DNA of 64,000 bases from Haladaptatus paucihalophilus DX253 (GTDB lineage: Archaea > Halobacteriota > Halobacteria > Halobacteriales > Haladaptataceae): NCBI RefSeq assembly GCF_000376445.1, contig NZ_AQXI01000002.1:372001-436000 (forward strand), in the 5' to 3' direction. This document shows, piece after piece, positions 1-64,000 of this stretch (within the stretch, counting starts at the first letter, position 1; every line of letters begins with the position of its first letter). The position numbers and the translations under genes were made by a program. The notes beneath the pieces are model-generated. The model had not been told where the DNA came from. It ran no database searches and saw only the letters and a list, made by a program, of their open reading frames with translations.

Positions 1-1853
1 GGACCGACGACGGGGAACTCAGAGGGTTCACCAAGGTCACTCGGGACATGACCGAACGGCGGGCGACGAAACAGCGGCTCAAAGAGGAACGCGATTTAAT
101 CGAGCAGGCGCTCGAAACCGTCCCGGTCGGCATCGCCGTCGTCCGGTCGGACGGCACGTTCGTCCGGGCGAACTCCCGCGTCACCGACCGGCTCGGCATC
201 GAGGAGTCGAAGCTGGACCGGTACACGGTGCAGTCGTGGGACCTCTACGACGAGGACGACGAGTCGATTCCCCCCGACGACCGCCCGTTTGCGCGGGTCG
301 CCGAAACCGGCGATCCCGTCGTCGATTTTCGGTGCCAGTTCCACCTCGAAGGGGAAGGTCGTCGGTGGCTCTCTATGAACGTCGCCCCCATCGACGACGG
401 GGACGGAATCGACCGTCTGGTATACGCCATCGACGACATCACCGAACAGAAAGAGCGAACCGACCAACTCCTCCGCGAGCGAAACCAGACCGAACGACTG
501 TTGGAAACGTCGCCGGTCGGCATTTACGTACAGGATGCGGACGGAGAGATACTGCTCGCAAACCGACGAGCGCAGGAACTTCTCGGCCTGTCCGAGGAGG
601 AACTGCGGGAAAAATCGGACGACGCCGACGAGTGGCGGACCCTCGACGCGGACGGGGAACCGCTCGCCGACGGGGAGTCGCCCGCAGCGCGCGTCCACGC
701 GACCGGCGAGACGGTGTACGACGAGGAGATCGCCATCGAAAAACCGGACGGCGAACGCCTGTGGCTGTCCATCAGCGCCGGACCCGTGTACGGGCCCGAC
801 GGGGAGCTGGAACGGGTCATCTCCACCGGTGAAGACATCACCGACCTCAAGCAGCGAGAACACGAACTCGAACGCCGACGGAGCGAACTCGAAACCGAGT
901 TGAGCGAGATTCTCGGCCGCGTTTCGGACGCCTTCTTCGCGCTCGACGACGACTGGCGGTTCACGCACGTCAACGACCGTGCGGAGGATATCCTCCCGGA
1001 ATCCGGCGAAGCGGTGCTCGAACGGCGTTTTTGGGACGTCTTGCCCACCGCCACCGAGACGGTCATGTGGGAGGAGTTTCACGCCGCGATGGACACCCAG
1101 GAGCCGACCAACTTCGAACTCAACGACGAACGGCTCGGCATCTGGATCGAGATGAACGCGTACCCGTCGGAAACGGGTCTCTCGGTGTATTTCCACGACA
1201 TCACCGACCGTAAGGAGCGCGAACGCCGATTGGAGCAGTTCGCAAGCATCGTCTCACACGACCTTCGAAACCCGCTTTCCATCGCGCAGATGTATCTGGC
1301 GGAAGCCGAGATGAACGGTCGAGAAAGCGATTTCGAGGAGGTGAAACGCGCACACGAACGGATGGAACGGATCATCCGCAACCTGTTGCGGATGGCACAG
1401 AACAAGGAGACGGCCATCGAACCGAACGACGTCCCCCTTTCGAGCGTCGTGGAGCGGGCGTGGAACCACGTCAAAACGTTCGACGCGACGCTCTCGGTCG
1501 AGGATGCGATGCCGACCGTGCTGGCCGACGAAGACCGACTCAGAACGGTGTTCGAGAACCTGTTTCGAAACGCGGTCGAACACGGCGGCGAGGACGTTGC
1601 GGTGCTCGTCGGGGCGCTCTCCGACGGGTTCTTCGTGGAAGACGACGGGACGGGAATCCCCCCCGACGAACGCTCCGAGGTGTTCGACTACGGGCACACC
1701 TCGGGGAACGGAACGGGGTACGGACTCACCATTGTCACCGAGTGCGTAGAAGACCACGGCTGGGAGATAGACGTCACCGAATCGTCGAGCGGCGGTGCGC
1801 GGTTCGAAATCCGGGGGGTCACGGAGGGAAGCACGCGGACACGACCGCGGTGA
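1..1853 (+). CDS. Multi-PAS sensor histidine kinase (5' end outside window)
   Basis: The reading frame is open from base 3 and reads as the end of a PAC motif (GFTKVTRDMTERR) before the first Met at 48, so the gene starts upstream of the window. Counting from that Met there are three PAS/PAC modules (about residues 20-135, 145-270 and 285-395). A HisKA dimerisation domain follows, with the phospho-acceptor His in SIVSHDLRNPL near residue 405. The HATPase domain shows an N-box (FENLFRNAVEHGG), G1 (DDGTGIP) and G2 (GYGLTIV). No membrane segment is visible, so the seen part looks like a soluble cytoplasmic sensor. PAS modules of this kind often sense redox, light or small ligands, but the signal here is unknown. 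The stop at 1853 is followed by an HTH_10 gene on the same strand, a common pairing in haloarchaea. Confidence 0.93.
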   Translation, partial: TDDGELRGFTKVTRDMTERRATKQRLKEERDLIEQALETVPVGIAVVRSDGTFVRANSRVTDRLGIEESKLDRYTVQSWDLYDEDDESIPPDDRPFARVAETGDPVVDFRCQFHLEGEGRRWLSMNVAPIDDGDGIDRLVYAIDDITEQKERTDQLLRERNQTERLLETSPVGIYVQDADGEILLANRRAQELLGLSEEELREKSDDADEWRTLDADGEPLADGESPAARVHATGETVYDEEIAIEKPDGERLWLSISAGPVYGPDGELERVISTGEDITDLKQREHELERRRSELETELSEILGRVSDAFFALDDDWRFTHVNDRAEDILPESGEAVLERRFWDVLPTATETVMWEEFHAAMDTQEPTNFELNDERLGIWIEMNAYPSETGLSVYFHDITDRKERERRLEQFASIVSHDLRNPLSIAQMYLAEAEMNGRESDFEEVKRAHERMERIIRNLLRMAQNKETAIEPNDVPLSSVVERAWNHVKTFDATLSVEDAMPTVLADEDRLRTVFENLFRNAVEHGGEDVAVLVGALSDGFFVEDDGTGIPPDERSEVFDYGHTSGNGTGYGLTIVTECVEDHGWEIDVTESSSGGARFEIRGVTEGSTRTRPR

Positions 1854-1979
1854 TCGATTCGGACGACTGCTCCCGCGACTCGTCGTCCCCACGCAACCGC
1901 CATCCTCGGGGTGAGAAATAGAGATACGGGGAGACGGCGAACTGAGTCACTTATCCGTCGGGAGCGGATTCGTGTAGGT

Positions 1980-2618
1980 ATGGTCTCCGGAATCCACGTC
2001 CAACTCGCGGTGAGCGACGCGGACGGGTGTCCCGTTTCGTCGATCAGCGAGGAGTTCGAAATCGAATCCCTCAGCGTGGCCCAACACGCTACCCGAACGG
2101 CGACCGAAGTCGTCGGGGAGCTAACGGTGGACCGGTCCGACGATGCCGGAACGGAACCGGAGGCGGCCGAGGAGGTCTTCGTCGACGAGACGAAATCGGT
2201 GTACCGGTACACGCACGACAACGAGTGTCCGTGCCAGCGCGTGCCGAGTCACGGGTGTCCCGTCCGCACCCTCAGGGCCGACTCCGGCCGACTCATCGTC
2301 TCGTTCATCGCGCCCGACCTCGAAACGCTCCGGGGCGTCGTCACCGACTTGCGGTCGTGTTGCGAGGGCGTCACGGTGAACCGACTCACGCGCTCGGCGG
2401 CCACCGACGAGCGGTCGTTGCTGTTCGTGGACCGCACGGCGTTCACCGACCGCCAGTACGAGGCGCTGGAGACGGCCCACGAGATGGGATATTTCGACTC
2501 GCCGAAGGGCACGACCGCCGAGGAAGTCGCCACCGAAATCGGAATCTCCGTGGCGACGTTCCTCGAACACCTTTCGGTCGCACAGACGAAACTGCTCGAC
2601 CAGATTCTCTCGACGTGA
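1980..2618 (+). CDS. HTH_10 (bacterio-opsin-activator type) transcriptional regulator
   Basis: A 212-residue protein starting at the ATG at 1980; the frame extends further upstream but that part is not convincing coding sequence. The last ~55 residues are a typical HTH_10 domain: TDRQYEALETAHEMGYF, then SPKGTTAEEVATEIGIS and a closing helix FLEHLSVAQTKLLDQIL. The N-terminal ~150 residues form an input domain of the BAT-associated kind, with Cys and His residues around ECPCQRVPSHGCP that could bind a metal. It lies 127 bp after the multi-PAS kinase on the same strand. HTH_10 proteins bind DNA and control sensory or metabolic genes; the target here is unknown. Confidence 0.85.
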   Translation: MVSGIHVQLAVSDADGCPVSSISEEFEIESLSVAQHATRTATEVVGELTVDRSDDAGTEPEAAEEVFVDETKSVYRYTHDNECPCQRVPSHGCPVRTLRADSGRLIVSFIAPDLETLRGVVTDLRSCCEGVTVNRLTRSAATDERSLLFVDRTAFTDRQYEALETAHEMGYFDSPKGTTAEEVATEIGISVATFLEHLSVAQTKLLDQILST

Positions 2619-2732
2619 CGACGGTCGGGGGTGAATCACCGGTCGTCGAAATCCACGAATCGACCGAACGGGGGATTGAATCGAGGACCACGGTGATTGT
2701 TCACACGAGTCTTGGTACCAAATATCGTTAGT

Positions 2733-2741
2733 TTAAATAAA
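2733..2741 (+). promoter_or_regulatory. Probable TATA box of the truncated haemoglobin gene
   Basis: The AT-rich sequence TTTAAATAA stands out in a GC-rich spacer about 60 bp before the ATG at 2801. Its form matches haloarchaeal TATA elements. Transcription would begin roughly 25 bp downstream and leave a short leader. Assigned by eye only. Confidence 0.4.
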
Positions 2742-2800
2742 CCCGAGTATGGTAGTGAAAGGTCGTATGCGGAACCCGGACCGACAATCGTGGTGACGCA

Positions 2801-3160
2801 ATGTCTCAATCAGTTTATCACGAAATCGGCGGACAAAGCGCGGTCGAAGCGGTCGTCACGGATTTCTACGACCGAGTGCTGTCCGACGAGCAGTTGATTC
2901 CGTACTTCGAGGGGATGGACATGGCGGAACTGCGCGCCCACCAGATTCAGTTCATCAGTTCGGTGGCCGGTGGTCCGGTCGAGTACACGGGTGACGACAT
3001 GCGCGAAGCGCACGCGCACCTCGACCTCGACGAATCCGATTTCGATGCCGTCGGCGAATACCTCGAAACCGCGCTCCGAACGAACGGCGTGGACGACGAG
3101 AACGTCGAAGCCATCATGAGCGAAGTCGTCGCGCTCAAGGACCCGATTCTCAACCGATAA
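2801..3160 (+). CDS. Group 1 truncated haemoglobin
   Basis: At 119 residues this has the usual length of a 2-on-2 truncated globin. It opens with the family signature SVYHEIGGQSAVEAVV. The Tyr in DFYDRVLSD fits the B10 position that stabilises bound ligand, and the His in REAHAHLDL fits the proximal (F8) haem ligand. The sequence PYFEGMDMAELRAHQIQF corresponds to the CD-E region. Such globins bind O2 and NO in the cytoplasm and usually serve in NO detoxification or oxygen handling. The start follows a spacer with a TATA-like element. It stands alone; its neighbours are an HTH_10 regulator and an MFS transporter. Confidence 0.93.
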   Translation: MSQSVYHEIGGQSAVEAVVTDFYDRVLSDEQLIPYFEGMDMAELRAHQIQFISSVAGGPVEYTGDDMREAHAHLDLDESDFDAVGEYLETALRTNGVDDENVEAIMSEVVALKDPILNR

Positions 3161-3413
3161 ACGCCGCTTTCGACACGCGAATCGGCGTTCTAATACCCGA
3201 ATCGGCGGTGTAGCGGGGGACGGCAGCGGGACGGACGACGACCGGCCGGAACGACGACGGGACGGTAACGGGACGACCGAACCGACGAAACTGCCGTAAT
3301 CCATCCGTTTATCGGGGTGAACCCTCTCCGACTAGGCATGAGTGAAGATTTGTTTTCGTACCACTGGACCGCGGAGGGTCCGAGGTGTGGAACGGGGACG
3401 CGGTGGTCACGGA

Positions 3414-4694
3414 GTGAGTAGCGACCGCGACACCCGGACCGTCGTCCTCAGCCTCATCGCGGGCGTCTTCTTCGGCGGCGTCGGCGGCGGCGTCGCATTT
3501 CCGACGCTCCCCCGTCTCGGAACCCTGCTCGGGTTCTCGGCGCTGACGGTCGGAATTATCCTCGCCATCAACCGCTTCACCCGGATGCTGTTGAACACGC
3601 CCGCGGGGACGATTCTCGACCGGTTCGGAACGCGGCGGCCGATGCTCGTCGGCTTCACGCTCCAAGGGCTCGCGCCGTTCGGCTACGTGCTCGGACTGAC
3701 GGACGCGTGGACGAACGGACTCGCGGAAGCCGTCCCCGTGACGGCGACCGTCGTGAGCGCCACGACGTTCGCCGGGTCGCGCGTGCTGTGGGGAATCGGG
3801 TCTGCGTTCGTGTTCGTCGGCGCGTTCAGCACGGTAACGAAAGTGACGACGCCCGAGAACCGAGGCAAGTGGACGGGGTACTTGCGCGGCGGCCAGAGTC
3901 TCGGTTTCCCCGCCGGACTGGTCGTCGGCGGACTCGTGGCCAACCTCTACGGCTTCACCCCGGCGTTTCTCGTGGCCGGGTTCGCGGGGTTGTTCGCGGC
4001 GCTCGTCGCGTTCTTCGTCCTGCCGGATTTGAACCCGACCGTCGAGACCGACACCGGACTCCGGGAGATTCCGGGTATCGTCGCCTCGGACGTTCGCATC
4101 CTCTCCGTCGGCCTCGTGAACTTCGTCGTTCGGTTCCTCTTCGCGGGAGTGCTCCTCTCGACGGTCGTGGAGTACGCGGCCGTCGTCGGCATCCGCATCG
4201 GCTTCCTCGACGCGACGGGCATCAGCGGCGTCGTCATGGCCGTCAGCGTGCTGTTTTCCAGCGGGACGACGCTACTGGCGGGACCGGCGTCCGACCGCGT
4301 TTCGAACCGCGCGTTCGTCTCGATTCCGTCGCTCGGCTTTCTCGCCGTCGGCTTCGGCCTCCTCGCGCTGGTTCCCTCGCTCGTGGGAACGTTCGTCGGC
4401 GTGGCGGCCATCGGAATCGGCGTCGAGGGCGTGAACATCCCGCTCCTCGCGTACCTCGGCGACATCAGCCCGGAAAACGACGTGGGAAAACTCGGCGGCG
4501 TGTACAACGTCTTCGGCGACTTCGGCTCCACGGTCGGCCCTCTCGTCGCCCTCCCGTTCGCGGTACGGTTCAGCTACACGACGGAGTATCTGGGTTGCGT
4601 GCTGTTAGTGATTCTGACGGGGGTTCTCGCCGCGCTCACGTTGCTCGGCGAGGACGACCACGAACGGCCCATCGTCGTTCCGAGCGACGACTGA
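3414..4694 (+). CDS. MFS transporter, 12-TM type
   Basis: A hydrophobic protein of about 426 residues with the major facilitator layout: TM1 (VVLSLIAGVFFGGVGGGVAF), a cytoplasmic loop carrying the motif-A-like GTILDRFGTRRP, and a central loop near residue 200 between two six-helix halves. The second half has a similar loop, AGPASDRVSNRAF. The frame is open from an ATG at 3342, but those first residues are Arg/Gly-rich and unlike a transporter N terminus. A GTG at 3414 (VSSDRDTRT) is the more likely start. The substrate cannot be told from sequence. It is a single gene, convergent with the next gene on the minus strand. Confidence 0.85.
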   Translation: MSSDRDTRTVVLSLIAGVFFGGVGGGVAFPTLPRLGTLLGFSALTVGIILAINRFTRMLLNTPAGTILDRFGTRRPMLVGFTLQGLAPFGYVLGLTDAWTNGLAEAVPVTATVVSATTFAGSRVLWGIGSAFVFVGAFSTVTKVTTPENRGKWTGYLRGGQSLGFPAGLVVGGLVANLYGFTPAFLVAGFAGLFAALVAFFVLPDLNPTVETDTGLREIPGIVASDVRILSVGLVNFVVRFLFAGVLLSTVVEYAAVVGIRIGFLDATGISGVVMAVSVLFSSGTTLLAGPASDRVSNRAFVSIPSLGFLAVGFGLLALVPSLVGTFVGVAAIGIGVEGVNIPLLAYLGDISPENDVGKLGGVYNVFGDFGSTVGPLVALPFAVRFSYTTEYLGCVLLVILTGVLAALTLLGEDDHERPIVVPSDD

Positions 4695-4728
4695 GGACGC
4701 TTTCTACGGGTGGTTTCGGTCGGGGAAT

Positions 4729-5640
4729 TCAGCTATCGCGCACCGCCGCACGGAGGAGTCCGGTCCCGTCGGATTCCGTCGGGGAGCGCACCGACAGACA
4801 CAACTCCCAGTCGTCGGCATCGACCGACCGAGCCCACTCTATCGACACCGATTCGGGGTAGATTCGGCGGAGTTCGATGGCGAGCGGGAGAGTCGGGAGG
4901 TACCGTTCGTCCCCCTGTAGGGCGTACTCGGAGAGCCTGACGAGCCACGCTCGCGGGGACACCGCGTCGTCCATCGAGGTGAGTCGGTAGTCCGAGACGA
5001 TGGACACCGAAACGAGGTACTCCAGCACTGTTTCTATCGTCGCCCCGTCATCGACCGTCGGCGGCAATCGGGCCGCTGCCGACGCCAGCACGCGGGCCTG
5101 TTCGTCGGCGGAAAGCCGGTCGGTCAACTCCTCGACCATGCTTTCGAGCAGGATGAGACAGAACTCGTCGCGGTCCGAAATCGACTCCGCGGCGTCCAGA
5201 TACACGTCCATCACCGCTCGCTCGACGGCGGCGAACCCCTCCGTTGCGAGCGTCTCGAAGAGCGCACCGGTGACGTCGTGACAGAAGTCGATGAGGGGTT
5301 GGTGGTCCGTGACCGAATCACCGCCGACGGAACGGGCGGAACGTTGGAGGGTGGGTCGCTGGAACGGCGGTGTGGCGTCCCTCGCCGCGTCGGAACCCCT
5401 CGGCGTCTCGCATACGATGAGGTCGTGATAGGGAAGGTGCGGGTCGTAGCGTCGGAGCGCCGCCCGATATTGTTCGGCGAAACGGAGCGCGGTCTGTGCG
5501 GTGTCCCTGCTCTCGAACCGTTGTCCCGCAATGGGGACCGGACTCGTCCCGGTTCGACCGCAGACGATGCGGTACGTTCCGCCGTCGGTCGCGAGCGATT
5601 CGACGTGCCGACGAATGTCGTGGAGGGTGTTTCCTACCAT
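4729..5640 (-). CDS. Conserved haloarchaeal protein of unknown function
   Basis: I do not recognise a named family in this 303-residue soluble protein. The first ~65 residues (TYRIVCGRTGTSPVPIAGQRF ... ALRFAEQYRAALRRYDP) look like a small alpha/beta domain of a type seen as a stand-alone unit in haloarchaea. Residues ~110-215 are helical and acidic. The last ~90 residues end in an amphipathic strand region (VSIEWARSVDADDWELCLSV). There is no signal peptide and no membrane segment. Downstream on the plus strand is an acyl-CoA synthetase, giving a divergent arrangement with a 268-bp spacer. Confidence 0.75.
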   Translation of the reverse strand: MVGNTLHDIRRHVESLATDGGTYRIVCGRTGTSPVPIAGQRFESRDTAQTALRFAEQYRAALRRYDPHLPYHDLIVCETPRGSDAARDATPPFQRPTLQRSARSVGGDSVTDHQPLIDFCHDVTGALFETLATEGFAAVERAVMDVYLDAAESISDRDEFCLILLESMVEELTDRLSADEQARVLASAAARLPPTVDDGATIETVLEYLVSVSIVSDYRLTSMDDAVSPRAWLVRLSEYALQGDERYLPTLPLAIELRRIYPESVSIEWARSVDADDWELCLSVRSPTESDGTGLLRAAVRDS

Positions 5641-5908
5641 GTGTCAGTCGTGGTTCCGTCGCGGGGGTCAGCAGGACCCAGCGACGGTACCCGTGTCACC
5701 GCCATGTTTTTAGGCTGGCCTAAAACTCTAAAAGTGTTTTGTTTGATTCACGAACGGTCGTAAGTACAGGAACGTTGTTCCGGGTCAGTCGTTGTCGAAC
5801 GGGACGTGCTTCGCGGCCGCGGAGAGTGCGTCCCTTTTGCATCCGGTAATTGCTAGCACGAGTCGAAATCTTTACGCCGTCGTCCGGAAACCATGGACAT
5901 GACAGTTC

Positions 5909-7507
5909 ATGAAGAAGGAAATGACGACGATGGATTTCCTCGACCGCGCCGTCGATCTCTACGACGACGTGGTGGGAGTCATTGCGGATGACGGCACGGA
6001 ATATACGTACGCGGAGTTCAACGAGCGAGTCAACAGTCTGGCGAACGTGTTGGCCGACCGCGGCATCGGACAGGGCGACCGGGTGGCGATGCTCGCATCG
6101 AACACGCACTACTTCCTCGAAGCGCTGTACGCGACCAACCATCTGGGCGCGGTGTACGTCCCGATGAACTACCGCCTCGTTCCGGAGAACTACGAATACA
6201 TCCTGAACGACTGCGAGGCGTCGGTCGTCATCGCGGACTACGACTTCGCCGAGAAGGTGGAGGCGGTCCGCGATTCTGTTCCGGCGGAGACGTTCATCGG
6301 CTACGAGGCCGACGAAATCGACGGCGACTGGGAGGACTACATGACTCTCGTGGACGAGGCATCGGCCGACCCGCCGGAGCGCGCCGACCTCTCGGAGGAC
6401 GACGACGCCAGCATCAACTACACGTCGGGGACGACCGGGGACCCGAAGGGCGTCGTACGCACCCACCGAACCGAACACTGGCACGCGCTCGTGCTCAACC
6501 AACACATGGAGATTCGGGACGACGACACCTACCTCTGGACGCTCCCGATGTTCCACTGCAACGGGTGGGGGCACACCTACGCCATCACCGGGACCGGCGG
6601 TACGCACGTCTGTCTCCGGAAGTTCACGCCGGAACGAACGCTCGGGAAGATTCGGAACCACGACGTGTCGTTCATGTGCGGCGCGCCGACGGTCCTCAAC
6701 CGCGTCATCGCCTATAAAGAGAACAACCCGGACGTGGAGACGACGGGCGACCGCGAGTTGCGCATCGCCACCGCCGGAAGCGCGCCCGCGACGGCGACCA
6801 TCGAGACCGTCGAGGACGACATCAGCTGGCGCATCATCCACATCTACGGCCTGACCGAAACCGCACCCATCATCACGACCTCGAACTCGCCGCGCCGCCT
6901 CGCCACGCGCGGTCGGTCACTCAAGGTCAAACAGGGGAGCGAAGTGCTCGGCACCGATGTTCGCGTCGTCCACGACGACGGAACGGACGTTCCCGCCGAC
7001 GGGCAAACGATGGGCGAAGTCGTCGTCCGCGGCAATCAGGTGATGGACCGCTACCTCAACAAGCCGGAGGCGACCGAGGAGGCGTTCAACGACCGCATCT
7101 CGGGCTACTTCCACACCGGCGACCTCGCTACCATCGACGAGGACGGGATGATATCCATCCAGGACCGCAAGAAGGACATCATCATCTCGGGCGGGGAGAA
7201 CGTCTCGTCCATCGAGGTCGAAGACGTGCTCTACGACCACCCCGAAATCGCCAAAGCGGCCGTCATCCCTACGCCGAGCGACGAGTGGGGTGAATTGGTG
7301 ACCGCCGTCGTCGTCCCGAAACCCGGCGTCGAGCTATCCGATGCGGACGTGGAGGATTTCTGCCGCGACCGGATGGCGGGCTACAAGATTCCGCGCAAGA
7401 TTCTGGTGCAGGAAGACCTACCGGAGACTGCGACGGGCAAGGTCCAGAAGTACCAACTGCGCAAGGAATTCTGGGAAGACGAGGATCGGCTCATCGGACA
7501 AGGGTGA
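5909..7507 (+). CDS. AMP-dependent acyl-CoA synthetase (fatty-acid CoA ligase)
   Basis: A 532-residue ANL-superfamily enzyme that activates a carboxylic acid through an acyl-adenylate to the CoA thioester. The P-loop motif is YTSGTTGDPKGVVRTHR, followed by IYGLTETAP, then GYFHTGDLATIDEDG with the adenylate-binding Asp. The hinge and A8 region is DRKKDIIISGGENVSS. The catalytic Lys of the C-terminal lid lies in ETATGKVQKYQLRK. The length is normal. In-frame ATGs at 5921 and 5930 are possible starts, and the one at 5921 is preceded by AAGGA. This subgroup is usually annotated as medium/long-chain fatty-acid CoA ligase; the true substrate is uncertain. Confidence 0.93.
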   Translation: MKKEMTTMDFLDRAVDLYDDVVGVIADDGTEYTYAEFNERVNSLANVLADRGIGQGDRVAMLASNTHYFLEALYATNHLGAVYVPMNYRLVPENYEYILNDCEASVVIADYDFAEKVEAVRDSVPAETFIGYEADEIDGDWEDYMTLVDEASADPPERADLSEDDDASINYTSGTTGDPKGVVRTHRTEHWHALVLNQHMEIRDDDTYLWTLPMFHCNGWGHTYAITGTGGTHVCLRKFTPERTLGKIRNHDVSFMCGAPTVLNRVIAYKENNPDVETTGDRELRIATAGSAPATATIETVEDDISWRIIHIYGLTETAPIITTSNSPRRLATRGRSLKVKQGSEVLGTDVRVVHDDGTDVPADGQTMGEVVVRGNQVMDRYLNKPEATEEAFNDRISGYFHTGDLATIDEDGMISIQDRKKDIIISGGENVSSIEVEDVLYDHPEIAKAAVIPTPSDEWGELVTAVVVPKPGVELSDADVEDFCRDRMAGYKIPRKILVQEDLPETATGKVQKYQLRKEFWEDEDRLIGQG

Positions 7508-7716
7508 TAGCCTCCTCGAAGAAAGATAGCCCGCTGGAACGCGGCTCGAACCGATCTGCGGTTTTTCTATGCATGTCGAGAACGTGAACTGAACAACCGA
7601 CAGACACACGATGCCGGGGAACGTTATGGCGGTCGGGGGAAAAACAGTGAGTCGATACGATACGACGCGGAACGTTCTCGAAAGCGAACTACAACGGACG
7701 GAGCGGAGGCGATAGC

Positions 7717-8079
7717 ATGGCCGTGGTGGACACCATCATCGTCTTCATCGTCAGCCTGCTCATCGGCGGGTTCGGCATCTACGTCGGGGCGCGGGTGACG
7801 ACCGAATACGCGGGAAGCTACGGCCACGCCATCGTCACGGCGCTGATCGGGTCGATAGTGTGGGGCATCATCAGCTTCTTCGTCGGGTGGATTCCCATCC
7901 TCGGCGCGCTGTTGGCGCTCGTCGCGTGGGTCGGCGTCATCAACTGGCGGTATCCCGGCGGGTGGGGGACGGCCGTCGTCATCGGACTGGTCGCGTGGTT
8001 CGCGGCCGCAATCGTCCTCTACCTGTTCGCGCTGTTCGATATCGTCGCCTCGGGCGCGCTCGGAATCCCCGGCGTCTGA
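7717..8079 (+). CDS. Small integral membrane protein
   Basis: A 120-residue, almost wholly hydrophobic protein with about four membrane segments: VVDTIIVFIVSLLIGGFGIY, AIVTALIGSIVWGIISFFVG, ILGALLALVAWVGVI and AVVIGLVAWFAAAIVLYLFA. Short charged loops separate them, with one GARVTTEYAGS loop. The ATG follows a purine-rich stretch (GGAGGCGATAGC) that could act as a ribosome-binding site. No catalytic motif is seen. It is convergent with the CPBP protease gene only 18 bp away. The function is unknown. Confidence 0.75.
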   Translation: MAVVDTIIVFIVSLLIGGFGIYVGARVTTEYAGSYGHAIVTALIGSIVWGIISFFVGWIPILGALLALVAWVGVINWRYPGGWGTAVVIGLVAWFAAAIVLYLFALFDIVASGALGIPGV

Positions 8080-8097
8080 GCCGCCTATCAACCCGTT

Positions 8098-9075
8098 TTA
8101 CCGGAGTTCCGGGGTCCACACGGACGACGACAGCGAGAGCGGCGGTTCGCGGGAGCGAACCCACCGGGCGATGGCGACCGTTCCGACGACGATAGCGCCG
8201 ACGCCGACCAGCCCCGCTTCGGGGCCGAACGCCCCGCCGGTGAACACGCGGGGACCGACCTGTTCGGTTGCGATGACCGTCACGGGGAGGCGAAGCCCGC
8301 TGACGGAAAAACCGTAGACGCTCGTCTGAAACAGGTTCCACGAGACGTGCAACCCTATCGGAATCGCCAGTTCGCCCGTCACCAGGTAACCCGACGCGAG
8401 CATGACTCCCGCGAGGACGATGACGACCGTACTCGTGAGCGTCGCGTTCGGGTTGAAGACGTGTGCGACGCCGAACAGAATCGACGAACAGAGCGTCGCG
8501 GCCGCGACCGCAACCTCACCAGACACCCGCGGAAACCAGCGGAAACCCTCCGCGAGATTCGTCAGGATGTAGCCTCTCACCAGCAGTTCCTCGCTGACGC
8601 CGACGACGACGAACACGAGAACGGAGGTGAGAAAGACGGTGACGAACGACAGGCCGGACACCGTTCGAAAGAAGCCGGTGACGCGAACCCACCCCAATGC
8701 GAGTTCGGTCAGGAATATCGCGGTCATGAGCGTCGCGCCGAGAGCGAGGCCGAACCCGAAATCGAGCCACCACGTCCGCGACAGGTGAAAGCCGAAGTCC
8801 GAAAACCGACGCCGGTCGATGAACCGACCGACGAGGTACGTGAAGAGACCGACGATGACCAGTTCGAACGAGGTTCGAAACAACAAGCTTCCGAGACGCC
8901 CGAACGACGCGAATTGGAACCCGACGAACGCGGACACCCACACCGGGCGAAGCGAAACCGCCGCGGCGAGCGAAACGACAACGAACACGATTCCGGCGAC
9001 GACGAACCGCCACGGGAGTCGAAGCCGCCGGTCAGTCGCGTTCCAGAAGACGGCTTTTATCGAAGAGAGCACCAC
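8098..9075 (-). CDS. CPBP-family intramembrane metalloprotease
   Basis: A polytopic protein of 325 residues with around eight membrane helices. The three CPBP (CAAX protease / bacteriocin-processing) motifs are present in order: EELLVRGYIL (the EExxxR motif), ILFGVAHVFNPNATL (FxxxH) and GLHVSWNLFQ (HxxxN). In characterised relatives these residues coordinate zinc and cut substrates within or near the membrane. Haloarchaea carry many such paralogues of unknown target. The start is the ATG at 9075; the protein opens with VLSSIKAVFWNATDRRLRLP before the first helix. No partner gene is evident. Confidence 0.88.
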   Translation of the reverse strand: MVLSSIKAVFWNATDRRLRLPWRFVVAGIVFVVVSLAAAVSLRPVWVSAFVGFQFASFGRLGSLLFRTSFELVIVGLFTYLVGRFIDRRRFSDFGFHLSRTWWLDFGFGLALGATLMTAIFLTELALGWVRVTGFFRTVSGLSFVTVFLTSVLVFVVVGVSEELLVRGYILTNLAEGFRWFPRVSGEVAVAAATLCSSILFGVAHVFNPNATLTSTVVIVLAGVMLASGYLVTGELAIPIGLHVSWNLFQTSVYGFSVSGLRLPVTVIATEQVGPRVFTGGAFGPEAGLVGVGAIVVGTVAIARWVRSREPPLSLSSSVWTPELR

Positions 9076-9186
9076 GAAACCGTACGACGAGGAGGGTTGT
9101 TAATCCTTGAGCCCACCCGCTGTTCGATTCGACCGTGCGAATAAAAAAGGGGGATTACGGGAAACGTCGGTGTCACCTCGGCGGCG

Positions 9187-9855
9187 TTATCGGCACTCGG
9201 TTCCCGAGATGTTCACGTCGAGCGACGGCAGTGCGCTCGCTTCCTCGTCCCTACCCGCGTCGATGGTCGTCTCGAAGCCGACGTCGACCGCCCCGACGGG
9301 ATAGATTTGGTCACGAATCTCGCCGTCGGGATACGCTTTCGAGTGAACGTTGACGTAGGTCTTCCCGGCCGTCATCTCGGTAGCAAGGTCGTCGATCGAG
9401 GACCCCTCGTAGGGACCGACCAAATCGTCGTCGGAAATCGTCCCGGTAGCGACCACGCTGGTGCCGAAGAGGTACTGTTCCTCCGTGCCACTGCCGTCGA
9501 TGAGATTAACGACGTGTGGGCCGTTTTCGCCCGACTCGCCCGTGTGGATGTGCGCCTTGGTCACCGGCGCGTCGAGTCCGAACGCGAGGAGTCCGTATTC
9601 GAGTTCGCCGTCGGTCGTCCACTGGAAGACGGCGACCCCCCGTCCGTCGCTCTCGTTGGGAGGCACCTCATTCTCCCCAGTTAGTACCCCCGTGCTGAAC
9701 AGTTCGGTCGGCGGTTGCTGTTCGGCGTCCGAACCCGAATCCGAGTCCGAATCGGTGTCATCGTTTCCGGCGACTACTCCAGCGCCGACGCCGCTGAGGG
9801 CGACGGCTCCGAGGCTCAGCAGTTTCAGCGTCTCTCGTTTGTCGGTATCTGGCAT
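9187..9855 (-). CDS. Secreted CHRD-domain protein
   Basis: The 222-residue protein opens with an export signal (KRETLKLLSLGAVALSGVGA), somewhat Tat-like though only KR precedes the hydrophobic core. A low-complexity Asp/Ser spacer (DDTDSDSDSGSD) follows. The rest is a CHRD domain: GENEVPPNESDGRGVAVFQW, GLDAPVTKAHIHTG, and near the end TYVNVHSKAYPDGEIRDQIYP. CHRD domains are extracellular beta-rich modules; a His/Glu cluster (AHIHTG) is typical. The C terminus has a single Cys (SGTECR). It probably works at the cell surface, but its partner is unknown. Confidence 0.88.
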   Translation of the reverse strand: MPDTDKRETLKLLSLGAVALSGVGAGVVAGNDDTDSDSDSGSDAEQQPPTELFSTGVLTGENEVPPNESDGRGVAVFQWTTDGELEYGLLAFGLDAPVTKAHIHTGESGENGPHVVNLIDGSGTEEQYLFGTSVVATGTISDDDLVGPYEGSSIDDLATEMTAGKTYVNVHSKAYPDGEIRDQIYPVGAVDVGFETTIDAGRDEEASALPSLDVNISGTECR

Positions 9856-10041
9856 CGTGGGACCAATTAGTGAGTCGATTCGAAGTTACTAAGCCATTAT
9901 TGCCACCTGTAATATATTGATGTATTAAATAGATAGAATGGAACAAACAGTGTTTCGCCCGCGACAGAGCTATGTTCTGATACAGCAGTTCGACGACACG
10001 TCGATACGCACACTTTCCTCCGCTTCGAAGAGTGGGTACAG

Positions 10042-10929
10042 ATGCCCTCAAACTCGAAGCTCGACGGTCAAGTCGCCTTGATTACCGGCGGTACCAGCGG
10101 CATCGGTCGGGAGACGGCGCTCGCGCTCGCGGACCGCGGTGCCTCGGTCGCAATCGTGGGACGCAACCGAAAACGCGGGCGGCGCGTTGCGCGCGAAATC
10201 GACGCGCGGAACGGCGACGGATGGGCCGAACTGTACATCGCCGACTTCGCGTCCCGAAAGAGCGTCCGCAACCTCGCGGTTGCGTTTCGGGACCGACACG
10301 ACCGGCTCGACGTGCTGGTGAACAACGCGGGGACGTTCCGCCACCGGCGGTCCGAAACCGGGGACGGCATCGAAGCCACGTTCGCCGTCAACCACCTCGC
10401 GCCGTTCCTGCTCACCCACCTACTGGTCGATACGCTGGTCGAAAGCGCGCCCGCACGGGTCGTCACCGTGACCTCCGAGTTGCACGAGCGGGGCGCCATC
10501 GATTTCAGCGATTTGGGGTGCGAGCGCGACTACGACGGCATGGAGGCCTACAGCCAGTCGAAGCTGGCGAACGTTCTGTTCACCCGCGAACTGGCCGAGC
10601 GACTCCGCGGAACCGGCGTGACCGCGACCGCGGTCAACCCCGGTTTCGTGCCGGGAACGGGATTCACCCGCGAGGCCTCGATTCGCAATCGATTGCTGTT
10701 AGGGCTGTTCTCGGTCCTACCGCTTCCCTTCACGAAGAACGTCGAAGAGGGCGCGGAAACCGTCATCGAGGCGGCCGCATCACCCGAATTCTCCGACGTG
10801 ACCGGCGAATACGTCAGCGACGGGGTAATCGCGGAGGCCTCCGACAAGGCGCACGACGATGACGTTCGACGGCGGTTGTGGGACGTGAGCGCGGGATTGG
10901 TCGGCATCTCGCCGGACTATCCTCGGTAG
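10042..10929 (+). CDS. Short-chain dehydrogenase/reductase (retinol-dehydrogenase-like)
   Basis: A 295-residue SDR with the cofactor motif GGTSGIGRETAL, an Arg-rich segment after beta-2 (VGRNRKRGRR) that favours NADP(H), and the structural NNAG motif. The catalytic YxxxK is in YSQSKLANVLF, with a Ser upstream in TVTSELHERG. The closing segment NPGFVPGTGFTREASI is typical of the WW-oxidoreductase / retinol-dehydrogenase-like branch. It would oxidise or reduce an alcohol/carbonyl pair; the substrate is unknown. It precedes an isochorismatase-family gene on the same strand by 64 bp, so the two could be co-transcribed. Confidence 0.92.
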   Translation: MPSNSKLDGQVALITGGTSGIGRETALALADRGASVAIVGRNRKRGRRVAREIDARNGDGWAELYIADFASRKSVRNLAVAFRDRHDRLDVLVNNAGTFRHRRSETGDGIEATFAVNHLAPFLLTHLLVDTLVESAPARVVTVTSELHERGAIDFSDLGCERDYDGMEAYSQSKLANVLFTRELAERLRGTGVTATAVNPGFVPGTGFTREASIRNRLLLGLFSVLPLPFTKNVEEGAETVIEAAASPEFSDVTGEYVSDGVIAEASDKAHDDDVRRRLWDVSAGLVGISPDYPR

Positions 10930-10993
10930 GAAAATCGACCCGACTGGAACCGTTTTGTCCGTCGGACGCCAACCCTCATCAGAGGGGGAAACA

Positions 10994-11578
10994 ATGACTG
11001 ACGCACTGATAGTCATCGACATGCTGAACGATTTCGTGACCGGGAAGATAGCCGCCGAGCGCGCGGAGCAAATCATTTCGCCGCTCGACCGACTCACGGC
11101 CGCGGCGCGCGAGAACGGCGTTCCGGTTATCTACGCGAACGACGCCCACCGACCGGAGGACTTCGAGTTGGACGTGTGGGGCGAACACGCCATGCAGGGG
11201 ACGGAAGGAGCGGCGGTGATTCCCGAACTCGAACCCGACGAGGGAGACCACGTGTTCGAGAAGCGGACCTACGACGCGTTCTACGGGACGGCGCTCGACG
11301 AACACCTGCGGAGTCTGGGCGTGGACCGAGTGGTCCTGACCGGCCTGCACACGAACATGTGCATCCGTCACGCCTCGGCCGGGGCGTTCTTCCGCGGTTA
11401 CGACATCGTGGTTCCGGAGGATTGCGTGGAGGCCTTCAGCGAGGAAGCTCACACGGAAGGACTCGAATACCTCGCGGACGTGTACAACGCGGAGATAACG
11501 ACGACGGACGACCTCATCGAGGAGTGGCGAAAAACCGCGTCCGCCGAAGCGGTGAGCGACGAGGGAACGGCGTCGTAA
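10994..11578 (+). CDS. Isochorismatase-family cysteine hydrolase (nicotinamidase-like)
   Basis: A protein of 194 residues from the ATG at 10994, preceded by GAGGGGGAAACA as a possible ribosome-binding site. The catalytic triad is visible: Asp in VIDMLNDFV, Lys in FEKRTYDAFYG and Cys in HTNMCIRHASAGAFFRGY. This family hydrolyses nicotinamide, ureidoacrylate, isochorismate and related amides or ethers. The motif after the triad Cys (IRHASAGAFFRGYDIVV) and the NDAHRPEDFELDVWGEHAM segment are shared with archaeal nicotinamidase-related proteins. Nicotinamide deamidation is possible but unproved. Confidence 0.9.
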   Translation: MTDALIVIDMLNDFVTGKIAAERAEQIISPLDRLTAAARENGVPVIYANDAHRPEDFELDVWGEHAMQGTEGAAVIPELEPDEGDHVFEKRTYDAFYGTALDEHLRSLGVDRVVLTGLHTNMCIRHASAGAFFRGYDIVVPEDCVEAFSEEAHTEGLEYLADVYNAEITTTDDLIEEWRKTASAEAVSDEGTAS

Positions 11579-11589
11579 TCGCCCCGTGG

Positions 11590-12555
11590 CTATCGACGCC
11601 GGAGCGACCGAACCGACTCCCGTAACCGCCGGAGCGAATCGGCGTGCCGCGAAGCGCCGAGGTCCGAACTCGACGGGGATTCCGACGGAGCGGTTTCGGA
11701 CGAAGAGGTGCCGGTCGTGGGGGGTTCGGACGAGGTGGTCCTGGATGTGGTGGTTTCGGACGAGGTAGTGCCGGACATGTGGGGTTCAGACAAGGGAGTA
11801 TCACGAGTGGAGGCCTCTGACGAGGATGGTCCGACGTCCGTCGGGTCCGTCCCCGCGGCTTTCGACCGCCATGCGCGGAGGTTCGCGGGGATGTCCACGG
11901 GAAGGTCCACGGAGAGGTTCGACGCGGCGACGCCGGTAGTGAGGCCCATCGAGGACGCCAGCACCGCGGTTTGGAGTTCGAGGCGTCCGAATTCGAGCGG
12001 GTCGAGTTGAAGGAGCGTCCACAACAGCCCGGAGACGAACAGAACCACTCCGGCAACGGTCAACCACTCGTTCGTATCGGACGCGTCGGCCGCCCGTCCC
12101 GCGAGTCGCGTCACGAGGACGCCCGTGACGAACTGGACGAGGAACACCGCGGCGAGAAAGCCGAGGGCGGAAACGGCCGCGAACGGGTCCCACGACGCGA
12201 TTCCGCCGAGCCGGTCGCTCGGGAAGACACCGGCGGCGAACTGGAGGGTCGCTTCGAGGAGCGCGGCGGTCACGGCGTCTATAAGGCCGAGCGTGTCGAC
12301 GAGCAGTCGTATCTCGCCGTCGAGGAGCGCGCGTGCGAGGTTCCGACTCGACTGGCTTCCGAGGAGTTCCGCGAGGACGAAGAGACAGAACGGTGGAAGC
12401 GCGCCGAAAACGACGGCGTATCGCGCGAGTCGAGTGGGAAAGCCGCTCCGGCGGACACTCTGCACGACGAACCAGAGAACGACGGCGAGCGGGACGATGG
12501 CGGACGGCGATTCGTGGAGGACACCGATAGTCGTCTCGAACATGGGGATGGCCAA
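11590..12555 (-). CDS. Membrane protein with low-complexity Ser/Thr tail
   Basis: A 321-residue protein of no family I know. The first ~215 residues contain five or six hydrophobic segments (AIVPLAVVLWFVVQS, YAVVFGALPPFCLFVLAEL, FAAVSALGFLAAVFLVQFV, LTVAGVVLFVSGLLWTLLQL and others). The last ~100 residues are a Ser/Thr/Glu-rich tail with repeated TTSSE-like blocks, ending in a basic stretch (SLRRLRESVRSLRRR). The tail is encoded by short imperfect DNA repeats at about 11690-11800. It is convergent with the isochorismatase-family gene. The function is unknown. Confidence 0.75.
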   Translation of the reverse strand: MAIPMFETTIGVLHESPSAIVPLAVVLWFVVQSVRRSGFPTRLARYAVVFGALPPFCLFVLAELLGSQSSRNLARALLDGEIRLLVDTLGLIDAVTAALLEATLQFAAGVFPSDRLGGIASWDPFAAVSALGFLAAVFLVQFVTGVLVTRLAGRAADASDTNEWLTVAGVVLFVSGLLWTLLQLDPLEFGRLELQTAVLASSMGLTTGVAASNLSVDLPVDIPANLRAWRSKAAGTDPTDVGPSSSEASTRDTPLSEPHMSGTTSSETTTSRTTSSEPPTTGTSSSETAPSESPSSSDLGASRHADSLRRLRESVRSLRRR

Positions 12556-12720
12556 TCGAACAGAGCATGGCAGTTCCGCGTAGAGAAACTTACGGCTTCG
12601 AACGCGCCCGCGGGGAACTCCTTCGAAACGGATGGGTGGCGCGTTCGGTCGGGATAGGCACTCGTCCGGGGGCTATCATCCGGAAACGAAGAGACAATCG
12701 GCCGCGTTTCGGAGTGAAGG

Positions 12721-13170
12721 TTACTCGATTTCTATCTCGACGACCTCGGGGTCGTTGTCGAAGTCATCGTCCAGCGGGTCGTGTGCGAGGTCCTCCAACA
12801 CCAGTTCGATGTTGCGTTTGTTGGCCTTCCACACCGCGTCGATGATACCGCCGACGACCGGGAGCGACCCGCCAACCACGTCGATGCTCACGTTCGCTAT
12901 CATCCGCAAGAGGGTGGTGAACGAGACGCCCAAGCGGGCCGCTTCGAGGACGAGGTACAGGGACAACCCAGCACTGATAACGTCGCCGACCCCCGGCAGC
13001 GCGCCGAGGATGGGGTCGAGACCGACGCGGAAATCGGTCCCCGGAACGCGCATGAAGTCGTCGAAGACGCGCGCTACCGTCCGCATTCTGTCGATTGCCG
13101 CGCGGTCGAGGGTCGGCGGGAGTTCACCCTCGAAGTCGAACTCGTCTTTCAAATCCGAATTGCGGCTCAT
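12721..13170 (-). CDS. DUF4112-family protein
   Basis: At 149 residues from the ATG at 13170, the protein has the DUF4112 pattern. An N-terminal helical segment (IDRMRTVARVFDDFMRVPGT) is followed by the Gly/Pro-rich core VGLDPILGALPGVGDVIS. A hydrophobic helix (AGLSLYLVLEAARLGV) and the second Gly-rich hairpin (VVGGSLPVVGGIIDAVWKANKRN) complete the domain, and the C terminus is highly acidic. DUF4112 proteins are small membrane-associated proteins of unknown role. The frame is open further upstream, but the MSRNSDLKDEF start is the better fit. Confidence 0.88.
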   Translation of the reverse strand: MSRNSDLKDEFDFEGELPPTLDRAAIDRMRTVARVFDDFMRVPGTDFRVGLDPILGALPGVGDVISAGLSLYLVLEAARLGVSFTTLLRMIANVSIDVVGGSLPVVGGIIDAVWKANKRNIELVLEDLAHDPLDDDFDNDPEVVEIEIE

Positions 13171-13479
13171 GGACACACCTGTTTCCGAGACGCAATAAAC
13201 CCGACGGCTGGTGAGATGCAGATGACGTCGAGCGTCGTCTCCGCCACAAAGCATTTGGACGATTCGGTGGATTTGGGACCCGTGACGGTAGTTTCACGGC
13301 CATTGAATCGGAACGGCGTGCAGTCGTCACGAAAGCGAGCGGACATCCGCTCCCCGTGCTACCGTCACTTGCCTCTGACTTCCGATACCGGTGCGTCCCC
13401 TGACGTACCGGTGTTTACCTGACTCGGACGACGGTGTGTGTGCACAATCATCATAGTTTTGCACAACGTAGTGTCGTCC
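13171..13479. other. Intergenic spacer between divergent genes
   Basis: A spacer of 309 bp between the DUF4112 gene and the next gene on the plus strand. It must contain both promoters. I see no clear AT-rich TATA element, repeat, RNA gene or convincing small gene in it. Confidence 0.4.
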
Positions 13480-13962
13480 ATGTCGCGGAGAATCGTCGTG
13501 GAAACCGCGAGGGCCGAGCGCGGAGAACATCAGTGGCTGGAGACGTTCAACGATTCGCCGAGTCACGGGGACGAGTACAACGCCATCACGTCGCTGTCGT
13601 GGAACGGCCCCCGGGAAAATCAGGTGGGCGTATTACGCTACGGGAAACTGCCGAAACTCGACCTGCCGTCGTACCTCAACTACTGGTACTACCACCTCAA
13701 GTGGGGCTTGGAAAAGGAGGGCATGGTTTCCAGACTGTACGCGCCGAACATCTACGAGACGAACGCGGAGTACATCGAAGAGTACTTTCCCTACGTGACG
13801 GTCGAACGAGTGCTGGAACGGCGAGGATGGCAGATGAGAGACGAACGACAGTTGGAGGACGGCCGCGTTCGATACACGTGGACCAAACCCGAGCGGCGGG
13901 ACTCGGTGGCGGAGTCGGCGAAGCGACTGATGACGAGAATACGGCGCAAAGAAGCCACGTGA
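13480..13962 (+). CDS. Small conserved protein of unknown function
   Basis: A 160-residue protein from the ATG at 13480 (SRRIVVETARAERGEHQW). An ATG at 13438 is in frame but would add a run of unlikely residues. The protein is rich in Tyr, Trp and charged residues (YLNYWYYHLKWGLEKEGMV, EYIEEYFPYVTVERVLERRGW) and ends in a basic tail. It looks like a compact alpha/beta cytoplasmic protein without signal or membrane segments. I recognise no catalytic motif. It is convergent with the serpin gene. Confidence 0.7.
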   Translation: MSRRIVVETARAERGEHQWLETFNDSPSHGDEYNAITSLSWNGPRENQVGVLRYGKLPKLDLPSYLNYWYYHLKWGLEKEGMVSRLYAPNIYETNAEYIEEYFPYVTVERVLERRGWQMRDERQLEDGRVRYTWTKPERRDSVAESAKRLMTRIRRKEAT

Positions 13963-14049
13963 ACGGCGAACGGTGAACAGCAGTAACGACAGCGGAGCGG
14001 TCACTCCAGCACGACAGCGGAACAGTCATTCGGTCTCGATACCGCGAAC

Positions 14050-15390
14050 TCAGTCGGAACGACCGGCGGTCGGGTCCACGACGCGGCCGAGGAAGAGGAC
14101 CGTATTTGTCGGTTTGTGGCGAATCAGGAACAGAAACGGCCTATCGACGGTCATTTCGAACGGATTCAGCGGTGCCGACGTGACACCCACTTCGACGGCC
14201 GTCGCGGCCGCCGCTTCGGTTCCGTTCTCGTCCACTTCGATAACGCTCTTCTGACGAACGCTGTCGATGGAGAGGTTCTCGCCCGTCTCCTCGATGTCGG
14301 CCATTCCGCCGAAATCGGCACTCGGGGAGAACGCGCGGGCCATACCGAGGTCCGAGAGCGTCGTCCCGAGGTCGAGCGACGATTCGAGGGAGAACTTCGG
14401 CAGCGCAATCGAGCCGTCCGTTCGCTCCATCTCTCCCAGCAACGTCTCCAGTCGGTCGGCGGAAAGCGACGACGTGAACGCCTCGAACGTCCCCTTTTTC
14501 GGCAGAAGGACGACCATCCCGACCTCGTTGCCGACGTAGGGGAGTTCTATCAGCTGCTGGCCGTCCACGGCGGCGTAGGGGAACGAGTCGGATTGGGACA
14601 TCATCGGCACCCGCGATGTCGTCCCGTCGAGCGCGGTGAACGGCCGCCGTTTCGTGTTCTCCTCCGAGAACGTGCTGGCCCACGTCGCCCGGAAGTAGAT
14701 GGCGTTGGTGAGGACGAGTCGCGTTCGCGCATCGAGCGCGTTTTCCGCCAGCAGGTCGGTGATTTTTCCCTCCGTTCGGTCGGCGACCCACGCGTTGATG
14801 GTCTCCGTGGCTTCGTCGGCATTCTCTTGGAAGTCACAGACGTTGAGACCGGCGTCGTAGTACGTTCGAAGTGTCGTGAGGAAGTCGTCGCGCCACGGAT
14901 AGCCTTCCTGTCCCCAAATCGCGTTCGCGGTGGTCAACTGGAACGGCGTCCCTCGGTTCGCGTCGGCGTCCGCCCGCTCGTCTACGGTTTCGAGTCGCTC
15001 GTCCGTCTCGCCGAACGCGGCGTGAAGCGACTCACCATCGAAGGGGAATCGGAGGGTGTCGGCCATCGCCGCTCGCGTCTCGCCGCGCGCCCCGGCATAG
15101 GTCGTCGCCAACGCCACAGACACGCTGAACGGGGACAGAAACTGGTTTTCGTTCGGGTCGGTTTCGGCGAGCGAGGAGAGAAGCGTCAGGCCGAACTCCG
15201 AGTTTCCGCGGGCGAGCGTTCGAATCGCCGCCTCGTCGGTCGAAACGGGATTCGACTTCCCGGTTCCGGTTACCGTCTGAACGTTCGTTCCGGGGTCGTT
15301 CGACGAGAGCGGGGCGAGACAGCCCGAAAGGAGGGTTCCGGCGACAAGCGCGTTCGAGAGCGCGAGAACGCGGCGACGGGTGGGTGGCAT
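14050..15390 (-). CDS. Lipoprotein serpin (serine protease inhibitor)
   Basis: A 446-residue serpin, full length for the family. The N terminus is a Tat-type lipoprotein signal: TRRRVLALSNALVAGTLLSGC with the lipobox Cys. Family landmarks are NENQFLSPFSVSVALATTYAGARG, LTNAIYFRATWASTF and the closing strands DRPFLFLIRHKPTNTVLFLGRV. The reactive-centre-loop hinge GTEAAAATAVEVG is intact with small residues, as needed for inhibitory serpins. Counting from the hinge, the scissile bond is near Thr-Ser (VGVTSAPLN), suggesting a target that accepts small residues. It would be anchored at the outer face of the membrane. An in-frame ATG lies upstream at 15435, but the start at 15390 places the signal correctly. 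Confidence 0.93.
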   Translation of the reverse strand: MPPTRRRVLALSNALVAGTLLSGCLAPLSSNDPGTNVQTVTGTGKSNPVSTDEAAIRTLARGNSEFGLTLLSSLAETDPNENQFLSPFSVSVALATTYAGARGETRAAMADTLRFPFDGESLHAAFGETDERLETVDERADADANRGTPFQLTTANAIWGQEGYPWRDDFLTTLRTYYDAGLNVCDFQENADEATETINAWVADRTEGKITDLLAENALDARTRLVLTNAIYFRATWASTFSEENTKRRPFTALDGTTSRVPMMSQSDSFPYAAVDGQQLIELPYVGNEVGMVVLLPKKGTFEAFTSSLSADRLETLLGEMERTDGSIALPKFSLESSLDLGTTLSDLGMARAFSPSADFGGMADIEETGENLSIDSVRQKSVIEVDENGTEAAAATAVEVGVTSAPLNPFEMTVDRPFLFLIRHKPTNTVLFLGRVVDPTAGRSD

Positions 15391-15448
15391 ACTCCACATT
15401 TCGCCTTCGCGAGCAAATACGTTAGTAAGACACAAATACCGATTGTAG

Positions 15449-15916
15449 TTACGAAGTATCCGCTTCGTCCCCGCCGCGGCGAGCGAAGAACACCTTGGGC
15501 TCCATGGTGAGTTTCGTCTCGTCCGCCTCGTTCTGCATTTCGAGGTAGAAGGTGACGAGGCCGCGGTTCGGGTCGCTTTCGAGCGGGCGTTTGTCGGTGA
15601 CTTCGAGCGTGAGCCAGAGGGTTTCGCCCGGTTTGACGGGAGCGGGCCACGTGACGGATTCGACGCCGGGCGAGCCTAAACTGCCGCTGTTCTCGAAGAA
15701 GTTGTCCACGAGGATGCGCATGGAGATGGCGGTGCTGTGCCACCCGCTGGCGACGAGTTCGCCGAACATCGATTCGGCCGCGGCGTCCAAATCGACGTGG
15801 AACTCCTGTGGGTCGTACTGCTCCGCGAACGAGAGGATTTCCTCCTCGGAGACGGTGTAACTGCCGAACGATTCGCGGTCGCCGACGACGAGATCTTCGA
15901 AATCCCGGTTGCTCAT
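15449..15916 (-). CDS. MaoC-family (R)-hydratase-like protein
   Basis: A 155-residue hot-dog-fold protein from the ATG at 15916. The MaoC hydratase signature is present: FAEQYDPQEFHVDLDAAAES with the catalytic Asp-x4-His, then FGELVASGWHSTAISMRILV. The tail region KPGETLWLTLEVTDKRPLES is typical. Members hydrate enoyl-CoA thioesters in the cytoplasm, in beta-oxidation or polyhydroxyalkanoate pathways, and the actual substrate here is not known. It sits between the serpin and an MFS exporter, both on the same strand but unrelated in role. Confidence 0.9.
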   Translation of the reverse strand: MSNRDFEDLVVGDRESFGSYTVSEEEILSFAEQYDPQEFHVDLDAAAESMFGELVASGWHSTAISMRILVDNFFENSGSLGSPGVESVTWPAPVKPGETLWLTLEVTDKRPLESDPNRGLVTFYLEMQNEADETKLTMEPKVFFARRGGDEADTS

Positions 15917-15978
15917 GCGGTTGGATTGGCGGAGCCGAAACAAATAGCCGAGGGCTGGGGAAATCGAGGGAGTAATTC

Positions 15979-17433
15979 TCAGTCGCCGCTCGTCGCCGAG
16001 GCTGACGACTCGCCGCGTTCACGCGGGATGTAGTAGGCGAACCCGACCGCGAGAATGGACACGACGACCGACAGTGCGAACACGGTCGTCAGTCCGTCCG
16101 TCAGAATCGTCGCTAACCCGGCGGGCGGCGTGGGAGACCCGAGAAGCCGCTGTTGGAGTTGCCCGAGGTTCGAGACGCCGGAAATCGTCGTCAGTTGGTT
16201 TCGGATGACGAGGTTCAGGGCGAACCCGAGGAGCGCGACGCCCATCGTCCCGCCGAGGTTGCGAAAGAACTGTTGGGAGGAGGTGACGACACCCATCTGT
16301 GCCGTCCCGAAGTGGTTCTGAATCGCCGTCAGCAACGGCGGCGTGACCATTCCCATACCGACGCCCATCACGAACACGTTGCCGATGACGAGCGGGAGGG
16401 CCGTCGCTGCCGTCCAGAGGACCGTCGCCGCGCCGAAACTCAGGACGAGGAGGACGGTTCCGACGGTGGCGAGTCGCTGTTCGCCGACCCGATTTACCAG
16501 TCGGCCCGAGAGAAAGCTCGTCCCCGACCAGCCGATGGAAATTGGAAAGACCGCCAGCGCCGCACTTCCCGCACCGCCACGGACGCTTTGCAGGTAGAGC
16601 GGCACGTACGTAATCGCCGCGAAGAGCACGAAACTCGTGAGGAATCCGGTCACGTTCGTCGTGATGAACACCGTGTCGTCGAACATCGACAGCGGGACGA
16701 TGGGCTGGGTCGCGCGCCGCTCGACGGCGTAGAACACACCGAGACCGACGATTCCGGCCGCGATGAGCGGAAGCGCCCACGAACTCGTCGTTTCGAGGAG
16801 TTGAAGCCCGACGAGGAGCGCCCCGACGGCGACCGAAAGCACGGCCGCGCCGAGGAAGTCGACGTCGCGGTCGGCGCTGCCGGTCGATTCGTCGAGCGAG
16901 ACGGCCACCAGAACCACGGCAACTAGCCCGACCGGAACGCTGAGGTAGAACACACCGCGCCAGCCGACCGCTTCGACGATGACGAAGCCGAGAAGCGGGC
17001 CGATGACGCTCGAAATCCCCCAGACGGTGCTCCCGAGGCCGATGGCTCGACCGCGTTCCTCGGGCGGGTACACCACCCCGAGGATGGTGTACGGGATGGC
17101 GAACATCGCGCCCGCGCCGACTCCCTGCAGCGACCGGAACGCGACCAGTTGAGGCATGCTCCCCGCCGCACCGCACAGCGCGCTCCCGGCGACGAAGATG
17201 GCGGCACCGACGAAGAACAGCCGTTTCCGGCCGTAGATGTCGGCGAGGCGGCCGTACAGGGGCATCGAAACCGCCGCGAACAGCATGTAGGCCGCGAAGG
17301 CCCACGCGTACAGTTCGAGTCCTCCCAGCGATTGTACGACCGTCGGCATCGCCGTGCTCACGATGGTTCCGTCGATGGCCGCGAGGAAGATACCGAGCAG
17401 GACGCCCAGCGTCGCAAGCCGTCGGTTGGTCAT
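15979..17433 (-). CDS. MFS drug:H+ antiporter, DHA2 (14-TM) type
   Basis: A 484-residue transporter from the ATG at 17433 (TNRRLATLGVLLGIFLAAID). The motif D1-like segment LLGIFLAAIDGTIVSTAMPTV and motif A (LYGRLADIYGRKR) identify the DHA2/EmrB-like branch, as does motif C-like GPLLGFVIVEAVGWRGVFY. About 14 hydrophobic segments can be counted. It probably exports hydrophobic compounds in exchange for protons. The frame is open to 17493, but the extra residues are basic and not transporter-like. Confidence 0.92.
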   Translation of the reverse strand: MTNRRLATLGVLLGIFLAAIDGTIVSTAMPTVVQSLGGLELYAWAFAAYMLFAAVSMPLYGRLADIYGRKRLFFVGAAIFVAGSALCGAAGSMPQLVAFRSLQGVGAGAMFAIPYTILGVVYPPEERGRAIGLGSTVWGISSVIGPLLGFVIVEAVGWRGVFYLSVPVGLVAVVLVAVSLDESTGSADRDVDFLGAAVLSVAVGALLVGLQLLETTSSWALPLIAAGIVGLGVFYAVERRATQPIVPLSMFDDTVFITTNVTGFLTSFVLFAAITYVPLYLQSVRGGAGSAALAVFPISIGWSGTSFLSGRLVNRVGEQRLATVGTVLLVLSFGAATVLWTAATALPLVIGNVFVMGVGMGMVTPPLLTAIQNHFGTAQMGVVTSSQQFFRNLGGTMGVALLGFALNLVIRNQLTTISGVSNLGQLQQRLLGSPTPPAGLATILTDGLTTVFALSVVVSILAVGFAYYIPRERGESSASATSGD

Positions 17434-17567
17434 AGAACTCCTTCGGGAGCGACGGGCAAATAGCCGCCCCACGGCTTTCCGTGGCTTCCACACGGCATCG
17501 TGGGGAAATCGTTTCCGACCGCAGCGTCAGTCAGGATTCCGACCACGGCGTCAGTCAGGAGTCACCC

Positions 17568-18008
17568 CTATCCGTGGTGTTCCGTCAGATTAACCGCCAG
17601 CACCGGAACCGTCGTCAAGCGAATGACTCGCTCGGTGACGCTCCCGAGCAGGAGGTGGCTGACGCCCGTATTGGCGTGGGTGCCCATCACGATGGCGTCG
17701 ATGTCGTTCTCCTCGGCGTAGTTCACGATTTCCTCTGCCGGGTCGCCGTTCACGATGGCGGTCCGCGTTTCGAGACCGGCGCGCTCCGCCGTGCCTTCGA
17801 TAGAGGACACGGCCGTTTCGCCCGTCGTTTTGAGGTCGTCGTGAACCATGGATTGTGTCGATTCGGAGAGCGAATCGGCAAGTCCGGAATCCACGACGTG
17901 AAGGACGTGAACCGTTGCGTCCGTGAGTTCGGCGAGCGAAATCGCTTCCTCGACGAACTGCTGTTCACCGCCGCTACCATCCGTCGGCACGAGAATCGCG
18001 TCGTACAT
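17568..18008 (-). CDS. UspA-family universal stress protein
   Basis: A 146-residue single-domain Usp from the ATG at 18008. It opens with YDAILVPTDGSGGEQQF and closes with the ATP-binding-type loop GTHANTGVSHLLLGSVTERVIRL followed by TVPVLAVN. Proteins with this G-x2-G-x9-G-S/T pattern bind ATP and contribute to stress survival. It is cytoplasmic and monocistronic. It lies immediately downstream of the replication-origin region on the same strand as orc1. Confidence 0.93.
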   Translation of the reverse strand: MYDAILVPTDGSGGEQQFVEEAISLAELTDATVHVLHVVDSGLADSLSESTQSMVHDDLKTTGETAVSSIEGTAERAGLETRTAIVNGDPAEEIVNYAEENDIDAIVMGTHANTGVSHLLLGSVTERVIRLTTVPVLAVNLTEHHG

Positions 18009-18141
18009 CGGTTCGCCCAACGAGGGCAACCGGGATAGTGGTACTGCTTGCCCGAAGAGCAGCAGAGAGTAGTAACTGAAGAAGCAGGAACAGAGGTCGC
18101 GAAACTACGGAACCGGCGGTAAATGACCGACGAGACCGATA

Positions 18142-18163
18142 TTACACTCTGGACGAGGGGTGT
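18142..18163 (+). repeat. Origin recognition box-like repeat, copy 1
   Basis: A 22-bp sequence with core CTCTGGACGAGGGG, flanked by TTACA and TGT. It matches exactly three other copies at 20013, 20218 and 20884. The form (short TTACAC half, GA-rich centre, terminal GGGGTGT) fits haloarchaeal ORBs bound by Orc1/Cdc6. This copy lies just downstream of the orc1 stop codon. A weaker inverted relative (CCACTCGTCCA) occurs near 18197. Confidence 0.75.
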
Positions 18164-18253
18164 CAGACGTGTGTCTGGTTGTGACACAAAACAGACCACT
18201 CGTCCAAACGTGCGTCGAAAATAGTTCGTTCCTCGAACGACGTCGTTGGCGGA

Positions 18254-19528
18254 TTACTCGTCGATGTCGATGCTGTCGAATCGGCTGTCCCGGAGCACGG
18301 ATTTCAGGACGATATCGGTGTCCTGCACGAGTCGATGTTCGAGGTAGCTCCCCTGTCCGCGACCGCCGCCGGTTCGCGTCGATTCCACGACGCCGAGGAA
18401 CGCCTGTTCCTTGAGGAGTTCGTAGACGCGGTGTTCGCTCAGCACGTTCGCATCCAGTTGCTTGCAGATCTGCTGATAGCGAGTGAAAATTTCGCTCGTC
18501 GAGAACTCCGAGCCGCGGTTTTCCTTCGTCAGGAGTGCGAGCGCGTAGAGGATGAACTTCACCTGCGTCGTCGACCCACGGAGCAGTTCCTCAAAACGGT
18601 CCACCTCGGCCCACTCCTGTGCATCGCGGATGTGTTCCTCGGTGACGAGTTCGTCACCTTGCCGTTCCGCGAGTTCCCCGGCGTGGCGGAGGATTTCGAT
18701 TGCCTTTCGCGCGTCACCGTGTTCCTGTGCGGCAAACGCGGCGGTCAGCGGAATGACGTCGCCGGTCAGGACCCCTTCCTTGAACGCGTCGCGCCGGTGT
18801 TCCATGATATCCCGCAGTTGGTTCGCGTCGTACGGCTGGAACACGAACTCCTCCTCCCGAAGGCTGCTCTTGACCCGCTCGTTGAGCCGGTCGCGGTATT
18901 CGATTTTGTTGCTGATGGCGACGATACCGAGGTGGCAATCGGCCTTCCCCGACTCCCTTGCGCGCGAGAGTTGCATCAGTACGTCGTCGGATTCGAGTCG
19001 GTCAACCTCGTCCAGGATTATGATCACGGCGTCGTAACAGCGGTCGAGAACCTCCCAAAGGTAATCGTAGTACTCCCCGCTTCCGATACCCGTCCGAGGA
19101 ATGGAAATCCCCGTCTTGTCCTCGTCGTTCAGCGTTCGGGTGATAGACCGAGCGACCCTGGTGTGGGTGTTGTGCTGTGCGCAGTCTACGTACACGGTAC
19201 CGACGTCGACGTCCTGTGCACCGGCAGCCTGTCGTGCGCGCTCGGTCACGTGCCGTGTGACGAGTGATTTCCCGGTTCCGGTCTTGCCGTATATCATGAC
19301 GTTGTTCGGCGGGTCGGAACGGACGATGGGTCGGAGCTCGGCCGCGACGGACTCGATTTCGGAATCACGCCCGACGATGCGCGTACTCTGGGGGACGTGA
19401 CCGACTTTCAGCAACTCCTTTCGTTCGAACACCTGTGTCGTGGTTTCGTCGTTCACGTTGAACAGGGGGTCGCTCGCCGGGTCGTCCGTGGTATCGAAAT
19501 CGGAGAGCCGGGGAGGTTCATCGGACAT
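18254..19528 (-). CDS. orc1/cdc6: Orc1/Cdc6 replication initiator
   Basis: A 424-residue AAA+ protein, typical for archaeal Orc1/Cdc6. Walker A is IYGKTGTGKSLVTRHV, Walker B is VIIILDEVDRL, sensor 1 is VAISNKIEYRDRL and sensor 2 is HGDARKAIEILRHAG. The C-terminal winged-helix domain (FSTSEIFTRYQQICKQL ... RVYELLKEQAFLGVVEST) binds origin recognition boxes. The protein binds its cognate ORBs, melts the origin and loads MCM. Four exact ORB-like repeats surround the gene, one downstream and three upstream. It is probably the initiator for this origin and may autoregulate. Haloarchaea usually carry several paralogues, so I do not assign a number. Confidence 0.96.
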   Translation of the reverse strand: MSDEPPRLSDFDTTDDPASDPLFNVNDETTTQVFERKELLKVGHVPQSTRIVGRDSEIESVAAELRPIVRSDPPNNVMIYGKTGTGKSLVTRHVTERARQAAGAQDVDVGTVYVDCAQHNTHTRVARSITRTLNDEDKTGISIPRTGIGSGEYYDYLWEVLDRCYDAVIIILDEVDRLESDDVLMQLSRARESGKADCHLGIVAISNKIEYRDRLNERVKSSLREEEFVFQPYDANQLRDIMEHRRDAFKEGVLTGDVIPLTAAFAAQEHGDARKAIEILRHAGELAERQGDELVTEEHIRDAQEWAEVDRFEELLRGSTTQVKFILYALALLTKENRGSEFSTSEIFTRYQQICKQLDANVLSEHRVYELLKEQAFLGVVESTRTGGGRGQGSYLEHRLVQDTDIVLKSVLRDSRFDSIDIDE

Positions 19529-19639
19529 ACGACAGCCAGCGTGCGCTCAGTATAAATAACTAGGCCTTCCCCACACACAACGTGTCGAGTGTATATCGAC
19601 CGAATATACGAGAGAAGAGGCGTAATTCGTCGGTATCAT

Positions 19640-19960
19640 ATTCTCATCACCAAGACCCGAGAAAGAGTGAAAAAGAATCGAGAAGGGGAGAAGAGGATGA
19701 AAAAAGGACGTGAGGAAGAGAGGAAGAAGGAGAGAAAGAAAAGCGGATGAGAAGGGGAGAAGAAGATGAAAAGAGAACGGGAACGGGTGGAAACGACGAA
19801 CCGGAAAGTCGAAGCCTGCTCGTCGAACAGACGCCCGGTCCAGAGTGAAAACACGCACGATGAGAACAGTCGAGATGAAATGAGAGCAAGACGGGAGAGG
19901 AGAACAAGATGGGAGAGCAAAAAATCAAAACCGGGGAAGTAAAACGGACGTGTAGAAAAA
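19640..19960 (+). repeat. Purine-rich (GA) tract with imperfect direct repeats
   Basis: The plus strand is strongly biased to A and G over about 320 bp. A 24-bp block starting GAGAAGGGGAGAAGA recurs with one mismatch at 19680-19703 and 19749-19772. Predicted minus-strand proteins here are Phe/Leu/Ser-rich artefacts of the pyrimidine strand. The tract lies inside the origin region, upstream of orc1. Confidence 0.7.
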
Positions 19961-20012
19961 CCATCAGGGAAGTAGAACGGAGCGGTAACGTGTGTTTTTC
20001 GTGTGATGTTGG

Positions 20013-20034
20013 ACACCCCTCGTCCAGAGTGTAA
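20013..20034 (-). repeat. Origin recognition box-like repeat, copy 2
   Basis: An exact copy of the 22-bp repeat in minus orientation, reading CCCCTCGTCCAGAG in the centre on the plus strand. It is the copy farthest from the AT-rich core on the orc1 side. Confidence 0.75.
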
Positions 20035-20217
20035 CGGTGGGAAAATCGGGTGTTTTTGAAGGAGGAATTCCTGAAAGTCGGAAGTAAATCTCGATGGTAA
20101 AGACCGGATAGACGACAGCTGAAAATAACGGACGAGAAAACGCGCCACTGGGCGAAAGAAGGTCCGTTTCGTCTGGAGGTTAGCGTCGGTTTATCGGAAG
20201 AAAGGAAAGGGTGACAC

Positions 20218-20239
20218 ACACCCCTCGTCCAGAGTGTAA
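20218..20239 (-). repeat. Origin recognition box-like repeat, copy 3
   Basis: An exact 22-bp copy in minus orientation. A G-rich tract (GGGGAAGATGGTGGGTGGGG, 20241-20260, continuing to 20280) begins one base after it on the side facing the AT-rich core. Confidence 0.78.
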
Positions 20240-20399
20240 CGGGGAAGATGGTGGGTGGGGTGGAGGAGTGGGGGGAAGAGACGCGGGCGGTCTGTGATAG
20301 AGCGGGAAAACACGATCTAAAAGCCTCAGGCGGATATTACCGGTAGTACCGAGACCGTCGCGTTATTCGAGACGTTGCTCGGGATGATAGAATCGACCG

Positions 20400-20600
20400 A
20401 TAAATACTCGACAGCAATTCATCGGCTACTCAATATAAATCCGTTGTAGCCCATACAACCGGGATAAAGAATATATGGATATATAGAATGTCGTTCACGT
20501 ATCCATGGAGCATATCGAACGATTAAGTATAATATGTTAGAGCACGAAAAGTCCATTAAGCTAATTTCATTTTAACGAAGACGAATTTCTATTCGTCTTC
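20400..20600. other. AT-rich candidate duplex-unwinding element
   Basis: A 200-bp stretch clearly richer in A and T than its surroundings, with ATATGGATATATAGAATG and AAGTATAATATGTTAG. It lies between the minus-oriented ORB at 20218 and the plus-oriented ORB at 20884. The position and composition fit the melting site of an archaeal origin. Confidence 0.6.
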
Positions 20601-20601
20601 G
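20576..20601. repeat. Perfect inverted repeat in the origin core
   Basis: The 11-bp arm CGAAGACGAAT (20576-20586) is followed by the 4-base loop TTCT and its exact complement (20591-20601). No gene ends here, so a simple terminator role is unlikely. It may be an extruding hairpin or a dyad protein-binding site. Confidence 0.75.
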
Positions 20602-20820
20602 ACTCTTGTTCCAGTCGAAGCGACCCCTCGGAAATCCCGCTGAAACGTGTGATTTGTGGGGGGTGGTTCGGAGCATGGAATTCGTGGAGTGTAGTCTTCG
20701 GGGAGGAGTTCGTGGGACGTAGTTTGCGAGGTGTAACGTCACGGGACCGTCCATGGGTTTCGAGATCCGTTCGTCTTTCCCTCGGCTGCACTCCGATATA
20801 CTGCACTCCGTTATTTTCGT

Positions 20821-20880
20821 CCCACCTCACCTCATCCCTTCCCTCACCCCCCCACCCCCACCCCCACCCCCACCTTCTCC
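20821..20880 (-). repeat. C-rich tract (G-rich on minus strand) beside ORB copy 4
   Basis: The plus strand is nearly all C, T and A, with four or more CCCCCA units in a row. The complement carries several runs of four or more G separated by one or two bases, enough for a G-quadruplex. It faces the AT-rich core, mirroring the G-rich tract next to copy 3. Confidence 0.7.
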
Positions 20881-20883
20881 CCA

Positions 20884-20905
20884 TTACACTCTGGACGAGG
20901 GGTGT
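20884..20905 (+). repeat. Origin recognition box-like repeat, copy 4
   Basis: An exact 22-bp copy in plus orientation, inverted with respect to copies 2 and 3. It closes the origin region on the side away from orc1. Confidence 0.78.
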
Positions 20906-21017
20906 GTGTGAACCAAAGTATGTCTTCTAACTATCAATTTCCCGTTCGTACCCGAGTCGGTTGCCGTCCTCCCGATTACGAACAGAGTAATCCACCGTCG
21001 AAAGCGGAACCGTGCAC

Positions 21018-21509
21018 TTAGCCGTCGGTACGAACGACCAGCGCGGCGGCGATTAGCAGGGCGGCGGTCCAGAGGAGTGCGATATCGAGGACCGGATAGA
21101 GCGACCCGCTGACCCCCGCGCCGGTGTCGTATCCATCGCCAACAATCGCGTTCAGTACGCCGAAGGCGACGACAGCGACGAAGGTAAATCCGAACGCCGT
21201 TCCGAACCCCACGTCGGGTCGATACGCGACGAGCGGAACCGCGAGGAAGACTGTTACGATGCTACCGACGACAAACGGCGAAATCGGGAGCGGCCGTATC
21301 ATCCACGCCCGGAGCAACGACCCGAGAACGCTATTGACGATACCGGATAACCCGATCCAGACGCCGACCAGCCGAAGTGGATGATCGAGTGCAGTCTCGA
21401 TTCGACGGATTACTCCTTCCTCGTCATCCGCCGTTTTGTCACCTGTATCTTTGCCACCCGCCGTTTTGCCACCCGTCGTTTTGCCACCCGCCGTTTTCTC
21501 GTCCGTCAT
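21018..21509 (-). CDS. Membrane protein with Thr-Gly-Gly-Lys repeat N terminus
   Basis: A 163-residue protein. The first ~25 residues are tandem TAGGK/TTGGK units, encoded by 15-bp DNA repeats. About four membrane segments follow: VGVWIGLSGIVNSVLGSLL, FVVGSIVTVFLAVPLVAY, FGFTFVAVVAFGVLNAIVG and DIALLWTAALLIAAALVV. The family is unknown to me. The start codon overlaps the stop of the upstream PQQ-propeller gene by 4 bp, so the two are translationally coupled and co-transcribed. Confidence 0.75.
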   Translation of the reverse strand: MTDEKTAGGKTTGGKTAGGKDTGDKTADDEEGVIRRIETALDHPLRLVGVWIGLSGIVNSVLGSLLRAWMIRPLPISPFVVGSIVTVFLAVPLVAYRPDVGFGTAFGFTFVAVVAFGVLNAIVGDGYDTGAGVSGSLYPVLDIALLWTAALLIAAALVVRTDG

Positions 21510-22687
21510 GCTTCCTCCAACGCGACCACCGCGTTTTCGATGCCGACGTACACCCGCTCTCCGACGACGGCGGGCGGCCCGACTGAACCGGTTCCCTCCT
21601 CGGGTTCGAACGCGAACAACCGTTCCCCGCTAGCAGCGTCGAGCGCGACGAGGCCCGACTCCGCTCCGACGTACACGGCGGTATCCGTGACCGCGAGGCC
21701 AGAGATGAAACTCGTCCGGTTCTCCCCCGTCCGTCCCACCGACGTCTTCCAGCGCGTGGAACCATCCGTCGAATCGACCGCGACGACGTGTCCCTCTCCG
21801 GCGCGGAATAACGTTTTCCCGTTCGCCGCCATCACCGCCCCTGTCGCGTCGGTGGTCCATTCGACCGTTCCTTCCCGCACGTCCACCGCGTAGAGTCGCC
21901 CCGCGCCGCTGTAGAACGTTCCGTTCGAGATAACCGGACCGTTCCCGAACGCCGCTTCGATATCGCCGGGAAGCCCGGGCCGTGACAGTTGCCAGCGCGT
22001 TTCGCCGTTCGTTGCGTCGAGGCCGACGAGAGTGGTTCGGGAGCGTCCCGCTCCAACGAGGATACCGTCCGCGTACGCGAGAGGTCGATATTTGCTGGGC
22101 GTTTTCCAGCGAGGAATCCCGTTCGATGCATCCAACGCGATGAGCGAGTCGGAACTACCGAAGTACGATGCGAGGAAGATCGTGTTCCCGACCGGGAGCA
22201 CTTCGTCGAAACTGCTGTTCGTGGCGAACTTCCACCGTGCTTGGTTCTCGGAGACGGCGTACAAATTCACTCCTGCCCTATAACACGCCTGCCCATCGAC
22301 GACGACCGGACCTCCCTGCAGGAGCTCGCCTTCGGTAGCGAACCGCCACCGCTCCGTTCCGGTGGCCGCGTCGAGCGCGACCAACTCGTGTCGCGTGAGG
22401 GCGTAGAGGATGTCGCTCGCGACGGTCGGCGACTGGAACAGATGCGGGTCGCCGACGGTCGTCCGCCAGGCGACTCGAACGTCGTCCGTCGGCGCGCTCG
22501 TCGTCGGCGCATATCCCGACCGGGAGGGGTCCCGACCGCGCATCGGCCACGCGTCAGGCGGAACCGACGGGTCGAGTGACTGCTCGTTCGTGAACAGGGA
22601 GGGGCGGACGTACCACGCACCGAGGGCGGCGGCACCTCCCGCGGTGAGTAGCTGTCGGCGTGAAACCCGTGGGGACTCTGGAAACAC
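21506..22687 (-). CDS. Secreted PQQ-type beta-propeller protein
   Basis: The frame is open from an ATG at 22768, but the export signal SRRQLLTAGGAAALGAWY fits best with a GTG start at 22687 (about 393 residues). The twin arginine points to Tat export. The mature part has about seven repeats of the PQQ/BamB-like type, such as LVALDAATGTERWRFATEGE, LIALDASNGIPRWKTPSKY and VVAVDSTDGSTRWKTSVG. These form an eight-bladed or similar propeller, often a scaffold rather than a true PQQ enzyme. No catalytic Asp/Glu pattern of quinoprotein dehydrogenases is seen. It is followed by an overlapping small membrane protein gene. Confidence 0.87.
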   Translation of the reverse strand: MFPESPRVSRRQLLTAGGAAALGAWYVRPSLFTNEQSLDPSVPPDAWPMRGRDPSRSGYAPTTSAPTDDVRVAWRTTVGDPHLFQSPTVASDILYALTRHELVALDAATGTERWRFATEGELLQGGPVVVDGQACYRAGVNLYAVSENQARWKFATNSSFDEVLPVGNTIFLASYFGSSDSLIALDASNGIPRWKTPSKYRPLAYADGILVGAGRSRTTLVGLDATNGETRWQLSRPGLPGDIEAAFGNGPVISNGTFYSGAGRLYAVDVREGTVEWTTDATGAVMAANGKTLFRAGEGHVVAVDSTDGSTRWKTSVGRTGENRTSFISGLAVTDTAVYVGAESGLVALDAASGERLFAFEPEEGTGSVGPPAVVGERVYVGIENAVVALEEA

Positions 22688-22914
22688 GTTCTGAATCAGT
22701 CCTATCCGTAATAAACAATTTCGAAAGCGACGTGAGGAATATCGTCGGTATCCGATGCAGTACCGCACCGTTCTCTCCCACTCATTAAATCGTCCACCCT
22801 TCCCTCTGTGGATAGCCCGAGGCTCGTTTGTAAAATTTAAGCAAGGCGGAACACCATGGTTCCGTATGCGAACCGGTATCGACGGCTCAACACTTCTCGT
22901 CTTTCCCGTCGAAC

Positions 22915-25900
22915 ATGTGTGACGACCGAACGCAGGTCGTTCGTCGCCACCTCGACGACGGGCTATCGCTCGGAACGTTCGAGCAGGAATCCCGTCCGAC
23001 CGAGGAGGCAGCGACTCGGTTCTTTCGGACCCTCTTCGTGCAGCTACTCGACTTCGAAGCGACGCCCTCGTCGCTCGGCGATACTCCGTGGCAGGACCTT
23101 CCGGTCAGCGAATGGTCGAGTGCATCGCGGACGATGGCCGCTCGCGTGCTTGCGAAAGCCGGGTCGTTTCGGGTGGTCTACGTGGAACTGGAGGAACTCA
23201 CGCGGACCGCCGAGCGAAGCGTCGTCCGTGACCTCGCCGATTCCAACCGTTCGGAAGCGTGGGGCGGTAGCGGTTCCTTCGTGGCCGTTTTCCACGCTCC
23301 GGACGCCGACGTTTGGCATCTCGTGACGCCGTACGAGGACGGAATCGGTGACATCACCACCGGCCGACCCGTTCTCCGGCGGTACGTCCTCGGAGCGGGC
23401 GAAACGCACCGAACCGTCGCCAGCGCGCTGGCGGGACTGAACGCGACCGAGAGCGGTCTCGCCGACCGAATTCACGACGCCTTCCGTCTCGAGCCGGTCA
23501 CGAAGCGGTTCTACGAGGAGTACACGGAGGTGTTCGATACCCTTCGCACCGAACTCCGGGAGAAGGGAGTGTCGGAGACCGCGGCCGACCAGGGTGCGCA
23601 CCTCACGCTGAATCGGCTGTCGTTTTTCTATTTCCTGCAAAAAACGGGGCGACTCGGCGGGCGAACGGACTTCCTCCCGTGGTTCCTCCGGCAGTACGAA
23701 CGCTCCGACGATGTGGACTGCTTCCACGAAAAATGGCTTTCCGCGCTCTTCGGTCGCGTTCATCAACCCGACGGGACGCCCGCCGATACGACAGCTTCCA
23801 ATGATACCGCAGTATCGGATTCGACGGTACTTTCCGACTCCTCGGCACTTCCCGACTCCGCGCCGTTCCCCAACTCCTTGACGTTCCGCGGTCCGGTCGC
23901 CGACGCTCTTTCCGAACGTCCGGAACTCGATGGCGGACTCTTCCGGTCGGATGTCGTCGAGACGGAGGGCGCTTTCCTCTCGGATGCCACCTTGCGCTCC
24001 GTCATCCGTGACTTCTTCGAGGAGTATCCCTTCACGCTCGCCGAGGAGCGACCGGACGACATCGACGTCGCGGTCTCTCCCCGGATACTGGGGACGATTT
24101 ACGAATCGTTCATCGCCGAGCGGGAACGCGACGAGGCGGGTATCTTCTACACGCCACGTACCGAGGTGGACCTGCTGTGCCGGACGGCGCTGTACGAACA
24201 GTTCCGCGACCGACTCGACATCGATGAGGCGGACGCCGAACGGCGTCTGGTCGAGTTCGTCTTCGGCGACCCCCTCGATTGGAACCCCGAACCCGCCGAA
24301 CCGACCGATGAATTGGAGTCCGTCCTGCGCTCGCTCGACATCGTGGATCCCGCGTGTGGCGGGGGTGCGTTCCTCATCGGGATGACGGAGATTCTCACCG
24401 AACTCTACCGAAAACTCGGCTACGATGGGGCGTACGGGTTGAAAAAGCGAGTCCTCTCCGAGAACGTCTCCGGCGTCGATATCAAACCGTGGGCGATTCA
24501 CGTCGCGGAGATGCGTCTCTGGCTCTCGTTGCTCCGATCCGAAGACGGTTGCCCAGACGATACCCATCCCGACGCTACTCGTTCCGCCGATAGCCATCAT
24601 GGAGCTACTCATTCCGCCGAGACTCATCCCGGCGATACCCATCATGGCGCTCCCTGTCCCGATGTGCACTCTCTCTTTCCCGACCTCTCGTTCGACCTGC
24701 TGGTCGGCGACACGCTGGTCCAGAACGCCAGCGCTGACGAGCACCTTCCCTTCGAGCAACTCCGTCACTGCGCCGATGAAGGGGACGATACGGGAGGGGA
24801 ACTCGAGCGGGAACGCCGCGAGTTAGTGGACCGAAAGACCCGATTTTTCGAGGGAGAACTCGACGACCCGACGCTCGTCGAAGCACAGCGAACGAATCTA
24901 GTCCTCGCCGCCCTGGAGCGGGCCACCGACCGGCAGTCGGCGTCCTCGACGAGCGCGACCGCCACGCTCGACGGAATCGAACGGCTTCGGGAGCGGGTCG
25001 AGTCGGACGACGGAGACGGGTTCGTCTGGGAACTCGATTTCCCGGCCGTGATGACGACCGGCGGGTTCGATATCGTCATCGGCAACCCGCCATACGTTCG
25101 CCACGAAAACATCTCCCCACCGAACCTCCACCAGTTCGGTCCCGACGCGACGACCGCCACCATGTCCCCTGCCACCACGACCACCGCTACCGATGCGTTC
25201 CGCACCGATGCGTCCCGCGAGTCGAAGTCGGCGTACAAACGAGCGCTCGGCGAGTTCGTCGAACGGCGGTTCGACATCGCGCCGTACAAGACGAGTGACC
25301 TGTACCTGTACTTCTATTTCCGCTCGATGGACGTGCTTCGGGAGGGTGGCACGCTGTCGTTCGTCACCTCGAACGCGTGGTTGGACGTCGATTACGGCGT
25401 TCGATTACAGGAATTCCTGCTCTCCGAGGGTGACGTCCGCTATCTCTTCGAGAGCCGCGCCCGGCGGACGTTCGAAGAGGCGGACGTCAACACCGTTCTC
25501 TCCGTCGTAAATCGGAATTCCTCCGGCCGATTGTCGAACGCCGTCGAGTTCGTGGCGGCGTACACGGAGTACGACCGATTCGTCTCCGGGGATACCCTCG
25601 AATCCGTCCTCGTCGGGTCGGGAACTGGTTCTTCTCTCCCCTTCCACGACGAACGGCTGACGATCAAAACCGGTGACGGGTGGCGGTCCATCGGCGTTCC
25701 CGAATCCGCGCTGTGGCGGCTCGGCAGTGCGAGTACGACCACCGACGAGGCCGACGGGTGGGTGCGACCGCGGGGGGACTACCGTTCGGGCAAGTGGGGA
25801 AAATACACCAGAGCGCCGACGGTCTTCTTCGATATCGTGGGCAATGCGGACCCTGAACTGGTCCCGCTCGGCTCCCGTTGTGCCGTCCAGCGGGGGACCC

Positions 25901-26850
25901 GAACCGGCGCGAACCAGTTTTTCTACCTCCCCAGCGACTACTACGACGCGCGTCCGGAGGGGGACTCCCTCGTTCTGACGGCCACCGGCGAGTGGCCCGA
26001 CGGCGGCTACGCGACGGAACTGGAGATACCGCGGTCGTACTGGATGCACGCGACGGCGGACGGATGGGAGCCGAACCTCGTGTTGAAAACGTCGAAATCG
26101 TTCGAGACGCCGATTTTCGACCCCGAATCGCTCGAACCGGGTCGGGGGCTCCGATACGTCCTCCGCATCGACGAGCTGCGGGACGAACTGGACGGGGACG
26201 TCGCCGAGTACGTCCGCTGGGGCGAGGAGTACGACCCGAGCCGGGACGATATCGGACGCAAACGCACGCCGTTCCCGTCCTCGGTTTCGAGCCGTGGTGT
26301 CGGGTGGTACGACCTCACCGAGGACCTCCAGCGCGGGGACGTACTCCCGATGAAGAGTATCGACCTCCGCCACGCCTACTGGTTTCCGACCCATCAAACG
26401 TGGATCGACAACCGCCTTCACGGAATCGAAGTTCCCGGCGGCGAACGGAACCGGCGGTTCGTCGCGGGACTGCTCAATTCGACGTACGGCGCGCTCGCCG
26501 CGGAGGTAAACGGCCGCGTGAATCTGGGGCAGGGCGCGCTGGACATCGCGACCGACGACCACAGAAGGACGCCGATTCCGCGCCCGAATGCCGTTGATGA
26601 CCAGTTGAAAGCCGATATCGCGACGCGGTTCGAGCAACTCGGTGCCCGTCCCATCGCGTCCATCTTCGACGAACTGGGAACCTCCGACCCGGAATCGGTA
26701 TCGTTCGAGCGCGTCGCTCCCGACCGACTCGAACTCGACCGGCTTGTGGTCCGGGACCTCCTCGGATTCGACGAGGCGGTCCACCGGGACCTCTATCGGG
26801 GCGTCGTCAAACTCGCTCGACAGCGAGTCGAGAAGGCCGACGGCGTGTGA
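22915..26850 (+). CDS. Large single-chain DNA adenine methyltransferase, Type IIG / Eco57I-like
   Basis: A 1311-residue protein with an amino-methyltransferase core. Motif I is IVDPACGGGAFLIGM (about residue 475), with upstream GIFYTPRTEVDLLCRTAL typical of this branch. Motif IV is IVIGNPPYVRH (about residue 720), an N6-adenine type NPPY. The C-terminal third (GSRCAVQRGTRTGANQFFYL ... LLNSTYGALAAEVNGRVNLGQGALDI) resembles a TaqI/Eco57I target-recognition domain. The N-terminal 400 residues would hold a nuclease or accessory domain, but I see no firm PD-(D/E)xK motif. Two low-complexity linkers rich in Asp, Ser, Thr and His occur near residues 285-320 and 543-580. No separate restriction or specificity gene is adjacent. 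It may be a restriction-modification enzyme or a solitary methylase. Confidence 0.88.
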   Translation: MCDDRTQVVRRHLDDGLSLGTFEQESRPTEEAATRFFRTLFVQLLDFEATPSSLGDTPWQDLPVSEWSSASRTMAARVLAKAGSFRVVYVELEELTRTAERSVVRDLADSNRSEAWGGSGSFVAVFHAPDADVWHLVTPYEDGIGDITTGRPVLRRYVLGAGETHRTVASALAGLNATESGLADRIHDAFRLEPVTKRFYEEYTEVFDTLRTELREKGVSETAADQGAHLTLNRLSFFYFLQKTGRLGGRTDFLPWFLRQYERSDDVDCFHEKWLSALFGRVHQPDGTPADTTASNDTAVSDSTVLSDSSALPDSAPFPNSLTFRGPVADALSERPELDGGLFRSDVVETEGAFLSDATLRSVIRDFFEEYPFTLAEERPDDIDVAVSPRILGTIYESFIAERERDEAGIFYTPRTEVDLLCRTALYEQFRDRLDIDEADAERRLVEFVFGDPLDWNPEPAEPTDELESVLRSLDIVDPACGGGAFLIGMTEILTELYRKLGYDGAYGLKKRVLSENVSGVDIKPWAIHVAEMRLWLSLLRSEDGCPDDTHPDATRSADSHHGATHSAETHPGDTHHGAPCPDVHSLFPDLSFDLLVGDTLVQNASADEHLPFEQLRHCADEGDDTGGELERERRELVDRKTRFFEGELDDPTLVEAQRTNLVLAALERATDRQSASSTSATATLDGIERLRERVESDDGDGFVWELDFPAVMTTGGFDIVIGNPPYVRHENISPPNLHQFGPDATTATMSPATTTTATDAFRTDASRESKSAYKRALGEFVERRFDIAPYKTSDLYLYFYFRSMDVLREGGTLSFVTSNAWLDVDYGVRLQEFLLSEGDVRYLFESRARRTFEEADVNTVLSVVNRNSSGRLSNAVEFVAAYTEYDRFVSGDTLESVLVGSGTGSSLPFHDERLTIKTGDGWRSIGVPESALWRLGSASTTTDEADGWVRPRGDYRSGKWGKYTRAPTVFFDIVGNADPELVPLGSRCAVQRGTRTGANQFFYLPSDYYDARPEGDSLVLTATGEWPDGGYATELEIPRSYWMHATADGWEPNLVLKTSKSFETPIFDPESLEPGRGLRYVLRIDELRDELDGDVAEYVRWGEEYDPSRDDIGRKRTPFPSSVSSRGVGWYDLTEDLQRGDVLPMKSIDLRHAYWFPTHQTWIDNRLHGIEVPGGERNRRFVAGLLNSTYGALAAEVNGRVNLGQGALDIATDDHRRTPIPRPNAVDDQLKADIATRFEQLGARPIASIFDELGTSDPESVSFERVAPDRLELDRLVVRDLLGFDEAVHRDLYRGVVKLARQRVEKADGV

Positions 26851-27008
26851 ATTACCCCTGTCGAACACCTCATCGATTTCACAATGCGACCGGAAATCCA
26901 CCAAATAGGTTTCAAACGCACGTCGGTGAACTCTCCGCCGACCGGCGCGGGTCTCGAATTCGAGGATGCACCAGAACGCCGATTTACCGTCCACCCGGTT
27001 ATCGCCGT

Positions 27009-27362
27009 ATGGACCGTTCGACTCGTCTCTCTCGACGGCGACTGCTTCGAGGGCTCGGGGCCTCCCCCGCGGTAGCGCTCGCGGGCTGTCTCGGCGGCCC
27101 GTCCGGCGACGAACCGGCCGACCCCGTTCCGAAACCGTATCGAACCGCGACGGCGCAGGGCGGAACCGCTCGGAACCCGGACGCGCTCCGGTCGAAGGGC
27201 GGCGTCAACTACCACGCCGCACAAGGAACCGCGACCTGTGCAAACTGCATTCACTACGTCCCCGACAAGAACGGCGACGACCTCGGCGCGTGCGCCGTCG
27301 TCAAAGGGGATATCGAACCCGACGCGTGGTGTACGCTCTACGCCCGGTACGACGGTGGCTGA
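27009..27362 (+). CDS. High-potential iron-sulfur protein (HiPIP), Tat lipoprotein
   Basis: A 117-residue protein from the ATG at 27009. The signal SRRRLLRGLGASPAVALAGC is a Tat lipoprotein signal with the lipobox Cys at residue 27. The four cluster ligands are Cys77, Cys80, Cys95 and Cys108 in the HiPIP spacing C-x2-C-x14-C-x12-C, within TCANCIHYVPDKNGDD and DAWCTLYARY. HiPIPs carry a single [4Fe-4S] cluster and shuttle electrons at high potential outside the membrane. It stands just upstream of nos-type copper genes, where it might donate electrons to a periplasm-facing reductase or oxidase. Confidence 0.93.
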   Translation: MDRSTRLSRRRLLRGLGASPAVALAGCLGGPSGDEPADPVPKPYRTATAQGGTARNPDALRSKGGVNYHAAQGTATCANCIHYVPDKNGDDLGACAVVKGDIEPDAWCTLYARYDGG

Positions 27363-27541
27363 TGCCCGGTGCGACGGTACGACGGTAACTGACGGTTCTT
27401 CTCGCCGAACTGTCCGCGCGACTATCGCAACTAGTCCGTGATTGTCCGGCCACGGTCGTCGAGCGGACGTGCAGAGTAAACAGATGACTGCACAAGACTA
27501 TTCACGAAAATCACCGACGTTCTTGCAAACGGTTCGTCTCG

Positions 27542-28255
27542 CTAGAAGAATCGACCTCGATACTGTTTCGCGGTTTCGAGGGTGAACGCATCGAACCGAA
27601 CGATGTCGTCCGTCGAGAGGTCGTCGTACCCCTCGACGTACGCTTTCGCGGCGCTCTCGGTCGAAAACGCGAGCGGGTTTTTCATCATCGGGTCGTCGAC
27701 GTGCTCGGCGTTCATTTCGAGAACGAAGTACTCGTCGGCGACACTGACGAGTTCTTTCGACTCGTGGTCGTGAACCCACTTCGTCCCGATGTCATCGGGG
27801 GACGCGTCGTCGTCGAACTGACTCGGCTTTTCGACGTAGGCGACCAAACACCCCGTCGAACAGAAGTGGACGCGCTCGCCGTCCGTCCGCTGCAACTGCG
27901 CGTTGTACTTCGGATACATCGCGACTTTCATGTTACAGACGGCGCATTTCTCGTCCTTCGCGGGCGTTTCGGGGGTTCCCTCGGCGGTGTCCCCGTGGGA
28001 CGTTTCACCATCCGTCGTCTCGTCGTCTCGTTCCGACTCTCCTTCCTCCGTTTCCGTTCCGTCCTCCGTTCGAGTCTCCCCGTCGTTCGTCGTACCCGTT
28101 TGACTCATCGTCGCCGCGACCGTCTCGCCGCCGTCATCGCCCGGTCCGCCGCCGAGACACCCCGCGAGAGCGATTCCCGCGCCGAGCGCACCCGTTTTCA
28201 GCACTGTCCGACGGTCGAATTTTCCTTCGGTTCCTGACTGGTCCTTTCGTCCCAT
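27542..28255 (-). CDS. nosL: NosL-like copper-binding lipoprotein, copy 1
   Basis: A 237-residue protein with a Tat lipoprotein signal (FDRRTVLKTGALGAGIALAGC). A Glu/Asp/Thr-rich spacer precedes the NosL domain. Ligand-type motifs are EKCAVCNMKVAMYPKYNAQL, HFCSTGCLVAYVEKPSQF and EYFVLEMNAEHVDDPMMKNP. NosL binds Cu(I) and supplies it for N2O reductase assembly; this subgroup also occurs in other copper contexts. It is transcribed away from nosD, with which it shares a 101-bp divergent promoter region. A second NosL-like gene closes the cluster. Confidence 0.88.
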   Translation of the reverse strand: MGRKDQSGTEGKFDRRTVLKTGALGAGIALAGCLGGGPGDDGGETVAATMSQTGTTNDGETRTEDGTETEEGESERDDETTDGETSHGDTAEGTPETPAKDEKCAVCNMKVAMYPKYNAQLQRTDGERVHFCSTGCLVAYVEKPSQFDDDASPDDIGTKWVHDHESKELVSVADEYFVLEMNAEHVDDPMMKNPLAFSTESAAKAYVEGYDDLSTDDIVRFDAFTLETAKQYRGRFF

Positions 28256-28270
28256 GGAGTAAGGGTCCCA

Positions 28271-28284
28271 GTATATTTATTAGG
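28271..28284. promoter_or_regulatory. AT-rich element between nosL and nosD
   Basis: GTATATTTATTAGG is the only AT-rich stretch in the 101-bp spacer between the divergent nosL and nosD genes. Its position, 16-29 bp before the nosL ATG, fits a TATA box for a leaderless nosL transcript. It could also contribute to the nosD promoter. Assigned by eye. Confidence 0.4.
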
Positions 28285-28356
28285 TCATTCTGGTACGGTG
28301 GGCGAATCAGCCGGAATGGACGCTGAAAACGGCACGTACGCGATATCACTCGACAG

Positions 28357-30405
28357 ATGCATCGCGCTCGACTGTATTCTCCGACCGTACGGACCACTGG
28401 TGGCGGTCGCGCGGTTCGAGATGTGTACCAGTCACGCTATACTGGTCGCCTGGGAAGTATCGATGTGTTTCGACGTGTGACGGCGCTCGGTGTCGTGCTC
28501 ATCATCGCAACGACCGCCATCGGGGTCGGCTCGTTCGCCGCCGATACGACGGCGACACCCGAACCGGTGGCGTTCCACGAAACGGTCTCGGCCGGTCTCT
28601 CGTCGACCGCCATCGAGGAGAGCCGCGAGCGGGACCTATTGGTGCCGCAGGTCGAGGTCTTCTACTCGGGCTATCGGTACGTGCTGGGATACTACGGCGT
28701 CTCGGCGTACGCGCGAGTATCGCAGCTTCCGGAGACGACACAGCGGTACGGGACGCCCATCGCCGTCTACGTGAGCGACCTCTCGACGGTTTCGCTTCGC
28801 ACGACCGAGGACGGCTATCTCGCGCACGACGGCACTCCCGACTGGGTTCGCGCCGACCGGGCGTTCTTCGTCCGCGACAGCGACGGCAGGACGATGGCCG
28901 GACCGGCCGTCCCCGCGTTCAGCGACCGAACCGACGCGGAACGGTTCGCGTCGGCCCACGGCGGTCGCGTCGTTCGGTGGGAGACCGCCGTCGAGACGGT
29001 CGGGACGGCGGATGACCGCCGCGCGGGAGCGGACGCGTCGTCCAAGCGCGCCGGAGCGGACCGGGACGTGCGAGCGACGGCGGGCTATCGGGACCGGCCG
29101 ACGTCCGTCGTCGTCGGCCGCGACGCGCCGACAATCGCCGCGGCAATCGACCGAGCGCCCGCCAACACGACGGTGTTCGTTCCCCCCGGCACCTACGAGG
29201 GGAACGTGACCATCCGCAAACCCGTCACGCTCCGAGGGGCGCCGGGTGCGACAGTCCGCGGTAACGACTCGACGGGTGTCGTTACCGTTCGTGCTGACCG
29301 CGCCGCGGTCGTCGGACTCTCCATCACCGGAACCGAGTCCGGGGCCGGGTCCGACTCGTCCGGGTGGGTCGGCAGCGATCGCGGATGGGATTCGTGGGTG
29401 AAAAACGCCTACGCGGACAGCAGCGCGGCCATGCGAGTTGACGACGCCGACGCAACGCTGATCGCCGACGTGACGGTCACGACGCCGGATACCGGCGTTT
29501 TTGTCACGAACAGCACCGATGCCGTCGTCACGAACCTCACGCTTCACGGGAGCGACGACCGGTACGAGGGCGGCATGGGCGTCATGTGGATGTACTCGAA
29601 CGGGGTCGTCCAGAACTCGCGGTTTCTCGACGGCCGCGACAGCGTTGCCACCCATCGCGCGGACGGACTCGTCGTCAGGAACAACACGATGACCGGGGGA
29701 CGCATCGGCGTTCACCTGATGTACACCTCCGGGACGCTCGTGGCGAACAACACCATGCGCGACCAGCGACGCTCGGGAATCAGCGTGATGACGAAACCGA
29801 CGAACACCACGGTCGTCGATAACAGGGTGGCGGGAGCCGACATCGGAATTTCAGTCGCCGGAAGTCGGGCCTACGTCGCGCGCAACATCGTGGCGAACAA
29901 CACGTACGGTTTCGAGGTGACGACCAGCCACTCGATTTACGAGGAGAACGTCGTCTACGGAAACCGAATCGGCGCACAAGCGACCGACCTCCTCGCGTCG
30001 AACTCGGTTTCGAACAACGATTTCGTCTCAAACGAGCGCCACGCGGCCTCGACGTACAGCACGTTGCACGTCTGGACGTACGATGGCGTCGGTAACTACT
30101 GGAGCGGCGCGCCCGGCAGAACCGCGGGGGACCGCCTCGACCGCTCGTTTTCACCGACGGACCCGGTCGGACGGCGACTCGCCACGATGCCTGCCGTTCG
30201 CGTGGTGGCGGAGTCGCCGGGGTATCGACTGACGCGGTTCCTCCGCGGAACCGTGCCCGGGATGCGCACCGACGGCGTGGTGGACCGTCGTCCGCTCTCG
30301 CACCCGACCAACCCCGACCGGATTTCCCGCGCGGAACAGTTCGCCGACCGAACCGCGGTTGCGCACGACTCAGCCAACCGAACCGCGATTGCATACGACT
30401 CATGA
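28357..30405 (+). CDS. nosD: NosD-like periplasmic copper-processing protein
   Basis: The frame from the ATG gives 682 residues. A GTG at 28465 (VFRRVTALGVVLI) would place the hydrophobic signal at the very N terminus and is an equally likely start. The first ~220 residues are a NosL-type accessory region (YVSDLSTVSLRTTEDGY). From about residue 245 a right-handed beta-helix of the NosD/CASH type follows, seen as repeated segments VVRNNTMTGGRIGVHLMYTS, LVANNTMRDQRRSGISVMTK and TVVDNRVAGADIGISVAGS. With NosF and NosY it forms the DFY machine that helps load copper onto N2O reductase. The stop overlaps the nosF start by 4 bp. Confidence 0.9.
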   Translation: MHRARLYSPTVRTTGGGRAVRDVYQSRYTGRLGSIDVFRRVTALGVVLIIATTAIGVGSFAADTTATPEPVAFHETVSAGLSSTAIEESRERDLLVPQVEVFYSGYRYVLGYYGVSAYARVSQLPETTQRYGTPIAVYVSDLSTVSLRTTEDGYLAHDGTPDWVRADRAFFVRDSDGRTMAGPAVPAFSDRTDAERFASAHGGRVVRWETAVETVGTADDRRAGADASSKRAGADRDVRATAGYRDRPTSVVVGRDAPTIAAAIDRAPANTTVFVPPGTYEGNVTIRKPVTLRGAPGATVRGNDSTGVVTVRADRAAVVGLSITGTESGAGSDSSGWVGSDRGWDSWVKNAYADSSAAMRVDDADATLIADVTVTTPDTGVFVTNSTDAVVTNLTLHGSDDRYEGGMGVMWMYSNGVVQNSRFLDGRDSVATHRADGLVVRNNTMTGGRIGVHLMYTSGTLVANNTMRDQRRSGISVMTKPTNTTVVDNRVAGADIGISVAGSRAYVARNIVANNTYGFEVTTSHSIYEENVVYGNRIGAQATDLLASNSVSNNDFVSNERHAASTYSTLHVWTYDGVGNYWSGAPGRTAGDRLDRSFSPTDPVGRRLATMPAVRVVAESPGYRLTRFLRGTVPGMRTDGVVDRRPLSHPTNPDRISRAEQFADRTAVAHDSANRTAIAYDS

Positions 30406-31199
30406 CGACGACGCACCCCGACCTTCCGAACGCTGTCGAACAGTCCGCGACCGACGATGCGGGACCCCGCGAATCCACGGAACGCTCCGCGGTCACCGCT
30501 GCCGACGTCACGAAACGCTTCGGGGACGTCGCCGTGTTGTCCGGCGTTTCCCTCACGGTGCCGACGGGAACCGTAACCGCGCTCATCGGGCCGAACGGGT
30601 CCGGGAAGACGACGCTGCTTCGCACCCTCTCCGGCCTCATCGAACCGACCGAAGGGGACATTACGCGTCCCGAGAACCGGGGACGGGCAATCGGCTACCT
30701 TCCACAGACGCCCTCGTTCCGGGGTCAACTGACGGTCGAGGAGACGGTCGCGGCGTACGCCGCCATCGTCGGCGAGGACGACGTGACATCGACGCTCGCT
30801 CGCGTCGGACTGGAATCCGCCCGCGACCGACGCGCGTCGAACCTCTCCGGCGGCATGACGCGGTTACTCGGAATCGCCACGGCGCTCCTCGGCTCGCCGC
30901 CGCTCGTCGTCCTCGACGAACCGACCAGCGGCCTCGACCCGTCCATGAGCGAGCGCGTCTTCGATATCGCGAACCGGGTCGCGGCGGACGGGACGGCCGT
31001 CCTGTTGAGTTCGCACGACCTCGAACTCGTGGCGGAACGCTCTGACCACGTGGTGGCGCTCCGACGCGGGGAGGTTGCGACGAGCGGGCGTATCGAGAGC
31101 GTCACCGACGACGAGGGGTCGCTCCGCACGCTGTTCGACGACCTCGTTGCGGACCACGAAGGTCACGTCGCGGTTCGAAGCGCCGGAGGGGACGCATGA
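30402..31199 (+). CDS. nosF: NosF-like ABC transporter ATP-binding protein
   Basis: A 265-residue ATPase with Walker A GPNGSGKTTLLRTLSG, signature LSGGMTRLLGIATALL, Walker B PPLVVLDEPTSGLD and the H-loop SSHDLELVAERSD. The opening segment (VTKRFGDVAVLSGVSLTVPTG) is typical. It overlaps nosD upstream and the permease downstream by 4 bp each, so the three genes form one tightly coupled operon. With the NosY-like permease it powers the NosD system at the membrane. Confidence 0.93.
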   Translation: MTTTHPDLPNAVEQSATDDAGPRESTERSAVTAADVTKRFGDVAVLSGVSLTVPTGTVTALIGPNGSGKTTLLRTLSGLIEPTEGDITRPENRGRAIGYLPQTPSFRGQLTVEETVAAYAAIVGEDDVTSTLARVGLESARDRRASNLSGGMTRLLGIATALLGSPPLVVLDEPTSGLDPSMSERVFDIANRVAADGTAVLLSSHDLELVAERSDHVVALRRGEVATSGRIESVTDDEGSLRTLFDDLVADHEGHVAVRSAGGDA

Positions 31200-32053
31200 G
31201 CGACGAGACGGCGACGGCCACGCAACGGCCGACGCGCGCCGACCGCGGCCTCGGACTCCGCGCTGCGGGGCCGGTCTTCCGCCGCGAACTGACGACCATC
31301 CGACGAAGCCGCGCCTATCTCGGGTTGGCGGGCGGATTCGCCGTCGCCGTCGTCGGACTCACGCTTCTGGGCGGCGGCGTCACGGTCGGGTACGTGCCCA
31401 TGATAATCGACCTCCTGACCTACGTCGAGGTGTTGGTCCCGGTGGTCGCGTTCGCGCTCGGCTACCGCGCCGTGCTCGACGACCGAATCAGCGGCGAACT
31501 CGCCGTACTGCGGACGTTTCCGCTCCCGCGGGCGGCCTACGTCGTCGGCGTCGTGGCGGCGCGACTGTGCGCGCTGGTCGTGCTCCTCACCGTGCCGCTC
31601 GCGCTCGTCGGCGCGATAGCGTTCCTTCGGCCGGAACCCGCCGAATACCTGTTCGCCACGACGAGCGGTGCCGATTCACCCGTTCTCTACGTCCGGTTCG
31701 TTTCGCTGACGCTCCTCTACGGTATCGTGAACCTCGTGGGCGGTATCGCCGTCTCCGCGACCGCTCGTTCGGTTCGCACGGGCGTCGTCGTCGCCGTCAT
31801 CTCGGTCGTGACGCTCTCACTTGGCTTCGACCTGTTCGTGCTCAGCGGACTCGCGGAGGGGATGCTCGGGGAGCGAACGCTCGCGGCCGCCCTCGCGCTC
31901 GGTCCGGCCAGCGCGTATCGCGCGCTCGTGATGACGACCGTCATCGGTGCGACGACGAGCGGCGTGACGACGATTCCTCCCCTCTTTCCGACCGTGGCGC
32001 TTCTCGCGTGGGCAGCAGTTTTGCTCGCCGTCGCCATCCGTCGGGTTTGGTAG
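31196..32053 (+). CDS. nosY: NosY-like ABC-2 permease
   Basis: A 285-residue permease with six membrane segments, including YVPMIIDLLTYVEVLVPVVAF and LYGIVNLVGGIAVSATA. The N-terminal amphipathic part AAGPVFRRELTTIRRSRAYLG is the ABC-2 coupling region. The motif GYRAVLDDRISGELAVLRTFPLPR between TM2 and TM3 is characteristic of NosY. It is the last gene of the nosDFY operon and is convergent with the second NosL-like gene, with 23 bp between. Confidence 0.92.
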   Translation: MSDETATATQRPTRADRGLGLRAAGPVFRRELTTIRRSRAYLGLAGGFAVAVVGLTLLGGGVTVGYVPMIIDLLTYVEVLVPVVAFALGYRAVLDDRISGELAVLRTFPLPRAAYVVGVVAARLCALVVLLTVPLALVGAIAFLRPEPAEYLFATTSGADSPVLYVRFVSLTLLYGIVNLVGGIAVSATARSVRTGVVVAVISVVTLSLGFDLFVLSGLAEGMLGERTLAAALALGPASAYRALVMTTVIGATTSGVTTIPPLFPTVALLAWAAVLLAVAIRRVW

Positions 32054-32076
32054 CGCCCCGCCACACCGTTCAGCCG

Positions 32077-32652
32077 TTAGCGACCGATTTGGCCGATGAG
32101 CCGCGGCGTCACCGCGTCATAGTCGATGACGTCACCGCCGTACTCGTCCGCGAACGCGTCGGCGTCCGCGCGCTCGCCGAACGGTAACAGGTCGTCGCCC
32201 ATCGCGCCAACGACGTCGCTCCCGACGACGTAGACCAGTTCGCTGACGGGCGAGAACGACTCTTCTTGGAGATGCGAGGAGATGAATTGGTCGCCGCCGT
32301 CGGAGAACACCTCGTAGTCCACGGCCGAATAGTCCGTGATGAACCCCTCCCGTCGCGTCCAGTCGCGGTCGCTCGCTCGCATATCGTACTGAAATCCCTC
32401 CCACGCGCTGCAGAACCACGCGGGACCGTCGTGCTCGGGTCCCTCGTCCCGATAGAAGAACTGCGCTTTCGGGCCGGGATGTTGCTCAAGAACCATCCCG
32501 CAGGTCTCACACTGTTTCGTCCCCGTCAGCGCTATCGGCTCCACCGATTTCCCGTTTCCGCTCCCGAGACACCCGGCGAGGAGGGCGGCTCCCGTCGTTC
32601 CAGCACCTACGAGGACCGCCCGCCGCGACGCCGCGGGTCGAAGCTTCGTCAT
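32077..32652 (-). CDS. nosL: NosL-like copper-binding lipoprotein, copy 2
   Basis: A 191-residue protein with a Tat lipoprotein signal (SRRAVLVGAGTTGAALLAGC). The NosL domain contains KQCETCGMVLEQHPGPKAQF, with the CGM copper-binding motif, and AWFCSAWEGFQYDMRASDRD. The segment VYVVGSDVVGAMGDDLLPFG followed by ADAFADEYGGDVIDYDAVTP is the family's closing region. This copy is closer to canonical NosL than copy 1. It faces the nosDFY operon from downstream. Confidence 0.9.
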   Translation of the reverse strand: MTKLRPAASRRAVLVGAGTTGAALLAGCLGSGNGKSVEPIALTGTKQCETCGMVLEQHPGPKAQFFYRDEGPEHDGPAWFCSAWEGFQYDMRASDRDWTRREGFITDYSAVDYEVFSDGGDQFISSHLQEESFSPVSELVYVVGSDVVGAMGDDLLPFGERADADAFADEYGGDVIDYDAVTPRLIGQIGR

Positions 32653-33161
32653 TGTCCGTTCTACCTAGTCGTTCCCCAAATACGGTCTGGTAGGGTCCTC
32701 GAATCCCGGTCTCGGAGCGGTACGCGCCGTTTTCGCCCCATTTCGTTCGTTTGGCGCGGAGCGGTCCAGCGGCGCCATCGCTCCAACGCGCGTCTCGAAA
32801 ACGCAGCGGTGACTCGCCGCGTCGAATCGATTAGAGTCGAAACCGGATGCTACGGCTCCCGAGGACCCGCATTCGAAGCTCGCACCAGAACGTCCTTTTC
32901 CGACCCGTGGCGATATCCGCCAATGGCACACCCGACAGTCTCGTCCGTCCCGACCGTCTCACTCACCGCTCCCGCTCGCCCACACGTAATCGACGCCGCT
33001 CGTCATCGACGTCGTTCGGTTCCGATTCGACGCGCGCGGACGGAAAAGTCGAACGCGACCCGGTGGCACCGACGATGAGTAACGCTTCGAACGCGACGAC
33101 GGTCGTGGCAGGGTTTATACACAATCGAAGCAAACTCGCCACGTAACGCCGCTGACTCCGT
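32653..33161. other. Gene-free spacer
   Basis: About 510 bp with no convincing gene. Open frames here have no start context, composition or family resemblance that supports them. A short AT-rich element (GTTTATACAC, 33111-33120) lies about 45 bp before the ATG at 33162 and may be its TATA box. Confidence 0.4.
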
Positions 33162-33632
33162 ATGAATCTCGGTATCCCGACCCTCGTCTTTGGCACCCCG
33201 TGGATGCGAGCGCTCGCTCGTTCGACGAGCGGTGGTCTCGCCGACCCCGCCACGCCCTTGCACCTCGGTAGTACCACGACGGACGTGACGTTCGTCTTCA
33301 TCGTTCTCGGCGGCATCGCATCGAGCGTGTTGGCCAGCGCCAGCGTGTTCGCCTTTTCACAGCGCCGCTCCCGGCCCTACCTGTTCGTGTCGCTCGCGCT
33401 CGGGATGCTCGCGGCGAAGGCGTTCATGGGCGGACTCACCGCCTTCGGATTCGTCCCCGGGGCGACACATCACCTGATAGAGCACGCGCTCGATTTCGCC
33501 ACGGCGCTGTTGCTCATCGCAGCCGTGGTCTTCGCTCGGATGGAATCCGCCGGGTCCGAGGACCGTCCTCGACGCGAAGACGCCGACGACGAACGAGTAG
33601 ACACCGACTTCCCGAACGGGTTCGAACAGTGA
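33162..33632 (+). CDS. Small membrane protein paired with a winged-helix regulator
   Basis: A 156-residue protein with three hydrophobic segments (VTFVFIVLGGIASSVLASAS, YLFVSLALGMLAAKAFMGGL and LIEHALDFATALLLIAAVVF) and an acidic, hydrophilic tail. A His-rich stretch (GATHHLIEHALDF) lies before the last helix. I know of similar small proteins in haloarchaea next to two-domain winged-helix regulators, as here, but no function. Its start follows a TATA-like element. Confidence 0.75.
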   Translation: MNLGIPTLVFGTPWMRALARSTSGGLADPATPLHLGSTTTDVTFVFIVLGGIASSVLASASVFAFSQRRSRPYLFVSLALGMLAAKAFMGGLTAFGFVPGATHHLIEHALDFATALLLIAAVVFARMESAGSEDRPRREDADDERVDTDFPNGFEQ

Positions 33633-33788
33633 TTTCGCCGACTTCTTTCCGACCGCGCCGCCCGCCCGCTCCGTGAGGACCCATTTTTCGAGGCGCTTAC
33701 CGCGACAGCACGCGAGAATATCGTGAGGTTTAGAAGTCTCGTCACCTGAGAAACGGGTAGGAACGGCGACACGGAACCACAGCTACAC

Positions 33789-34301
33789 ATGACGGAAACA
33801 CGTACCCGAATCGAGCTTCAGATCCGGCGGAATCCCGGCATTCACTTCAACGAACTCGTGCGGTCGGTCGATTTCGCTCCCGGTCAAATTCAGTATCACG
33901 TCCACCGGTTACTCGACGACGATTCCATCGTCGAAGAGAAACTGTACGGCCGAACGCACTACTACTCGCCGTCGTTCGACCCGTGGGAACGGCGTCTCCT
34001 CGCGCTGTTCCGCCGGGAAACGTCGCGCGACATCATCGGGTACGTTCTCGAACACGAGCCGACCGACCCGCAAACGGTCGCCGACGACCTCGGAATCGCC
34101 CGGAGCACGCTGGAGTGGCACCTGAGTCGGCTCGTCGAACAGGAAGTCATCGTCAAGGAACGCGACGGCCAAAACCGCGTGACGCTCGTGGTGAATCGCC
34201 CTGACCGGACGCGAACGCTCCTGAAGCAAATCGCGCCGTCGATTCCGGACCGGTTCATCGACCGGTTCACCCGACTCGTCGATAGCCTTCTCGCCGAATA
34301 G
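33789..34301 (+). CDS. Two-domain winged-helix transcriptional regulator
   Basis: A 170-residue protein made of two winged helix-turn-helix units. The first is RIELQIRRNPGIHFNELVRS with QIQYHVHRLLDDDSIVEEKL; the second is DIIGYVLEHEPTDPQTVADD with RSTLEWHLSRLVEQEVIVKE. This double MarR/ArsR-like arrangement is common in haloarchaeal regulators. No ligand-binding domain is present. It lies between two membrane protein genes on the same strand, which are its likely targets by proximity. Confidence 0.88.
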   Translation: MTETRTRIELQIRRNPGIHFNELVRSVDFAPGQIQYHVHRLLDDDSIVEEKLYGRTHYYSPSFDPWERRLLALFRRETSRDIIGYVLEHEPTDPQTVADDLGIARSTLEWHLSRLVEQEVIVKERDGQNRVTLVVNRPDRTRTLLKQIAPSIPDRFIDRFTRLVDSLLAE

Positions 34302-34565
34302 GCCGTGACCGGTTCGTCCGTCGAAGCGGGAGAATTTCCCCCTCTCCCGTCCCGAGTCCCGACCTCCTCTCTCCCCCGGGTTCCGACTTTTTCCCCTGAG
34401 TCCCGACCTTTCCTCCCGTATCGACACCTCTTTCGATGTTCACACCAGAACCTACTTTCAACGCCACCGATAACCGACACCGTACTGGACGGAGACGCAC
34501 ATGAAACGAAAGCGACGGCCGAGCGCATTCTCGGCTGCACGACAGTCAGAACGCCGAACCATACC

Positions 34566-35690
34566 ATGAACGTCGAGCGAACTCTCCGGAACCTCCTTTT
34601 CCTGATCATCGGGTTGGAAATCGCGGCCTCTCCGGTTGCGGCACACACCGGGACGACGCACGCGGCAACGCCCCACTGGATTCTCTTCTCCTTCTTCGTC
34701 GGAGGTATCTGCGTGATGGCCGGGGTCGCCGCGGCGATTCGGCGCGAACTCCTCTCGATACCGCTCGCTGGCGTCCTTCTGACGGCGAGTGCCGTCACCG
34801 CGGTCTTCGGCGGTATCGGTCTCGTCGAAACCCAAATCGTCGGTCAGACGGCACCGCAGCTCATCGCCATCTATCCGGTTCTGAGCCTGTTCATCGGCGG
34901 CCTCCTCGCCGTGGGCGGCTTTCTCCTCGTGCTCACGAGGTACCCGACGAAACCGCAGTACGCCCTGCTTTGCATGGTGTTGGCGGGGTGGATACTCTAC
35001 CCGACCGTCATGCCGGGACAGGGGTATTACAACCCGCTCGGGTACCTGCTCGTGCTCTCGCTTCCGGCGATCATCGCGTACATCGTTTGGACCGACGCGC
35101 GCGGCGTCCTCCAGAGCATCCGTCTTCAGACGACGCCGAAGCTCGTCGGCATCGTCGCGGGGTTGTTGATGTGCGTCTTCTTCGCGTTCTCGGCCGGAAC
35201 GATGAGTATCAAACCGGACTCCGGGATCAACGCGCCGACGAGCGCGTTCATCATCCCTTACAATGTCGCCAGTCCGCTCGTCGTCTGGCCCGCCGTGGAG
35301 TGGTACTTCCCGTCGATTCCGTTCACCGGCTATCTCTCCGTCGGCTCGTTCCTCTTGATGGCCATTCTGGGCGGTTTGACCGGCCTGAACGCGGCCATCG
35401 TGACACAACAGTGGTCCGGTTCGGAGTCGGTTTCCGCCACGCCGCTGTTCTCCGGCTCGCTCGCCGCCTCCGGCGCGACCGCGTGCTGTTGCTGTGCGCC
35501 CGCGTTCTACGGTGCCCTCAGCGTCCTGTTCGGGACCGCCGTGACGCCCGTCTACTGGTCGTTCATGATACCGTCGTCGCCGGTCGGGTCCACGTTCTTC
35601 GCCGCGAGCGTGCTGTTGCTCCTCTGGAGCATCGTTCGGGCGACCGGCGCGTCCGCGGGCGACGCGTGTGCCGTCGCGCCGTCGGAGTGA
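34566..35690 (+). CDS. Polytopic membrane protein with Cys4 motif
   Basis: A 374-residue protein from the ATG at 34566. Upstream open frame lacks coding character and contains C/T-rich repeats. The N terminus is a signal-like helix ending in AAHTGTTHAATPHW, giving three His on the outer side. About nine or ten membrane segments follow. Near residue 305 is SGATACCCCAPAFYGALS, four consecutive Cys at a helix boundary. Such clusters can bind Cu(I), heme or iron-sulfur, but I cannot tell which. I recognise no family. The gene follows the small membrane protein and the regulator, perhaps as one functional group. Confidence 0.78.
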   Translation: MNVERTLRNLLFLIIGLEIAASPVAAHTGTTHAATPHWILFSFFVGGICVMAGVAAAIRRELLSIPLAGVLLTASAVTAVFGGIGLVETQIVGQTAPQLIAIYPVLSLFIGGLLAVGGFLLVLTRYPTKPQYALLCMVLAGWILYPTVMPGQGYYNPLGYLLVLSLPAIIAYIVWTDARGVLQSIRLQTTPKLVGIVAGLLMCVFFAFSAGTMSIKPDSGINAPTSAFIIPYNVASPLVVWPAVEWYFPSIPFTGYLSVGSFLLMAILGGLTGLNAAIVTQQWSGSESVSATPLFSGSLAASGATACCCCAPAFYGALSVLFGTAVTPVYWSFMIPSSPVGSTFFAASVLLLLWSIVRATGASAGDACAVAPSE

Positions 35691-35768
35691 ATCGGAAATC
35701 GGAAATTGGGAATCGAAATCGGGAATTCCTGTCGGCGACCGGGATTTGCGATTGGGTCGGATGCCGTC

Positions 35769-36752
35769 TTAGAGTTCTTCTCGAAGCCGCGTGAACAGTC
35801 GTTCTTCGCGGTCCGCGAGCGCCGCCGCCTGCTCGCTGGCGTCCTCGAACAGCGCTCCCTGTTTTTCCCCTTCGACTTCGCTCGCCTCTTTGAGCGTGTC
35901 GCCGAGGCCGGTCCAATCGTCCGCGACGGCGTGGAAGCGGTCGGGAATCTCTCCTTCGAGTTCGAGGTCGGATGCAACGTGGTCGAGGAAATCGGCGTAC
36001 AATCGGCGGAACGCGCCACCGCCCGTTCCCCGCCGTTCGATGTTCTGGTAGGCGAACCGGGCGCACCAGCCCGAATCCTCCAACGCGGTCCACGAGGGGA
36101 GGTCCGCCGCGAACCGGCGAATTCCGTCGATACCTTGCGAGTGCCAGCCGCCGTCCTCCGCCGAGAGCATGAGGTCTGCCGTCCGTCGAACCGCGTCCCG
36201 ACTCGCGGTCGCGAGGTCGGTTTCGATGGTCGGATCGGTCACGACGAGCCATCGGTTGTCGAGCGGGCCGAAGCCGTGGTCGGAGTCCCACGCCTCCCGA
36301 AGGTGGGAGGCGGGCAATCGCTGTGTCGTCTCGAATTCGCTGTCGGACAGGAGCACGTCGTCGCCGTCGGTGCCGACGCAGAGGAGGATGTGCGGGCCGA
36401 AGTGCGTGTTCGTTTCGAAGTAATCGAGGTAGTAGAGGTCCACGAACAGCATCACCGGAACGTCGTCCGCGAGATACTCACGAACGTCGCTCCACGCCGC
36501 ACCCCACTGCCGTTCGCTGTCCTCCCGGTAGTCGATGCCGAGCGTCTCGAAGAACCCCGTCTCCAACTGCCCGTTTCGCCCCATGATGAGACGGCTCGCC
36601 GGGCCGCGCTCGTAGTATCCGAAGCCGAGTCCGGAACCGAGACCGAAACAGAGCGATTCGTCGAAGCCCCACTGGTAGAAGTCCGAGAGGTTTCGAAGCG
36701 ACGCGGAGCCACAGTGCGCTCCGGGTGTGTGGTCGTACTCGGAGAGGTGCAT
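35769..36752 (-). CDS. BtrH-like (DUF4872) protein
   Basis: A 327-residue soluble protein. It opens with HTPGAHCGSASLRNLSDFY, the N-terminal signature of the BtrH/cysteine-peptidase-like fold with Cys14 as the likely nucleophile. A His in ETNTHFGPHILLCVGTDGDD and Asp nearby could complete a triad. The C-terminal half (GIDGIRRFAADLPSWTALED ... RFAYQNIERRGTGGGAFRRL) matches the DUF4872 part. BtrH in butirosin synthesis transfers an acyl group from a carrier protein. Here no biosynthetic partner is adjacent, so the substrate is unknown. Confidence 0.82.
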   Translation of the reverse strand: MHLSEYDHTPGAHCGSASLRNLSDFYQWGFDESLCFGLGSGLGFGYYERGPASRLIMGRNGQLETGFFETLGIDYREDSERQWGAAWSDVREYLADDVPVMLFVDLYYLDYFETNTHFGPHILLCVGTDGDDVLLSDSEFETTQRLPASHLREAWDSDHGFGPLDNRWLVVTDPTIETDLATASRDAVRRTADLMLSAEDGGWHSQGIDGIRRFAADLPSWTALEDSGWCARFAYQNIERRGTGGGAFRRLYADFLDHVASDLELEGEIPDRFHAVADDWTGLGDTLKEASEVEGEKQGALFEDASEQAAALADREERLFTRLREEL

Positions 36753-37045
36753 GCGTACTCGATGGACGCGGCGTGTAAAGTAGTGACCGTCTTCGTTCTT
36801 CGAATAGTCGGACTCAAACCTTTTGATCAGTTATCGAGAATCTCGATGCTGGACGGCTGCATCTGTCTCTTCCCATTACATCCCTCATGTGTGGATATTG
36901 CTGGTGGGCTCAACATCGGATTTCCCAAACCCTCATTGAACATATGATAATTATAACATTAATTAAAAATTGTTATTTTATTATATTTCTATAATATATT
37001 TTAAATTGTGAGCAATTAAGTGCTATTATCTACATTTACGAACTG
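36753..37045. other. AT-rich intergenic region
   Basis: The spacer before the first deacylase-like gene. Bases about 36945-37030 are almost entirely A and T (TTAATTAAAAATTGTTATTT and similar), sharply unlike the surrounding GC-rich DNA. No open frame is convincing. It could hold the promoter of the gene at 37046 or mark transferred DNA. Confidence 0.55.
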
Positions 37046-37870
37046 ATGCAATATATCAAGCGCGGGGACGATGAGTTATTTAACCGAACACGACGTTCGT
37101 TTCTACGTTTCACTGGTGCCGCAGCTACTACTTCTGCTTTTCTCGCAACGCAAGGGATGAGCACCGCTGCGACTCGGACCAAATATACCATCCGCGAGGA
37201 TACGCTGGACGAAACCGAGGTGTACGTGACTGATACGCAGAAATCGGGGCCGACGGCGGTCGTGGTAGGCGGCATACAGGGTAACGAACCCGCCGGTTAC
37301 GATGCAGCCAGGGACATCAAAACGTGGTCGATAGACCGAGGAACCCTTGTCACGATTCCACAGGCGAATCCGATTGCGATTCGCCGGGATACATACTTCA
37401 ACGACAGGGGGAACCTCAATCGGAAGTTCCCGCCGGGGGAAACGCCGACGACACCGCTCGCACGGGCGATTTGGGGCGTTCTTACGTCGTACGACCCGGA
37501 CGTGGTTATCAATCTCCACAGTTCGCGAGGCATCTATCGGGAAGACGTCGGACCGGACGGCGTCGGACAGGCGATCTACCCGACGACCGTTTCGGGTGCC
37601 GCTCGTGACGCGATACGCACGAAAGAGTACATGAATCGATATCATCTCGACGACTCTTTTCCCGACCACTATCGATTCAAGCGCGGCAATCTGATCGATG
37701 GGACCCGTCCGTTACTCATCCACAAGGTCGATGCCGACCTGAACGAACCGGGATTCATCATCGAGACGACCCGGTACGGGACGAGCCTCAAAACGCGGAC
37801 CCGTTGGGAGCTCAACATCGTTCGACATCTGCTGGGACGACACGGAATCCACCGGACGTACGAAAATTGA
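37046..37870 (+). CDS. Tat-exported metallo-deacylase/carboxypeptidase-like protein, copy 1
   Basis: A 274-residue protein with a Tat signal (RTRRSFLRFTGAAATTSAFL). The mature part has the succinylglutamate desuccinylase / aspartoacylase / M14 pattern: VVVGGIQGNEPAGYDAA, then DRGNLNRKFPPGETPTTPLA, VVINLHSSRGIYRED and GFIIETTRYGT with the catalytic Glu. In known members the first motif is GGxHGNE, with His and Glu as zinc ligands; here the His is Gln. It probably acts outside the cell on an amide or peptide bond, unless the substitution abolishes zinc binding. It is a near-duplicate of the gene at 39550. Confidence 0.82.
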   Translation: MQYIKRGDDELFNRTRRSFLRFTGAAATTSAFLATQGMSTAATRTKYTIREDTLDETEVYVTDTQKSGPTAVVVGGIQGNEPAGYDAARDIKTWSIDRGTLVTIPQANPIAIRRDTYFNDRGNLNRKFPPGETPTTPLARAIWGVLTSYDPDVVINLHSSRGIYREDVGPDGVGQAIYPTTVSGAARDAIRTKEYMNRYHLDDSFPDHYRFKRGNLIDGTRPLLIHKVDADLNEPGFIIETTRYGTSLKTRTRWELNIVRHLLGRHGIHRTYEN

Positions 37871-37967
37871 AATCGGGATGGTTTCGGGTTGCAGAGTCGA
37901 TGAACAGTAAATGGGAGTACATCGATGGTGTTGCCCGCCATCGATCCGTCTTCGTTCTTCGAACCGC

Positions 37968-39239
37968 TCACTCGTCCCGCGGCGTAACCCGTACCTCGAC
38001 GCCGTTCGGTCGGTAGGCGTTCGCCGCGTAGCCCCCCTCGTTCCACGGGTAGACGTCCTCGGGAACCTCCGCCCAGTCGTCGAGGACGGCGATGCGGGAC
38101 GGCTGGGTTCGTCCCTCCTCGTCGGTCGCCCGCGAGAGCAACGTGACCGTCCCGTCGAACCCCGTCTTCGGTTCCCACGCGTAGCTGAACAAGCGCCACG
38201 CGCCGCTGTAGTCCGGACCGTACAGGTCGGCGTCGTGCCACGTCTCGCCGTCGTCCGTCGATACTTCGACGCGGGACACCCTGTCGTCCCCCGCCCACGC
38301 CACGCCCCGAATCTCCACCCGTCCGTCCGCGTCGGGTGTGACCGGGCGTTCGCCGTCCGGTTCCCCGATGAGCGACATGACGTTCTCGTCGAACGTGTAC
38401 GGGTGCGTCACGTCGCCGACGAGTTGCTCCCACGTATCGACCGTCGGAACCGTCTCCTCGATTCCCGGTTCGGCGTCCGCCGGATGGATGCGGTAGGCAC
38501 CGTGTTGCCAGTAGGTGTACGTCCGCCCGTCGTCCTCCTCGGCGAACGTCGCGTCCGTGACCATCGTGTCCGTCACCCGGAGTTCCTCGACCCACTTGAC
38601 GCTGTTCGTGCCGTACCATCCCGGCACGATGAGTCGGACCGGATACCCGTGTTCGACCGGGAGCGGTTTGCCGTTCATCTCGTACGCGAGGACGCAATCG
38701 TCGAGCGCCTTCGACAGCGGAATCGATTTCACGTACACGTCGTCGTCCGCGGGGACGTCCCCGCCGACGACGGTGAGCCAGCGATCCGAATCGTCGTTCA
38801 CGTCTACGCCGCGGTCTTCGAGCACCGCCCGAATCGGCGTTCCGCTCCACATCGCGGTTCCAACGGCGTCCCACGTCCACTGGACGCTCCCCGTCTCAGG
38901 GTCGTGTTGGCCGCGGTTGTTCCCCGCACACTCCATCGTGTGTGCGACGGCGACCGTCGGATAGTCCTCCCGAAGCGCCTCCATCGAGAGCGATTCGCCG
39001 TCGTCCACGCCCGTCACCCGGACTCGCCACGTTTCCGCGTCTGCGTCCGGGATGTCGTTCCGATGGCAGACGAAGTGTTCCTCGACCGGCGTCAGCCAGT
39101 CCGCGAACGTCCCCCGACTCGCCGCGCCGACGACGGTGTACCGGTCCTCCTCGTCACGAGCCTCCCGCGTCCCGGGTTTCCGTTCGAGGATGTCGTCTAT
39201 CTCCCCGTGCCGTGAGTCCCGTCCAGTGCTCTCTCCCAT
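37968..39239 (-). CDS. Sulfite-oxidase-family molybdopterin oxidoreductase
   Basis: A 423-residue protein of the sulfite oxidase fold. The molybdenum-binding Cys is in VAHTMECAGNNRGQ. Further cofactor segments are YEMNGKPLPVEHGYPVRLIV and PGWYGTNSVKWVEELRV. The C-terminal Mo-co dimerisation domain is clear (VEIRGVAWAGDDRVSRVEVS, GETWHDADL). No signal peptide is visible, so it is probably cytoplasmic, and there is no heme domain. Members oxidise sulfite or act on related substrates with separate electron acceptors; the acceptor is unknown. It lies on the opposite strand between the two deacylase-like copies. Confidence 0.92.
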   Translation of the reverse strand: MGESTGRDSRHGEIDDILERKPGTREARDEEDRYTVVGAASRGTFADWLTPVEEHFVCHRNDIPDADAETWRVRVTGVDDGESLSMEALREDYPTVAVAHTMECAGNNRGQHDPETGSVQWTWDAVGTAMWSGTPIRAVLEDRGVDVNDDSDRWLTVVGGDVPADDDVYVKSIPLSKALDDCVLAYEMNGKPLPVEHGYPVRLIVPGWYGTNSVKWVEELRVTDTMVTDATFAEEDDGRTYTYWQHGAYRIHPADAEPGIEETVPTVDTWEQLVGDVTHPYTFDENVMSLIGEPDGERPVTPDADGRVEIRGVAWAGDDRVSRVEVSTDDGETWHDADLYGPDYSGAWRLFSYAWEPKTGFDGTVTLLSRATDEEGRTQPSRIAVLDDWAEVPEDVYPWNEGGYAANAYRPNGVEVRVTPRDE

Positions 39240-39549
39240 GTATGATATTATCAGTCACGACGAGCAAAACCGTTCCGGCGTGATGTGCGAACAGGCTTTT
39301 CCTGTTCTCTTTCCGTATCGTATCCGCGAACAAATGTGGCGAATCGAAGTAATTCCGGCTAGGGGCTCTGACGAGCGTCGTCGCACCTTGATTTCGAAAC
39401 GTTCCTCGGTATCGTCGCTCTTCTCCTTCCTTGTCGTATATTACCTGAGCCCTTCACTCCGATTGATCATTCCTATCAGACGGTACGTCCTCCGAACGTG
39501 ATAGATGATGGGACATAACTAATTATAAAAATTCTAAATTTATGATCCG
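39240..39549. other. Intergenic spacer with AT-rich promoter-like element
   Basis: A 310-bp spacer that must hold the divergent promoters of the sulfite-oxidase-family gene and the second deacylase-like gene. Just before the ATG at 39550 is an AT-rich stretch (CTAATTATAAAAATTCTAAA, about 39519-39538) that is a good TATA candidate for a nearly leaderless transcript. I see no small gene in the rest. Confidence 0.45.
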
Positions 39550-40374
39550 ATGTCAAATAACGAGAGAGGAGAGGACGCGGGAGTCGATAGAACACGGCGT
39601 TCGTTCCTTCGTCACGCCGGAGTCGCGGCTACCGCTTCGGCGTTTCTCGCGACGCAGGGGACGACTCGGGCCGCGACTCGGACCAGATACACCATCCGTG
39701 AGGATACGCCGGACGAAACCGAGGTGTACGTAACTGATACAGGGGTATCTGGACCGACGGCGGTCGTGGTGGGCGGCATACAGGGTAACGAACCCGCCGG
39801 TTACGAAGCGGCTGAGGATATCAAAACGTGGTCGATAGACCGGGGAATGCTCGTTACGATTCCGCGGGCCAACCCGGTTGCCATTCGCCGGGATACATAC
39901 TTCAACGATAGGGGGAACCTCAATCGGAAGTTCCCGCCGGGGGAAACGCCGACGACACCGCTCGCACGGGCGATTTGGGACGTCCTTACGTCGTACGACC
40001 CGGACGTGGTTATCAATCTCCACAGTTCGCGAGGCATCTATCGGGAAGACGTCGGACCGGATGGCGTCGGACAGGCGATCTACCCGACGACCGCTTCGGG
40101 TGCCGCTCGTGACGCGATACGCACGAAAGAGTACATGAACCGGTATCATCTCGACGACTCGCTCTCCGACCACTATCGATTCAAGCGCGGCAATCTGATA
40201 GACGGGGACCGTCCGTTACTCATCCACAAGGTCGACGCCGACCTGAACGAACCGGGATTCATCGTCGAGACGACCCGGTACGGGACGAGCCTCAAAACGC
40301 GGACGGCTTGGGAGCTCAACATCGTTCGACACTTGTTGCGACGACACGGCATCCACCGGACGTACGAAAATTAA
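39550..40374 (+). CDS. Tat-exported metallo-deacylase/carboxypeptidase-like protein, copy 2
   Basis: A 274-residue paralogue of the gene at 37046, the same length and nearly identical from residue ~45 onward. The Tat signal (RTRRSFLRHAGVAATASAFL) differs more than the catalytic part. It has the same GGIQGNEPAGY motif with Gln in place of the usual zinc-binding His, NLHSSRG, and GFIVETTRYGT. Long stretches of DNA are identical between the copies, for instance around 37430-37560 and 39930-40060, pointing to recent duplication or gene conversion. It is preceded by its own AT-rich element. Confidence 0.82.
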   Translation: MSNNERGEDAGVDRTRRSFLRHAGVAATASAFLATQGTTRAATRTRYTIREDTPDETEVYVTDTGVSGPTAVVVGGIQGNEPAGYEAAEDIKTWSIDRGMLVTIPRANPVAIRRDTYFNDRGNLNRKFPPGETPTTPLARAIWDVLTSYDPDVVINLHSSRGIYREDVGPDGVGQAIYPTTASGAARDAIRTKEYMNRYHLDDSLSDHYRFKRGNLIDGDRPLLIHKVDADLNEPGFIVETTRYGTSLKTRTAWELNIVRHLLRRHGIHRTYEN

Positions 40375-40560
40375 CGTCGAAATCCGTGCTGTGGGTGCCG
40401 AGTAGGCGGTCCCTGAACCGGTTTTCACGCCGACTCAGTGCCCGCGGTTCTACGAGCGCACGGAGCGTGACCCGTAAAACCGAAACCGAAGCCGACCCCG
40501 GTCGGCAGGCACGAATAAAAATCGTTGGAGGAACCGAACCCCCTGTTTATCGGCGTCGAA

Positions 40561-41643
40561 TCAGCAGTACATCGATTCGGCGACGTCGATGAGCGACGCC
40601 TTGGAGAGCGACCCGGTTACCGAGTAGCTGCTGTCGTCGTCCGACCACTGGAGCAGGCCCTGCTCGCCGACGGTGGTGTAGGTGGCGTCGTGTCCGGCGA
40701 CCGAGACGGTCTGGTCCCCGCGAGACGGGCGCGTCGCGGATGTCTGCGAGACGACCAGCGAGTCGGTTCCGTTCGAGTATCGCAGCGACACCGACGCGTC
40801 GCCGTTCGAGGTCGTGACCGTCACGTTTTCGAGCGAGTAGCCGTCCGGAACGTCGGTCGGCTCGCGGATGGCGAAATCGACCGCCTCCTGTGCGTCAGCG
40901 ACCGAGGAGTACGTCGTGGTTTCCGGCAGCCCGACGTCGATGACCTTTGCGTCCTCCGGCGGGGTGTACGTGAACCGCTCGTCGGAAATCGACGCGTCGT
41001 ACGACAGGTTCGAATACGTCATCGTCGTCGTAGTCGTATCGTTTCCGACGGCTGTCTCCACGTGCGTCTTGACGGGGAACCAGTTCTCCTGGTCGAGCCA
41101 GACCGTCTGGTTCTGCATCAAGTTCCCGAGGGACTCGTTTTTCGGCTGGAGCGTCACCTTGTAGGTTTCGCGGCCGGAGACCGTCGCTTCCCCTTGGTAC
41201 TCCGCGGTGAACGCGTCCGAGAACTGCTGGAACGCTTTGGTGAGGTTCTGGACGAGACCCGCGTTCTCGCCGCTGAGCCGCAGGTGACGGGCGGTGTTCC
41301 GCGTGTCGTTGTACATCCAGATGTCCGACCCGTTCGAGACCATCACGTCGCCCGCCGTGGGTCCGTCCGTGTACTCGTACCGGACGTGGTTCGGCAGTCG
41401 CTGCCAGACGTCGGCGCGGACGGTCTGCGTGTCGTTCGCCCGCTCGGTTTCGACGGTCACCGTTCCGGTGACGCTGGTGACCGTGGTGTTGTTGCCGAGG
41501 GCGTGCTGTTCGATGGTCGATTCCGATGGCGTCGAGGTATCCTGTACCTGATCGGAACTCTCCATGCTCGCATAGCCGCCGACCGAGGCGGCGACGACGA
41601 GCGTGAGGAGACCAAGTGTCAGGAGGGACTTTCGTGTGACCAT
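40561..41643 (-). CDS. LolA/RseB-like secreted protein
   Basis: A 360-residue protein from the ATG at 41643. The frame is open much further upstream, but that part overlaps the neighbouring SDR gene in another frame. It opens with an export signal (RKSLLTLGLLTLVVAASVGG), without a lipobox Cys. The first ~215 residues resemble the LolA/outer-membrane-lipoprotein-sorting fold: VTVETERANDTQTVRADVWQ, SGRETYKVTLQPKN and NQTVWLDQENWFPVKTHVE. A DUF4367-like domain (PTDVPDGYSLENVTVTTSNG) closes it, ending in Cys. In archaea such proteins are surface-exposed with unknown ligands. Confidence 0.83.
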   Translation of the reverse strand: MVTRKSLLTLGLLTLVVAASVGGYASMESSDQVQDTSTPSESTIEQHALGNNTTVTSVTGTVTVETERANDTQTVRADVWQRLPNHVRYEYTDGPTAGDVMVSNGSDIWMYNDTRNTARHLRLSGENAGLVQNLTKAFQQFSDAFTAEYQGEATVSGRETYKVTLQPKNESLGNLMQNQTVWLDQENWFPVKTHVETAVGNDTTTTTMTYSNLSYDASISDERFTYTPPEDAKVIDVGLPETTTYSSVADAQEAVDFAIREPTDVPDGYSLENVTVTTSNGDASVSLRYSNGTDSLVVSQTSATRPSRGDQTVSVAGHDATYTTVGEQGLLQWSDDDSSYSVTGSLSKASLIDVAESMYC

Positions 41644-41771
41644 GCGACCGAAAATTACCACTGCCGTTTGATGAAATCTTTTATGAATTTCTGATAGATG
41701 AGATGAATTAGCACGGTGTTGAGATTTGCTCGACGGCCGGAGTCCGTCGAAACCCGCTCTCTGAATCGCGC

Positions 41772-42533
41772 TTACTGCACCGAGAATCCGCCGTCGACCA
41801 CGAGGCCGTGGCCGTTCACGAACGAGGCTTCCTCGCTCGCGAGGAACAACACCGCGTCGGCAACCTCCTCGGGACGGGCGAGTCTGCCGAGCGGATATCG
41901 TTTCAGCAACTCCTCTTTCGCCTTCTCCGGGTCGGGTCGCGTCTCGAAGAACTCGCGCCCGAGTTCGGTGTCCGTGAACGCCGGGAGGACGGCGTTCGCG
42001 CGGACGCCCGCACGGCCCGCCTCGGCGGCGACGGCGCGGGTGAAGTTGAGCACGGCACCCTTCGTCAGCGAGTACACGGACTGCATCGGCAGTCCGTAGA
42101 AGGACGCCAGCGACCCGACGTTGACGATGTTCCCCGACCCTCGCTCTTTCAGGTGCGGGAGCGCGGCCTGACAGCCGTTCCAGACGCCGCGGACGTTCAC
42201 GTCGAAGACCCCTTCGAAGACCGAATCCTGTACGTCCTCCACGTACGCTGGCGGGTGACCGACTCCCGCGTTGTTGACGAGCACGTCGAGTTCGTGTTCC
42301 GCGACCACGGCGTCCACGAGGGTCGAGAACGACTCGGCGTCCGTCACGTCGAGTTCGAAGAACTCCGCGTCGTCGCCGTCGTCCGCGATGTCCGCAACCG
42401 TCTCCGGTCCCGTCTCCTCGTTCACGTCGGTGCAGATGACGAACGCACCCTCCCTCGCACACCGCTTGGCCGTCGCTTCTCCGATACCCTGTCCCGCACC
42501 CGTGACGAACACTGTTTTATTTTCGAGCCGCAT
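41772..42533 (-). CDS. Short-chain dehydrogenase/reductase (classical, NAD-type)
   Basis: A 253-residue classical SDR. The cofactor motif is TGAGQGIGEATAKRC, and the acidic Asp in VICTDVNEE after beta-2 favours NAD. NNAGVG and IVNVGSLASFYGLPMQSVYSLTKGAVL give the Ser-Tyr-Lys catalytic set. The end segment EEASFVNGHGLVVDGGFSVQ is the usual substrate-loop closing. It is similar to 3-oxoacyl-ACP-reductase-like enzymes of broad specificity. Downstream on the same strand is the LolA-like gene; upstream is the disrupted glyoxalase gene. Confidence 0.93.
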   Translation of the reverse strand: MRLENKTVFVTGAGQGIGEATAKRCAREGAFVICTDVNEETGPETVADIADDGDDAEFFELDVTDAESFSTLVDAVVAEHELDVLVNNAGVGHPPAYVEDVQDSVFEGVFDVNVRGVWNGCQAALPHLKERGSGNIVNVGSLASFYGLPMQSVYSLTKGAVLNFTRAVAAEAGRAGVRANAVLPAFTDTELGREFFETRPDPEKAKEELLKRYPLGRLARPEEVADAVLFLASEEASFVNGHGLVVDGGFSVQ

Positions 42534-42621
42534 ACGTAACGACTGTCAGCTGAATACTTGGTTCTTTTTATGGTTGGAAGAAACAGGTGCCCCAATCGTT
42601 CCGCGTCGCTCGAACGGGTCC

Positions 42622-42954
42622 CTACAGTTCGAGGAGTTCGACCGCGTTCCCGTCGGGGTCCCGGAGGAAGCAAATCCGCGTCCCGCTGCCGGTCGTCTGC
42701 GGTTCGCTGATGGTTTCCACGTCCTCGGGCAGGGTCGCGTAGACTTGCTCGATGTCGTCCGTCCGTAGTCCGAGGTGTTTCGCGCCGGTTTCGTACACGT
42801 CACGGGCGCGGCCGTCGTCCGCGTCGTCCGTGCGGTCCGCGACACTGGTCTCGTTCCCCTCGTCCGAATTGCCCGCATCGCCGTCGTCCCTCTCGTACTC
42901 GATGAGTTCGACGCGGGCCGTCTCGCCCCCGAGTTGGGCGAAGCGGCCGGTTAT
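42622..42954 (-). pseudogene. 3' part of a glyoxalase/VOC gene split by a TnpB element
   Basis: Read on the minus strand this encodes 110 residues ending at TAG: ITGRFAQLGGETARVELIEY, an acidic linker, then GAKHLGLRTDDIEQVYATL and CFLRDPDGNAVELLEL. These are the second half of a vicinal-oxygen-chelate (glyoxalase/bleomycin resistance) protein, with the metal-binding His and the final Glu. No start codon is present because the 5' part lies beyond the inserted element at 44426-44578. Joining the two parts restores one frame of 161 residues. Confidence 0.87.
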
Positions 42955-42973
42955 GGAAGTTGCAAGGCTAAAA

Positions 42974-42993
42974 CCCCGTCCTTTAGGGCGGGG
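42974..42993 (+). repeat. Left-end subterminal hairpin of the TnpB element
   Basis: CCCCGTCC, a TTTA loop, then GGGCGGGG form an 8-bp stem with one G-T wobble. Hairpins like this are recognised by TnpA in IS200/IS605 elements. Confidence 0.7.
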
Positions 42994-43102
42994 ATACAGC
43001 CGACAACTCCTACCCTATCCACCACCAATAGCAAGGTCGGATATTCAACGCTACCGACACTATTAAGAGAACGAGCTTCATAACCAGTTATGAAGCCAGA
43101 AA

Positions 43103-44377
43103 ATGAGTCGAACCGTCCGAACCTTCGAGGCCACGATTGCGAACCAGCGACAGGTTCGTGACGACCTCGACCAACTCGGATGGGCCGCCTCAAAACTCTG
43201 GAACGTCGGTCGCTACTACACGCAAGAACAGTGGGACGAAACGGGCGAGATTCCCGATGACGGGGAACTCAAAGCCGAACTCAAAGGCCACGAACGCTAC
43301 ACGGACTTGCATTCGCAATCCAGTCAGCGCGTTCTCGAAGAACTCGCTGAAGCGTTCAACGGCTGGTTCGGCAAGCGTCGGAACGGCGACGACCGTGCCC
43401 GACCGCCCGGCTACCGCAAAAACGGAGACTCCCACCCGCGTTCAACCGTGTCGTTCAAAGTGGCTGGCTTCAAGCACGACGCACAGTTCACCCGTGTTCG
43501 CCTCTCGAAAGGCCGCAACCTCAAAGAACACCGCTCGGACTTCATCCTGTGCGAGTACCAGACGCGCCCGGATGTTGACCTGACCGAGTGGGACATTCAA
43601 CAGGTTCGCGCCGTCTACAAACGCGACGAGTGGCGGTTACAATTCGTCTGTCGCACCACTATCGACCCGGAACCGCCGGGTGACGAGGTGGCTGGTGTTG
43701 ACCTTGGGATTTGCAACTTTGCCGCTATCTCGTTTGGTGGTGAGTCGGTTTTGTATCCGGGTGGCGCACTCAAAGAAGACGAATACTACTTCACAAAGAA
43801 GAAAGCCAAGTGCGACGATTCGTCGTCCCGGGAGGCTACTCGTCTCGACCGGACACGGACGGGTCGTCGGACGCACTTCTTGCACGTACTCTCGAAAGCG
43901 ATTGTTGAGGAGTGCGTCGAACGAGGTGTCGGTAGACTTGTCGTTGGCGACCTCGGCGGCCTCCGAGAAGACGATGAGAACGGCGAGTCTCGGAACTGGG
44001 GCGACCACGGTAATCTCGACTTGCACGGGTGGGCGTTCGACCGCTTCACGACGCTACTCGACTATAAGGCAGAAGCCGAGGGTATCGACGTGGAGTTGGT
44101 GTCAGAACGCGATACGTCGAAGTCGTGTTCGTGTTGTGGTCACACGGACGATAACCAGCGGGTTGAACGCGGGTTGTACGTGTGTGAGACGTGCGATACG
44201 GTTGCGAACGCGGACGTGAACGGCGCGGAGAACATTCGGCAAAAGGTACTCCCGAGTCTCGCCATAGACGGCGGAGATAGGGATAACGGCTGGTTGGCAC
44301 AGCCAGCGGTTCACCTGTTCGACCGTAGTGAGGGTGTTTTCGCCCCACGAGAACAGGTCGTGAACCGCGAACCGTAA
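43103..44377 (+). CDS. tnpB: TnpB (IS1341-type RNA-guided nuclease family)
   Basis: A 424-residue TnpB/OrfB. RuvC-I is AGVDLGICNFAAIS with Asp200. The zinc finger is CSCC-x15-CETC (Cys342, Cys345, Cys361, Cys364), and RuvC-III is ANADVNGAENI with Asp371. The RuvC-II position reads RLVVGDLGGLRED, with Gly282 where the catalytic Glu usually stands; Glu289 follows nearby. TnpB proteins cut DNA guided by an RNA from the element's right end, and this helps keep elements in the genome. A guide RNA would overlap the 3' end of the gene and the right hairpin, with its guide reading out into the glyoxalase sequence after 44425. Confidence 0.93.
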   Translation: MSRTVRTFEATIANQRQVRDDLDQLGWAASKLWNVGRYYTQEQWDETGEIPDDGELKAELKGHERYTDLHSQSSQRVLEELAEAFNGWFGKRRNGDDRARPPGYRKNGDSHPRSTVSFKVAGFKHDAQFTRVRLSKGRNLKEHRSDFILCEYQTRPDVDLTEWDIQQVRAVYKRDEWRLQFVCRTTIDPEPPGDEVAGVDLGICNFAAISFGGESVLYPGGALKEDEYYFTKKKAKCDDSSSREATRLDRTRTGRRTHFLHVLSKAIVEECVERGVGRLVVGDLGGLREDDENGESRNWGDHGNLDLHGWAFDRFTTLLDYKAEAEGIDVELVSERDTSKSCSCCGHTDDNQRVERGLYVCETCDTVANADVNGAENIRQKVLPSLAIDGGDRDNGWLAQPAVHLFDRSEGVFAPREQVVNREP

Positions 44378-44397
44378 TATCCCAACGCGGTCGGGAA

Positions 44398-44419
44398 TCC
44401 TCGCCCTTCAGGGCGGGGA
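44398..44419 (+). repeat. Right-end subterminal hairpin of the TnpB element
   Basis: CCTCGCCC, a TTCA loop, then GGGCGGGG make an 8-bp stem with one G-T wobble, extended by a flanking T-A pair. It lies 6 bp inside the inferred right boundary and probably forms part of the guide RNA scaffold. Confidence 0.7.
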
Positions 44420-44425
44420 GGATGT

Positions 44426-44578
44426 CAACGGTCCGCTCCCGATGGCCGTTGCGAGCGCGTCGTCAGAGAGCGTGTAGCGGTCGAGCAGCTCCAATCCGAG
44501 CACGTCGCTGTAGAATTCGACCGCGCGGTCGAGGTCCGAGACGGAGATTCCGTGGTGGTGCACGCTGGGGTGTGCCAT
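44426..44578 (-). pseudogene. 5' part of the glyoxalase/VOC gene split by a TnpB element
   Basis: From the ATG at 44578 on the minus strand: AHPSVHHHGISVSDLDRAVE, then FYSDVLGLELLDRYTLSDDA and LATAIGSGPL, 51 residues in all. This is the first beta-alpha-beta module of a VOC enzyme, with the metal-ligand His in VHHHGISV. The frame is cut at the inserted element and continues at 42954. The gene is inactive unless the element is excised. Confidence 0.87.
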
Positions 44579-44644
44579 ACTGTTCCCTTCTCGCCCGCGT
44601 TCAAAGGTCTTCGTCTCCCGCGGTTCCTTCCCCTTTCGTTCCCG

Positions 44645-46195
44645 TCAGTCCCGGCTTTCGAGGTGGAACTTCTGGACCTTCCCGGTCGTCGTCCGCGGTA
44701 ACTCCTCCACGAACTCGACCTCGCGGGGATGTTTGTACGCCGCGAGTCGTTCGAGACAGTACTCCCGCACGTCTTCCGGCGTCGCGTCCGCGTCCGGTTC
44801 GGGGACGATGAAAGCCTTGACCGTCTCGTTCCGGCGCTCGTCGGGAATGCCGACGACGGCGGCGTCTGCCACGGCCGGGTGTTCGAAGAGGAGTTCCTCG
44901 ACTTCGCGCGGATAGACGTTGTACCCTGCCGTGTTTATCATGTGCTTCTTGCGGTCCACGACGAAGAAGAAGCCGTCCTCGTCGGCGTAGCTGATGTCGC
45001 CCGTGTGGAACCAGCGCTTTCCGTCTGCCTCGGTGAACGCTTCCGCGTTCGCCTCGGGGCGCTCGTAATACCCCGTCATCACGTTCGGTCCCGCGACGAC
45101 GAGTTCGCCGGTTATCTCGTCGAGGTCCACGCTTCCCTCCTCGACGGGGCCGCGTTCCACCGGCGGTCGCTCGTCGAACGCGTCATCGACGATGCGGGCG
45201 GACACGCCGTCGAGCGGTCTGCCGATACTGCCCGGTCGCCGCTCCCCGGCGTGGTTCGCGTGCGTGACGGGACTCGTCTCGGTCAGGCCGTAGCCCTCGT
45301 GCAGTTCGACGTCGAACCGTTCCTCGAACGCCCGGCGGACCTCTTCGGGCAGGCCGCTTCCGCCGGAGTTGGCGAATCGGATCGATGAGAGGTCGAACTT
45401 CGTGTCTTCGGGCAGACCCGCGAGGTCGTTGTACATCGCGGGAACGGCGTGGACCAGCGTTAACTCCGCTTCCTCGATGAGGGATGCGGCCGCCTCCGCG
45501 TCCCACGCCGGTAGCGGGTAGTAACTTCCGCCGTCGAACAGGGTTGCGTTCATCGTCACCGTCATGCCGTAGATGTGGAACAGCGGAAGGACGCCGAGGT
45601 GGCGGTCCGTCGGTCGGATTCCGTCCGGGATGGGGTTCGTCGAGGCGTTCGCATCCCACGCGAGGTTGTGGTGCGTGAGGAGGACGCCCTTCGGCGTTCC
45701 CGTCGTTCCCGAGGTATAGGGTTGGACGGCGACGTCCTCGTCCGCTCGGTCGGCGATGGGACGCGTTTCGTCGGCGAGGAATGCCTCGAACCGAACGTCG
45801 CCGTCACCCTCGCCGACGGTCACGACGGCTTCCACGTCGGTTTCTTCCCGAACCGCATCGACGTGCTGTACGAGGTCCGGGAGGGTGACGACCGCCTTCG
45901 CACCGCTGTCCCCGAGGAGGTGGCGGAGTTCCCGGCGCTTGTACTGGGGGTTCATCGGGACGACCACCCCGCCAGCGCGGAGCGTGCCGTGGAACGCGGT
46001 GACGAACTGGGGGAGGTTCGGGAGGTAGATGGCGACCCGGTCGCCCGCGCCGATTTCGCGCTCGGCGAGTCCGGCCGCGAACCGCCCCGTTCGCGTCCAG
46101 AACGCTTCGTAGGAGGTCTCTTGCCCGTCGTAGACGAGCGCCGGTGCCTCGCCGCGCTCCGCCGCCGCGTCCGCCACGTGGTGAACGAGATTCAT
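44645..46195 (-). CDS. AMP-dependent acyl-CoA ligase (long-chain type)
   Basis: A 516-residue ANL enzyme from the ATG at 46195. The P-loop is QPYTSGTTGTPKGVLLTHHN, then GYGLTETSPVTHAN, the adenylate-binding WFHTGDISYADEDGFF, the hinge DRKKHMINTAGYNVYPREVE and the lid Lys in RTTTGKVQKFHL. The length and motifs fit a fatty-acyl or aryl-CoA ligase acting through an acyl-AMP. It ends the minus-strand series that starts with the lactonase at 48469 and continues through the iron alcohol dehydrogenase. The 152-bp gap before it contains an AT-rich promoter-like stretch, so it may be transcribed separately. Confidence 0.93.
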   Translation of the reverse strand: MNLVHHVADAAAERGEAPALVYDGQETSYEAFWTRTGRFAAGLAEREIGAGDRVAIYLPNLPQFVTAFHGTLRAGGVVVPMNPQYKRRELRHLLGDSGAKAVVTLPDLVQHVDAVREETDVEAVVTVGEGDGDVRFEAFLADETRPIADRADEDVAVQPYTSGTTGTPKGVLLTHHNLAWDANASTNPIPDGIRPTDRHLGVLPLFHIYGMTVTMNATLFDGGSYYPLPAWDAEAAASLIEEAELTLVHAVPAMYNDLAGLPEDTKFDLSSIRFANSGGSGLPEEVRRAFEERFDVELHEGYGLTETSPVTHANHAGERRPGSIGRPLDGVSARIVDDAFDERPPVERGPVEEGSVDLDEITGELVVAGPNVMTGYYERPEANAEAFTEADGKRWFHTGDISYADEDGFFFVVDRKKHMINTAGYNVYPREVEELLFEHPAVADAAVVGIPDERRNETVKAFIVPEPDADATPEDVREYCLERLAAYKHPREVEFVEELPRTTTGKVQKFHLESRD

Positions 46196-46347
46196 GCGTC
46201 GTCCGTGCCATGTGCCCACACTGGCAAAAGCGTTTATTGATGGTCGCCAACCGCCCTAATATAGTTATCTTTGGAAAGATTTAACGGGAAAGAGTTATCG
46301 ATGTCAACCATCCCGCTCGCGGCGCACGGCACTTCGTGCGTCCCCAG

Positions 46348-47664
46348 TTATGGTTCCCAGTTGTATAGCGCGTCTGTGAAGATGGCGTGGACATCCTCTT
46401 CCGTCACGGGACGGGGGTTACAGCGGAGCAACCGCGCTTGCGTGTCCACGGTCTGTTTCGCCAGCCAATCCACGTCGTCCTCCGTAATCCCGGCCAACTC
46501 GGCGAGGCCGCTGGGGAGGACGTTCAAGTCCCGCTGGAGTCGGATGTACTCCCCTTTCAGGGCGTCCGCGGCCTCGTTCGTGCTCATCCCCGTCGTGTCG
46601 ACGCCGAACCGACGGGCGAGCGAGGCGAACCGCTCCGGGTCGCTCGCGGCGTTGTAGCCCAGCGTGCTCGCGGGAGTGAGCACCGCGATGGTCTCGCCGT
46701 GGTAGGTGTGATACTTGTTCCCGACGGGATAGGCCATCGCGTGACAGAGGCTCGCGCCCGCGGTCAATCCGGCGATAGCACCGAAGAGGGCACCCTGCAA
46801 CATGTTTTCGCGCGCTTCGAGGTCGTCCCCGTTGTGAACCGCTTTTCGGACGTTGCCCGACAGCAGGTCGATGGCCTTCTCGGAGAACATCTCGGTGAGC
46901 GGCGTCCGCCCGGCGTACACGGGCCGTTCGCGGGGGTTCGTCGGTCGGAGGAGCGAGTCGTACTCGTGGGTGGTGTACCCCTCGATGGCGTGGCCGAGGG
47001 CGTCCATCGCCGTCTTCGCGGTCAGTTCCGGCGGAAGCGTGGTCGTGAGCGTCGGGTCGAGAACCGCCGCGTCCGCGCGGATGTGGTTGCTGGAGATGCC
47101 TTCCTTTATCTCTTTTTCCTCCACCGAGAGGATGGAAACCGGCGAGATTTCGGCCCCCGTTCCCGCGGTTGTCGGCATCAGGACGAGCGGCGGTCCCGAC
47201 TCGTCCAGGGCCTTCCCTTCGCCGGTCGGTTCGGCGATGTAGTCGAGCGGGCCGCCACCGTTGGCGATGACAGCGCGGGTCGTCTTCGCGGTGTCCATGC
47301 AACTGCCGCCGCCGAGACCGACGTAGAAGTCGTAACCCTCCTCGCCCTTCTCGTCGCGGACGAACGCCAAGCAGTTCTCGATGTCCGCGATGGAGGGTTC
47401 GCGCTCCGATTCGTCGTAGACGTCGACGGCGAACTTGGCGTCTTCGAGGTGCGTCTCGACGCGCCCGACGTGGCCGATATCCGAGAGCGTCTCGTCGGTG
47501 ATGATGAGGCCGTGTGCGCCCTCCTCGACGCCGAGGTCGCGCAACTGGAACGCCAGTTCGTCCGTCGCGTCCCGTCCGAATCGAATCTGGGGCATCTGGA
47601 TGTGCCAGACCGTTTCCGGCGAGAGTTCGTGCGACGGCGCGGAGACGGAGCGTTCGTAACTCAT
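46348..47664 (-). CDS. Iron-containing alcohol dehydrogenase, HOT-like
   Basis: A 438-residue group III alcohol dehydrogenase. The NAD-binding motif is FYVGLGGGSCMDTAKTTRAV, then PTTAGTGAEISPVSIL. Metal ligands are in AMDALGHAIEGYTTHEYDSL and further His in LCHAMAYPVGNKYHTYHGET. The overall pattern is close to hydroxyacid-oxoacid transhydrogenase and related enzymes. It may oxidise a 4-hydroxybutyrate-type or other hydroxy acid. The start lies 1 bp after the stop of the lactonase gene, so the two are co-transcribed and may act on the same substrate line: lactone to hydroxy acid to oxo acid. Confidence 0.92.
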   Translation of the reverse strand: MSYERSVSAPSHELSPETVWHIQMPQIRFGRDATDELAFQLRDLGVEEGAHGLIITDETLSDIGHVGRVETHLEDAKFAVDVYDESEREPSIADIENCLAFVRDEKGEEGYDFYVGLGGGSCMDTAKTTRAVIANGGGPLDYIAEPTGEGKALDESGPPLVLMPTTAGTGAEISPVSILSVEEKEIKEGISSNHIRADAAVLDPTLTTTLPPELTAKTAMDALGHAIEGYTTHEYDSLLRPTNPRERPVYAGRTPLTEMFSEKAIDLLSGNVRKAVHNGDDLEARENMLQGALFGAIAGLTAGASLCHAMAYPVGNKYHTYHGETIAVLTPASTLGYNAASDPERFASLARRFGVDTTGMSTNEAADALKGEYIRLQRDLNVLPSGLAELAGITEDDVDWLAKQTVDTQARLLRCNPRPVTEEDVHAIFTDALYNWEP

Positions 47665-47665
47665 C

Positions 47666-48469
47666 TCAGGGCCACCCTTCCTGAATCTCCTCGAACTGCT
47701 CTGGGTCGTGGCCGTACACCACCTCGGCGTCGTGCTCGCGCTCTATCTCCTTCAGTTTCTGGAGGCTGTCGAACCAGTGGCGGTGACTCCAGAGCAGTCC
47801 GGCACCGAGCGGCGTCCCGTTCTCGTAGTTCTCGGTTTGGTAGATTTCGTCACCCGCGAACGCGACCGTTCCCGCACCGTCGAGGTGGAAGACCGTCCCC
47901 GTCAATCCCGGCGTGTGACCCGGGAGACGAACGAACTCGACGTCCTCGAAGTGCGTTTCTCGGTCGCGGTGGAGCACCCGCCAGTTGAGGTCGTGGTCGA
48001 AGTCGCCGAGGATGTACGCGCCGCTTCCCTCGTCCGTCTTCGTGCTGTAGTAGGCGAACTTCAACTCCTCCTCGTGGACGAACACGGGCGTGTCCGTCCC
48101 GTCGAAGTGGTGCAGGCCGCCCGCGTGGTCGAGGTGAAGGTGTGTCTGGAACACGTAATCGATGTCGTCGATATCGTACCCCGCATCCGCGAGGTCGTCC
48201 CGAAGGTCGTGTTCCCGAACGTCGTGCGGATAAAACGCCTGTTTCAACCCCTCCGGCCAGTGACCGTCGAGCGCGTCCTCGTGGTTACCCGTATCCCAGA
48301 GAATCGTCCCCTCGGGATGGTCGATGACGAGGTTGAACACGGGTATCTCCACGTAGTCGGTGTCCGGATTCGGTTCGTCGTGGGACCCGAGCGTGTTGCC
48401 CTCGATGAGGTAGTTGAGGTCGCACTCCAATCCGCCCCGGTGGATTACGTCGATGGTTGCATCAACCAT
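47666..48469 (-). CDS. Metallo-beta-lactamase-fold lactonase (AHL-lactonase-like)
   Basis: A 267-residue metallo-hydrolase. The dinuclear zinc motif is QTHLHLDHAGGLHHFDG, followed by the His in RLPGHTPGLTGTVF, the Asp in VAFAGDEIYQTENY and the His in VVYGHDPEQFEE. The N-terminal segments CDLNYLIEG and TILWDTGNHEDAL match the N-acyl-homoserine-lactone lactonase branch. These enzymes open lactone rings; in archaea the true substrate could be another lactone. The downstream iron alcohol dehydrogenase, in the same transcript, supports a role in lactone catabolism. Confidence 0.9.
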   Translation of the reverse strand: MVDATIDVIHRGGLECDLNYLIEGNTLGSHDEPNPDTDYVEIPVFNLVIDHPEGTILWDTGNHEDALDGHWPEGLKQAFYPHDVREHDLRDDLADAGYDIDDIDYVFQTHLHLDHAGGLHHFDGTDTPVFVHEEELKFAYYSTKTDEGSGAYILGDFDHDLNWRVLHRDRETHFEDVEFVRLPGHTPGLTGTVFHLDGAGTVAFAGDEIYQTENYENGTPLGAGLLWSHRHWFDSLQKLKEIEREHDAEVVYGHDPEQFEEIQEGWP

Positions 48470-48631
48470 GGTTAATCATTACTGTCTGACGGGATGAGCG
48501 TATCTTACTGCCGGAAACATGTCTTTTCACACACGAACGCTCGACCAGATACGAACTCCGTGGCCGACTTCCGACGGTTCGACCGCAATCGCTGTCGTAT
48601 TAACCGCGGTGACACAACGGGACGGTGACTG

Positions 48632-49258
48632 ATGCTTTCGAACCAACTGTTCTATATCGCAAACGCCGTCGGGTTGGTCGCCTTCGCGCTCGTCGGCGCG
48701 AGCAAGGCAATCCGGGAGGGATTCGACCCGTTCGGGGTGACGGTCGTCGGCCTCGTCACCGCATTCGGCGGCGGAACGACCCGCGACGTGCTCGTCAATC
48801 GCATTCCGCTCTCGCTCCAGACCCTCTCGAACATCGGGTTCGGCGTGGTCGGCGTGACCACCGCGGTCGTGCTGTCCATCCTGTTCGACGAACCGGACCG
48901 ACACCCGATTTCGCTGGCCGCCGATGGCGTCGGCCTCGCCGCGTTCACCACTGCCGGTGCAATCGTCGCGTCCGGGGCGGGCGTCTCCCCGTTCGGCGTC
49001 GTCGCGGTGGCGACGATAAACGCCGTCGGCGGCGGCGCGATGGCGGACATCCTCCTCGACCGCTCGCCGTTCGTGCTGATGCGGGACTTTTACGCGAGTT
49101 GTGCCATCATCGGCGGTTCCGCCTACTGGTGCCTGCTCGCCCTCGGCGGCGACGCGAACGTCGCGGCGAGCGGATGCGCGGCCGTCACGCTCGTCACGCG
49201 GGTCGCCGCGGTTCGGTTCGGCTGGCGGCTTCCGACCGTTCGAACGAGTCTCGGCTGA
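48632..49258 (+). CDS. TRIC-type (UPF0126) cation channel protein
   Basis: A 208-residue membrane protein with seven helices made of two repeats of a three-helix unit. Both repeats carry the Gly-rich kinked-helix motif: VVGLVTAFGGGTTRDVLVNR and VVAVATINAVGGGAMADILL. That pattern defines prokaryotic TRIC channels (YicG/YadS family), homotrimeric K+-permeable channels. It stands alone on the plus strand between the lactonase and a lipoprotein gene. Confidence 0.9.
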   Translation: MLSNQLFYIANAVGLVAFALVGASKAIREGFDPFGVTVVGLVTAFGGGTTRDVLVNRIPLSLQTLSNIGFGVVGVTTAVVLSILFDEPDRHPISLAADGVGLAAFTTAGAIVASGAGVSPFGVVAVATINAVGGGAMADILLDRSPFVLMRDFYASCAIIGGSAYWCLLALGGDANVAASGCAAVTLVTRVAAVRFGWRLPTVRTSLG

Positions 49259-49372
49259 GTATGCGGCCACACGACGGGATTGCGGCCATGCTTTCGTGAC
49301 GGACTTTCCGCTGTTTTCTCCTGACGGCGTTCCCGCCTCCTACTCCCCACGAGTCCCGTCGTTGCCGACCCG

Positions 49373-50077
49373 TTAGCCGTGCTGGAGCGCCCTCGTCAAC
49401 CGTCTGAACGCGTCCTCGTCCGCGGCGTTCGAGGGTTGTGCGCCGACGACCGCGATTTGGTCCCCGTCGTCGACCGTCTTCGCGACGAAAAACCGCAAGT
49501 CGGTCGAGGTACCGTCCTTCTTCGCCGTGCCGTCGAAGGTAACGAGGTCCGTCGTCGTTCCGAGGAGGTTGATGGACTTGGTGCCGTTTTTCCCGCTCAC
49601 GGTCACGGTCCCGTAGTTGTTCGAGAAAGCGGTGTCGATGACGCCGCCTTCGGTTTCGATTATCTCCCGCTCGTTCATCTCTCGAAGCGGGTCGATGGTC
49701 CGCCCGCTCACTTTGGCTATCGGCACGCTGAGGCCGAAATACAACGCGGGCAGAGATGCGCCCGTCCCGTTCCGACGGTATTTGGAAATCTGGCTGTGCA
49801 CCGAAACCCCCTCGAATCCGTCCGGGAGGTCGAACCCGCTCGTCAGTCCGAACCCCTCCGTATCGACCAGGCTGTACCCCGTTTTCGAGAGCGCCTCGTC
49901 GGAAACTGTGACGGGAGTCGCCTCCGCTTCGACGCTCCCGCTGGGAAACATGTCGAGACAGCCGGAGGCGAGCGCGACGCCGACCGTCCCGGTTAGCTGC
50001 AGCACCCGTCTCCGTGACCGGGATGTGGTTCGATTCGACGTGTGGCGGTCGCGGTCGTTCGATGAGGACTCGTTCAT
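49373..50077 (-). CDS. Haloarchaeal lipoprotein (DUF6517-like)
   Basis: A 234-residue protein from the ATG at 50077. The open frame continues to 50416, but that part is not coding-like. The signal SRSRRRVLQLTGTVGVALAS ends in Gly-Cys, a Tat lipoprotein signal. The mature domain has VEAEATPVTVSDEALSKTGY, GVSVHSQISKYRR and LRFFVAKTVDDGDQIAVVGA. This arrangement matches a haloarchaeal lipoprotein family of unknown role that I recall as DUF6517. It would sit on the outer face of the membrane. A divergent MacB-like ABC pair follows, with no proven link. Confidence 0.82.
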   Translation of the reverse strand: MNESSSNDRDRHTSNRTTSRSRRRVLQLTGTVGVALASGCLDMFPSGSVEAEATPVTVSDEALSKTGYSLVDTEGFGLTSGFDLPDGFEGVSVHSQISKYRRNGTGASLPALYFGLSVPIAKVSGRTIDPLREMNEREIIETEGGVIDTAFSNNYGTVTVSGKNGTKSINLLGTTTDLVTFDGTAKKDGTSTDLRFFVAKTVDDGDQIAVVGAQPSNAADEDAFRRLTRALQHG

Positions 50078-50499
50078 CTCTACGTGTACGGACGGCTCAC
50101 CGCCTTCTGGTTTGGGTGTCTTACTATGCAGACGACCGCCGAACGACGGGTCTATCAGTTTGGACGCTCCGGCGTTTTCTTCGTCTGAATCCCCGACCCA
50201 ACATACCGTCTTCAGCGTACGCACGCCTGATTCGGCACGAGGTCGAACGAATCTATCGGTACAAGGTCGAACGAATCCCTCATACCGTCGTTCAAACGAA
50301 GCTATCACATCCCTACATTTCTCGGCGAGACGACGAGCGTCCGGCACGGTGCACCGCTTTCCGCGGGATAGAACCGCCGTCGTGACGCTTTCACCCGGCT
50401 TCGTCGCCGCCGTCATGATTACTAGACGCGGTTCGGTAACGCATCGTGATAGCTAGCGTGTCATGACAGGGGAGTGGACCTCCTCGATTATTTTGAAAC
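50078..50499. other. Gene-free spacer with short direct repeat
   Basis: A 422-bp spacer between a lipoprotein gene and a divergent ABC operon. The sequence AGGTCGAACGAATC occurs twice within about 25 bp near 50240-50280. I see no convincing gene, RNA or clear promoter apart from AT-richer sequence (CGATTATTTTGAAAC) just before the ATG at 50500. Confidence 0.4.
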
Positions 50500-51348
50500 A
50501 TGATGAGTGATGCTGACGACGGGGGTCGCTCCCAACGCTCGGTGTTGGACGGCGACTCGTCGTCGACCGATAGACCACGCCCCGGAACGAACGACGGAAC
50601 GGCGAACGACCGTCCGGCCGTGGTTTCGGCCAGCGGCGTTCGACGGACCTACCACCTCGGAAAGCCGGTTCACGCGCTAGACGACGTTTCCGTTTCCCTC
50701 CCGGACGGGTCGTTTACCGCGGTCATGGGACCGAGCGGTTCCGGGAAGAGTACCCTGATGAACATGCTCGGCTGTCTCGACACGCCCGACGAGGGCACCG
50801 TCAGTATCGACGGGCAGGCGGTCGATTCGCTCTCGGACAACGAACGGGCGCGCCTCCGCGGCACGGAAATCGGATTCGTCTTCCAGCAGTTCAACCTGAT
50901 GCCGAAACTCACGGCGGCGGAAAACGTCACCCTGCCGATGGTGTTTCACGATGCCGTCGATGAAAGCCGCCGCGAGCGCGCTCGCACGCTCTTGGACCGC
51001 GTTGGCCTCGGCGACCGATTGGACCACGCGCCCAACGAACTGTCCGGCGGGCAACGCCAGCGGGTCGCCATCGCACGCGCGCTGGCGAACGAACCCACGC
51101 TCGTGCTCGCCGACGAGCCGACGGGCAACCTCGACACCGAAACCGGCGAGGAGATAATGGAGCTGTTCACCCAGCTACACGACGAGGGGCGGACCATCGT
51201 GATGATCACCCACGAGCGGGCAATCGCCGAGTACGCCGACCGAATCATCCACCTCGTCGACGGAGCTATCGACGACATCGAGGTTCTATCGGCGTCCGCG
51301 GAGCGTTCGAACACCGACTCCGACGACACCGGAGGGACCGACGAATGA
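50500..51348 (+). CDS. MacB/LolD-type ABC transporter ATP-binding protein
   Basis: A 282-residue ATPase. Walker A is [20 protein letters not shown], signature [17 protein letters not shown], Walker [21 protein letters not shown] and the H-loop [14 protein letters not shown]. The sequence [20 protein letters not shown] is diagnostic for the MacB/LolD branch. The N terminus has a 45-residue hydrophilic extension. The stop overlaps the permease start by 4 bp. This branch uses mechanotransmission rather than substrate passage and handles lipoproteins, peptides or drugs. Confidence 0.94.
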
Positions 51349-52577
51349 AACTCGGCGAAAGCCTCCGTATCAGTTGGCGGACGATCACCTCGCACAAACT
51401 CCGGTCCACGCTGACGACGCTCGGCGTCATCGTCGGTATCGGGTCCGTCATCACGTTCATGATTCTCGGCGGCGCGTTCTCCGCGAACATCCTCGGTGAC
51501 GTGGGCGCGATGAACGAACCGGTGATGAAGATATCGACGCAACGGTCGACGGGCGCGGTCGGTATCCAACAGAGCCACTCTCCCATCTACACCGAATCCG
51601 ACGTCGAGGCCTTGCGACAGCTCGATAACGTCGAGTACGTCGCCCCGCTCGGTAGCGTTCCGGCCGCCCAACTGTCGCACGGAAACGACAGCATCACCGG
51701 CATGTTCGCGGTGCAGGCCACGACTACCGACCGGTTCGAACACGGCGAACCGCACGAGTTCACCGAGGGCGAGGTGTTCTCCGGGGACGACCAAGCGGTG
51801 ATGAACACGCGGGCGGCACAGTTGTTCGAGAAGAACGTCTCGGCGGGCGAGACGGTGACCCTCTCGTTCCAGGACGGTTCGAAAAAGACCGTCACCGTGA
51901 CAGGAATCGTCGATGAGGACATCGGCAGTCACGCCGCGTCCCCTATCGTGTACGTCCCGCTCGGCTCACAGTACGCGACCACCGTCCGGACGCCCGGCGG
52001 TGAGGAAAAGCGCGCCTACTCCGGCGTGGAAATACGGGCGACCAGCATGGATGACGTCGATTCGGTGAAGCAAGCCGCGGCGAACTACATGCACGAACGG
52101 TCGGACGCTCGGAAGCTCAAGGCCGACGACTTCGATATCGTCGTGGAGACGATTCGAGACGAGGTTGACCGCGTGTCCTCCACTCTCGACCAACTGACGG
52201 TCCTCATCGGCGGTATCGCCGCGATTTCGCTCGTCGTCGGGTCCATCGGCATCGCCAACATGATGATAGTCAGCGTCACCGAGCGAACGCGGGAGATAGG
52301 CATCATGAAATCTATCGGCGCACGGAAACGGGACATCGTTCAGCTGTTCCTCGTCGAATCCATCATCCTCGGTGCCATCGGTGCGGTCTTCGGTATTCTG
52401 GTCGGTATCGGATTCGGCTACCTCGCCGTCACCCTCGCGGAGTGGCCGATGACGTATCCGGTCGATTGGATCACCATCGCCGCCGCGGTCGGGGTCGGCG
52501 TCGGTATCGTCTCCGGGTTGTACCCCGCCGTGCGCGCCGCTCGAATCGACCCCATCGAAGCGCTTCGACAGACCTGA
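51345..52577 (+). CDS. MacB-like ABC transporter permease
   Basis: A 410-residue permease with the MacB/FtsX layout. TM1 is [20 protein letters not shown], followed by a large outer domain (residues ~45-280) and three C-terminal helices. The FtsX domain includes [40 protein letters not shown] and [20 protein letters not shown]. With the ATPase encoded immediately upstream it forms a complete exporter. The substrate is unknown; the adjacent lipoprotein gene on the other strand is one candidate partner by location only. Confidence 0.94.
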
Positions 52578-52951
52578 CCGCTTCGTCCAGTCTCCTCGGT
52601 TCCCATCGACTCCCGCTGGCGCGCTCGACTCTCCCCTTCGACACCCCTCCCTCCTCCGTCCCCGCCGACCTGCTGACGCCCTCCATTCGCTTCCCCGCTG
52701 ACGCCATTCCACCTCCACCTTCACCTCCGTGCCCCGCCCGACCTAACTACCCGTCTCCCGCCGACTTTCTTCTCGACCCAACCACACACCCACGACGACC
52801 GCCCCGTTCGACGCCAACCTCTGCATAGCTAGAATCCACCACTAAGTTCGAGGCGGCCTAACGTAGGATAAATGCGACGTGCCCTCTCGCGCACCGGGAC
52901 GCCGGAATCCGCGTATTTTCGTGCTTACAGCCGTCAGAACCGCTAACGAAC
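52578..52951. other. C-rich spacer without a gene
   Basis: A 374-bp stretch rich in C and T on the plus strand (for example CCACCTCCACCTTCACCTCC near 52710). No open frame is credible. It must contain the promoter of the kinase gene at 52952, but no clear TATA element is seen. Confidence 0.4.
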
Positions 52952-54013
52952 ATGACCGACGATGACTCCGACGACGGACTGCAACCGCTCCCGGTGGACG
53001 GGTACCCCGACCCGGTGCTCGAATACGGCTTCGAGGACGAACGACCGGTGGTGAGAGCGGGTAACGAGGCGTTCCGGGTGACGTTCGACGCAGACGCGTC
53101 GAACGTCTCGCTCCGCTCCGTCTTCGACCGATTTCAGTTTTCCGGGACCTCCTCCCCGACCGAGTTCGTGACTCGCGTTTCTCGGAACGAGCAGTTCGGT
53201 ACCCGTCTTCGCGTCCCGGAACGGGCCGACGCCGATGGGGGCAACGGGGACGGCGGAAACGACGGAACGAGCTATCTCGTCCGGGTGGTACCCGCGTCCG
53301 ACGGGTCCGGCGGACACGTCGTCTTCGCACCCGGTTGCGAACGTCCGCGAACGAAACCGGGAGACGAGCGGTGGGGGTCGGTGGCGAGCGTCATCACCCA
53401 CGACCTCCGGAATCCGCTCGACGTCGCCAAGGCCCGTCTCCGCGCGGGTCGTGAAACCGGCGACGACGCGCACTTCGAGCACGTCGAGCGAGCACACGAG
53501 CGCATGGAGCGCATCATACGGGACGTTCTGACCGCCTCTCGCGGGACGGATACGATAGCAGTCGACCCCTCCGAAGCCGTCGATTTCGAGGAGTTGGCCG
53601 TGGCCGCGTGGGAGACGGTCGAGACGGACGGGGCGACGCTGACCGTCGAAGACTCGCTTCCGACGGCGGTCGCCGACGCGGACCACGTTGGCCGACTGTT
53701 CGAGAACCTGTTCCGAAACGCGGTCGAACACGGCGGCGAGACGCCAACCGTCCGCATCGGCGGGCTATCGCGGGACTCGAACGACGGGTTCTACGTCGCC
53801 GACGACGGACCGGGAATACCGCCGCGGGACAGACAGGTCGTGTTCGAACCCGGATACAGTTCCCACGAACGGGGAACCGGTTTGGGGTTGGCCATCGTCG
53901 CCCGCATCGTCGCGGCCCACGAGTGGACGATTCGAATCGAGGAGTCGGCGAACGGCGGAGCCAGATTCGAGGTGTGCGACGTTCGCCGCGACGATTCGAC
54001 CCCGCGGTCGTAG
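52952..54013 (+). CDS. Sensor histidine kinase, soluble
   Basis: A 353-residue kinase. The first ~130 residues form a divergent PAS-like input region (PVDGYPDPVLEYGFEDERPV ... LFRVTFDADASNVSLRSVF-type segments). The HisKA domain has the phospho-acceptor His in SVITHDLRNPLDVAKARL near residue 150. The HATPase domain has the N-box LFENLFRNAVEHGGE, G1 VADDGPGIPPRDR and G2 RGTGLGLAIVARIVAAHEWT. No membrane helix is present. It lies 71 bp upstream of an HTH_10 regulator on the same strand, a pairing that also opens this window. Confidence 0.92.
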   Translation: MTDDDSDDGLQPLPVDGYPDPVLEYGFEDERPVVRAGNEAFRVTFDADASNVSLRSVFDRFQFSGTSSPTEFVTRVSRNEQFGTRLRVPERADADGGNGDGGNDGTSYLVRVVPASDGSGGHVVFAPGCERPRTKPGDERWGSVASVITHDLRNPLDVAKARLRAGRETGDDAHFEHVERAHERMERIIRDVLTASRGTDTIAVDPSEAVDFEELAVAAWETVETDGATLTVEDSLPTAVADADHVGRLFENLFRNAVEHGGETPTVRIGGLSRDSNDGFYVADDGPGIPPRDRQVVFEPGYSSHERGTGLGLAIVARIVAAHEWTIRIEESANGGARFEVCDVRRDDSTPRS

Positions 54014-54084
54014 CGAGCGACACGGTGAAATAGCAGGAATCGTATCGATTAACCGACAGGGACGACTTCGACACCAGCACAACG

Positions 54085-55638
54085 ATGGACGAAAAACTCG
54101 ACCGAGCGCCGATAGGCGTTCTCGACTGTTCGACGGACGGCACGGTGACCGGCGTGAACGAGGCCGCCCGGCGGCTCCTCGACGTCGGAACGGCCGACGT
54201 GACCGGTGCCGACGTCGGAACCGTGTTTCCGCGGAGCGTCGAGAACACGCTTTCGACCGTCCTCGATGCGGGACCACCCACGGAGGACCGCGAGTTCGAG
54301 GAGTACTACCCCGAACTCGAACGGTGGCTCGTGGTTTCGCTCGTCCCGGTGGACGATGAGGTGACGGTCTATCTCCGCGACGTGACCGACCGCCGGAGCC
54401 ACGAACGGACCGTCGCGGATATCCAAGGCCAGCTCGACCGGTTGATACTCCTCAACGGCCTCATCTCCGAGATTCTCACCGATCTCGTCGATGCGTCCAC
54501 GCGGGACGAAATCGCCGAGACCATCTGCAAGCGCCTCGGCGAGACGGACATCTACGAGTTCGCGTGGGTCGGGGAGCGGAAACTCGGCGCGGACGAAATC
54601 GTCGTCCGCGCGTCCTCGGGGGCAACCGGTCGGACGTTCGAGAACCTCACGGAGAGCCTGTCGCGGTCCGAAATGGGTCCGGAAGAACGCGCCGCCGAGA
54701 CGGGAACGCTCCAAGTCGTTCGCTCGCTGGCGAGCGACGATACGGTCCCCGAGGCCGTCCGTCGAGCGGCTTTCGCCGAGGGATTGCAGTCGATGCTGGC
54801 GATTCCGCTCACGTTCGGAACGGAGGTACACGGCGTCGTCGGCGTCTACTCGTCCGAACAGGAGGCGTTTTCCTCCCGCGAGCGAGCGAGTTTCGAAACG
54901 GTCGGCGAAATCGCCGGATTCGCCGTGAACGCGACGCGCAACCGAAACCTCCTCCTATCGGATACCGTCACCGAACTCACGTTCGAGGTGACGGACCCGG
55001 ACTCCCCTCTCGTGGCCGCCAGCGCCGACCTCTCGGCTGCACTCTCGCTCGCCGGGATGGTTTCACACGACGACAGGGGACTGCTCTGCTATTTCAGGGT
55101 CGATGGCGAACCGCCAGCGACGGTGGCCGAGACGCTCGATTTCGGCGACGATGCCGTCGTCTCCCGCATTGTCAACGATAGCGCGGAGACCGGTTCCGTC
55201 GAGATGGAACTCGGCACCGAAACCCTGCTCGGGGTGCTCTCGACGCTGGGCGTCTCCATCCGGTCCGCCGAGTTCGAGGACGGGTCCGGGCGCATCGTCG
55301 TCGAACTCTCCCCGGACGAAAGTGTTCGTCGAATCGCCGATGCAGTGACGCGGCAGTTCGACGCGGACGTCGTTGCCGTGCGGGAACGCGAGCGACCCGT
55401 TACGACCGCGAACCAACTCCGTGACGAACTCGGCGACAGGCTGACCGACCAACAGGAGGCCGTGCTCAGGACGGCCTTTTTCGCCGACTACTTCGAATCG
55501 CCGCGGGGAAGCACCGCCGAGGAGGTCGCAAGCACCCTCGGTATCACCGGTTCGACGCTCCTCTATCACCTTCGGGCGGCACAGCGGAAGCTGTTGGATT
55601 CGTTTTTCGACGACTCGGTTTCGGTGGTTCGAAAGTAG
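54085..55638 (+). CDS. PAS-GAF-HTH_10 regulator (Bat-like)
   Basis: A 517-residue regulator with four parts: a PAS domain (APIGVLDCSTDGTVTGVNEA, residues ~8-115), a GAF domain (residues ~130-285, ending GVVGVYSSEQEAFSSRERAS), a BAT-associated domain (LTFEVTDPDSPLVAASADLS, ~300-440) and a C-terminal HTH_10 (TDQQEAVLRTAFFADYFESP, GSTAEEVASTLGITGSTLLY). The architecture is that of bacterio-opsin-activator-like proteins, sensing a small ligand or light/redox state and acting directly on DNA. The close upstream kinase suggests joint control. The target genes are unknown. Confidence 0.92.
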   Translation: MDEKLDRAPIGVLDCSTDGTVTGVNEAARRLLDVGTADVTGADVGTVFPRSVENTLSTVLDAGPPTEDREFEEYYPELERWLVVSLVPVDDEVTVYLRDVTDRRSHERTVADIQGQLDRLILLNGLISEILTDLVDASTRDEIAETICKRLGETDIYEFAWVGERKLGADEIVVRASSGATGRTFENLTESLSRSEMGPEERAAETGTLQVVRSLASDDTVPEAVRRAAFAEGLQSMLAIPLTFGTEVHGVVGVYSSEQEAFSSRERASFETVGEIAGFAVNATRNRNLLLSDTVTELTFEVTDPDSPLVAASADLSAALSLAGMVSHDDRGLLCYFRVDGEPPATVAETLDFGDDAVVSRIVNDSAETGSVEMELGTETLLGVLSTLGVSIRSAEFEDGSGRIVVELSPDESVRRIADAVTRQFDADVVAVRERERPVTTANQLRDELGDRLTDQQEAVLRTAFFADYFESPRGSTAEEVASTLGITGSTLLYHLRAAQRKLLDSFFDDSVSVVRK

Positions 55639-55705
55639 GAGACGAAACGGGAACACACCCGCTCTCGATTCGGTGACGGTTCGGTGTGGGAGTACCGGTG
55701 TGGAC

Positions 55706-56290
55706 TTAGCGTCCCTCGCGGTCGATGGCCTCGAACGCCTCGAACAGTTCGTGCGGGTCGTCGAGCAACCGATGGATTCGGTGGGCCAACTGCGCCGCTT
55801 TGCGCTCGATGTCGAGATACTGCTGATGGTCTTGGCGCTTTCCTTCGGGTATCTCCGCCTCGATAACCGCGCGTTTGGACTCGACGCTGAAGTACTCGCC
55901 GAGCATTTCGTATCCCAGAATCGTACACTGCTGTGTAACGGCCGTTCGGATGTCCTCGCGGTCCACGGGCTTACAGAGGTAGTCGTCGAACGGCATATCC
56001 AGAACGTCGAAGCCGGGGTCGATGGCCGTCACCATGATGACGCGGCCGTCGAACCCCCGACCGGTGAGTTCGGAGAGTACCTCGTCTCCGGACATGCCGG
56101 GCATGTGGCGGTCGAGGAGAACGACGTCGACCGTCGAGTCCTCGACCGTTGCGAGAGCGGCCTCCCCATCGTAGACGGTTTCGACCGAACAGAGTCCTTG
56201 GAGTCGGAGCGCGTACGCGTCTGCGACCTCCTTTTGGTCGTCCACGATGAGTGCCTTCGCCAGTGTCTCGTCGTCCGTATCGCTCACCAT
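55706..56290 (-). CDS. HalX-domain response regulator
   Basis: A 194-residue protein. The receiver domain starts ALIVDDQKEVADAYALRLQG, has the phospho-acceptor Asp in VDVVLLDRHMPGMSGDEVLS, and the conserved Lys in DYLCKPVDREDI. The C-terminal ~70 residues (YEMLGEYFSVESKRAVIEAE ... QYLDIERKAAQLAHRIHRLL) are the HalX domain typical of haloarchaea. No DNA-binding domain is attached, so output is by protein interaction. It is divergent from the kinase pair at 56785 and is a candidate receiver for the active kinase at 58476. Confidence 0.92.
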   Translation of the reverse strand: MVSDTDDETLAKALIVDDQKEVADAYALRLQGLCSVETVYDGEAALATVEDSTVDVVLLDRHMPGMSGDEVLSELTGRGFDGRVIMVTAIDPGFDVLDMPFDDYLCKPVDREDIRTAVTQQCTILGYEMLGEYFSVESKRAVIEAEIPEGKRQDHQQYLDIERKAAQLAHRIHRLLDDPHELFEAFEAIDREGR

Positions 56291-56784
56291 CTGAATCGAG
56301 CCTTACCCGTCGTATCTCGTCGCCATCATATAATTACCAACTATTTTCGACGGGAAACTGCCACGTCCACGCGCGGCGTCGGTGCCGTCTCGCGGTGCTG
56401 ACCCGTACGGTATCTGTACTCCTAGAGGGGACGTTTTCAGTGATGGACGCTAGCTACCTCATATGGATTGTCGAACGGACCGGTCGATATCGAAACGGCG
56501 GTCGTGTCAGATGCGGAGCCAGACCCGTCCGCTACCGGTTTTCGGGGCGACCGCGGCGTCTTTCCTGTCTTTCCGTTCCGATATCGCTATCCCCGGCCGT
56601 TCCGGGCCGCGTCGGTTTCCTCTTGGTTTAATACCGTTCACAAATAAGACCTATCCGTCAGTGTCCGCCCGTTATGTGTGCTCCATCCGTTCGCCCTACG
56701 ACCGTGACGTCACTCCCCTCCCCCGCGAAGTGTATCGCACCGTTAGCAGGAACCCAGCGCCGCGTGCGGTGATGTGCTAGTCGA
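56291..56784. other. Gene-free spacer with promoter-like element
   Basis: A 494-bp spacer between the HalX regulator and the divergent kinase pair. Open frames on both strands lack coding character. A TATA-like GGTTTAATACC at 56626-56636 lies well upstream of the kinase gene. Confidence 0.35.
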
Positions 56785-58479
56785 ATGATGGACGTCGAGT
56801 TGGGGCTGCGCGTTGCGATAAACCTCGTCTCGGTCCTCGTGACGGGATACTTCCTCGTGATCATGTGGCGAGTTCGGTCGGAACCGACCTCCTTGCCGTT
56901 GCTCGGCGTTGCGGTCGTCGTGTTCCTCGGTGCCGTCGTCCACCCGCTCGTGACCACGTTCCTCACGAAATTCTGGTTCCTTAGCATGTACTCCGTCATC
57001 GTCTTCGGCGGCGGGTTCTGGTTCCTCTTCGCCCTCCGGTATACCGGCCGCGGCGGACGAGTTACTCCGTTAGCGGTCGCGCTCGTCGCTGGGCTGTCCG
57101 TCACCATGCTCGGCATCGATATCGCCGGTGCGACGTCGCTCTTCCGGCGGTTCGTTCTGGTCAACGTCCTCCTCAACTCCGTCATCCTCGTGCTGGCGTC
57201 GTTGGTCGTCATCGGCCTCATCGTCGTCGTCACGGTCTCCTACGAGGAAAACGAGTTCCTGATTCGCGGGTCGATGCTACTCTCGGGCGGTGCGGCGGTC
57301 CTCGTCCTCGTTCCGGTGGTCGCGTCGAAGTTTCCGAATCCCGTCGTCGTTCCCTCCATGTTCATCGCAGCGAGCGGACTGCTGAGCGTGGCCGTGAGCC
57401 GCTATCGTCCGTTCGAGATGCTTCCCGTCGTCCGCGTCGCCGGGCGGGACCGAATCATCGAAGAGCTATCGGATGCGGTCGTGGTCGTCGACCGCGACGG
57501 TCGAGTTCGGGACCTCAATCCGAGCGCCGAGACGGTGTTCGACATCGACCGGAGCGCGGTCCTCGGACGGCCGCTCGGAGATGTCTTCCCGGTTCCGTTC
57601 GACACGGCGAGCGCGGCCGCTGCCCAAGAACCGACCCACGTTCGAACGGACGACGACACGATTCTGTCGGTCACCGTGCGGAGCGTCACGGACGACCGTG
57701 ACCGCCTGTTTGGCCACCTCCTGGTCTGTCAGGACGTCACCGACCGCCGAAATCGTGAGGACCGATTGGCGGTCCTCAACCACCTACTGACCGGCGCGAT
57801 GCGTGAGCAAATGGGGGCCGTCGCGGACGATGTGACCGCGCTGCTCGATTCCGAGACGGCCGAGGCGACGGACCCGGAAGGTATCGGCGACGGCATCTAC
57901 ACGACGACGACGGACCTGCTGACGCTCGTCGAGCGCACCCGCGAAGTCGAGCGTGCGCTGGCCAACGGCGACGGGACCGGGGCCGACGAGCGAACCGATG
58001 CGGTTCCGATAGTCCGGGACGTGGTGAACGCCGATTCCGCTGACATCGACATCGTGCCGACGCTCCCCGACGGTCCGGTCCCGGTTGCAATCGGCGGGTC
58101 GCTCCTCCGGACCACGGTCGAAACGCTGCTGGACGATGCCGTCCGTCACGCCGCCGAAACCGTCGCCGTCGCCGTCGAAGAGACGGACGAGATGGTGACG
58201 ATACGAATCGTCGATGACGGTCCGTCCGAGTCGGACTCCGCCGAAGACGAGGGACAGTTCTCGGACGGCATCTCGATGCAGATCGCCCGACTCGCGGTCG
58301 AACACGCGAACGGTTCCGTCTCCGTTTCACCCGACGAAACCGACGGTCGTCGTATCCGCGTCCGACTTCCCGGCATCGGTTCGGCGTCGCGTGCTTCGGG
58401 ACGGACGGATTCGTCCGGTCGGGATGGCTCCCTCAGCCGAGACGCTCCGTCTCCGGTCGATGGAGGTGCTGAACGGTGA
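56785..58479 (+). CDS. 7TM-PAS histidine-kinase-like protein, probable pseudokinase
   Basis: A 564-residue protein. The first ~215 residues hold seven hydrophobic segments, the N-terminal 7TM domain of archaeal kinases. A PAS domain follows (IIEELSDAVVVVDRDGRVRD), ending in VCQDVTDRRNREDRL. The expected H-box, which in the next gene reads LNRVLRHNLRNELDAV, is LNHLLTGAMREQMGAV, with Gly in place of the phospho-acceptor His. In the N-box the key Asn is Asp (LLDDAVRHAAE), and the G1 and G2 boxes are degraded. It therefore probably cannot autophosphorylate normally and may sense and regulate its partner. The stop overlaps the next start by 4 bp. Confidence 0.85.
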   Translation: MMDVELGLRVAINLVSVLVTGYFLVIMWRVRSEPTSLPLLGVAVVVFLGAVVHPLVTTFLTKFWFLSMYSVIVFGGGFWFLFALRYTGRGGRVTPLAVALVAGLSVTMLGIDIAGATSLFRRFVLVNVLLNSVILVLASLVVIGLIVVVTVSYEENEFLIRGSMLLSGGAAVLVLVPVVASKFPNPVVVPSMFIAASGLLSVAVSRYRPFEMLPVVRVAGRDRIIEELSDAVVVVDRDGRVRDLNPSAETVFDIDRSAVLGRPLGDVFPVPFDTASAAAAQEPTHVRTDDDTILSVTVRSVTDDRDRLFGHLLVCQDVTDRRNREDRLAVLNHLLTGAMREQMGAVADDVTALLDSETAEATDPEGIGDGIYTTTTDLLTLVERTREVERALANGDGTGADERTDAVPIVRDVVNADSADIDIVPTLPDGPVPVAIGGSLLRTTVETLLDDAVRHAAETVAVAVEETDEMVTIRIVDDGPSESDSAEDEGQFSDGISMQIARLAVEHANGSVSVSPDETDGRRIRVRLPGIGSASRASGRTDSSGRDGSLSRDAPSPVDGGAER

Positions 58480-60098
58480 CCGACGCGTCGGTTCTCGTCG
58501 CCGGCGTCGGTGCGATAGGGTTGTTCGCCGTCGCAACCGCCATGGCCGTCCGCCATCGGAAACTCCCCGGTGCGGATGCGTTCGTCTTCCTGTTGCTCGC
58601 GCTGGTTTCGATGACGGGGTTCGTCGTTCTCGGTCGAACGGGGGTCCTTTCGACGGAACTCGCTCTCGGCGGCCTCATCATCTGCTGGATGGTCGCGTCG
58701 GTGATATGGGCCGTCTTCGCGTTCGAGTACACCGGTCGCGGTCCGACGATGACCGGTCGCCAGGTCGCCGGGTTGCTGTTGCTACCCGCGTTCGTCTGGG
58801 TGAACGCGGTGGTTCGAAATTCGCTCTCCGGCCCGTTCAAATCCGCCTCGTTCGCCTTCGGGAGCGTCGTGTTGCTAGCGACCATCTCGGTCGGCGGCTT
58901 CGGCGTGTTTCTCGTCCTCCAATCGGCCATCTCGTACGACGACCTACCGTCCGACAGGGCGCTCGTCCTGACCGCCTTCGGGGCGAGCATTACCCTCCTC
59001 GCCCTTCCGGCGAGCCTCGAAACGGCACGGTTCGAGGTGATAACGGACGTGGTTCTGCTAGGTGCGGTCGCCATCAGTGCGGCGGCCGTTCTCGTCCAGC
59101 GCAACTACCAACTGTTCGAAAGCGGCCCGAGTACGGGTCATCTCGCTCGGAAAACCGTTCTCGACCAACTGTCGGCGTCCGTCTGCGTCGTCGGCCGAGA
59201 GGGTCGTCTCCTGGACGCGAATCGGGAGGCAACGCGCACCTTCGACATCGAAACGAAGAACGCCATCGGCCAGTCGGTGGACGAGGTTCTCGGCGTCGCA
59301 CTGGACGTCCCGACGGGCGAAGTCATCTCTCTCGAAACCGTCGATGGTCGCCGCGAGTTCGAGGTCAGTCGCTCGTCCCTGACGGAGCGACACGGAACTC
59401 ACATCGGGCACGTCTATCTTTTCCGAGACGTGACGGAACAACGGACGCACGAACAGCGCCTCGAAGTCCTCAATCGCGTCCTCAGACACAACCTCCGGAA
59501 CGAACTCGACGCCGTTCGAGCGTTCGCGGAAACGCTCGGTGACGACGGCCCCATGGAAACGCCGACCGTCGCCGCGCGGATTCGGGACGTCTCGCGGGAA
59601 CTGGTCCACCTCGGAACGACCGTCGAACGGGCGGAGCGATTGCTCGCGCGCGAGACCCTCGACCGCGAACCGGTGGACGTCGATGCGTTGGTTCGGTCGG
59701 TCGCTTCCGACGTCGCTCGGACGTACCCGGACGGGGAACTCACGATTTCGACACCGGACGACGGTATCGACGCGCGTACCGACCGGGAAATTCTCGAAGC
59801 GACGCTCGCGGAAGTCGTCGATAACGCGCTCAAACACACCGGGACGGTGGACCCCAGCGTCACGATCCTCGTCCGGCGAGCGGACGAGTCCGTCGTCATC
59901 GAAGTGCGGGACAACGGTCCCGCGATTCCGGACCACGAGCGCGCGGTTCTGCTGGACGGCGAAGAGACGCCACTCCAGCATGGAAGCGGATTGGGCCTGT
60001 GGTTGGTGTACTGGGGGGTCTCTCGCTTGGGTGCAGATATCTCCATCGGCGAAAACGACCCGTCGGGGAGTGTCGTGACCATCCGTATTCCAACCTGA
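58476..60098 (+). CDS. 7TM-PAS sensor histidine kinase
   Basis: A 540-residue kinase of the same build as its upstream neighbour but with intact catalytic motifs. The seven membrane segments lie in residues ~1-210. The PAS domain includes LDQLSASVCVVGREGRLLDA. The H-box is EVLNRVLRHNLRNELDAVRA with the phospho-acceptor His, the N-box is LAEVVDNALKHTG, G1 is VRDNGPAIPDHER and G2 is HGSGLGLWLVYWGVSRLGAD. It begins inside the end of the pseudokinase gene (4-bp overlap), so the two are made together and may form a heterodimer. It precedes the ABC exporter by 155 bp. Confidence 0.92.
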   Translation: MTDASVLVAGVGAIGLFAVATAMAVRHRKLPGADAFVFLLLALVSMTGFVVLGRTGVLSTELALGGLIICWMVASVIWAVFAFEYTGRGPTMTGRQVAGLLLLPAFVWVNAVVRNSLSGPFKSASFAFGSVVLLATISVGGFGVFLVLQSAISYDDLPSDRALVLTAFGASITLLALPASLETARFEVITDVVLLGAVAISAAAVLVQRNYQLFESGPSTGHLARKTVLDQLSASVCVVGREGRLLDANREATRTFDIETKNAIGQSVDEVLGVALDVPTGEVISLETVDGRREFEVSRSSLTERHGTHIGHVYLFRDVTEQRTHEQRLEVLNRVLRHNLRNELDAVRAFAETLGDDGPMETPTVAARIRDVSRELVHLGTTVERAERLLARETLDREPVDVDALVRSVASDVARTYPDGELTISTPDDGIDARTDREILEATLAEVVDNALKHTGTVDPSVTILVRRADESVVIEVRDNGPAIPDHERAVLLDGEETPLQHGSGLGLWLVYWGVSRLGADISIGENDPSGSVVTIRIPT

Positions 60099-60195
60099 CG
60101 GTGCCCCGTCTCTTTTCTCGGCACCTGGTCGATATCGGCGATTCGAAGCTCGACACCAGATTCGACCTATCTCTGGATTATGTGGACGTAATCGA

Positions 60196-60207
60196 TTTAA
60201 AAATAAT
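60196..60207 (+). promoter_or_regulatory. AT-rich promoter-like element before the ABC exporter
   Basis: GATTTAAAAATAATC stands in a 70-bp AT-rich spacer before the ATG at 60254, the only such stretch between the kinase and the ABC genes. Its position, about 45-55 bp upstream, fits a TATA box with a short leader. This suggests the ABC pair has its own promoter. Confidence 0.45.
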
Positions 60208-60253
60208 CACAACAATTAAAGTATATGAAGAAGTAAAATTCAAATAGAAAACT

Positions 60254-61336
60254 ATGGTTACTGACACGAGTTCGGGCGGAACCCCGGCGATTCGGGTCGA
60301 CGGATTACGGAAGTCGTTCGGCGACGGCGACGACGCTGTAACGGCCGTTGACGGCGTTTCCTTCGACATCGAAACGGGAACCGTCGTCGGGATGCTCGGA
60401 CCGAACGGGGCCGGAAAGACGACGACGATAAAGTCCATCCTCGGGCTGGTAATCCCGGATTCCGGAACCGTCGAAATCGCCGGTATCGACGTCCACGAAC
60501 GACCACGGCGAGCGTATCGGAACGTCGGTGCGATTTTGGAAGGCGCTCGAAACGTGTACTGGCGGCTCACCGTCCAGGAAAACCTCTCGTTTTTCGCGGG
60601 ATTGGGCGGCGATGACCCCGACGATCTTCGGGAGCGACACGAGTCCCTCTTGGAACAGTTCGGTCTCTCGGAGTACGCCGATACGCCGGTGAACGACCTC
60701 TCTCGCGGCATGAAACAGAAAGTCTCGCTCGCATCGACGCTGGCACGCGACGTCGATGTGGTGTTCATGGACGAACCGACGTTGGGGCTCGACATCGAAT
60801 CTTCCCTCGAACTCCGTTCGGAACTCGACCGTCTCGCCGACCGCGAGGACGTCACCATCGTCCTCTGCAGTCACGACATGGACGTCATCGAGACCGTCTG
60901 CGACAGCGTTCTGATACTCAACGACGGCTCTGTCGTCGAGCACGATACCGTCGATTCCCTGCTCGAACTGTTCCGAACCCGCGACTATCAGGTCACGCTC
61001 GAATCGCCGGTCGCCGACGACGTTCTCCGTCGATTCGAACGGGCGGTCGGAGCCGACTGCTCCGACGACGGTGACCGCGTGACCGTCACGTTCACCGCGA
61101 CCGACGGCGACGAGATGTACGCCGTGATGGACACCATCCGGGACGCGGGAGCGGAGTTACGGGATGTCGAATCCGTGGACCCGGACTTGGAGGAGGTGTT
61201 CCTCCGACTCACCGAAACCGGCGACGGGCCGACCGACGATTCGTCCGCCCCAACGGGTACTCGGCCGGTTCCCGGCGATTCGGACGGTCCGCCTACCGCG
61301 GCCACGACGGAGGTGAGCGCCGATGGCGACCGTTGA
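60254..61336 (+). CDS. ABC-2-type exporter ATP-binding protein (possible lanthipeptide export or immunity)
   Basis: A 360-residue ATPase of the DrrA/NatA type. Walker A is MLGPNGAGKTTTIKSILGLV, signature VNDLSRGMKQKVSLASTLAR, Walker B VVFMDEPTLGLDIES and the H-loop LCSHDMDVIETV. The C-terminal region (residues ~225-320) carries the usual extra domain of this group (VADDVLRRFERAVGADCSDD). There is a ~35-residue low-complexity tail. It overlaps the permease by 14 bp. It lies next to the precursor peptide genes, convergent with them, which makes a role in export or self-protection plausible; there is no C39 peptidase domain. Confidence 0.92.
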   Translation: MVTDTSSGGTPAIRVDGLRKSFGDGDDAVTAVDGVSFDIETGTVVGMLGPNGAGKTTTIKSILGLVIPDSGTVEIAGIDVHERPRRAYRNVGAILEGARNVYWRLTVQENLSFFAGLGGDDPDDLRERHESLLEQFGLSEYADTPVNDLSRGMKQKVSLASTLARDVDVVFMDEPTLGLDIESSLELRSELDRLADREDVTIVLCSHDMDVIETVCDSVLILNDGSVVEHDTVDSLLELFRTRDYQVTLESPVADDVLRRFERAVGADCSDDGDRVTVTFTATDGDEMYAVMDTIRDAGAELRDVESVDPDLEEVFLRLTETGDGPTDDSSAPTGTRPVPGDSDGPPTAATTEVSADGDR

Positions 61337-62132
61337 TACCGGAACGGAGACGCGGGACGACGCCTCGCTGCTCGCGCTCGCGAAGGTCATGGTGTCCAAA
61401 CACCTCATCCTCCTCGTTCGCTATCCCGTCAACACCGTGGCTCGACTGCTCACGCTGATAATCCTCTTCGCGGTGGTCTTCTTCGGCGGGCAGGCGGTTT
61501 CCGGTGCCGCCCTGACGGACTCGTTGGACGGGATCATCGTCGGATTCTTCCTGTTCACCCTGTCGATCATCGCCTACTCGGGACTGGCGTGGAACGTGAC
61601 GCGCGAAGCCCAGTGGGGGACGCTGGAGCGGTTGTTCATGTCCCCACACGGGCTTGGAACGGTGATGGCCGTCAAGACGGTCGTCAACGTCTGCATGAGC
61701 GTCCTCTGGGCGGGTGTTCTGCTGGTGTTTATGATGCTCACGACAGGGCGCTGGCTGACCATCGACCCGCTGACGGTCGTCCCGTTGGTGCTGTTGACCC
61801 TCATGTCCGTCATCGGAATCGGGTTCCTGTTCGCGGGACTCGCCCTCGTGTATAAGCGCATCGAAAACGTGTTCCAAATCGTCCAGTTCGGATTCATCGG
61901 TCTCATCGCCGCGCCGACCGGCGATATCGAGTGGCTGAAGCTCCTGCCGGTGGCACACGGCAGTTATCTCACGCGGATGGCGATGCAAAACGGCATTCGA
62001 CTCTGGGAGTTTCCCACCTCCGAACTCGCGTTGTTCGTCGCAACCAGCGTCTTCTACCTCGTGGTCGGCTACTACTGCTTCTACCGAGCGGGCATTACAG
62101 CGCGCACGAGAGGCGTGATGGGGCACTACTGA
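61323..62132 (+). CDS. ABC-2-type permease of the exporter
   Basis: A 269-residue ABC-2 permease with six membrane segments: LLTLIILFAVVFFGGQAV, IIVGFFLFTLSIIAYSGLAW, VVNVCMSVLWAGVLLVFMML, VVPLVLLTLMSVIGIGFLFA, QIVQFGFIGLIAAPTGDIEW and LALFVATSVFYLVVGYYCFY. The loop NVTREAQWGTLERLFMSPHG is the ABC-2 signature before TM3. It is the last gene on the plus strand before the convergent precursor genes, with 147 bp between its stop and that of the nearest precursor. Confidence 0.92.
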   Translation: MATVDTGTETRDDASLLALAKVMVSKHLILLVRYPVNTVARLLTLIILFAVVFFGGQAVSGAALTDSLDGIIVGFFLFTLSIIAYSGLAWNVTREAQWGTLERLFMSPHGLGTVMAVKTVVNVCMSVLWAGVLLVFMMLTTGRWLTIDPLTVVPLVLLTLMSVIGIGFLFAGLALVYKRIENVFQIVQFGFIGLIAAPTGDIEWLKLLPVAHGSYLTRMAMQNGIRLWEFPTSELALFVATSVFYLVVGYYCFYRAGITARTRGVMGHY

Positions 62133-62279
62133 CGACTTCCCGTTTCGGGACGGTGACCCGGACGGCGGATGGTGGTTCCTGTTACTGCGGGCGCTTCGGT
62201 ATGCGGTGCTGGGGGATGGAAATGGGGATTCATAAAATTCGTTCGAATCGAGAGGAGTTCCCTCCTCGGTACCGACGTC

Positions 62280-62432
62280 TTAGATACCCGTGATGAGGCA
62301 GGTGATGATGCACATTTTCGCCGGACCGAGCGTGTCGTCGTCGAGGTCGGCTGTCATCTCCACGTCGAATTGGGAGTCGTACGCGTTCTTGTTGAGCTGT
62401 GCCGTCACCGTGTTATCAATTGCAACTGACAT
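62280..62432 (-). CDS. lanA3: Lanthipeptide precursor peptide 3
   Basis: A 50-residue peptide, too short for standard calling. The leader is MSVAIDNTVTAQLNKNAYDS, then QFDVEMTADLDDDTLGPAK. The core is MCIITCLITGI: two tandem Cys-x-x-Thr units (CIIT, CLIT). Leader positions MS, I, LNK, YD and F, and the LGPAK before the core, are shared with precursor 2. The start ATG at 62432 stands about 27 bp from a TATA-like box, implying leaderless transcription. It is the farthest of the three precursors from the synthetase gene, on the same strand. No Thr precedes a non-adjacent Cys in the core. The product is unproved. Confidence 0.82.
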   Translation of the reverse strand: MSVAIDNTVTAQLNKNAYDSQFDVEMTADLDDDTLGPAKMCIITCLITGI

Positions 62433-62458
62433 GCGTTGTACACTTTAAATTATACAGT

Positions 62459-62467
62459 ATTAAATAT
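62459..62467 (-). promoter_or_regulatory. TATA-like box of precursor 3
   Basis: On the minus strand the sequence reads TATTTAATA, 27-35 bp before the ATG. The spacing equals that of the boxes before precursors 1 and 2, consistent with leaderless mRNAs. Confidence 0.55.
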
Positions 62468-62611
62468 TAGTATTATATTCAATCTTTTATTACTGTACTA
62501 TATTCTTATATTGATATCGAGAAAAATAATCTTGCTGTGACTCAGTTGGATATGGCACGCCGTCGCGTAAAATTGTGTGATGTGTCGGTCAGTTCGAGCA
62601 CTCGTCGTCGC

Positions 62612-62785
62612 TTAGACGCTGACCGTAACTGCACAGCTGACGGTGCACGTGAGAAGACACAGCTTCGCCGGGCCAAGGTCCTCTTCGTCCTCGTATTCAG
62701 GAACCAGCGCATCCGTCTTGAACTCGGAGTCGTAGACGTCTTTGTTAAGCTGTGCCGCCACCGGACTGTCAATTACGATTGACAT
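62612..62785 (-). CDS. lanA2: Lanthipeptide precursor peptide 2
   Basis: A 57-residue peptide missed by standard calling. The leader begins MSIVIDSPVAAQLNKDVYDS and continues EFKTDALVPEYEDEEDLGPAK. The core is LCLLTCTVSCAVTVSV: three tandem units, CLLT, CTVS and CAVT, then VSV. The leader has the conserved MS-x-V/A-I, LNK, YDS and F positions and the LGPAK just before the core. It lies between precursors 3 and 1, with its own AT-rich promoter. The leader is acidic, as is common for class II leaders. Ring pattern and cleavage site are unknown. Confidence 0.84.
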   Translation of the reverse strand: MSIVIDSPVAAQLNKDVYDSEFKTDALVPEYEDEEDLGPAKLCLLTCTVSCAVTVSV

Positions 62786-62804
62786 ACAATACGTATATCA
62801 TGAT

Positions 62805-62817
62805 ATATATTAAAATT
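62805..62817 (-). promoter_or_regulatory. TATA-like box of precursor 2
   Basis: The minus strand reads ATTTTAATATATA, 20-32 bp before the ATG, in a strongly AT-rich stretch. It resembles the boxes of precursors 1 and 3 in sequence and distance. Confidence 0.55.
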
Positions 62818-63027
62818 TACTACCGGACTGAAATTGAATCCAATATCTATAGAACTATACCAATACTCCGAATTTACGGATGCTATTTAACGGTATATCC
62901 GACCAACACCGCTTGTATTTTCTATTATTCTCATTGTCGTCCGTTTGTGTGGTCCTTTTGAGAATCCTCGGTGAGAGTAGTACCATCGCTCGACTAAAAA
63001 TGGGGTCCGTCGTTTGATGCGGCGACG

Positions 63028-63204
63028 TTAGCCGGTGATGGTGCACGTGAACACACCGCACGTGATCAAGCACCACGAATCGTCGGCTTTTGCGACGAAC
63101 TCGTCGTCATCGATATCCGGCGTTTCCATCGGAACGTCGAACTCCGCATCGTATTTTTTCTTGTCGAACTGAATCGAACTCTTATTTTCTATCACAACTG
63201 ACAT
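63028..63204 (-). CDS. lanA1: Lanthipeptide precursor peptide 1
   Basis: A 58-residue peptide starting at the ATG at 63204; an upstream ATG at 63213 is in frame but fits the promoter less well. The leader is MSVVIENKSSIQFDKKKYDA, then EFDVPMETPDIDDDEFVAK. The C-terminal part is ADDSWCLITCGVFTCTITG, with units CLIT, CGVFT (one residue longer) and CTIT. It shares MS-x-V-I, K-x-x-YD and EFDV with the other precursors but lacks LGPAK, having FVAK instead. It is the precursor nearest the synthetase gene, 155 bp downstream of its stop on the same strand. Confidence 0.86.
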   Translation of the reverse strand: MSVVIENKSSIQFDKKKYDAEFDVPMETPDIDDDEFVAKADDSWCLITCGVFTCTITG

Positions 63205-63230
63205 GCAATACAATTATATTAGTGCAATCA

Positions 63231-63238
63231 TATTAAAC
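63231..63238 (-). promoter_or_regulatory. TATA-like box of precursor 1
   Basis: The minus strand reads GTTTAATA, 27-34 bp before the ATG. The intergenic DNA between the synthetase stop and this ATG is AT-rich, so precursor 1 probably has a promoter separate from the synthetase. Confidence 0.55.
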
Positions 63239-63359
63239 TTATTGCTCTAGTTAAATTATTAAAACAGCGGTCATACTCGATGAGTGACCTCTTCGCTGGC
63301 GTGTTTTGTACCGATACGAACGGTACACAACTGATTTCCACGAATATGATCTCGTGGGC

Positions 63360-64000
63360 TCACTCCAGCAGCAGGACACTGGGGAGCGAATCGGGGTCAC
63401 GGAGTCGAAGGAGCGTGTAAATCGCTCCCGAAATCCCGTCGAAGAACGTCGGATTGACGAACGCCTCCGAATGGCCGGGGAGCGACAGCACGCCGCCACG
63501 GTCCCGGCGAGTGAGACAGCGACCCAGCAACGTTTCCGCCGCATCGAGGTCGCCGTCGGCGCGACGCGCGCCGACGAGTATCGTCTCGACGCGGCCGAGG
63601 TTTCCACAACAAACGTTGTCGAGATGCGACGGCCGCTCCGTCGCCGTCGCGGACAGCGCATCGTTCACCGTTGGAAGCAACGACGAGTCGTTTAGCTGTT
63701 CGCTGATACCGATGCGAGCGAGCGCGATTCCGGCCCGCCCGTGACACCACCTGTCCCGATAGTTCTCGACCGCCGACGAACTCGCCCAGTTGTCCCGGTC
63801 GGGCGCGTACAAACTCGATTCGAAATCGAGCGCCTCCCGCGCGGCCTCGGCGTATCGCGCATCGTCCGTCGCGGCGGCGAGCCGAGCCAACGCGTACGCG
63901 ATTCCGCTCGACCCGTGCGAGAAGCCGGTTATCGGCGTCTCCCTGTCGCCCGTGTTCCACACCCGACACCCGTTGACCGTGACGCGCGCTTCGAGCAGTC
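63360..64000 (-). CDS. lanM: LanM-type lanthionine synthetase, C-terminal LanC-like domain (5' end outside window)
   Basis: The frame is open to the window edge, so the gene begins beyond 64000; the visible ~213 residues are the C terminus. They form a LanC-like cyclase domain. GFSHGSSGIAYALARLA has the active-site His, NYRDRWCHGRAGIALARIG the first zinc Cys, and HLDNVCCGNLGRVETILVG the second and third ligands. The last pair is Cys-Cys-Gly where most LanC proteins have Cys-His-Gly. The end FDGISGAIYTLLRL ... LPSVLLLE is typical of LanM C termini. Class II enzymes dehydrate Ser/Thr with an N-terminal domain and then cyclise Cys onto the products. A class IV enzyme cannot be excluded until the N-terminal part is seen. 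Confidence 0.92.
   Translation of the reverse strand, partial: LLEARVTVNGCRVWNTGDRETPITGFSHGSSGIAYALARLAAATDDARYAEAAREALDFESSLYAPDRDNWASSSAVENYRDRWCHGRAGIALARIGISEQLNDSSLLPTVNDALSATATERPSHLDNVCCGNLGRVETILVGARRADGDLDAAETLLGRCLTRRDRGGVLSLPGHSEAFVNPTFFDGISGAIYTLLRLRDPDSLPSVLLLE

Follow-up and report, generated by a model that had tools for sequence, protein, structure and literature searches.

What do the very small genes beside the synthetase gene at the end of this stretch of DNA encode, and what would be made from them? The window analysed here is 64,000 nucleotides long (bases 372001–436000 of a 492-kb contig in a 4.3-Mb genome), and the reading was extended past its edge. An initial annotation had placed three minus-strand open reading frames (ORFs) of 50, 57 and 58 codons directly after the C-terminus of a LanM-type protein. 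Their coordinates and lengths were reproduced exactly, and the LanM stop lies at 63360. The proposal that one synthetase serves three peptides was right as to the single LanM and short in its count, as there are four precursors, the fourth lying upstream of LanM. The features of the locus are:

60254–61336, plus strand: DrrA-like ATPase subunit of the ABC pair, its gene overlapping that of the permease (ABC_tran, 2.8e-30)
61323–62132, plus strand: ABC-2-type permease, convergent with the precursors (ABC2_membrane_3, 29.3 bits)
62280–62432, minus strand: precursor P1, 50 aa, core MCIITCLITGI
62458–62464, minus strand: TTTAATA TATA-like box of P1, −32 to −26 of the ATG, consensus match
62612–62785, minus strand: precursor P2, 57 aa, core LCLLTCTVSCAVTVSV
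62808–62814, minus strand: TTTAATA TATA-like box of P2, −29 to −23 of the ATG, consensus match
63028–63204, minus strand: precursor P3, 58 aa counted from the ATG, core WCLITCGVFTCTITG
63231–63237, minus strand: TTTAATA TATA-like box of P3, −33 to −27 of the ATG, consensus match
63360–64000, minus strand: C-terminal part of LanM, the LanC cyclase end with the WCHGRAG and CCGN zinc motifs
L002:1861–5013, reaching the equivalent of window position 66512, minus strand: complete LanM gene, 1050 aa
L002:5425–5589, equivalent to window positions 66924–67088 and thus outside the window, minus strand: precursor P4, 54 aa

P4 (MSVAINSTAAQIDKESYDAEFDAATSETEFDEDDLLGPAEMCWFSCGLSCGLTG, with the core MCWFSCGLSCGLTG) sits 411 bp upstream of LanM. 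The four precursors are each other's sole homologues in the genome, and none of seven other genomes of the genus contains a homologue of them, which makes the locus accessory. No tRNA was found near it as a sign of a tRNA-targeted island, and no leader protease was identified in the cluster or nearby. Such genes had been described as easily missed by gene callers; this does not hold in general, since a 59-aa counterpart in Haloferax gibbonsii is annotated, as 'hypothetical protein'. In an amendment to the initial annotation, we count the ABC pair as probably part of the cluster. Histidine kinases encoded at 56785–60098 were left out, their LanM-linked homologues amounting to one 28%-identical match only. 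Beyond the lanthipeptide locus, L002:7406–12216 (plus strand) encodes a molybdopterin oxidoreductase with a fused 4Fe-4S/NrfD protein.

The complete LanM contains the dehydratase domain that was to be sought beyond the window (DUF4135, E = 1.4e-87) as well as a LANC_like domain (E = 4.5e-54; both Pfam), and scores 682 bits on the NCBIfam LanM model TIGR03897, for which the cut-off is 304. Genome-wide, there is a single LANC_like gene and a single DUF4135 match. The ATG start agrees with that of the relative in Haloarcula argentinensis (G016). By sequence, the nearest solved structure is LicM2 (1.2e-57, the alignment spanning LanM residues 193–1049), with CylM second (8e-27). Alignment with LicM2, CylM and relatives recovered the motifs DxH, YKPR, D..xxEN, DGE, R...RAT, WC and CC; the elimination residues (DxH, R, T), the kinase Lys, the D/N/D set and the three zinc-site Cys are all present. 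We take the roles of these individual residues to be those known for CylM. In the kinase motif TDCQLEN, a Gln replaces the conserved His of CylM, as it does in several relatives, ciblan-type LanMs included. Three Cys make up a CCG-type zinc site (VCCGNLG). CCG-type LanMs have been associated with substrate tolerance (PMC10027976); here the motif says little, since many haloarchaeal LanMs of the comparison have it. In the LanM trees, the first of which was a quick tree, the enzyme groups with that of G016 and those of ciblan loci, beside the archalan-alpha clade, and its identity to archalan and ciblan representatives is alike, at 56–59%.

The four precursors share the leader MSxxI...KxxYDxxF, and all three ORFs in the window have the common leader, acidic middle and Cys/Thr-rich tail that the initial annotation had described. 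Within the window, the pattern MS..I.{4,14}K..YD..F occurs only in P1, P2 and P3, and a Markov simulation of 3.27 Mb with matching composition yielded no instance of it. P1, P2 and P3, the three precursors scanned, matched no Pfam or NCBIfam model at E ≤ 1, and thus no leader of the Nif11/NHLP type. The expectation that the leader would be conserved beside LanM in other haloarchaea was borne out, for example in G016, G028, G172, G373, G123, G411, G412 and G404. A haloarchaeal LanA leader motif resembling Kx(Y/F)(D/E)xx(F/Y) had been described earlier, according to its citation in PMC10105419; in the KxxYDxxF of P1–P4 the gap between K and Y is one residue longer, and we count the leader type as the same. 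Alignment and a search with a precursor profile, itself built with three archalan-alpha-type precursors included, tie P1–P4 to archalan-type LanAs. As judged by these sequence comparisons, the leaders of P1–P4 are homologous to those of archalan-alpha-type precursors and fall within a LanA leader type already recognised in haloarchaea. Long ORFs with weak matches to the precursors (in G194, G357 and elsewhere) were rejected, as they resemble unrelated large proteins.

Upstream of each precursor gene lies a TTTAATA box, which begins at −29 to −33 of the ATG in all four cases and is embedded in an AT-rich stretch (21–31% GC, compared with 49–58% in the ORFs). Its position about 30 nt before each ATG suggests separate leaderless transcripts for the four precursors. 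Similar boxes precede most of the relatives' precursors, but not all.

That the cores are short and Cys/Thr-rich had been noted correctly; the order within them had gone unmentioned. The cores of P1–P4 are made of two to three tandem, abutting Cys-x-x-Ser/Thr units. P1, with two Cys and two Thr, has two abutting CxxT units and P2 has three abutting CxxS/T units, while in P3 one unit has three spacer residues. The cores are hydrophobic, as in CIITCLIT and CLLTCTVSCAVT. Haloarcula argentinensis (G016) has five tandem-CxxS/T precursors of two to five units, the five-unit one being LCVATCGASCVATACGISCAVTGV; one adjoins LanM, and the other four stand with a homologous ABC pair at a distance of about 10–17 kb. 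A single such precursor, with the repeat CSWTCSWTCSWT and the core CSWTCSWTCSWTSTY, was found next to LanM in the MAG QS_1_68_20 (G411). In these ten cores (four from this locus, five from G016 and one from G411), a Ser or Thr stands at +3 of 28 of the 31 Cys, compared with a mean of 7.2 in shuffled cores, and in 20,000 shuffles the count always stayed below 28; the pattern was chosen after the cores of this locus had been seen, and independent support comes from the G016 and G411 cores, some of which were recognised partly by the CxxS/T pattern and others by the leader alone. The core strings are not mentioned in the papers searched, although some of the precursors may already be listed among the supplementary LanAs of PMC10105419 and PMC12144867.

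Taken as a whole, the locus is quite probably a class II lanthipeptide cluster in which one LanM would convert four precursors with a common leader into Cys-first, abutting polycycles, served by ABC export or immunity. Each precursor would have its own transcript, driven by the TATA box some 30 nt ahead of a leaderless ATG. LanM would bind the MSxxI...KxxYDxxF leader, phosphorylate the Ser/Thr of the core and eliminate the phosphate, and join each Cys by a thioether to the dehydrated residue at +3 (i to i+3, abutting). The predicted products are rods resembling archalan alpha, bicyclic for P1 and tricyclic for P2, P3 and P4; the convergent ABC pair would export them or protect the producer. 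In archalan alpha (GCGFTCSPFSSW), NMR placed the rings at Cys2-Thr5 and Cys6-Ser10 (PMC10105419). Because this closest characterised product has two abutting Cys-first rings, the products are most likely extended polycycles of the archalan-alpha type.

Other ring patterns have to be weighed against this prediction. Most bacterial lanthipeptides, and archalan beta, have Ser/Thr-first or mixed, overlapping rings, and if the same were true here the CxxS/T spacing would reflect core duplication only. P2, P3 and P4 do offer alternative ring partners and fit other topologies too, with extra Ser/Thr or with Ser/Thr-first i to i+5 rings. Precedents also exist: archalan beta and pellan are intertwined, ciblan holds one Ser-first and one Cys-first ring, and adjacent Ser-Cys rings are known from archalan gamma. 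In P1, however, the first Cys of the core has no Ser or Thr ahead of it within the core, and Ser/Thr-first closure could only join a Thr to the Cys next to it. Moreover, the +3 spacing is kept across three families though other core residues differ, and the closest characterised core, that of archalan alpha, has exactly abutting Cys-first rings. We consider Ser/Thr-first or mixed rings unlikely, and abutting Cys-first rings the likely arrangement.

Two further readings concern the fate of the peptides and the state of the locus. Haloarchaeal LanM loci with related leaders do give rise to two-chain diamino-dicarboxylic (DADC) lanthipeptides such as larlan (its precursor is in L061) and medlan A, in which the product is cut further inside the rings. 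The known DADC cores have long segments between interlocked rings, whereas abutting i to i+3 rings would leave almost nothing to excise, and such processing of P1–P4 seems very improbable. A relic or inactive locus, with chance or decayed small ORFs beside LanM, could account for the patchy distribution, seen in the seven other genomes of the genus without a homologue. Against it, all four ORFs are intact, and leader, promoter box, core pattern and the pattern of GC by codon position are conserved among them; the leader motif is absent from simulated sequence and LanM is intact. Decay is the least credible of these readings, and we regard a real and intact four-precursor class II lanthipeptide locus as nearly certain.

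Class II lanthipeptides of haloarchaea are already known, with 24 products, some of them anti-archaeal and some affecting motility (PMC12144867), and the tandem-CxxS/T precursors are a variant within this group, not a new kind. Archalan alpha and medlan B (Halorussus salinus, Haloferax mediterranei; PMC10105419, PMC12144867) come closest in having a LanM of a neighbouring clade, an MSVAI...KxxYDxxF leader and Cys-first abutting rings, which in our case are predicted; the archalan-type locus of G028 also has an adjoining ABC pair 65–66% identical to ours. In contrast to our four precursors with hydrophobic cores of up to three, mostly strict CxxS/T units, the archalan alpha and medlan B loci examined have one precursor each and two rings, the second of them wider (CSPFS). 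The archalan alpha core GCGFTCSPFS differs from P1–P4 in sequence, spacing and unit number. Ciblan loci (Haladaptatus cibarius, Haloferax denitrificans; PMC12144867) share the LanM grouping and the leader motif, and have a homologous but distant ABC permease (45–50% identity). The ciblan core ASKLPCCDTT, with Ser2-Cys6 and Cys7-Thr9 rings, is without tandem CxxS/T, unlike ours; ciblan A1 has one Cys-first ring (PMC12144867), and none of P1–P4 has the pattern xSxxxCCDTT. In G123, of the same genus, a precursor ending in ASKLPCCDTTN is compatible with the ring pattern published for ciblan A1 from Haladaptatus cibarius, so that this genus is probably Haladaptatus. A ciblan-type precursor of Natrinema gari (L126:9642–9851, plus strand) has an internally duplicated core segment (CNTASKHLPCNTASKHLPCCDTTS).

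The locus of Haloarcula argentinensis DSM 12282 (L089/L134) resembles ours in its LanM (58% identical), tandem-CxxS/T precursors and homologous ABC pair, and differs in having four of its five precursors about 10–17 kb off LanM, beside the ABC pair, and in reaching five units. Haloarcula argentinensis, with its five tandem-CxxS/T precursors, has been reported as sensitive to archalan alpha (PMC10105419), if the DSM 12282 tested there is the same strain. The prochlorosins of Prochlorococcus, made by ProcM, likewise combine a CCG-type zinc motif with one LanM for several variable-core precursors. Both features recur here (VCCGNLG and four precursors), but the CCG motif, being usual among the haloarchaeal LanMs examined, is not diagnostic. 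Prochlorosins have another leader family, far more precursors and diverse ring topologies, whereas our cores share one pattern.

The ABC permease falls just below the ABC2_membrane_3 cut-off of 31.6 bits, and the ATPase subunit matches the drrA model at 8e-65, under that model's cut-off. Homologues of the pair stand near LanM at many haloarchaeal loci, with permease matches in 17 of 40 LanM neighbourhoods (about 7.5 kb either side). Permease homologues number about two per genome, one of them within 15 kb of LanM in 8 of 10 genomes, a proportion biased by the choice of these ten partly for linked matches; the 17 of 40 is less biased. Identity to the permease of the window is 66–71% in G016, G411, G028 and G151 (core CPIATCLVYS), all with Cys-first cores, and 43–52% in the ciblan-type and other core-type loci compared. 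Since permease identity tracks core type while LanM identity does not, the pump appears to go with the kind of product made, as would fit an exporter or immunity factor. There are exceptions: in G123:C12, a 72%-identical permease lies about 12 kb from a LanM without zinc ligands, with no evident Cys-first precursor there, and the archalan-type loci in G172 and G373 have no LanM-linked permease copy. From these sequence relationships, the ABC pair is likely to be the exporter or immunity pump of the cluster.

Work on archaeal lanthipeptides is recent, and only some two dozen products are known; the locus adds several precursors with predicted topology and exact masses, together with a candidate export or immunity pump. 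The calculated mass is 1143.585 for the P1 core MCIITCLITGI after loss of two waters and 1409.539 for the P4 core MCWFSCGLSCGLTG after loss of three. The repeat-unit cores form a natural series of two, three and five rings to probe how LanM sets ring direction, and the same series could show the effect of ring number on anti-archaeal activity. By analogy with archalan alpha, activity against haloarchaea is the most plausible role for these peptides, at somewhat less than even odds. More tentatively, these loci could represent a distinct subfamily. Its products would be rods with two to five rings, all Cys-first (i to i+3) and directly abutting, made in sets of four or five peptides per LanM and handled by a dedicated ABC pump; the members of a set might even work jointly, as a toxin or signal of several components.

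The comparison also brought up LanM loci of other kinds. Eleven DUF4135 (LanM-type) matches are present in the MAG Halobacteriales archaeon QS_1_68_20 (G411). In L058, L059, L063, L065, L069 and L073, a haloarchaeal LanM is split into two adjoining ORFs (dehydratase of about 650 aa, LanC of about 400 aa); these have the zinc motif CHG, not CCG, and branch separately from the others in the quick tree. In G123:C12 (L045/L090), of the same genus as the locus described here, the LanM zinc ligands are lost and a very Cys-rich 47-aa ORF lies nearby (L090:12386–12529). The cyclase domain is also without zinc ligands (WSYGR, LSDG/LADG) at the LanM loci of Halostagnicola sp. A-GB9-2 (G272) and G005, where a nearby precursor has the poly-Thr core TITTTTTVTVTTTTSAPFSCSC (minus strand; L053:3684–3872 and L056:3708–3884, also L135:6853–7041). 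This peptide would perhaps yield a dehydration-only product rich in dehydrobutyrine.
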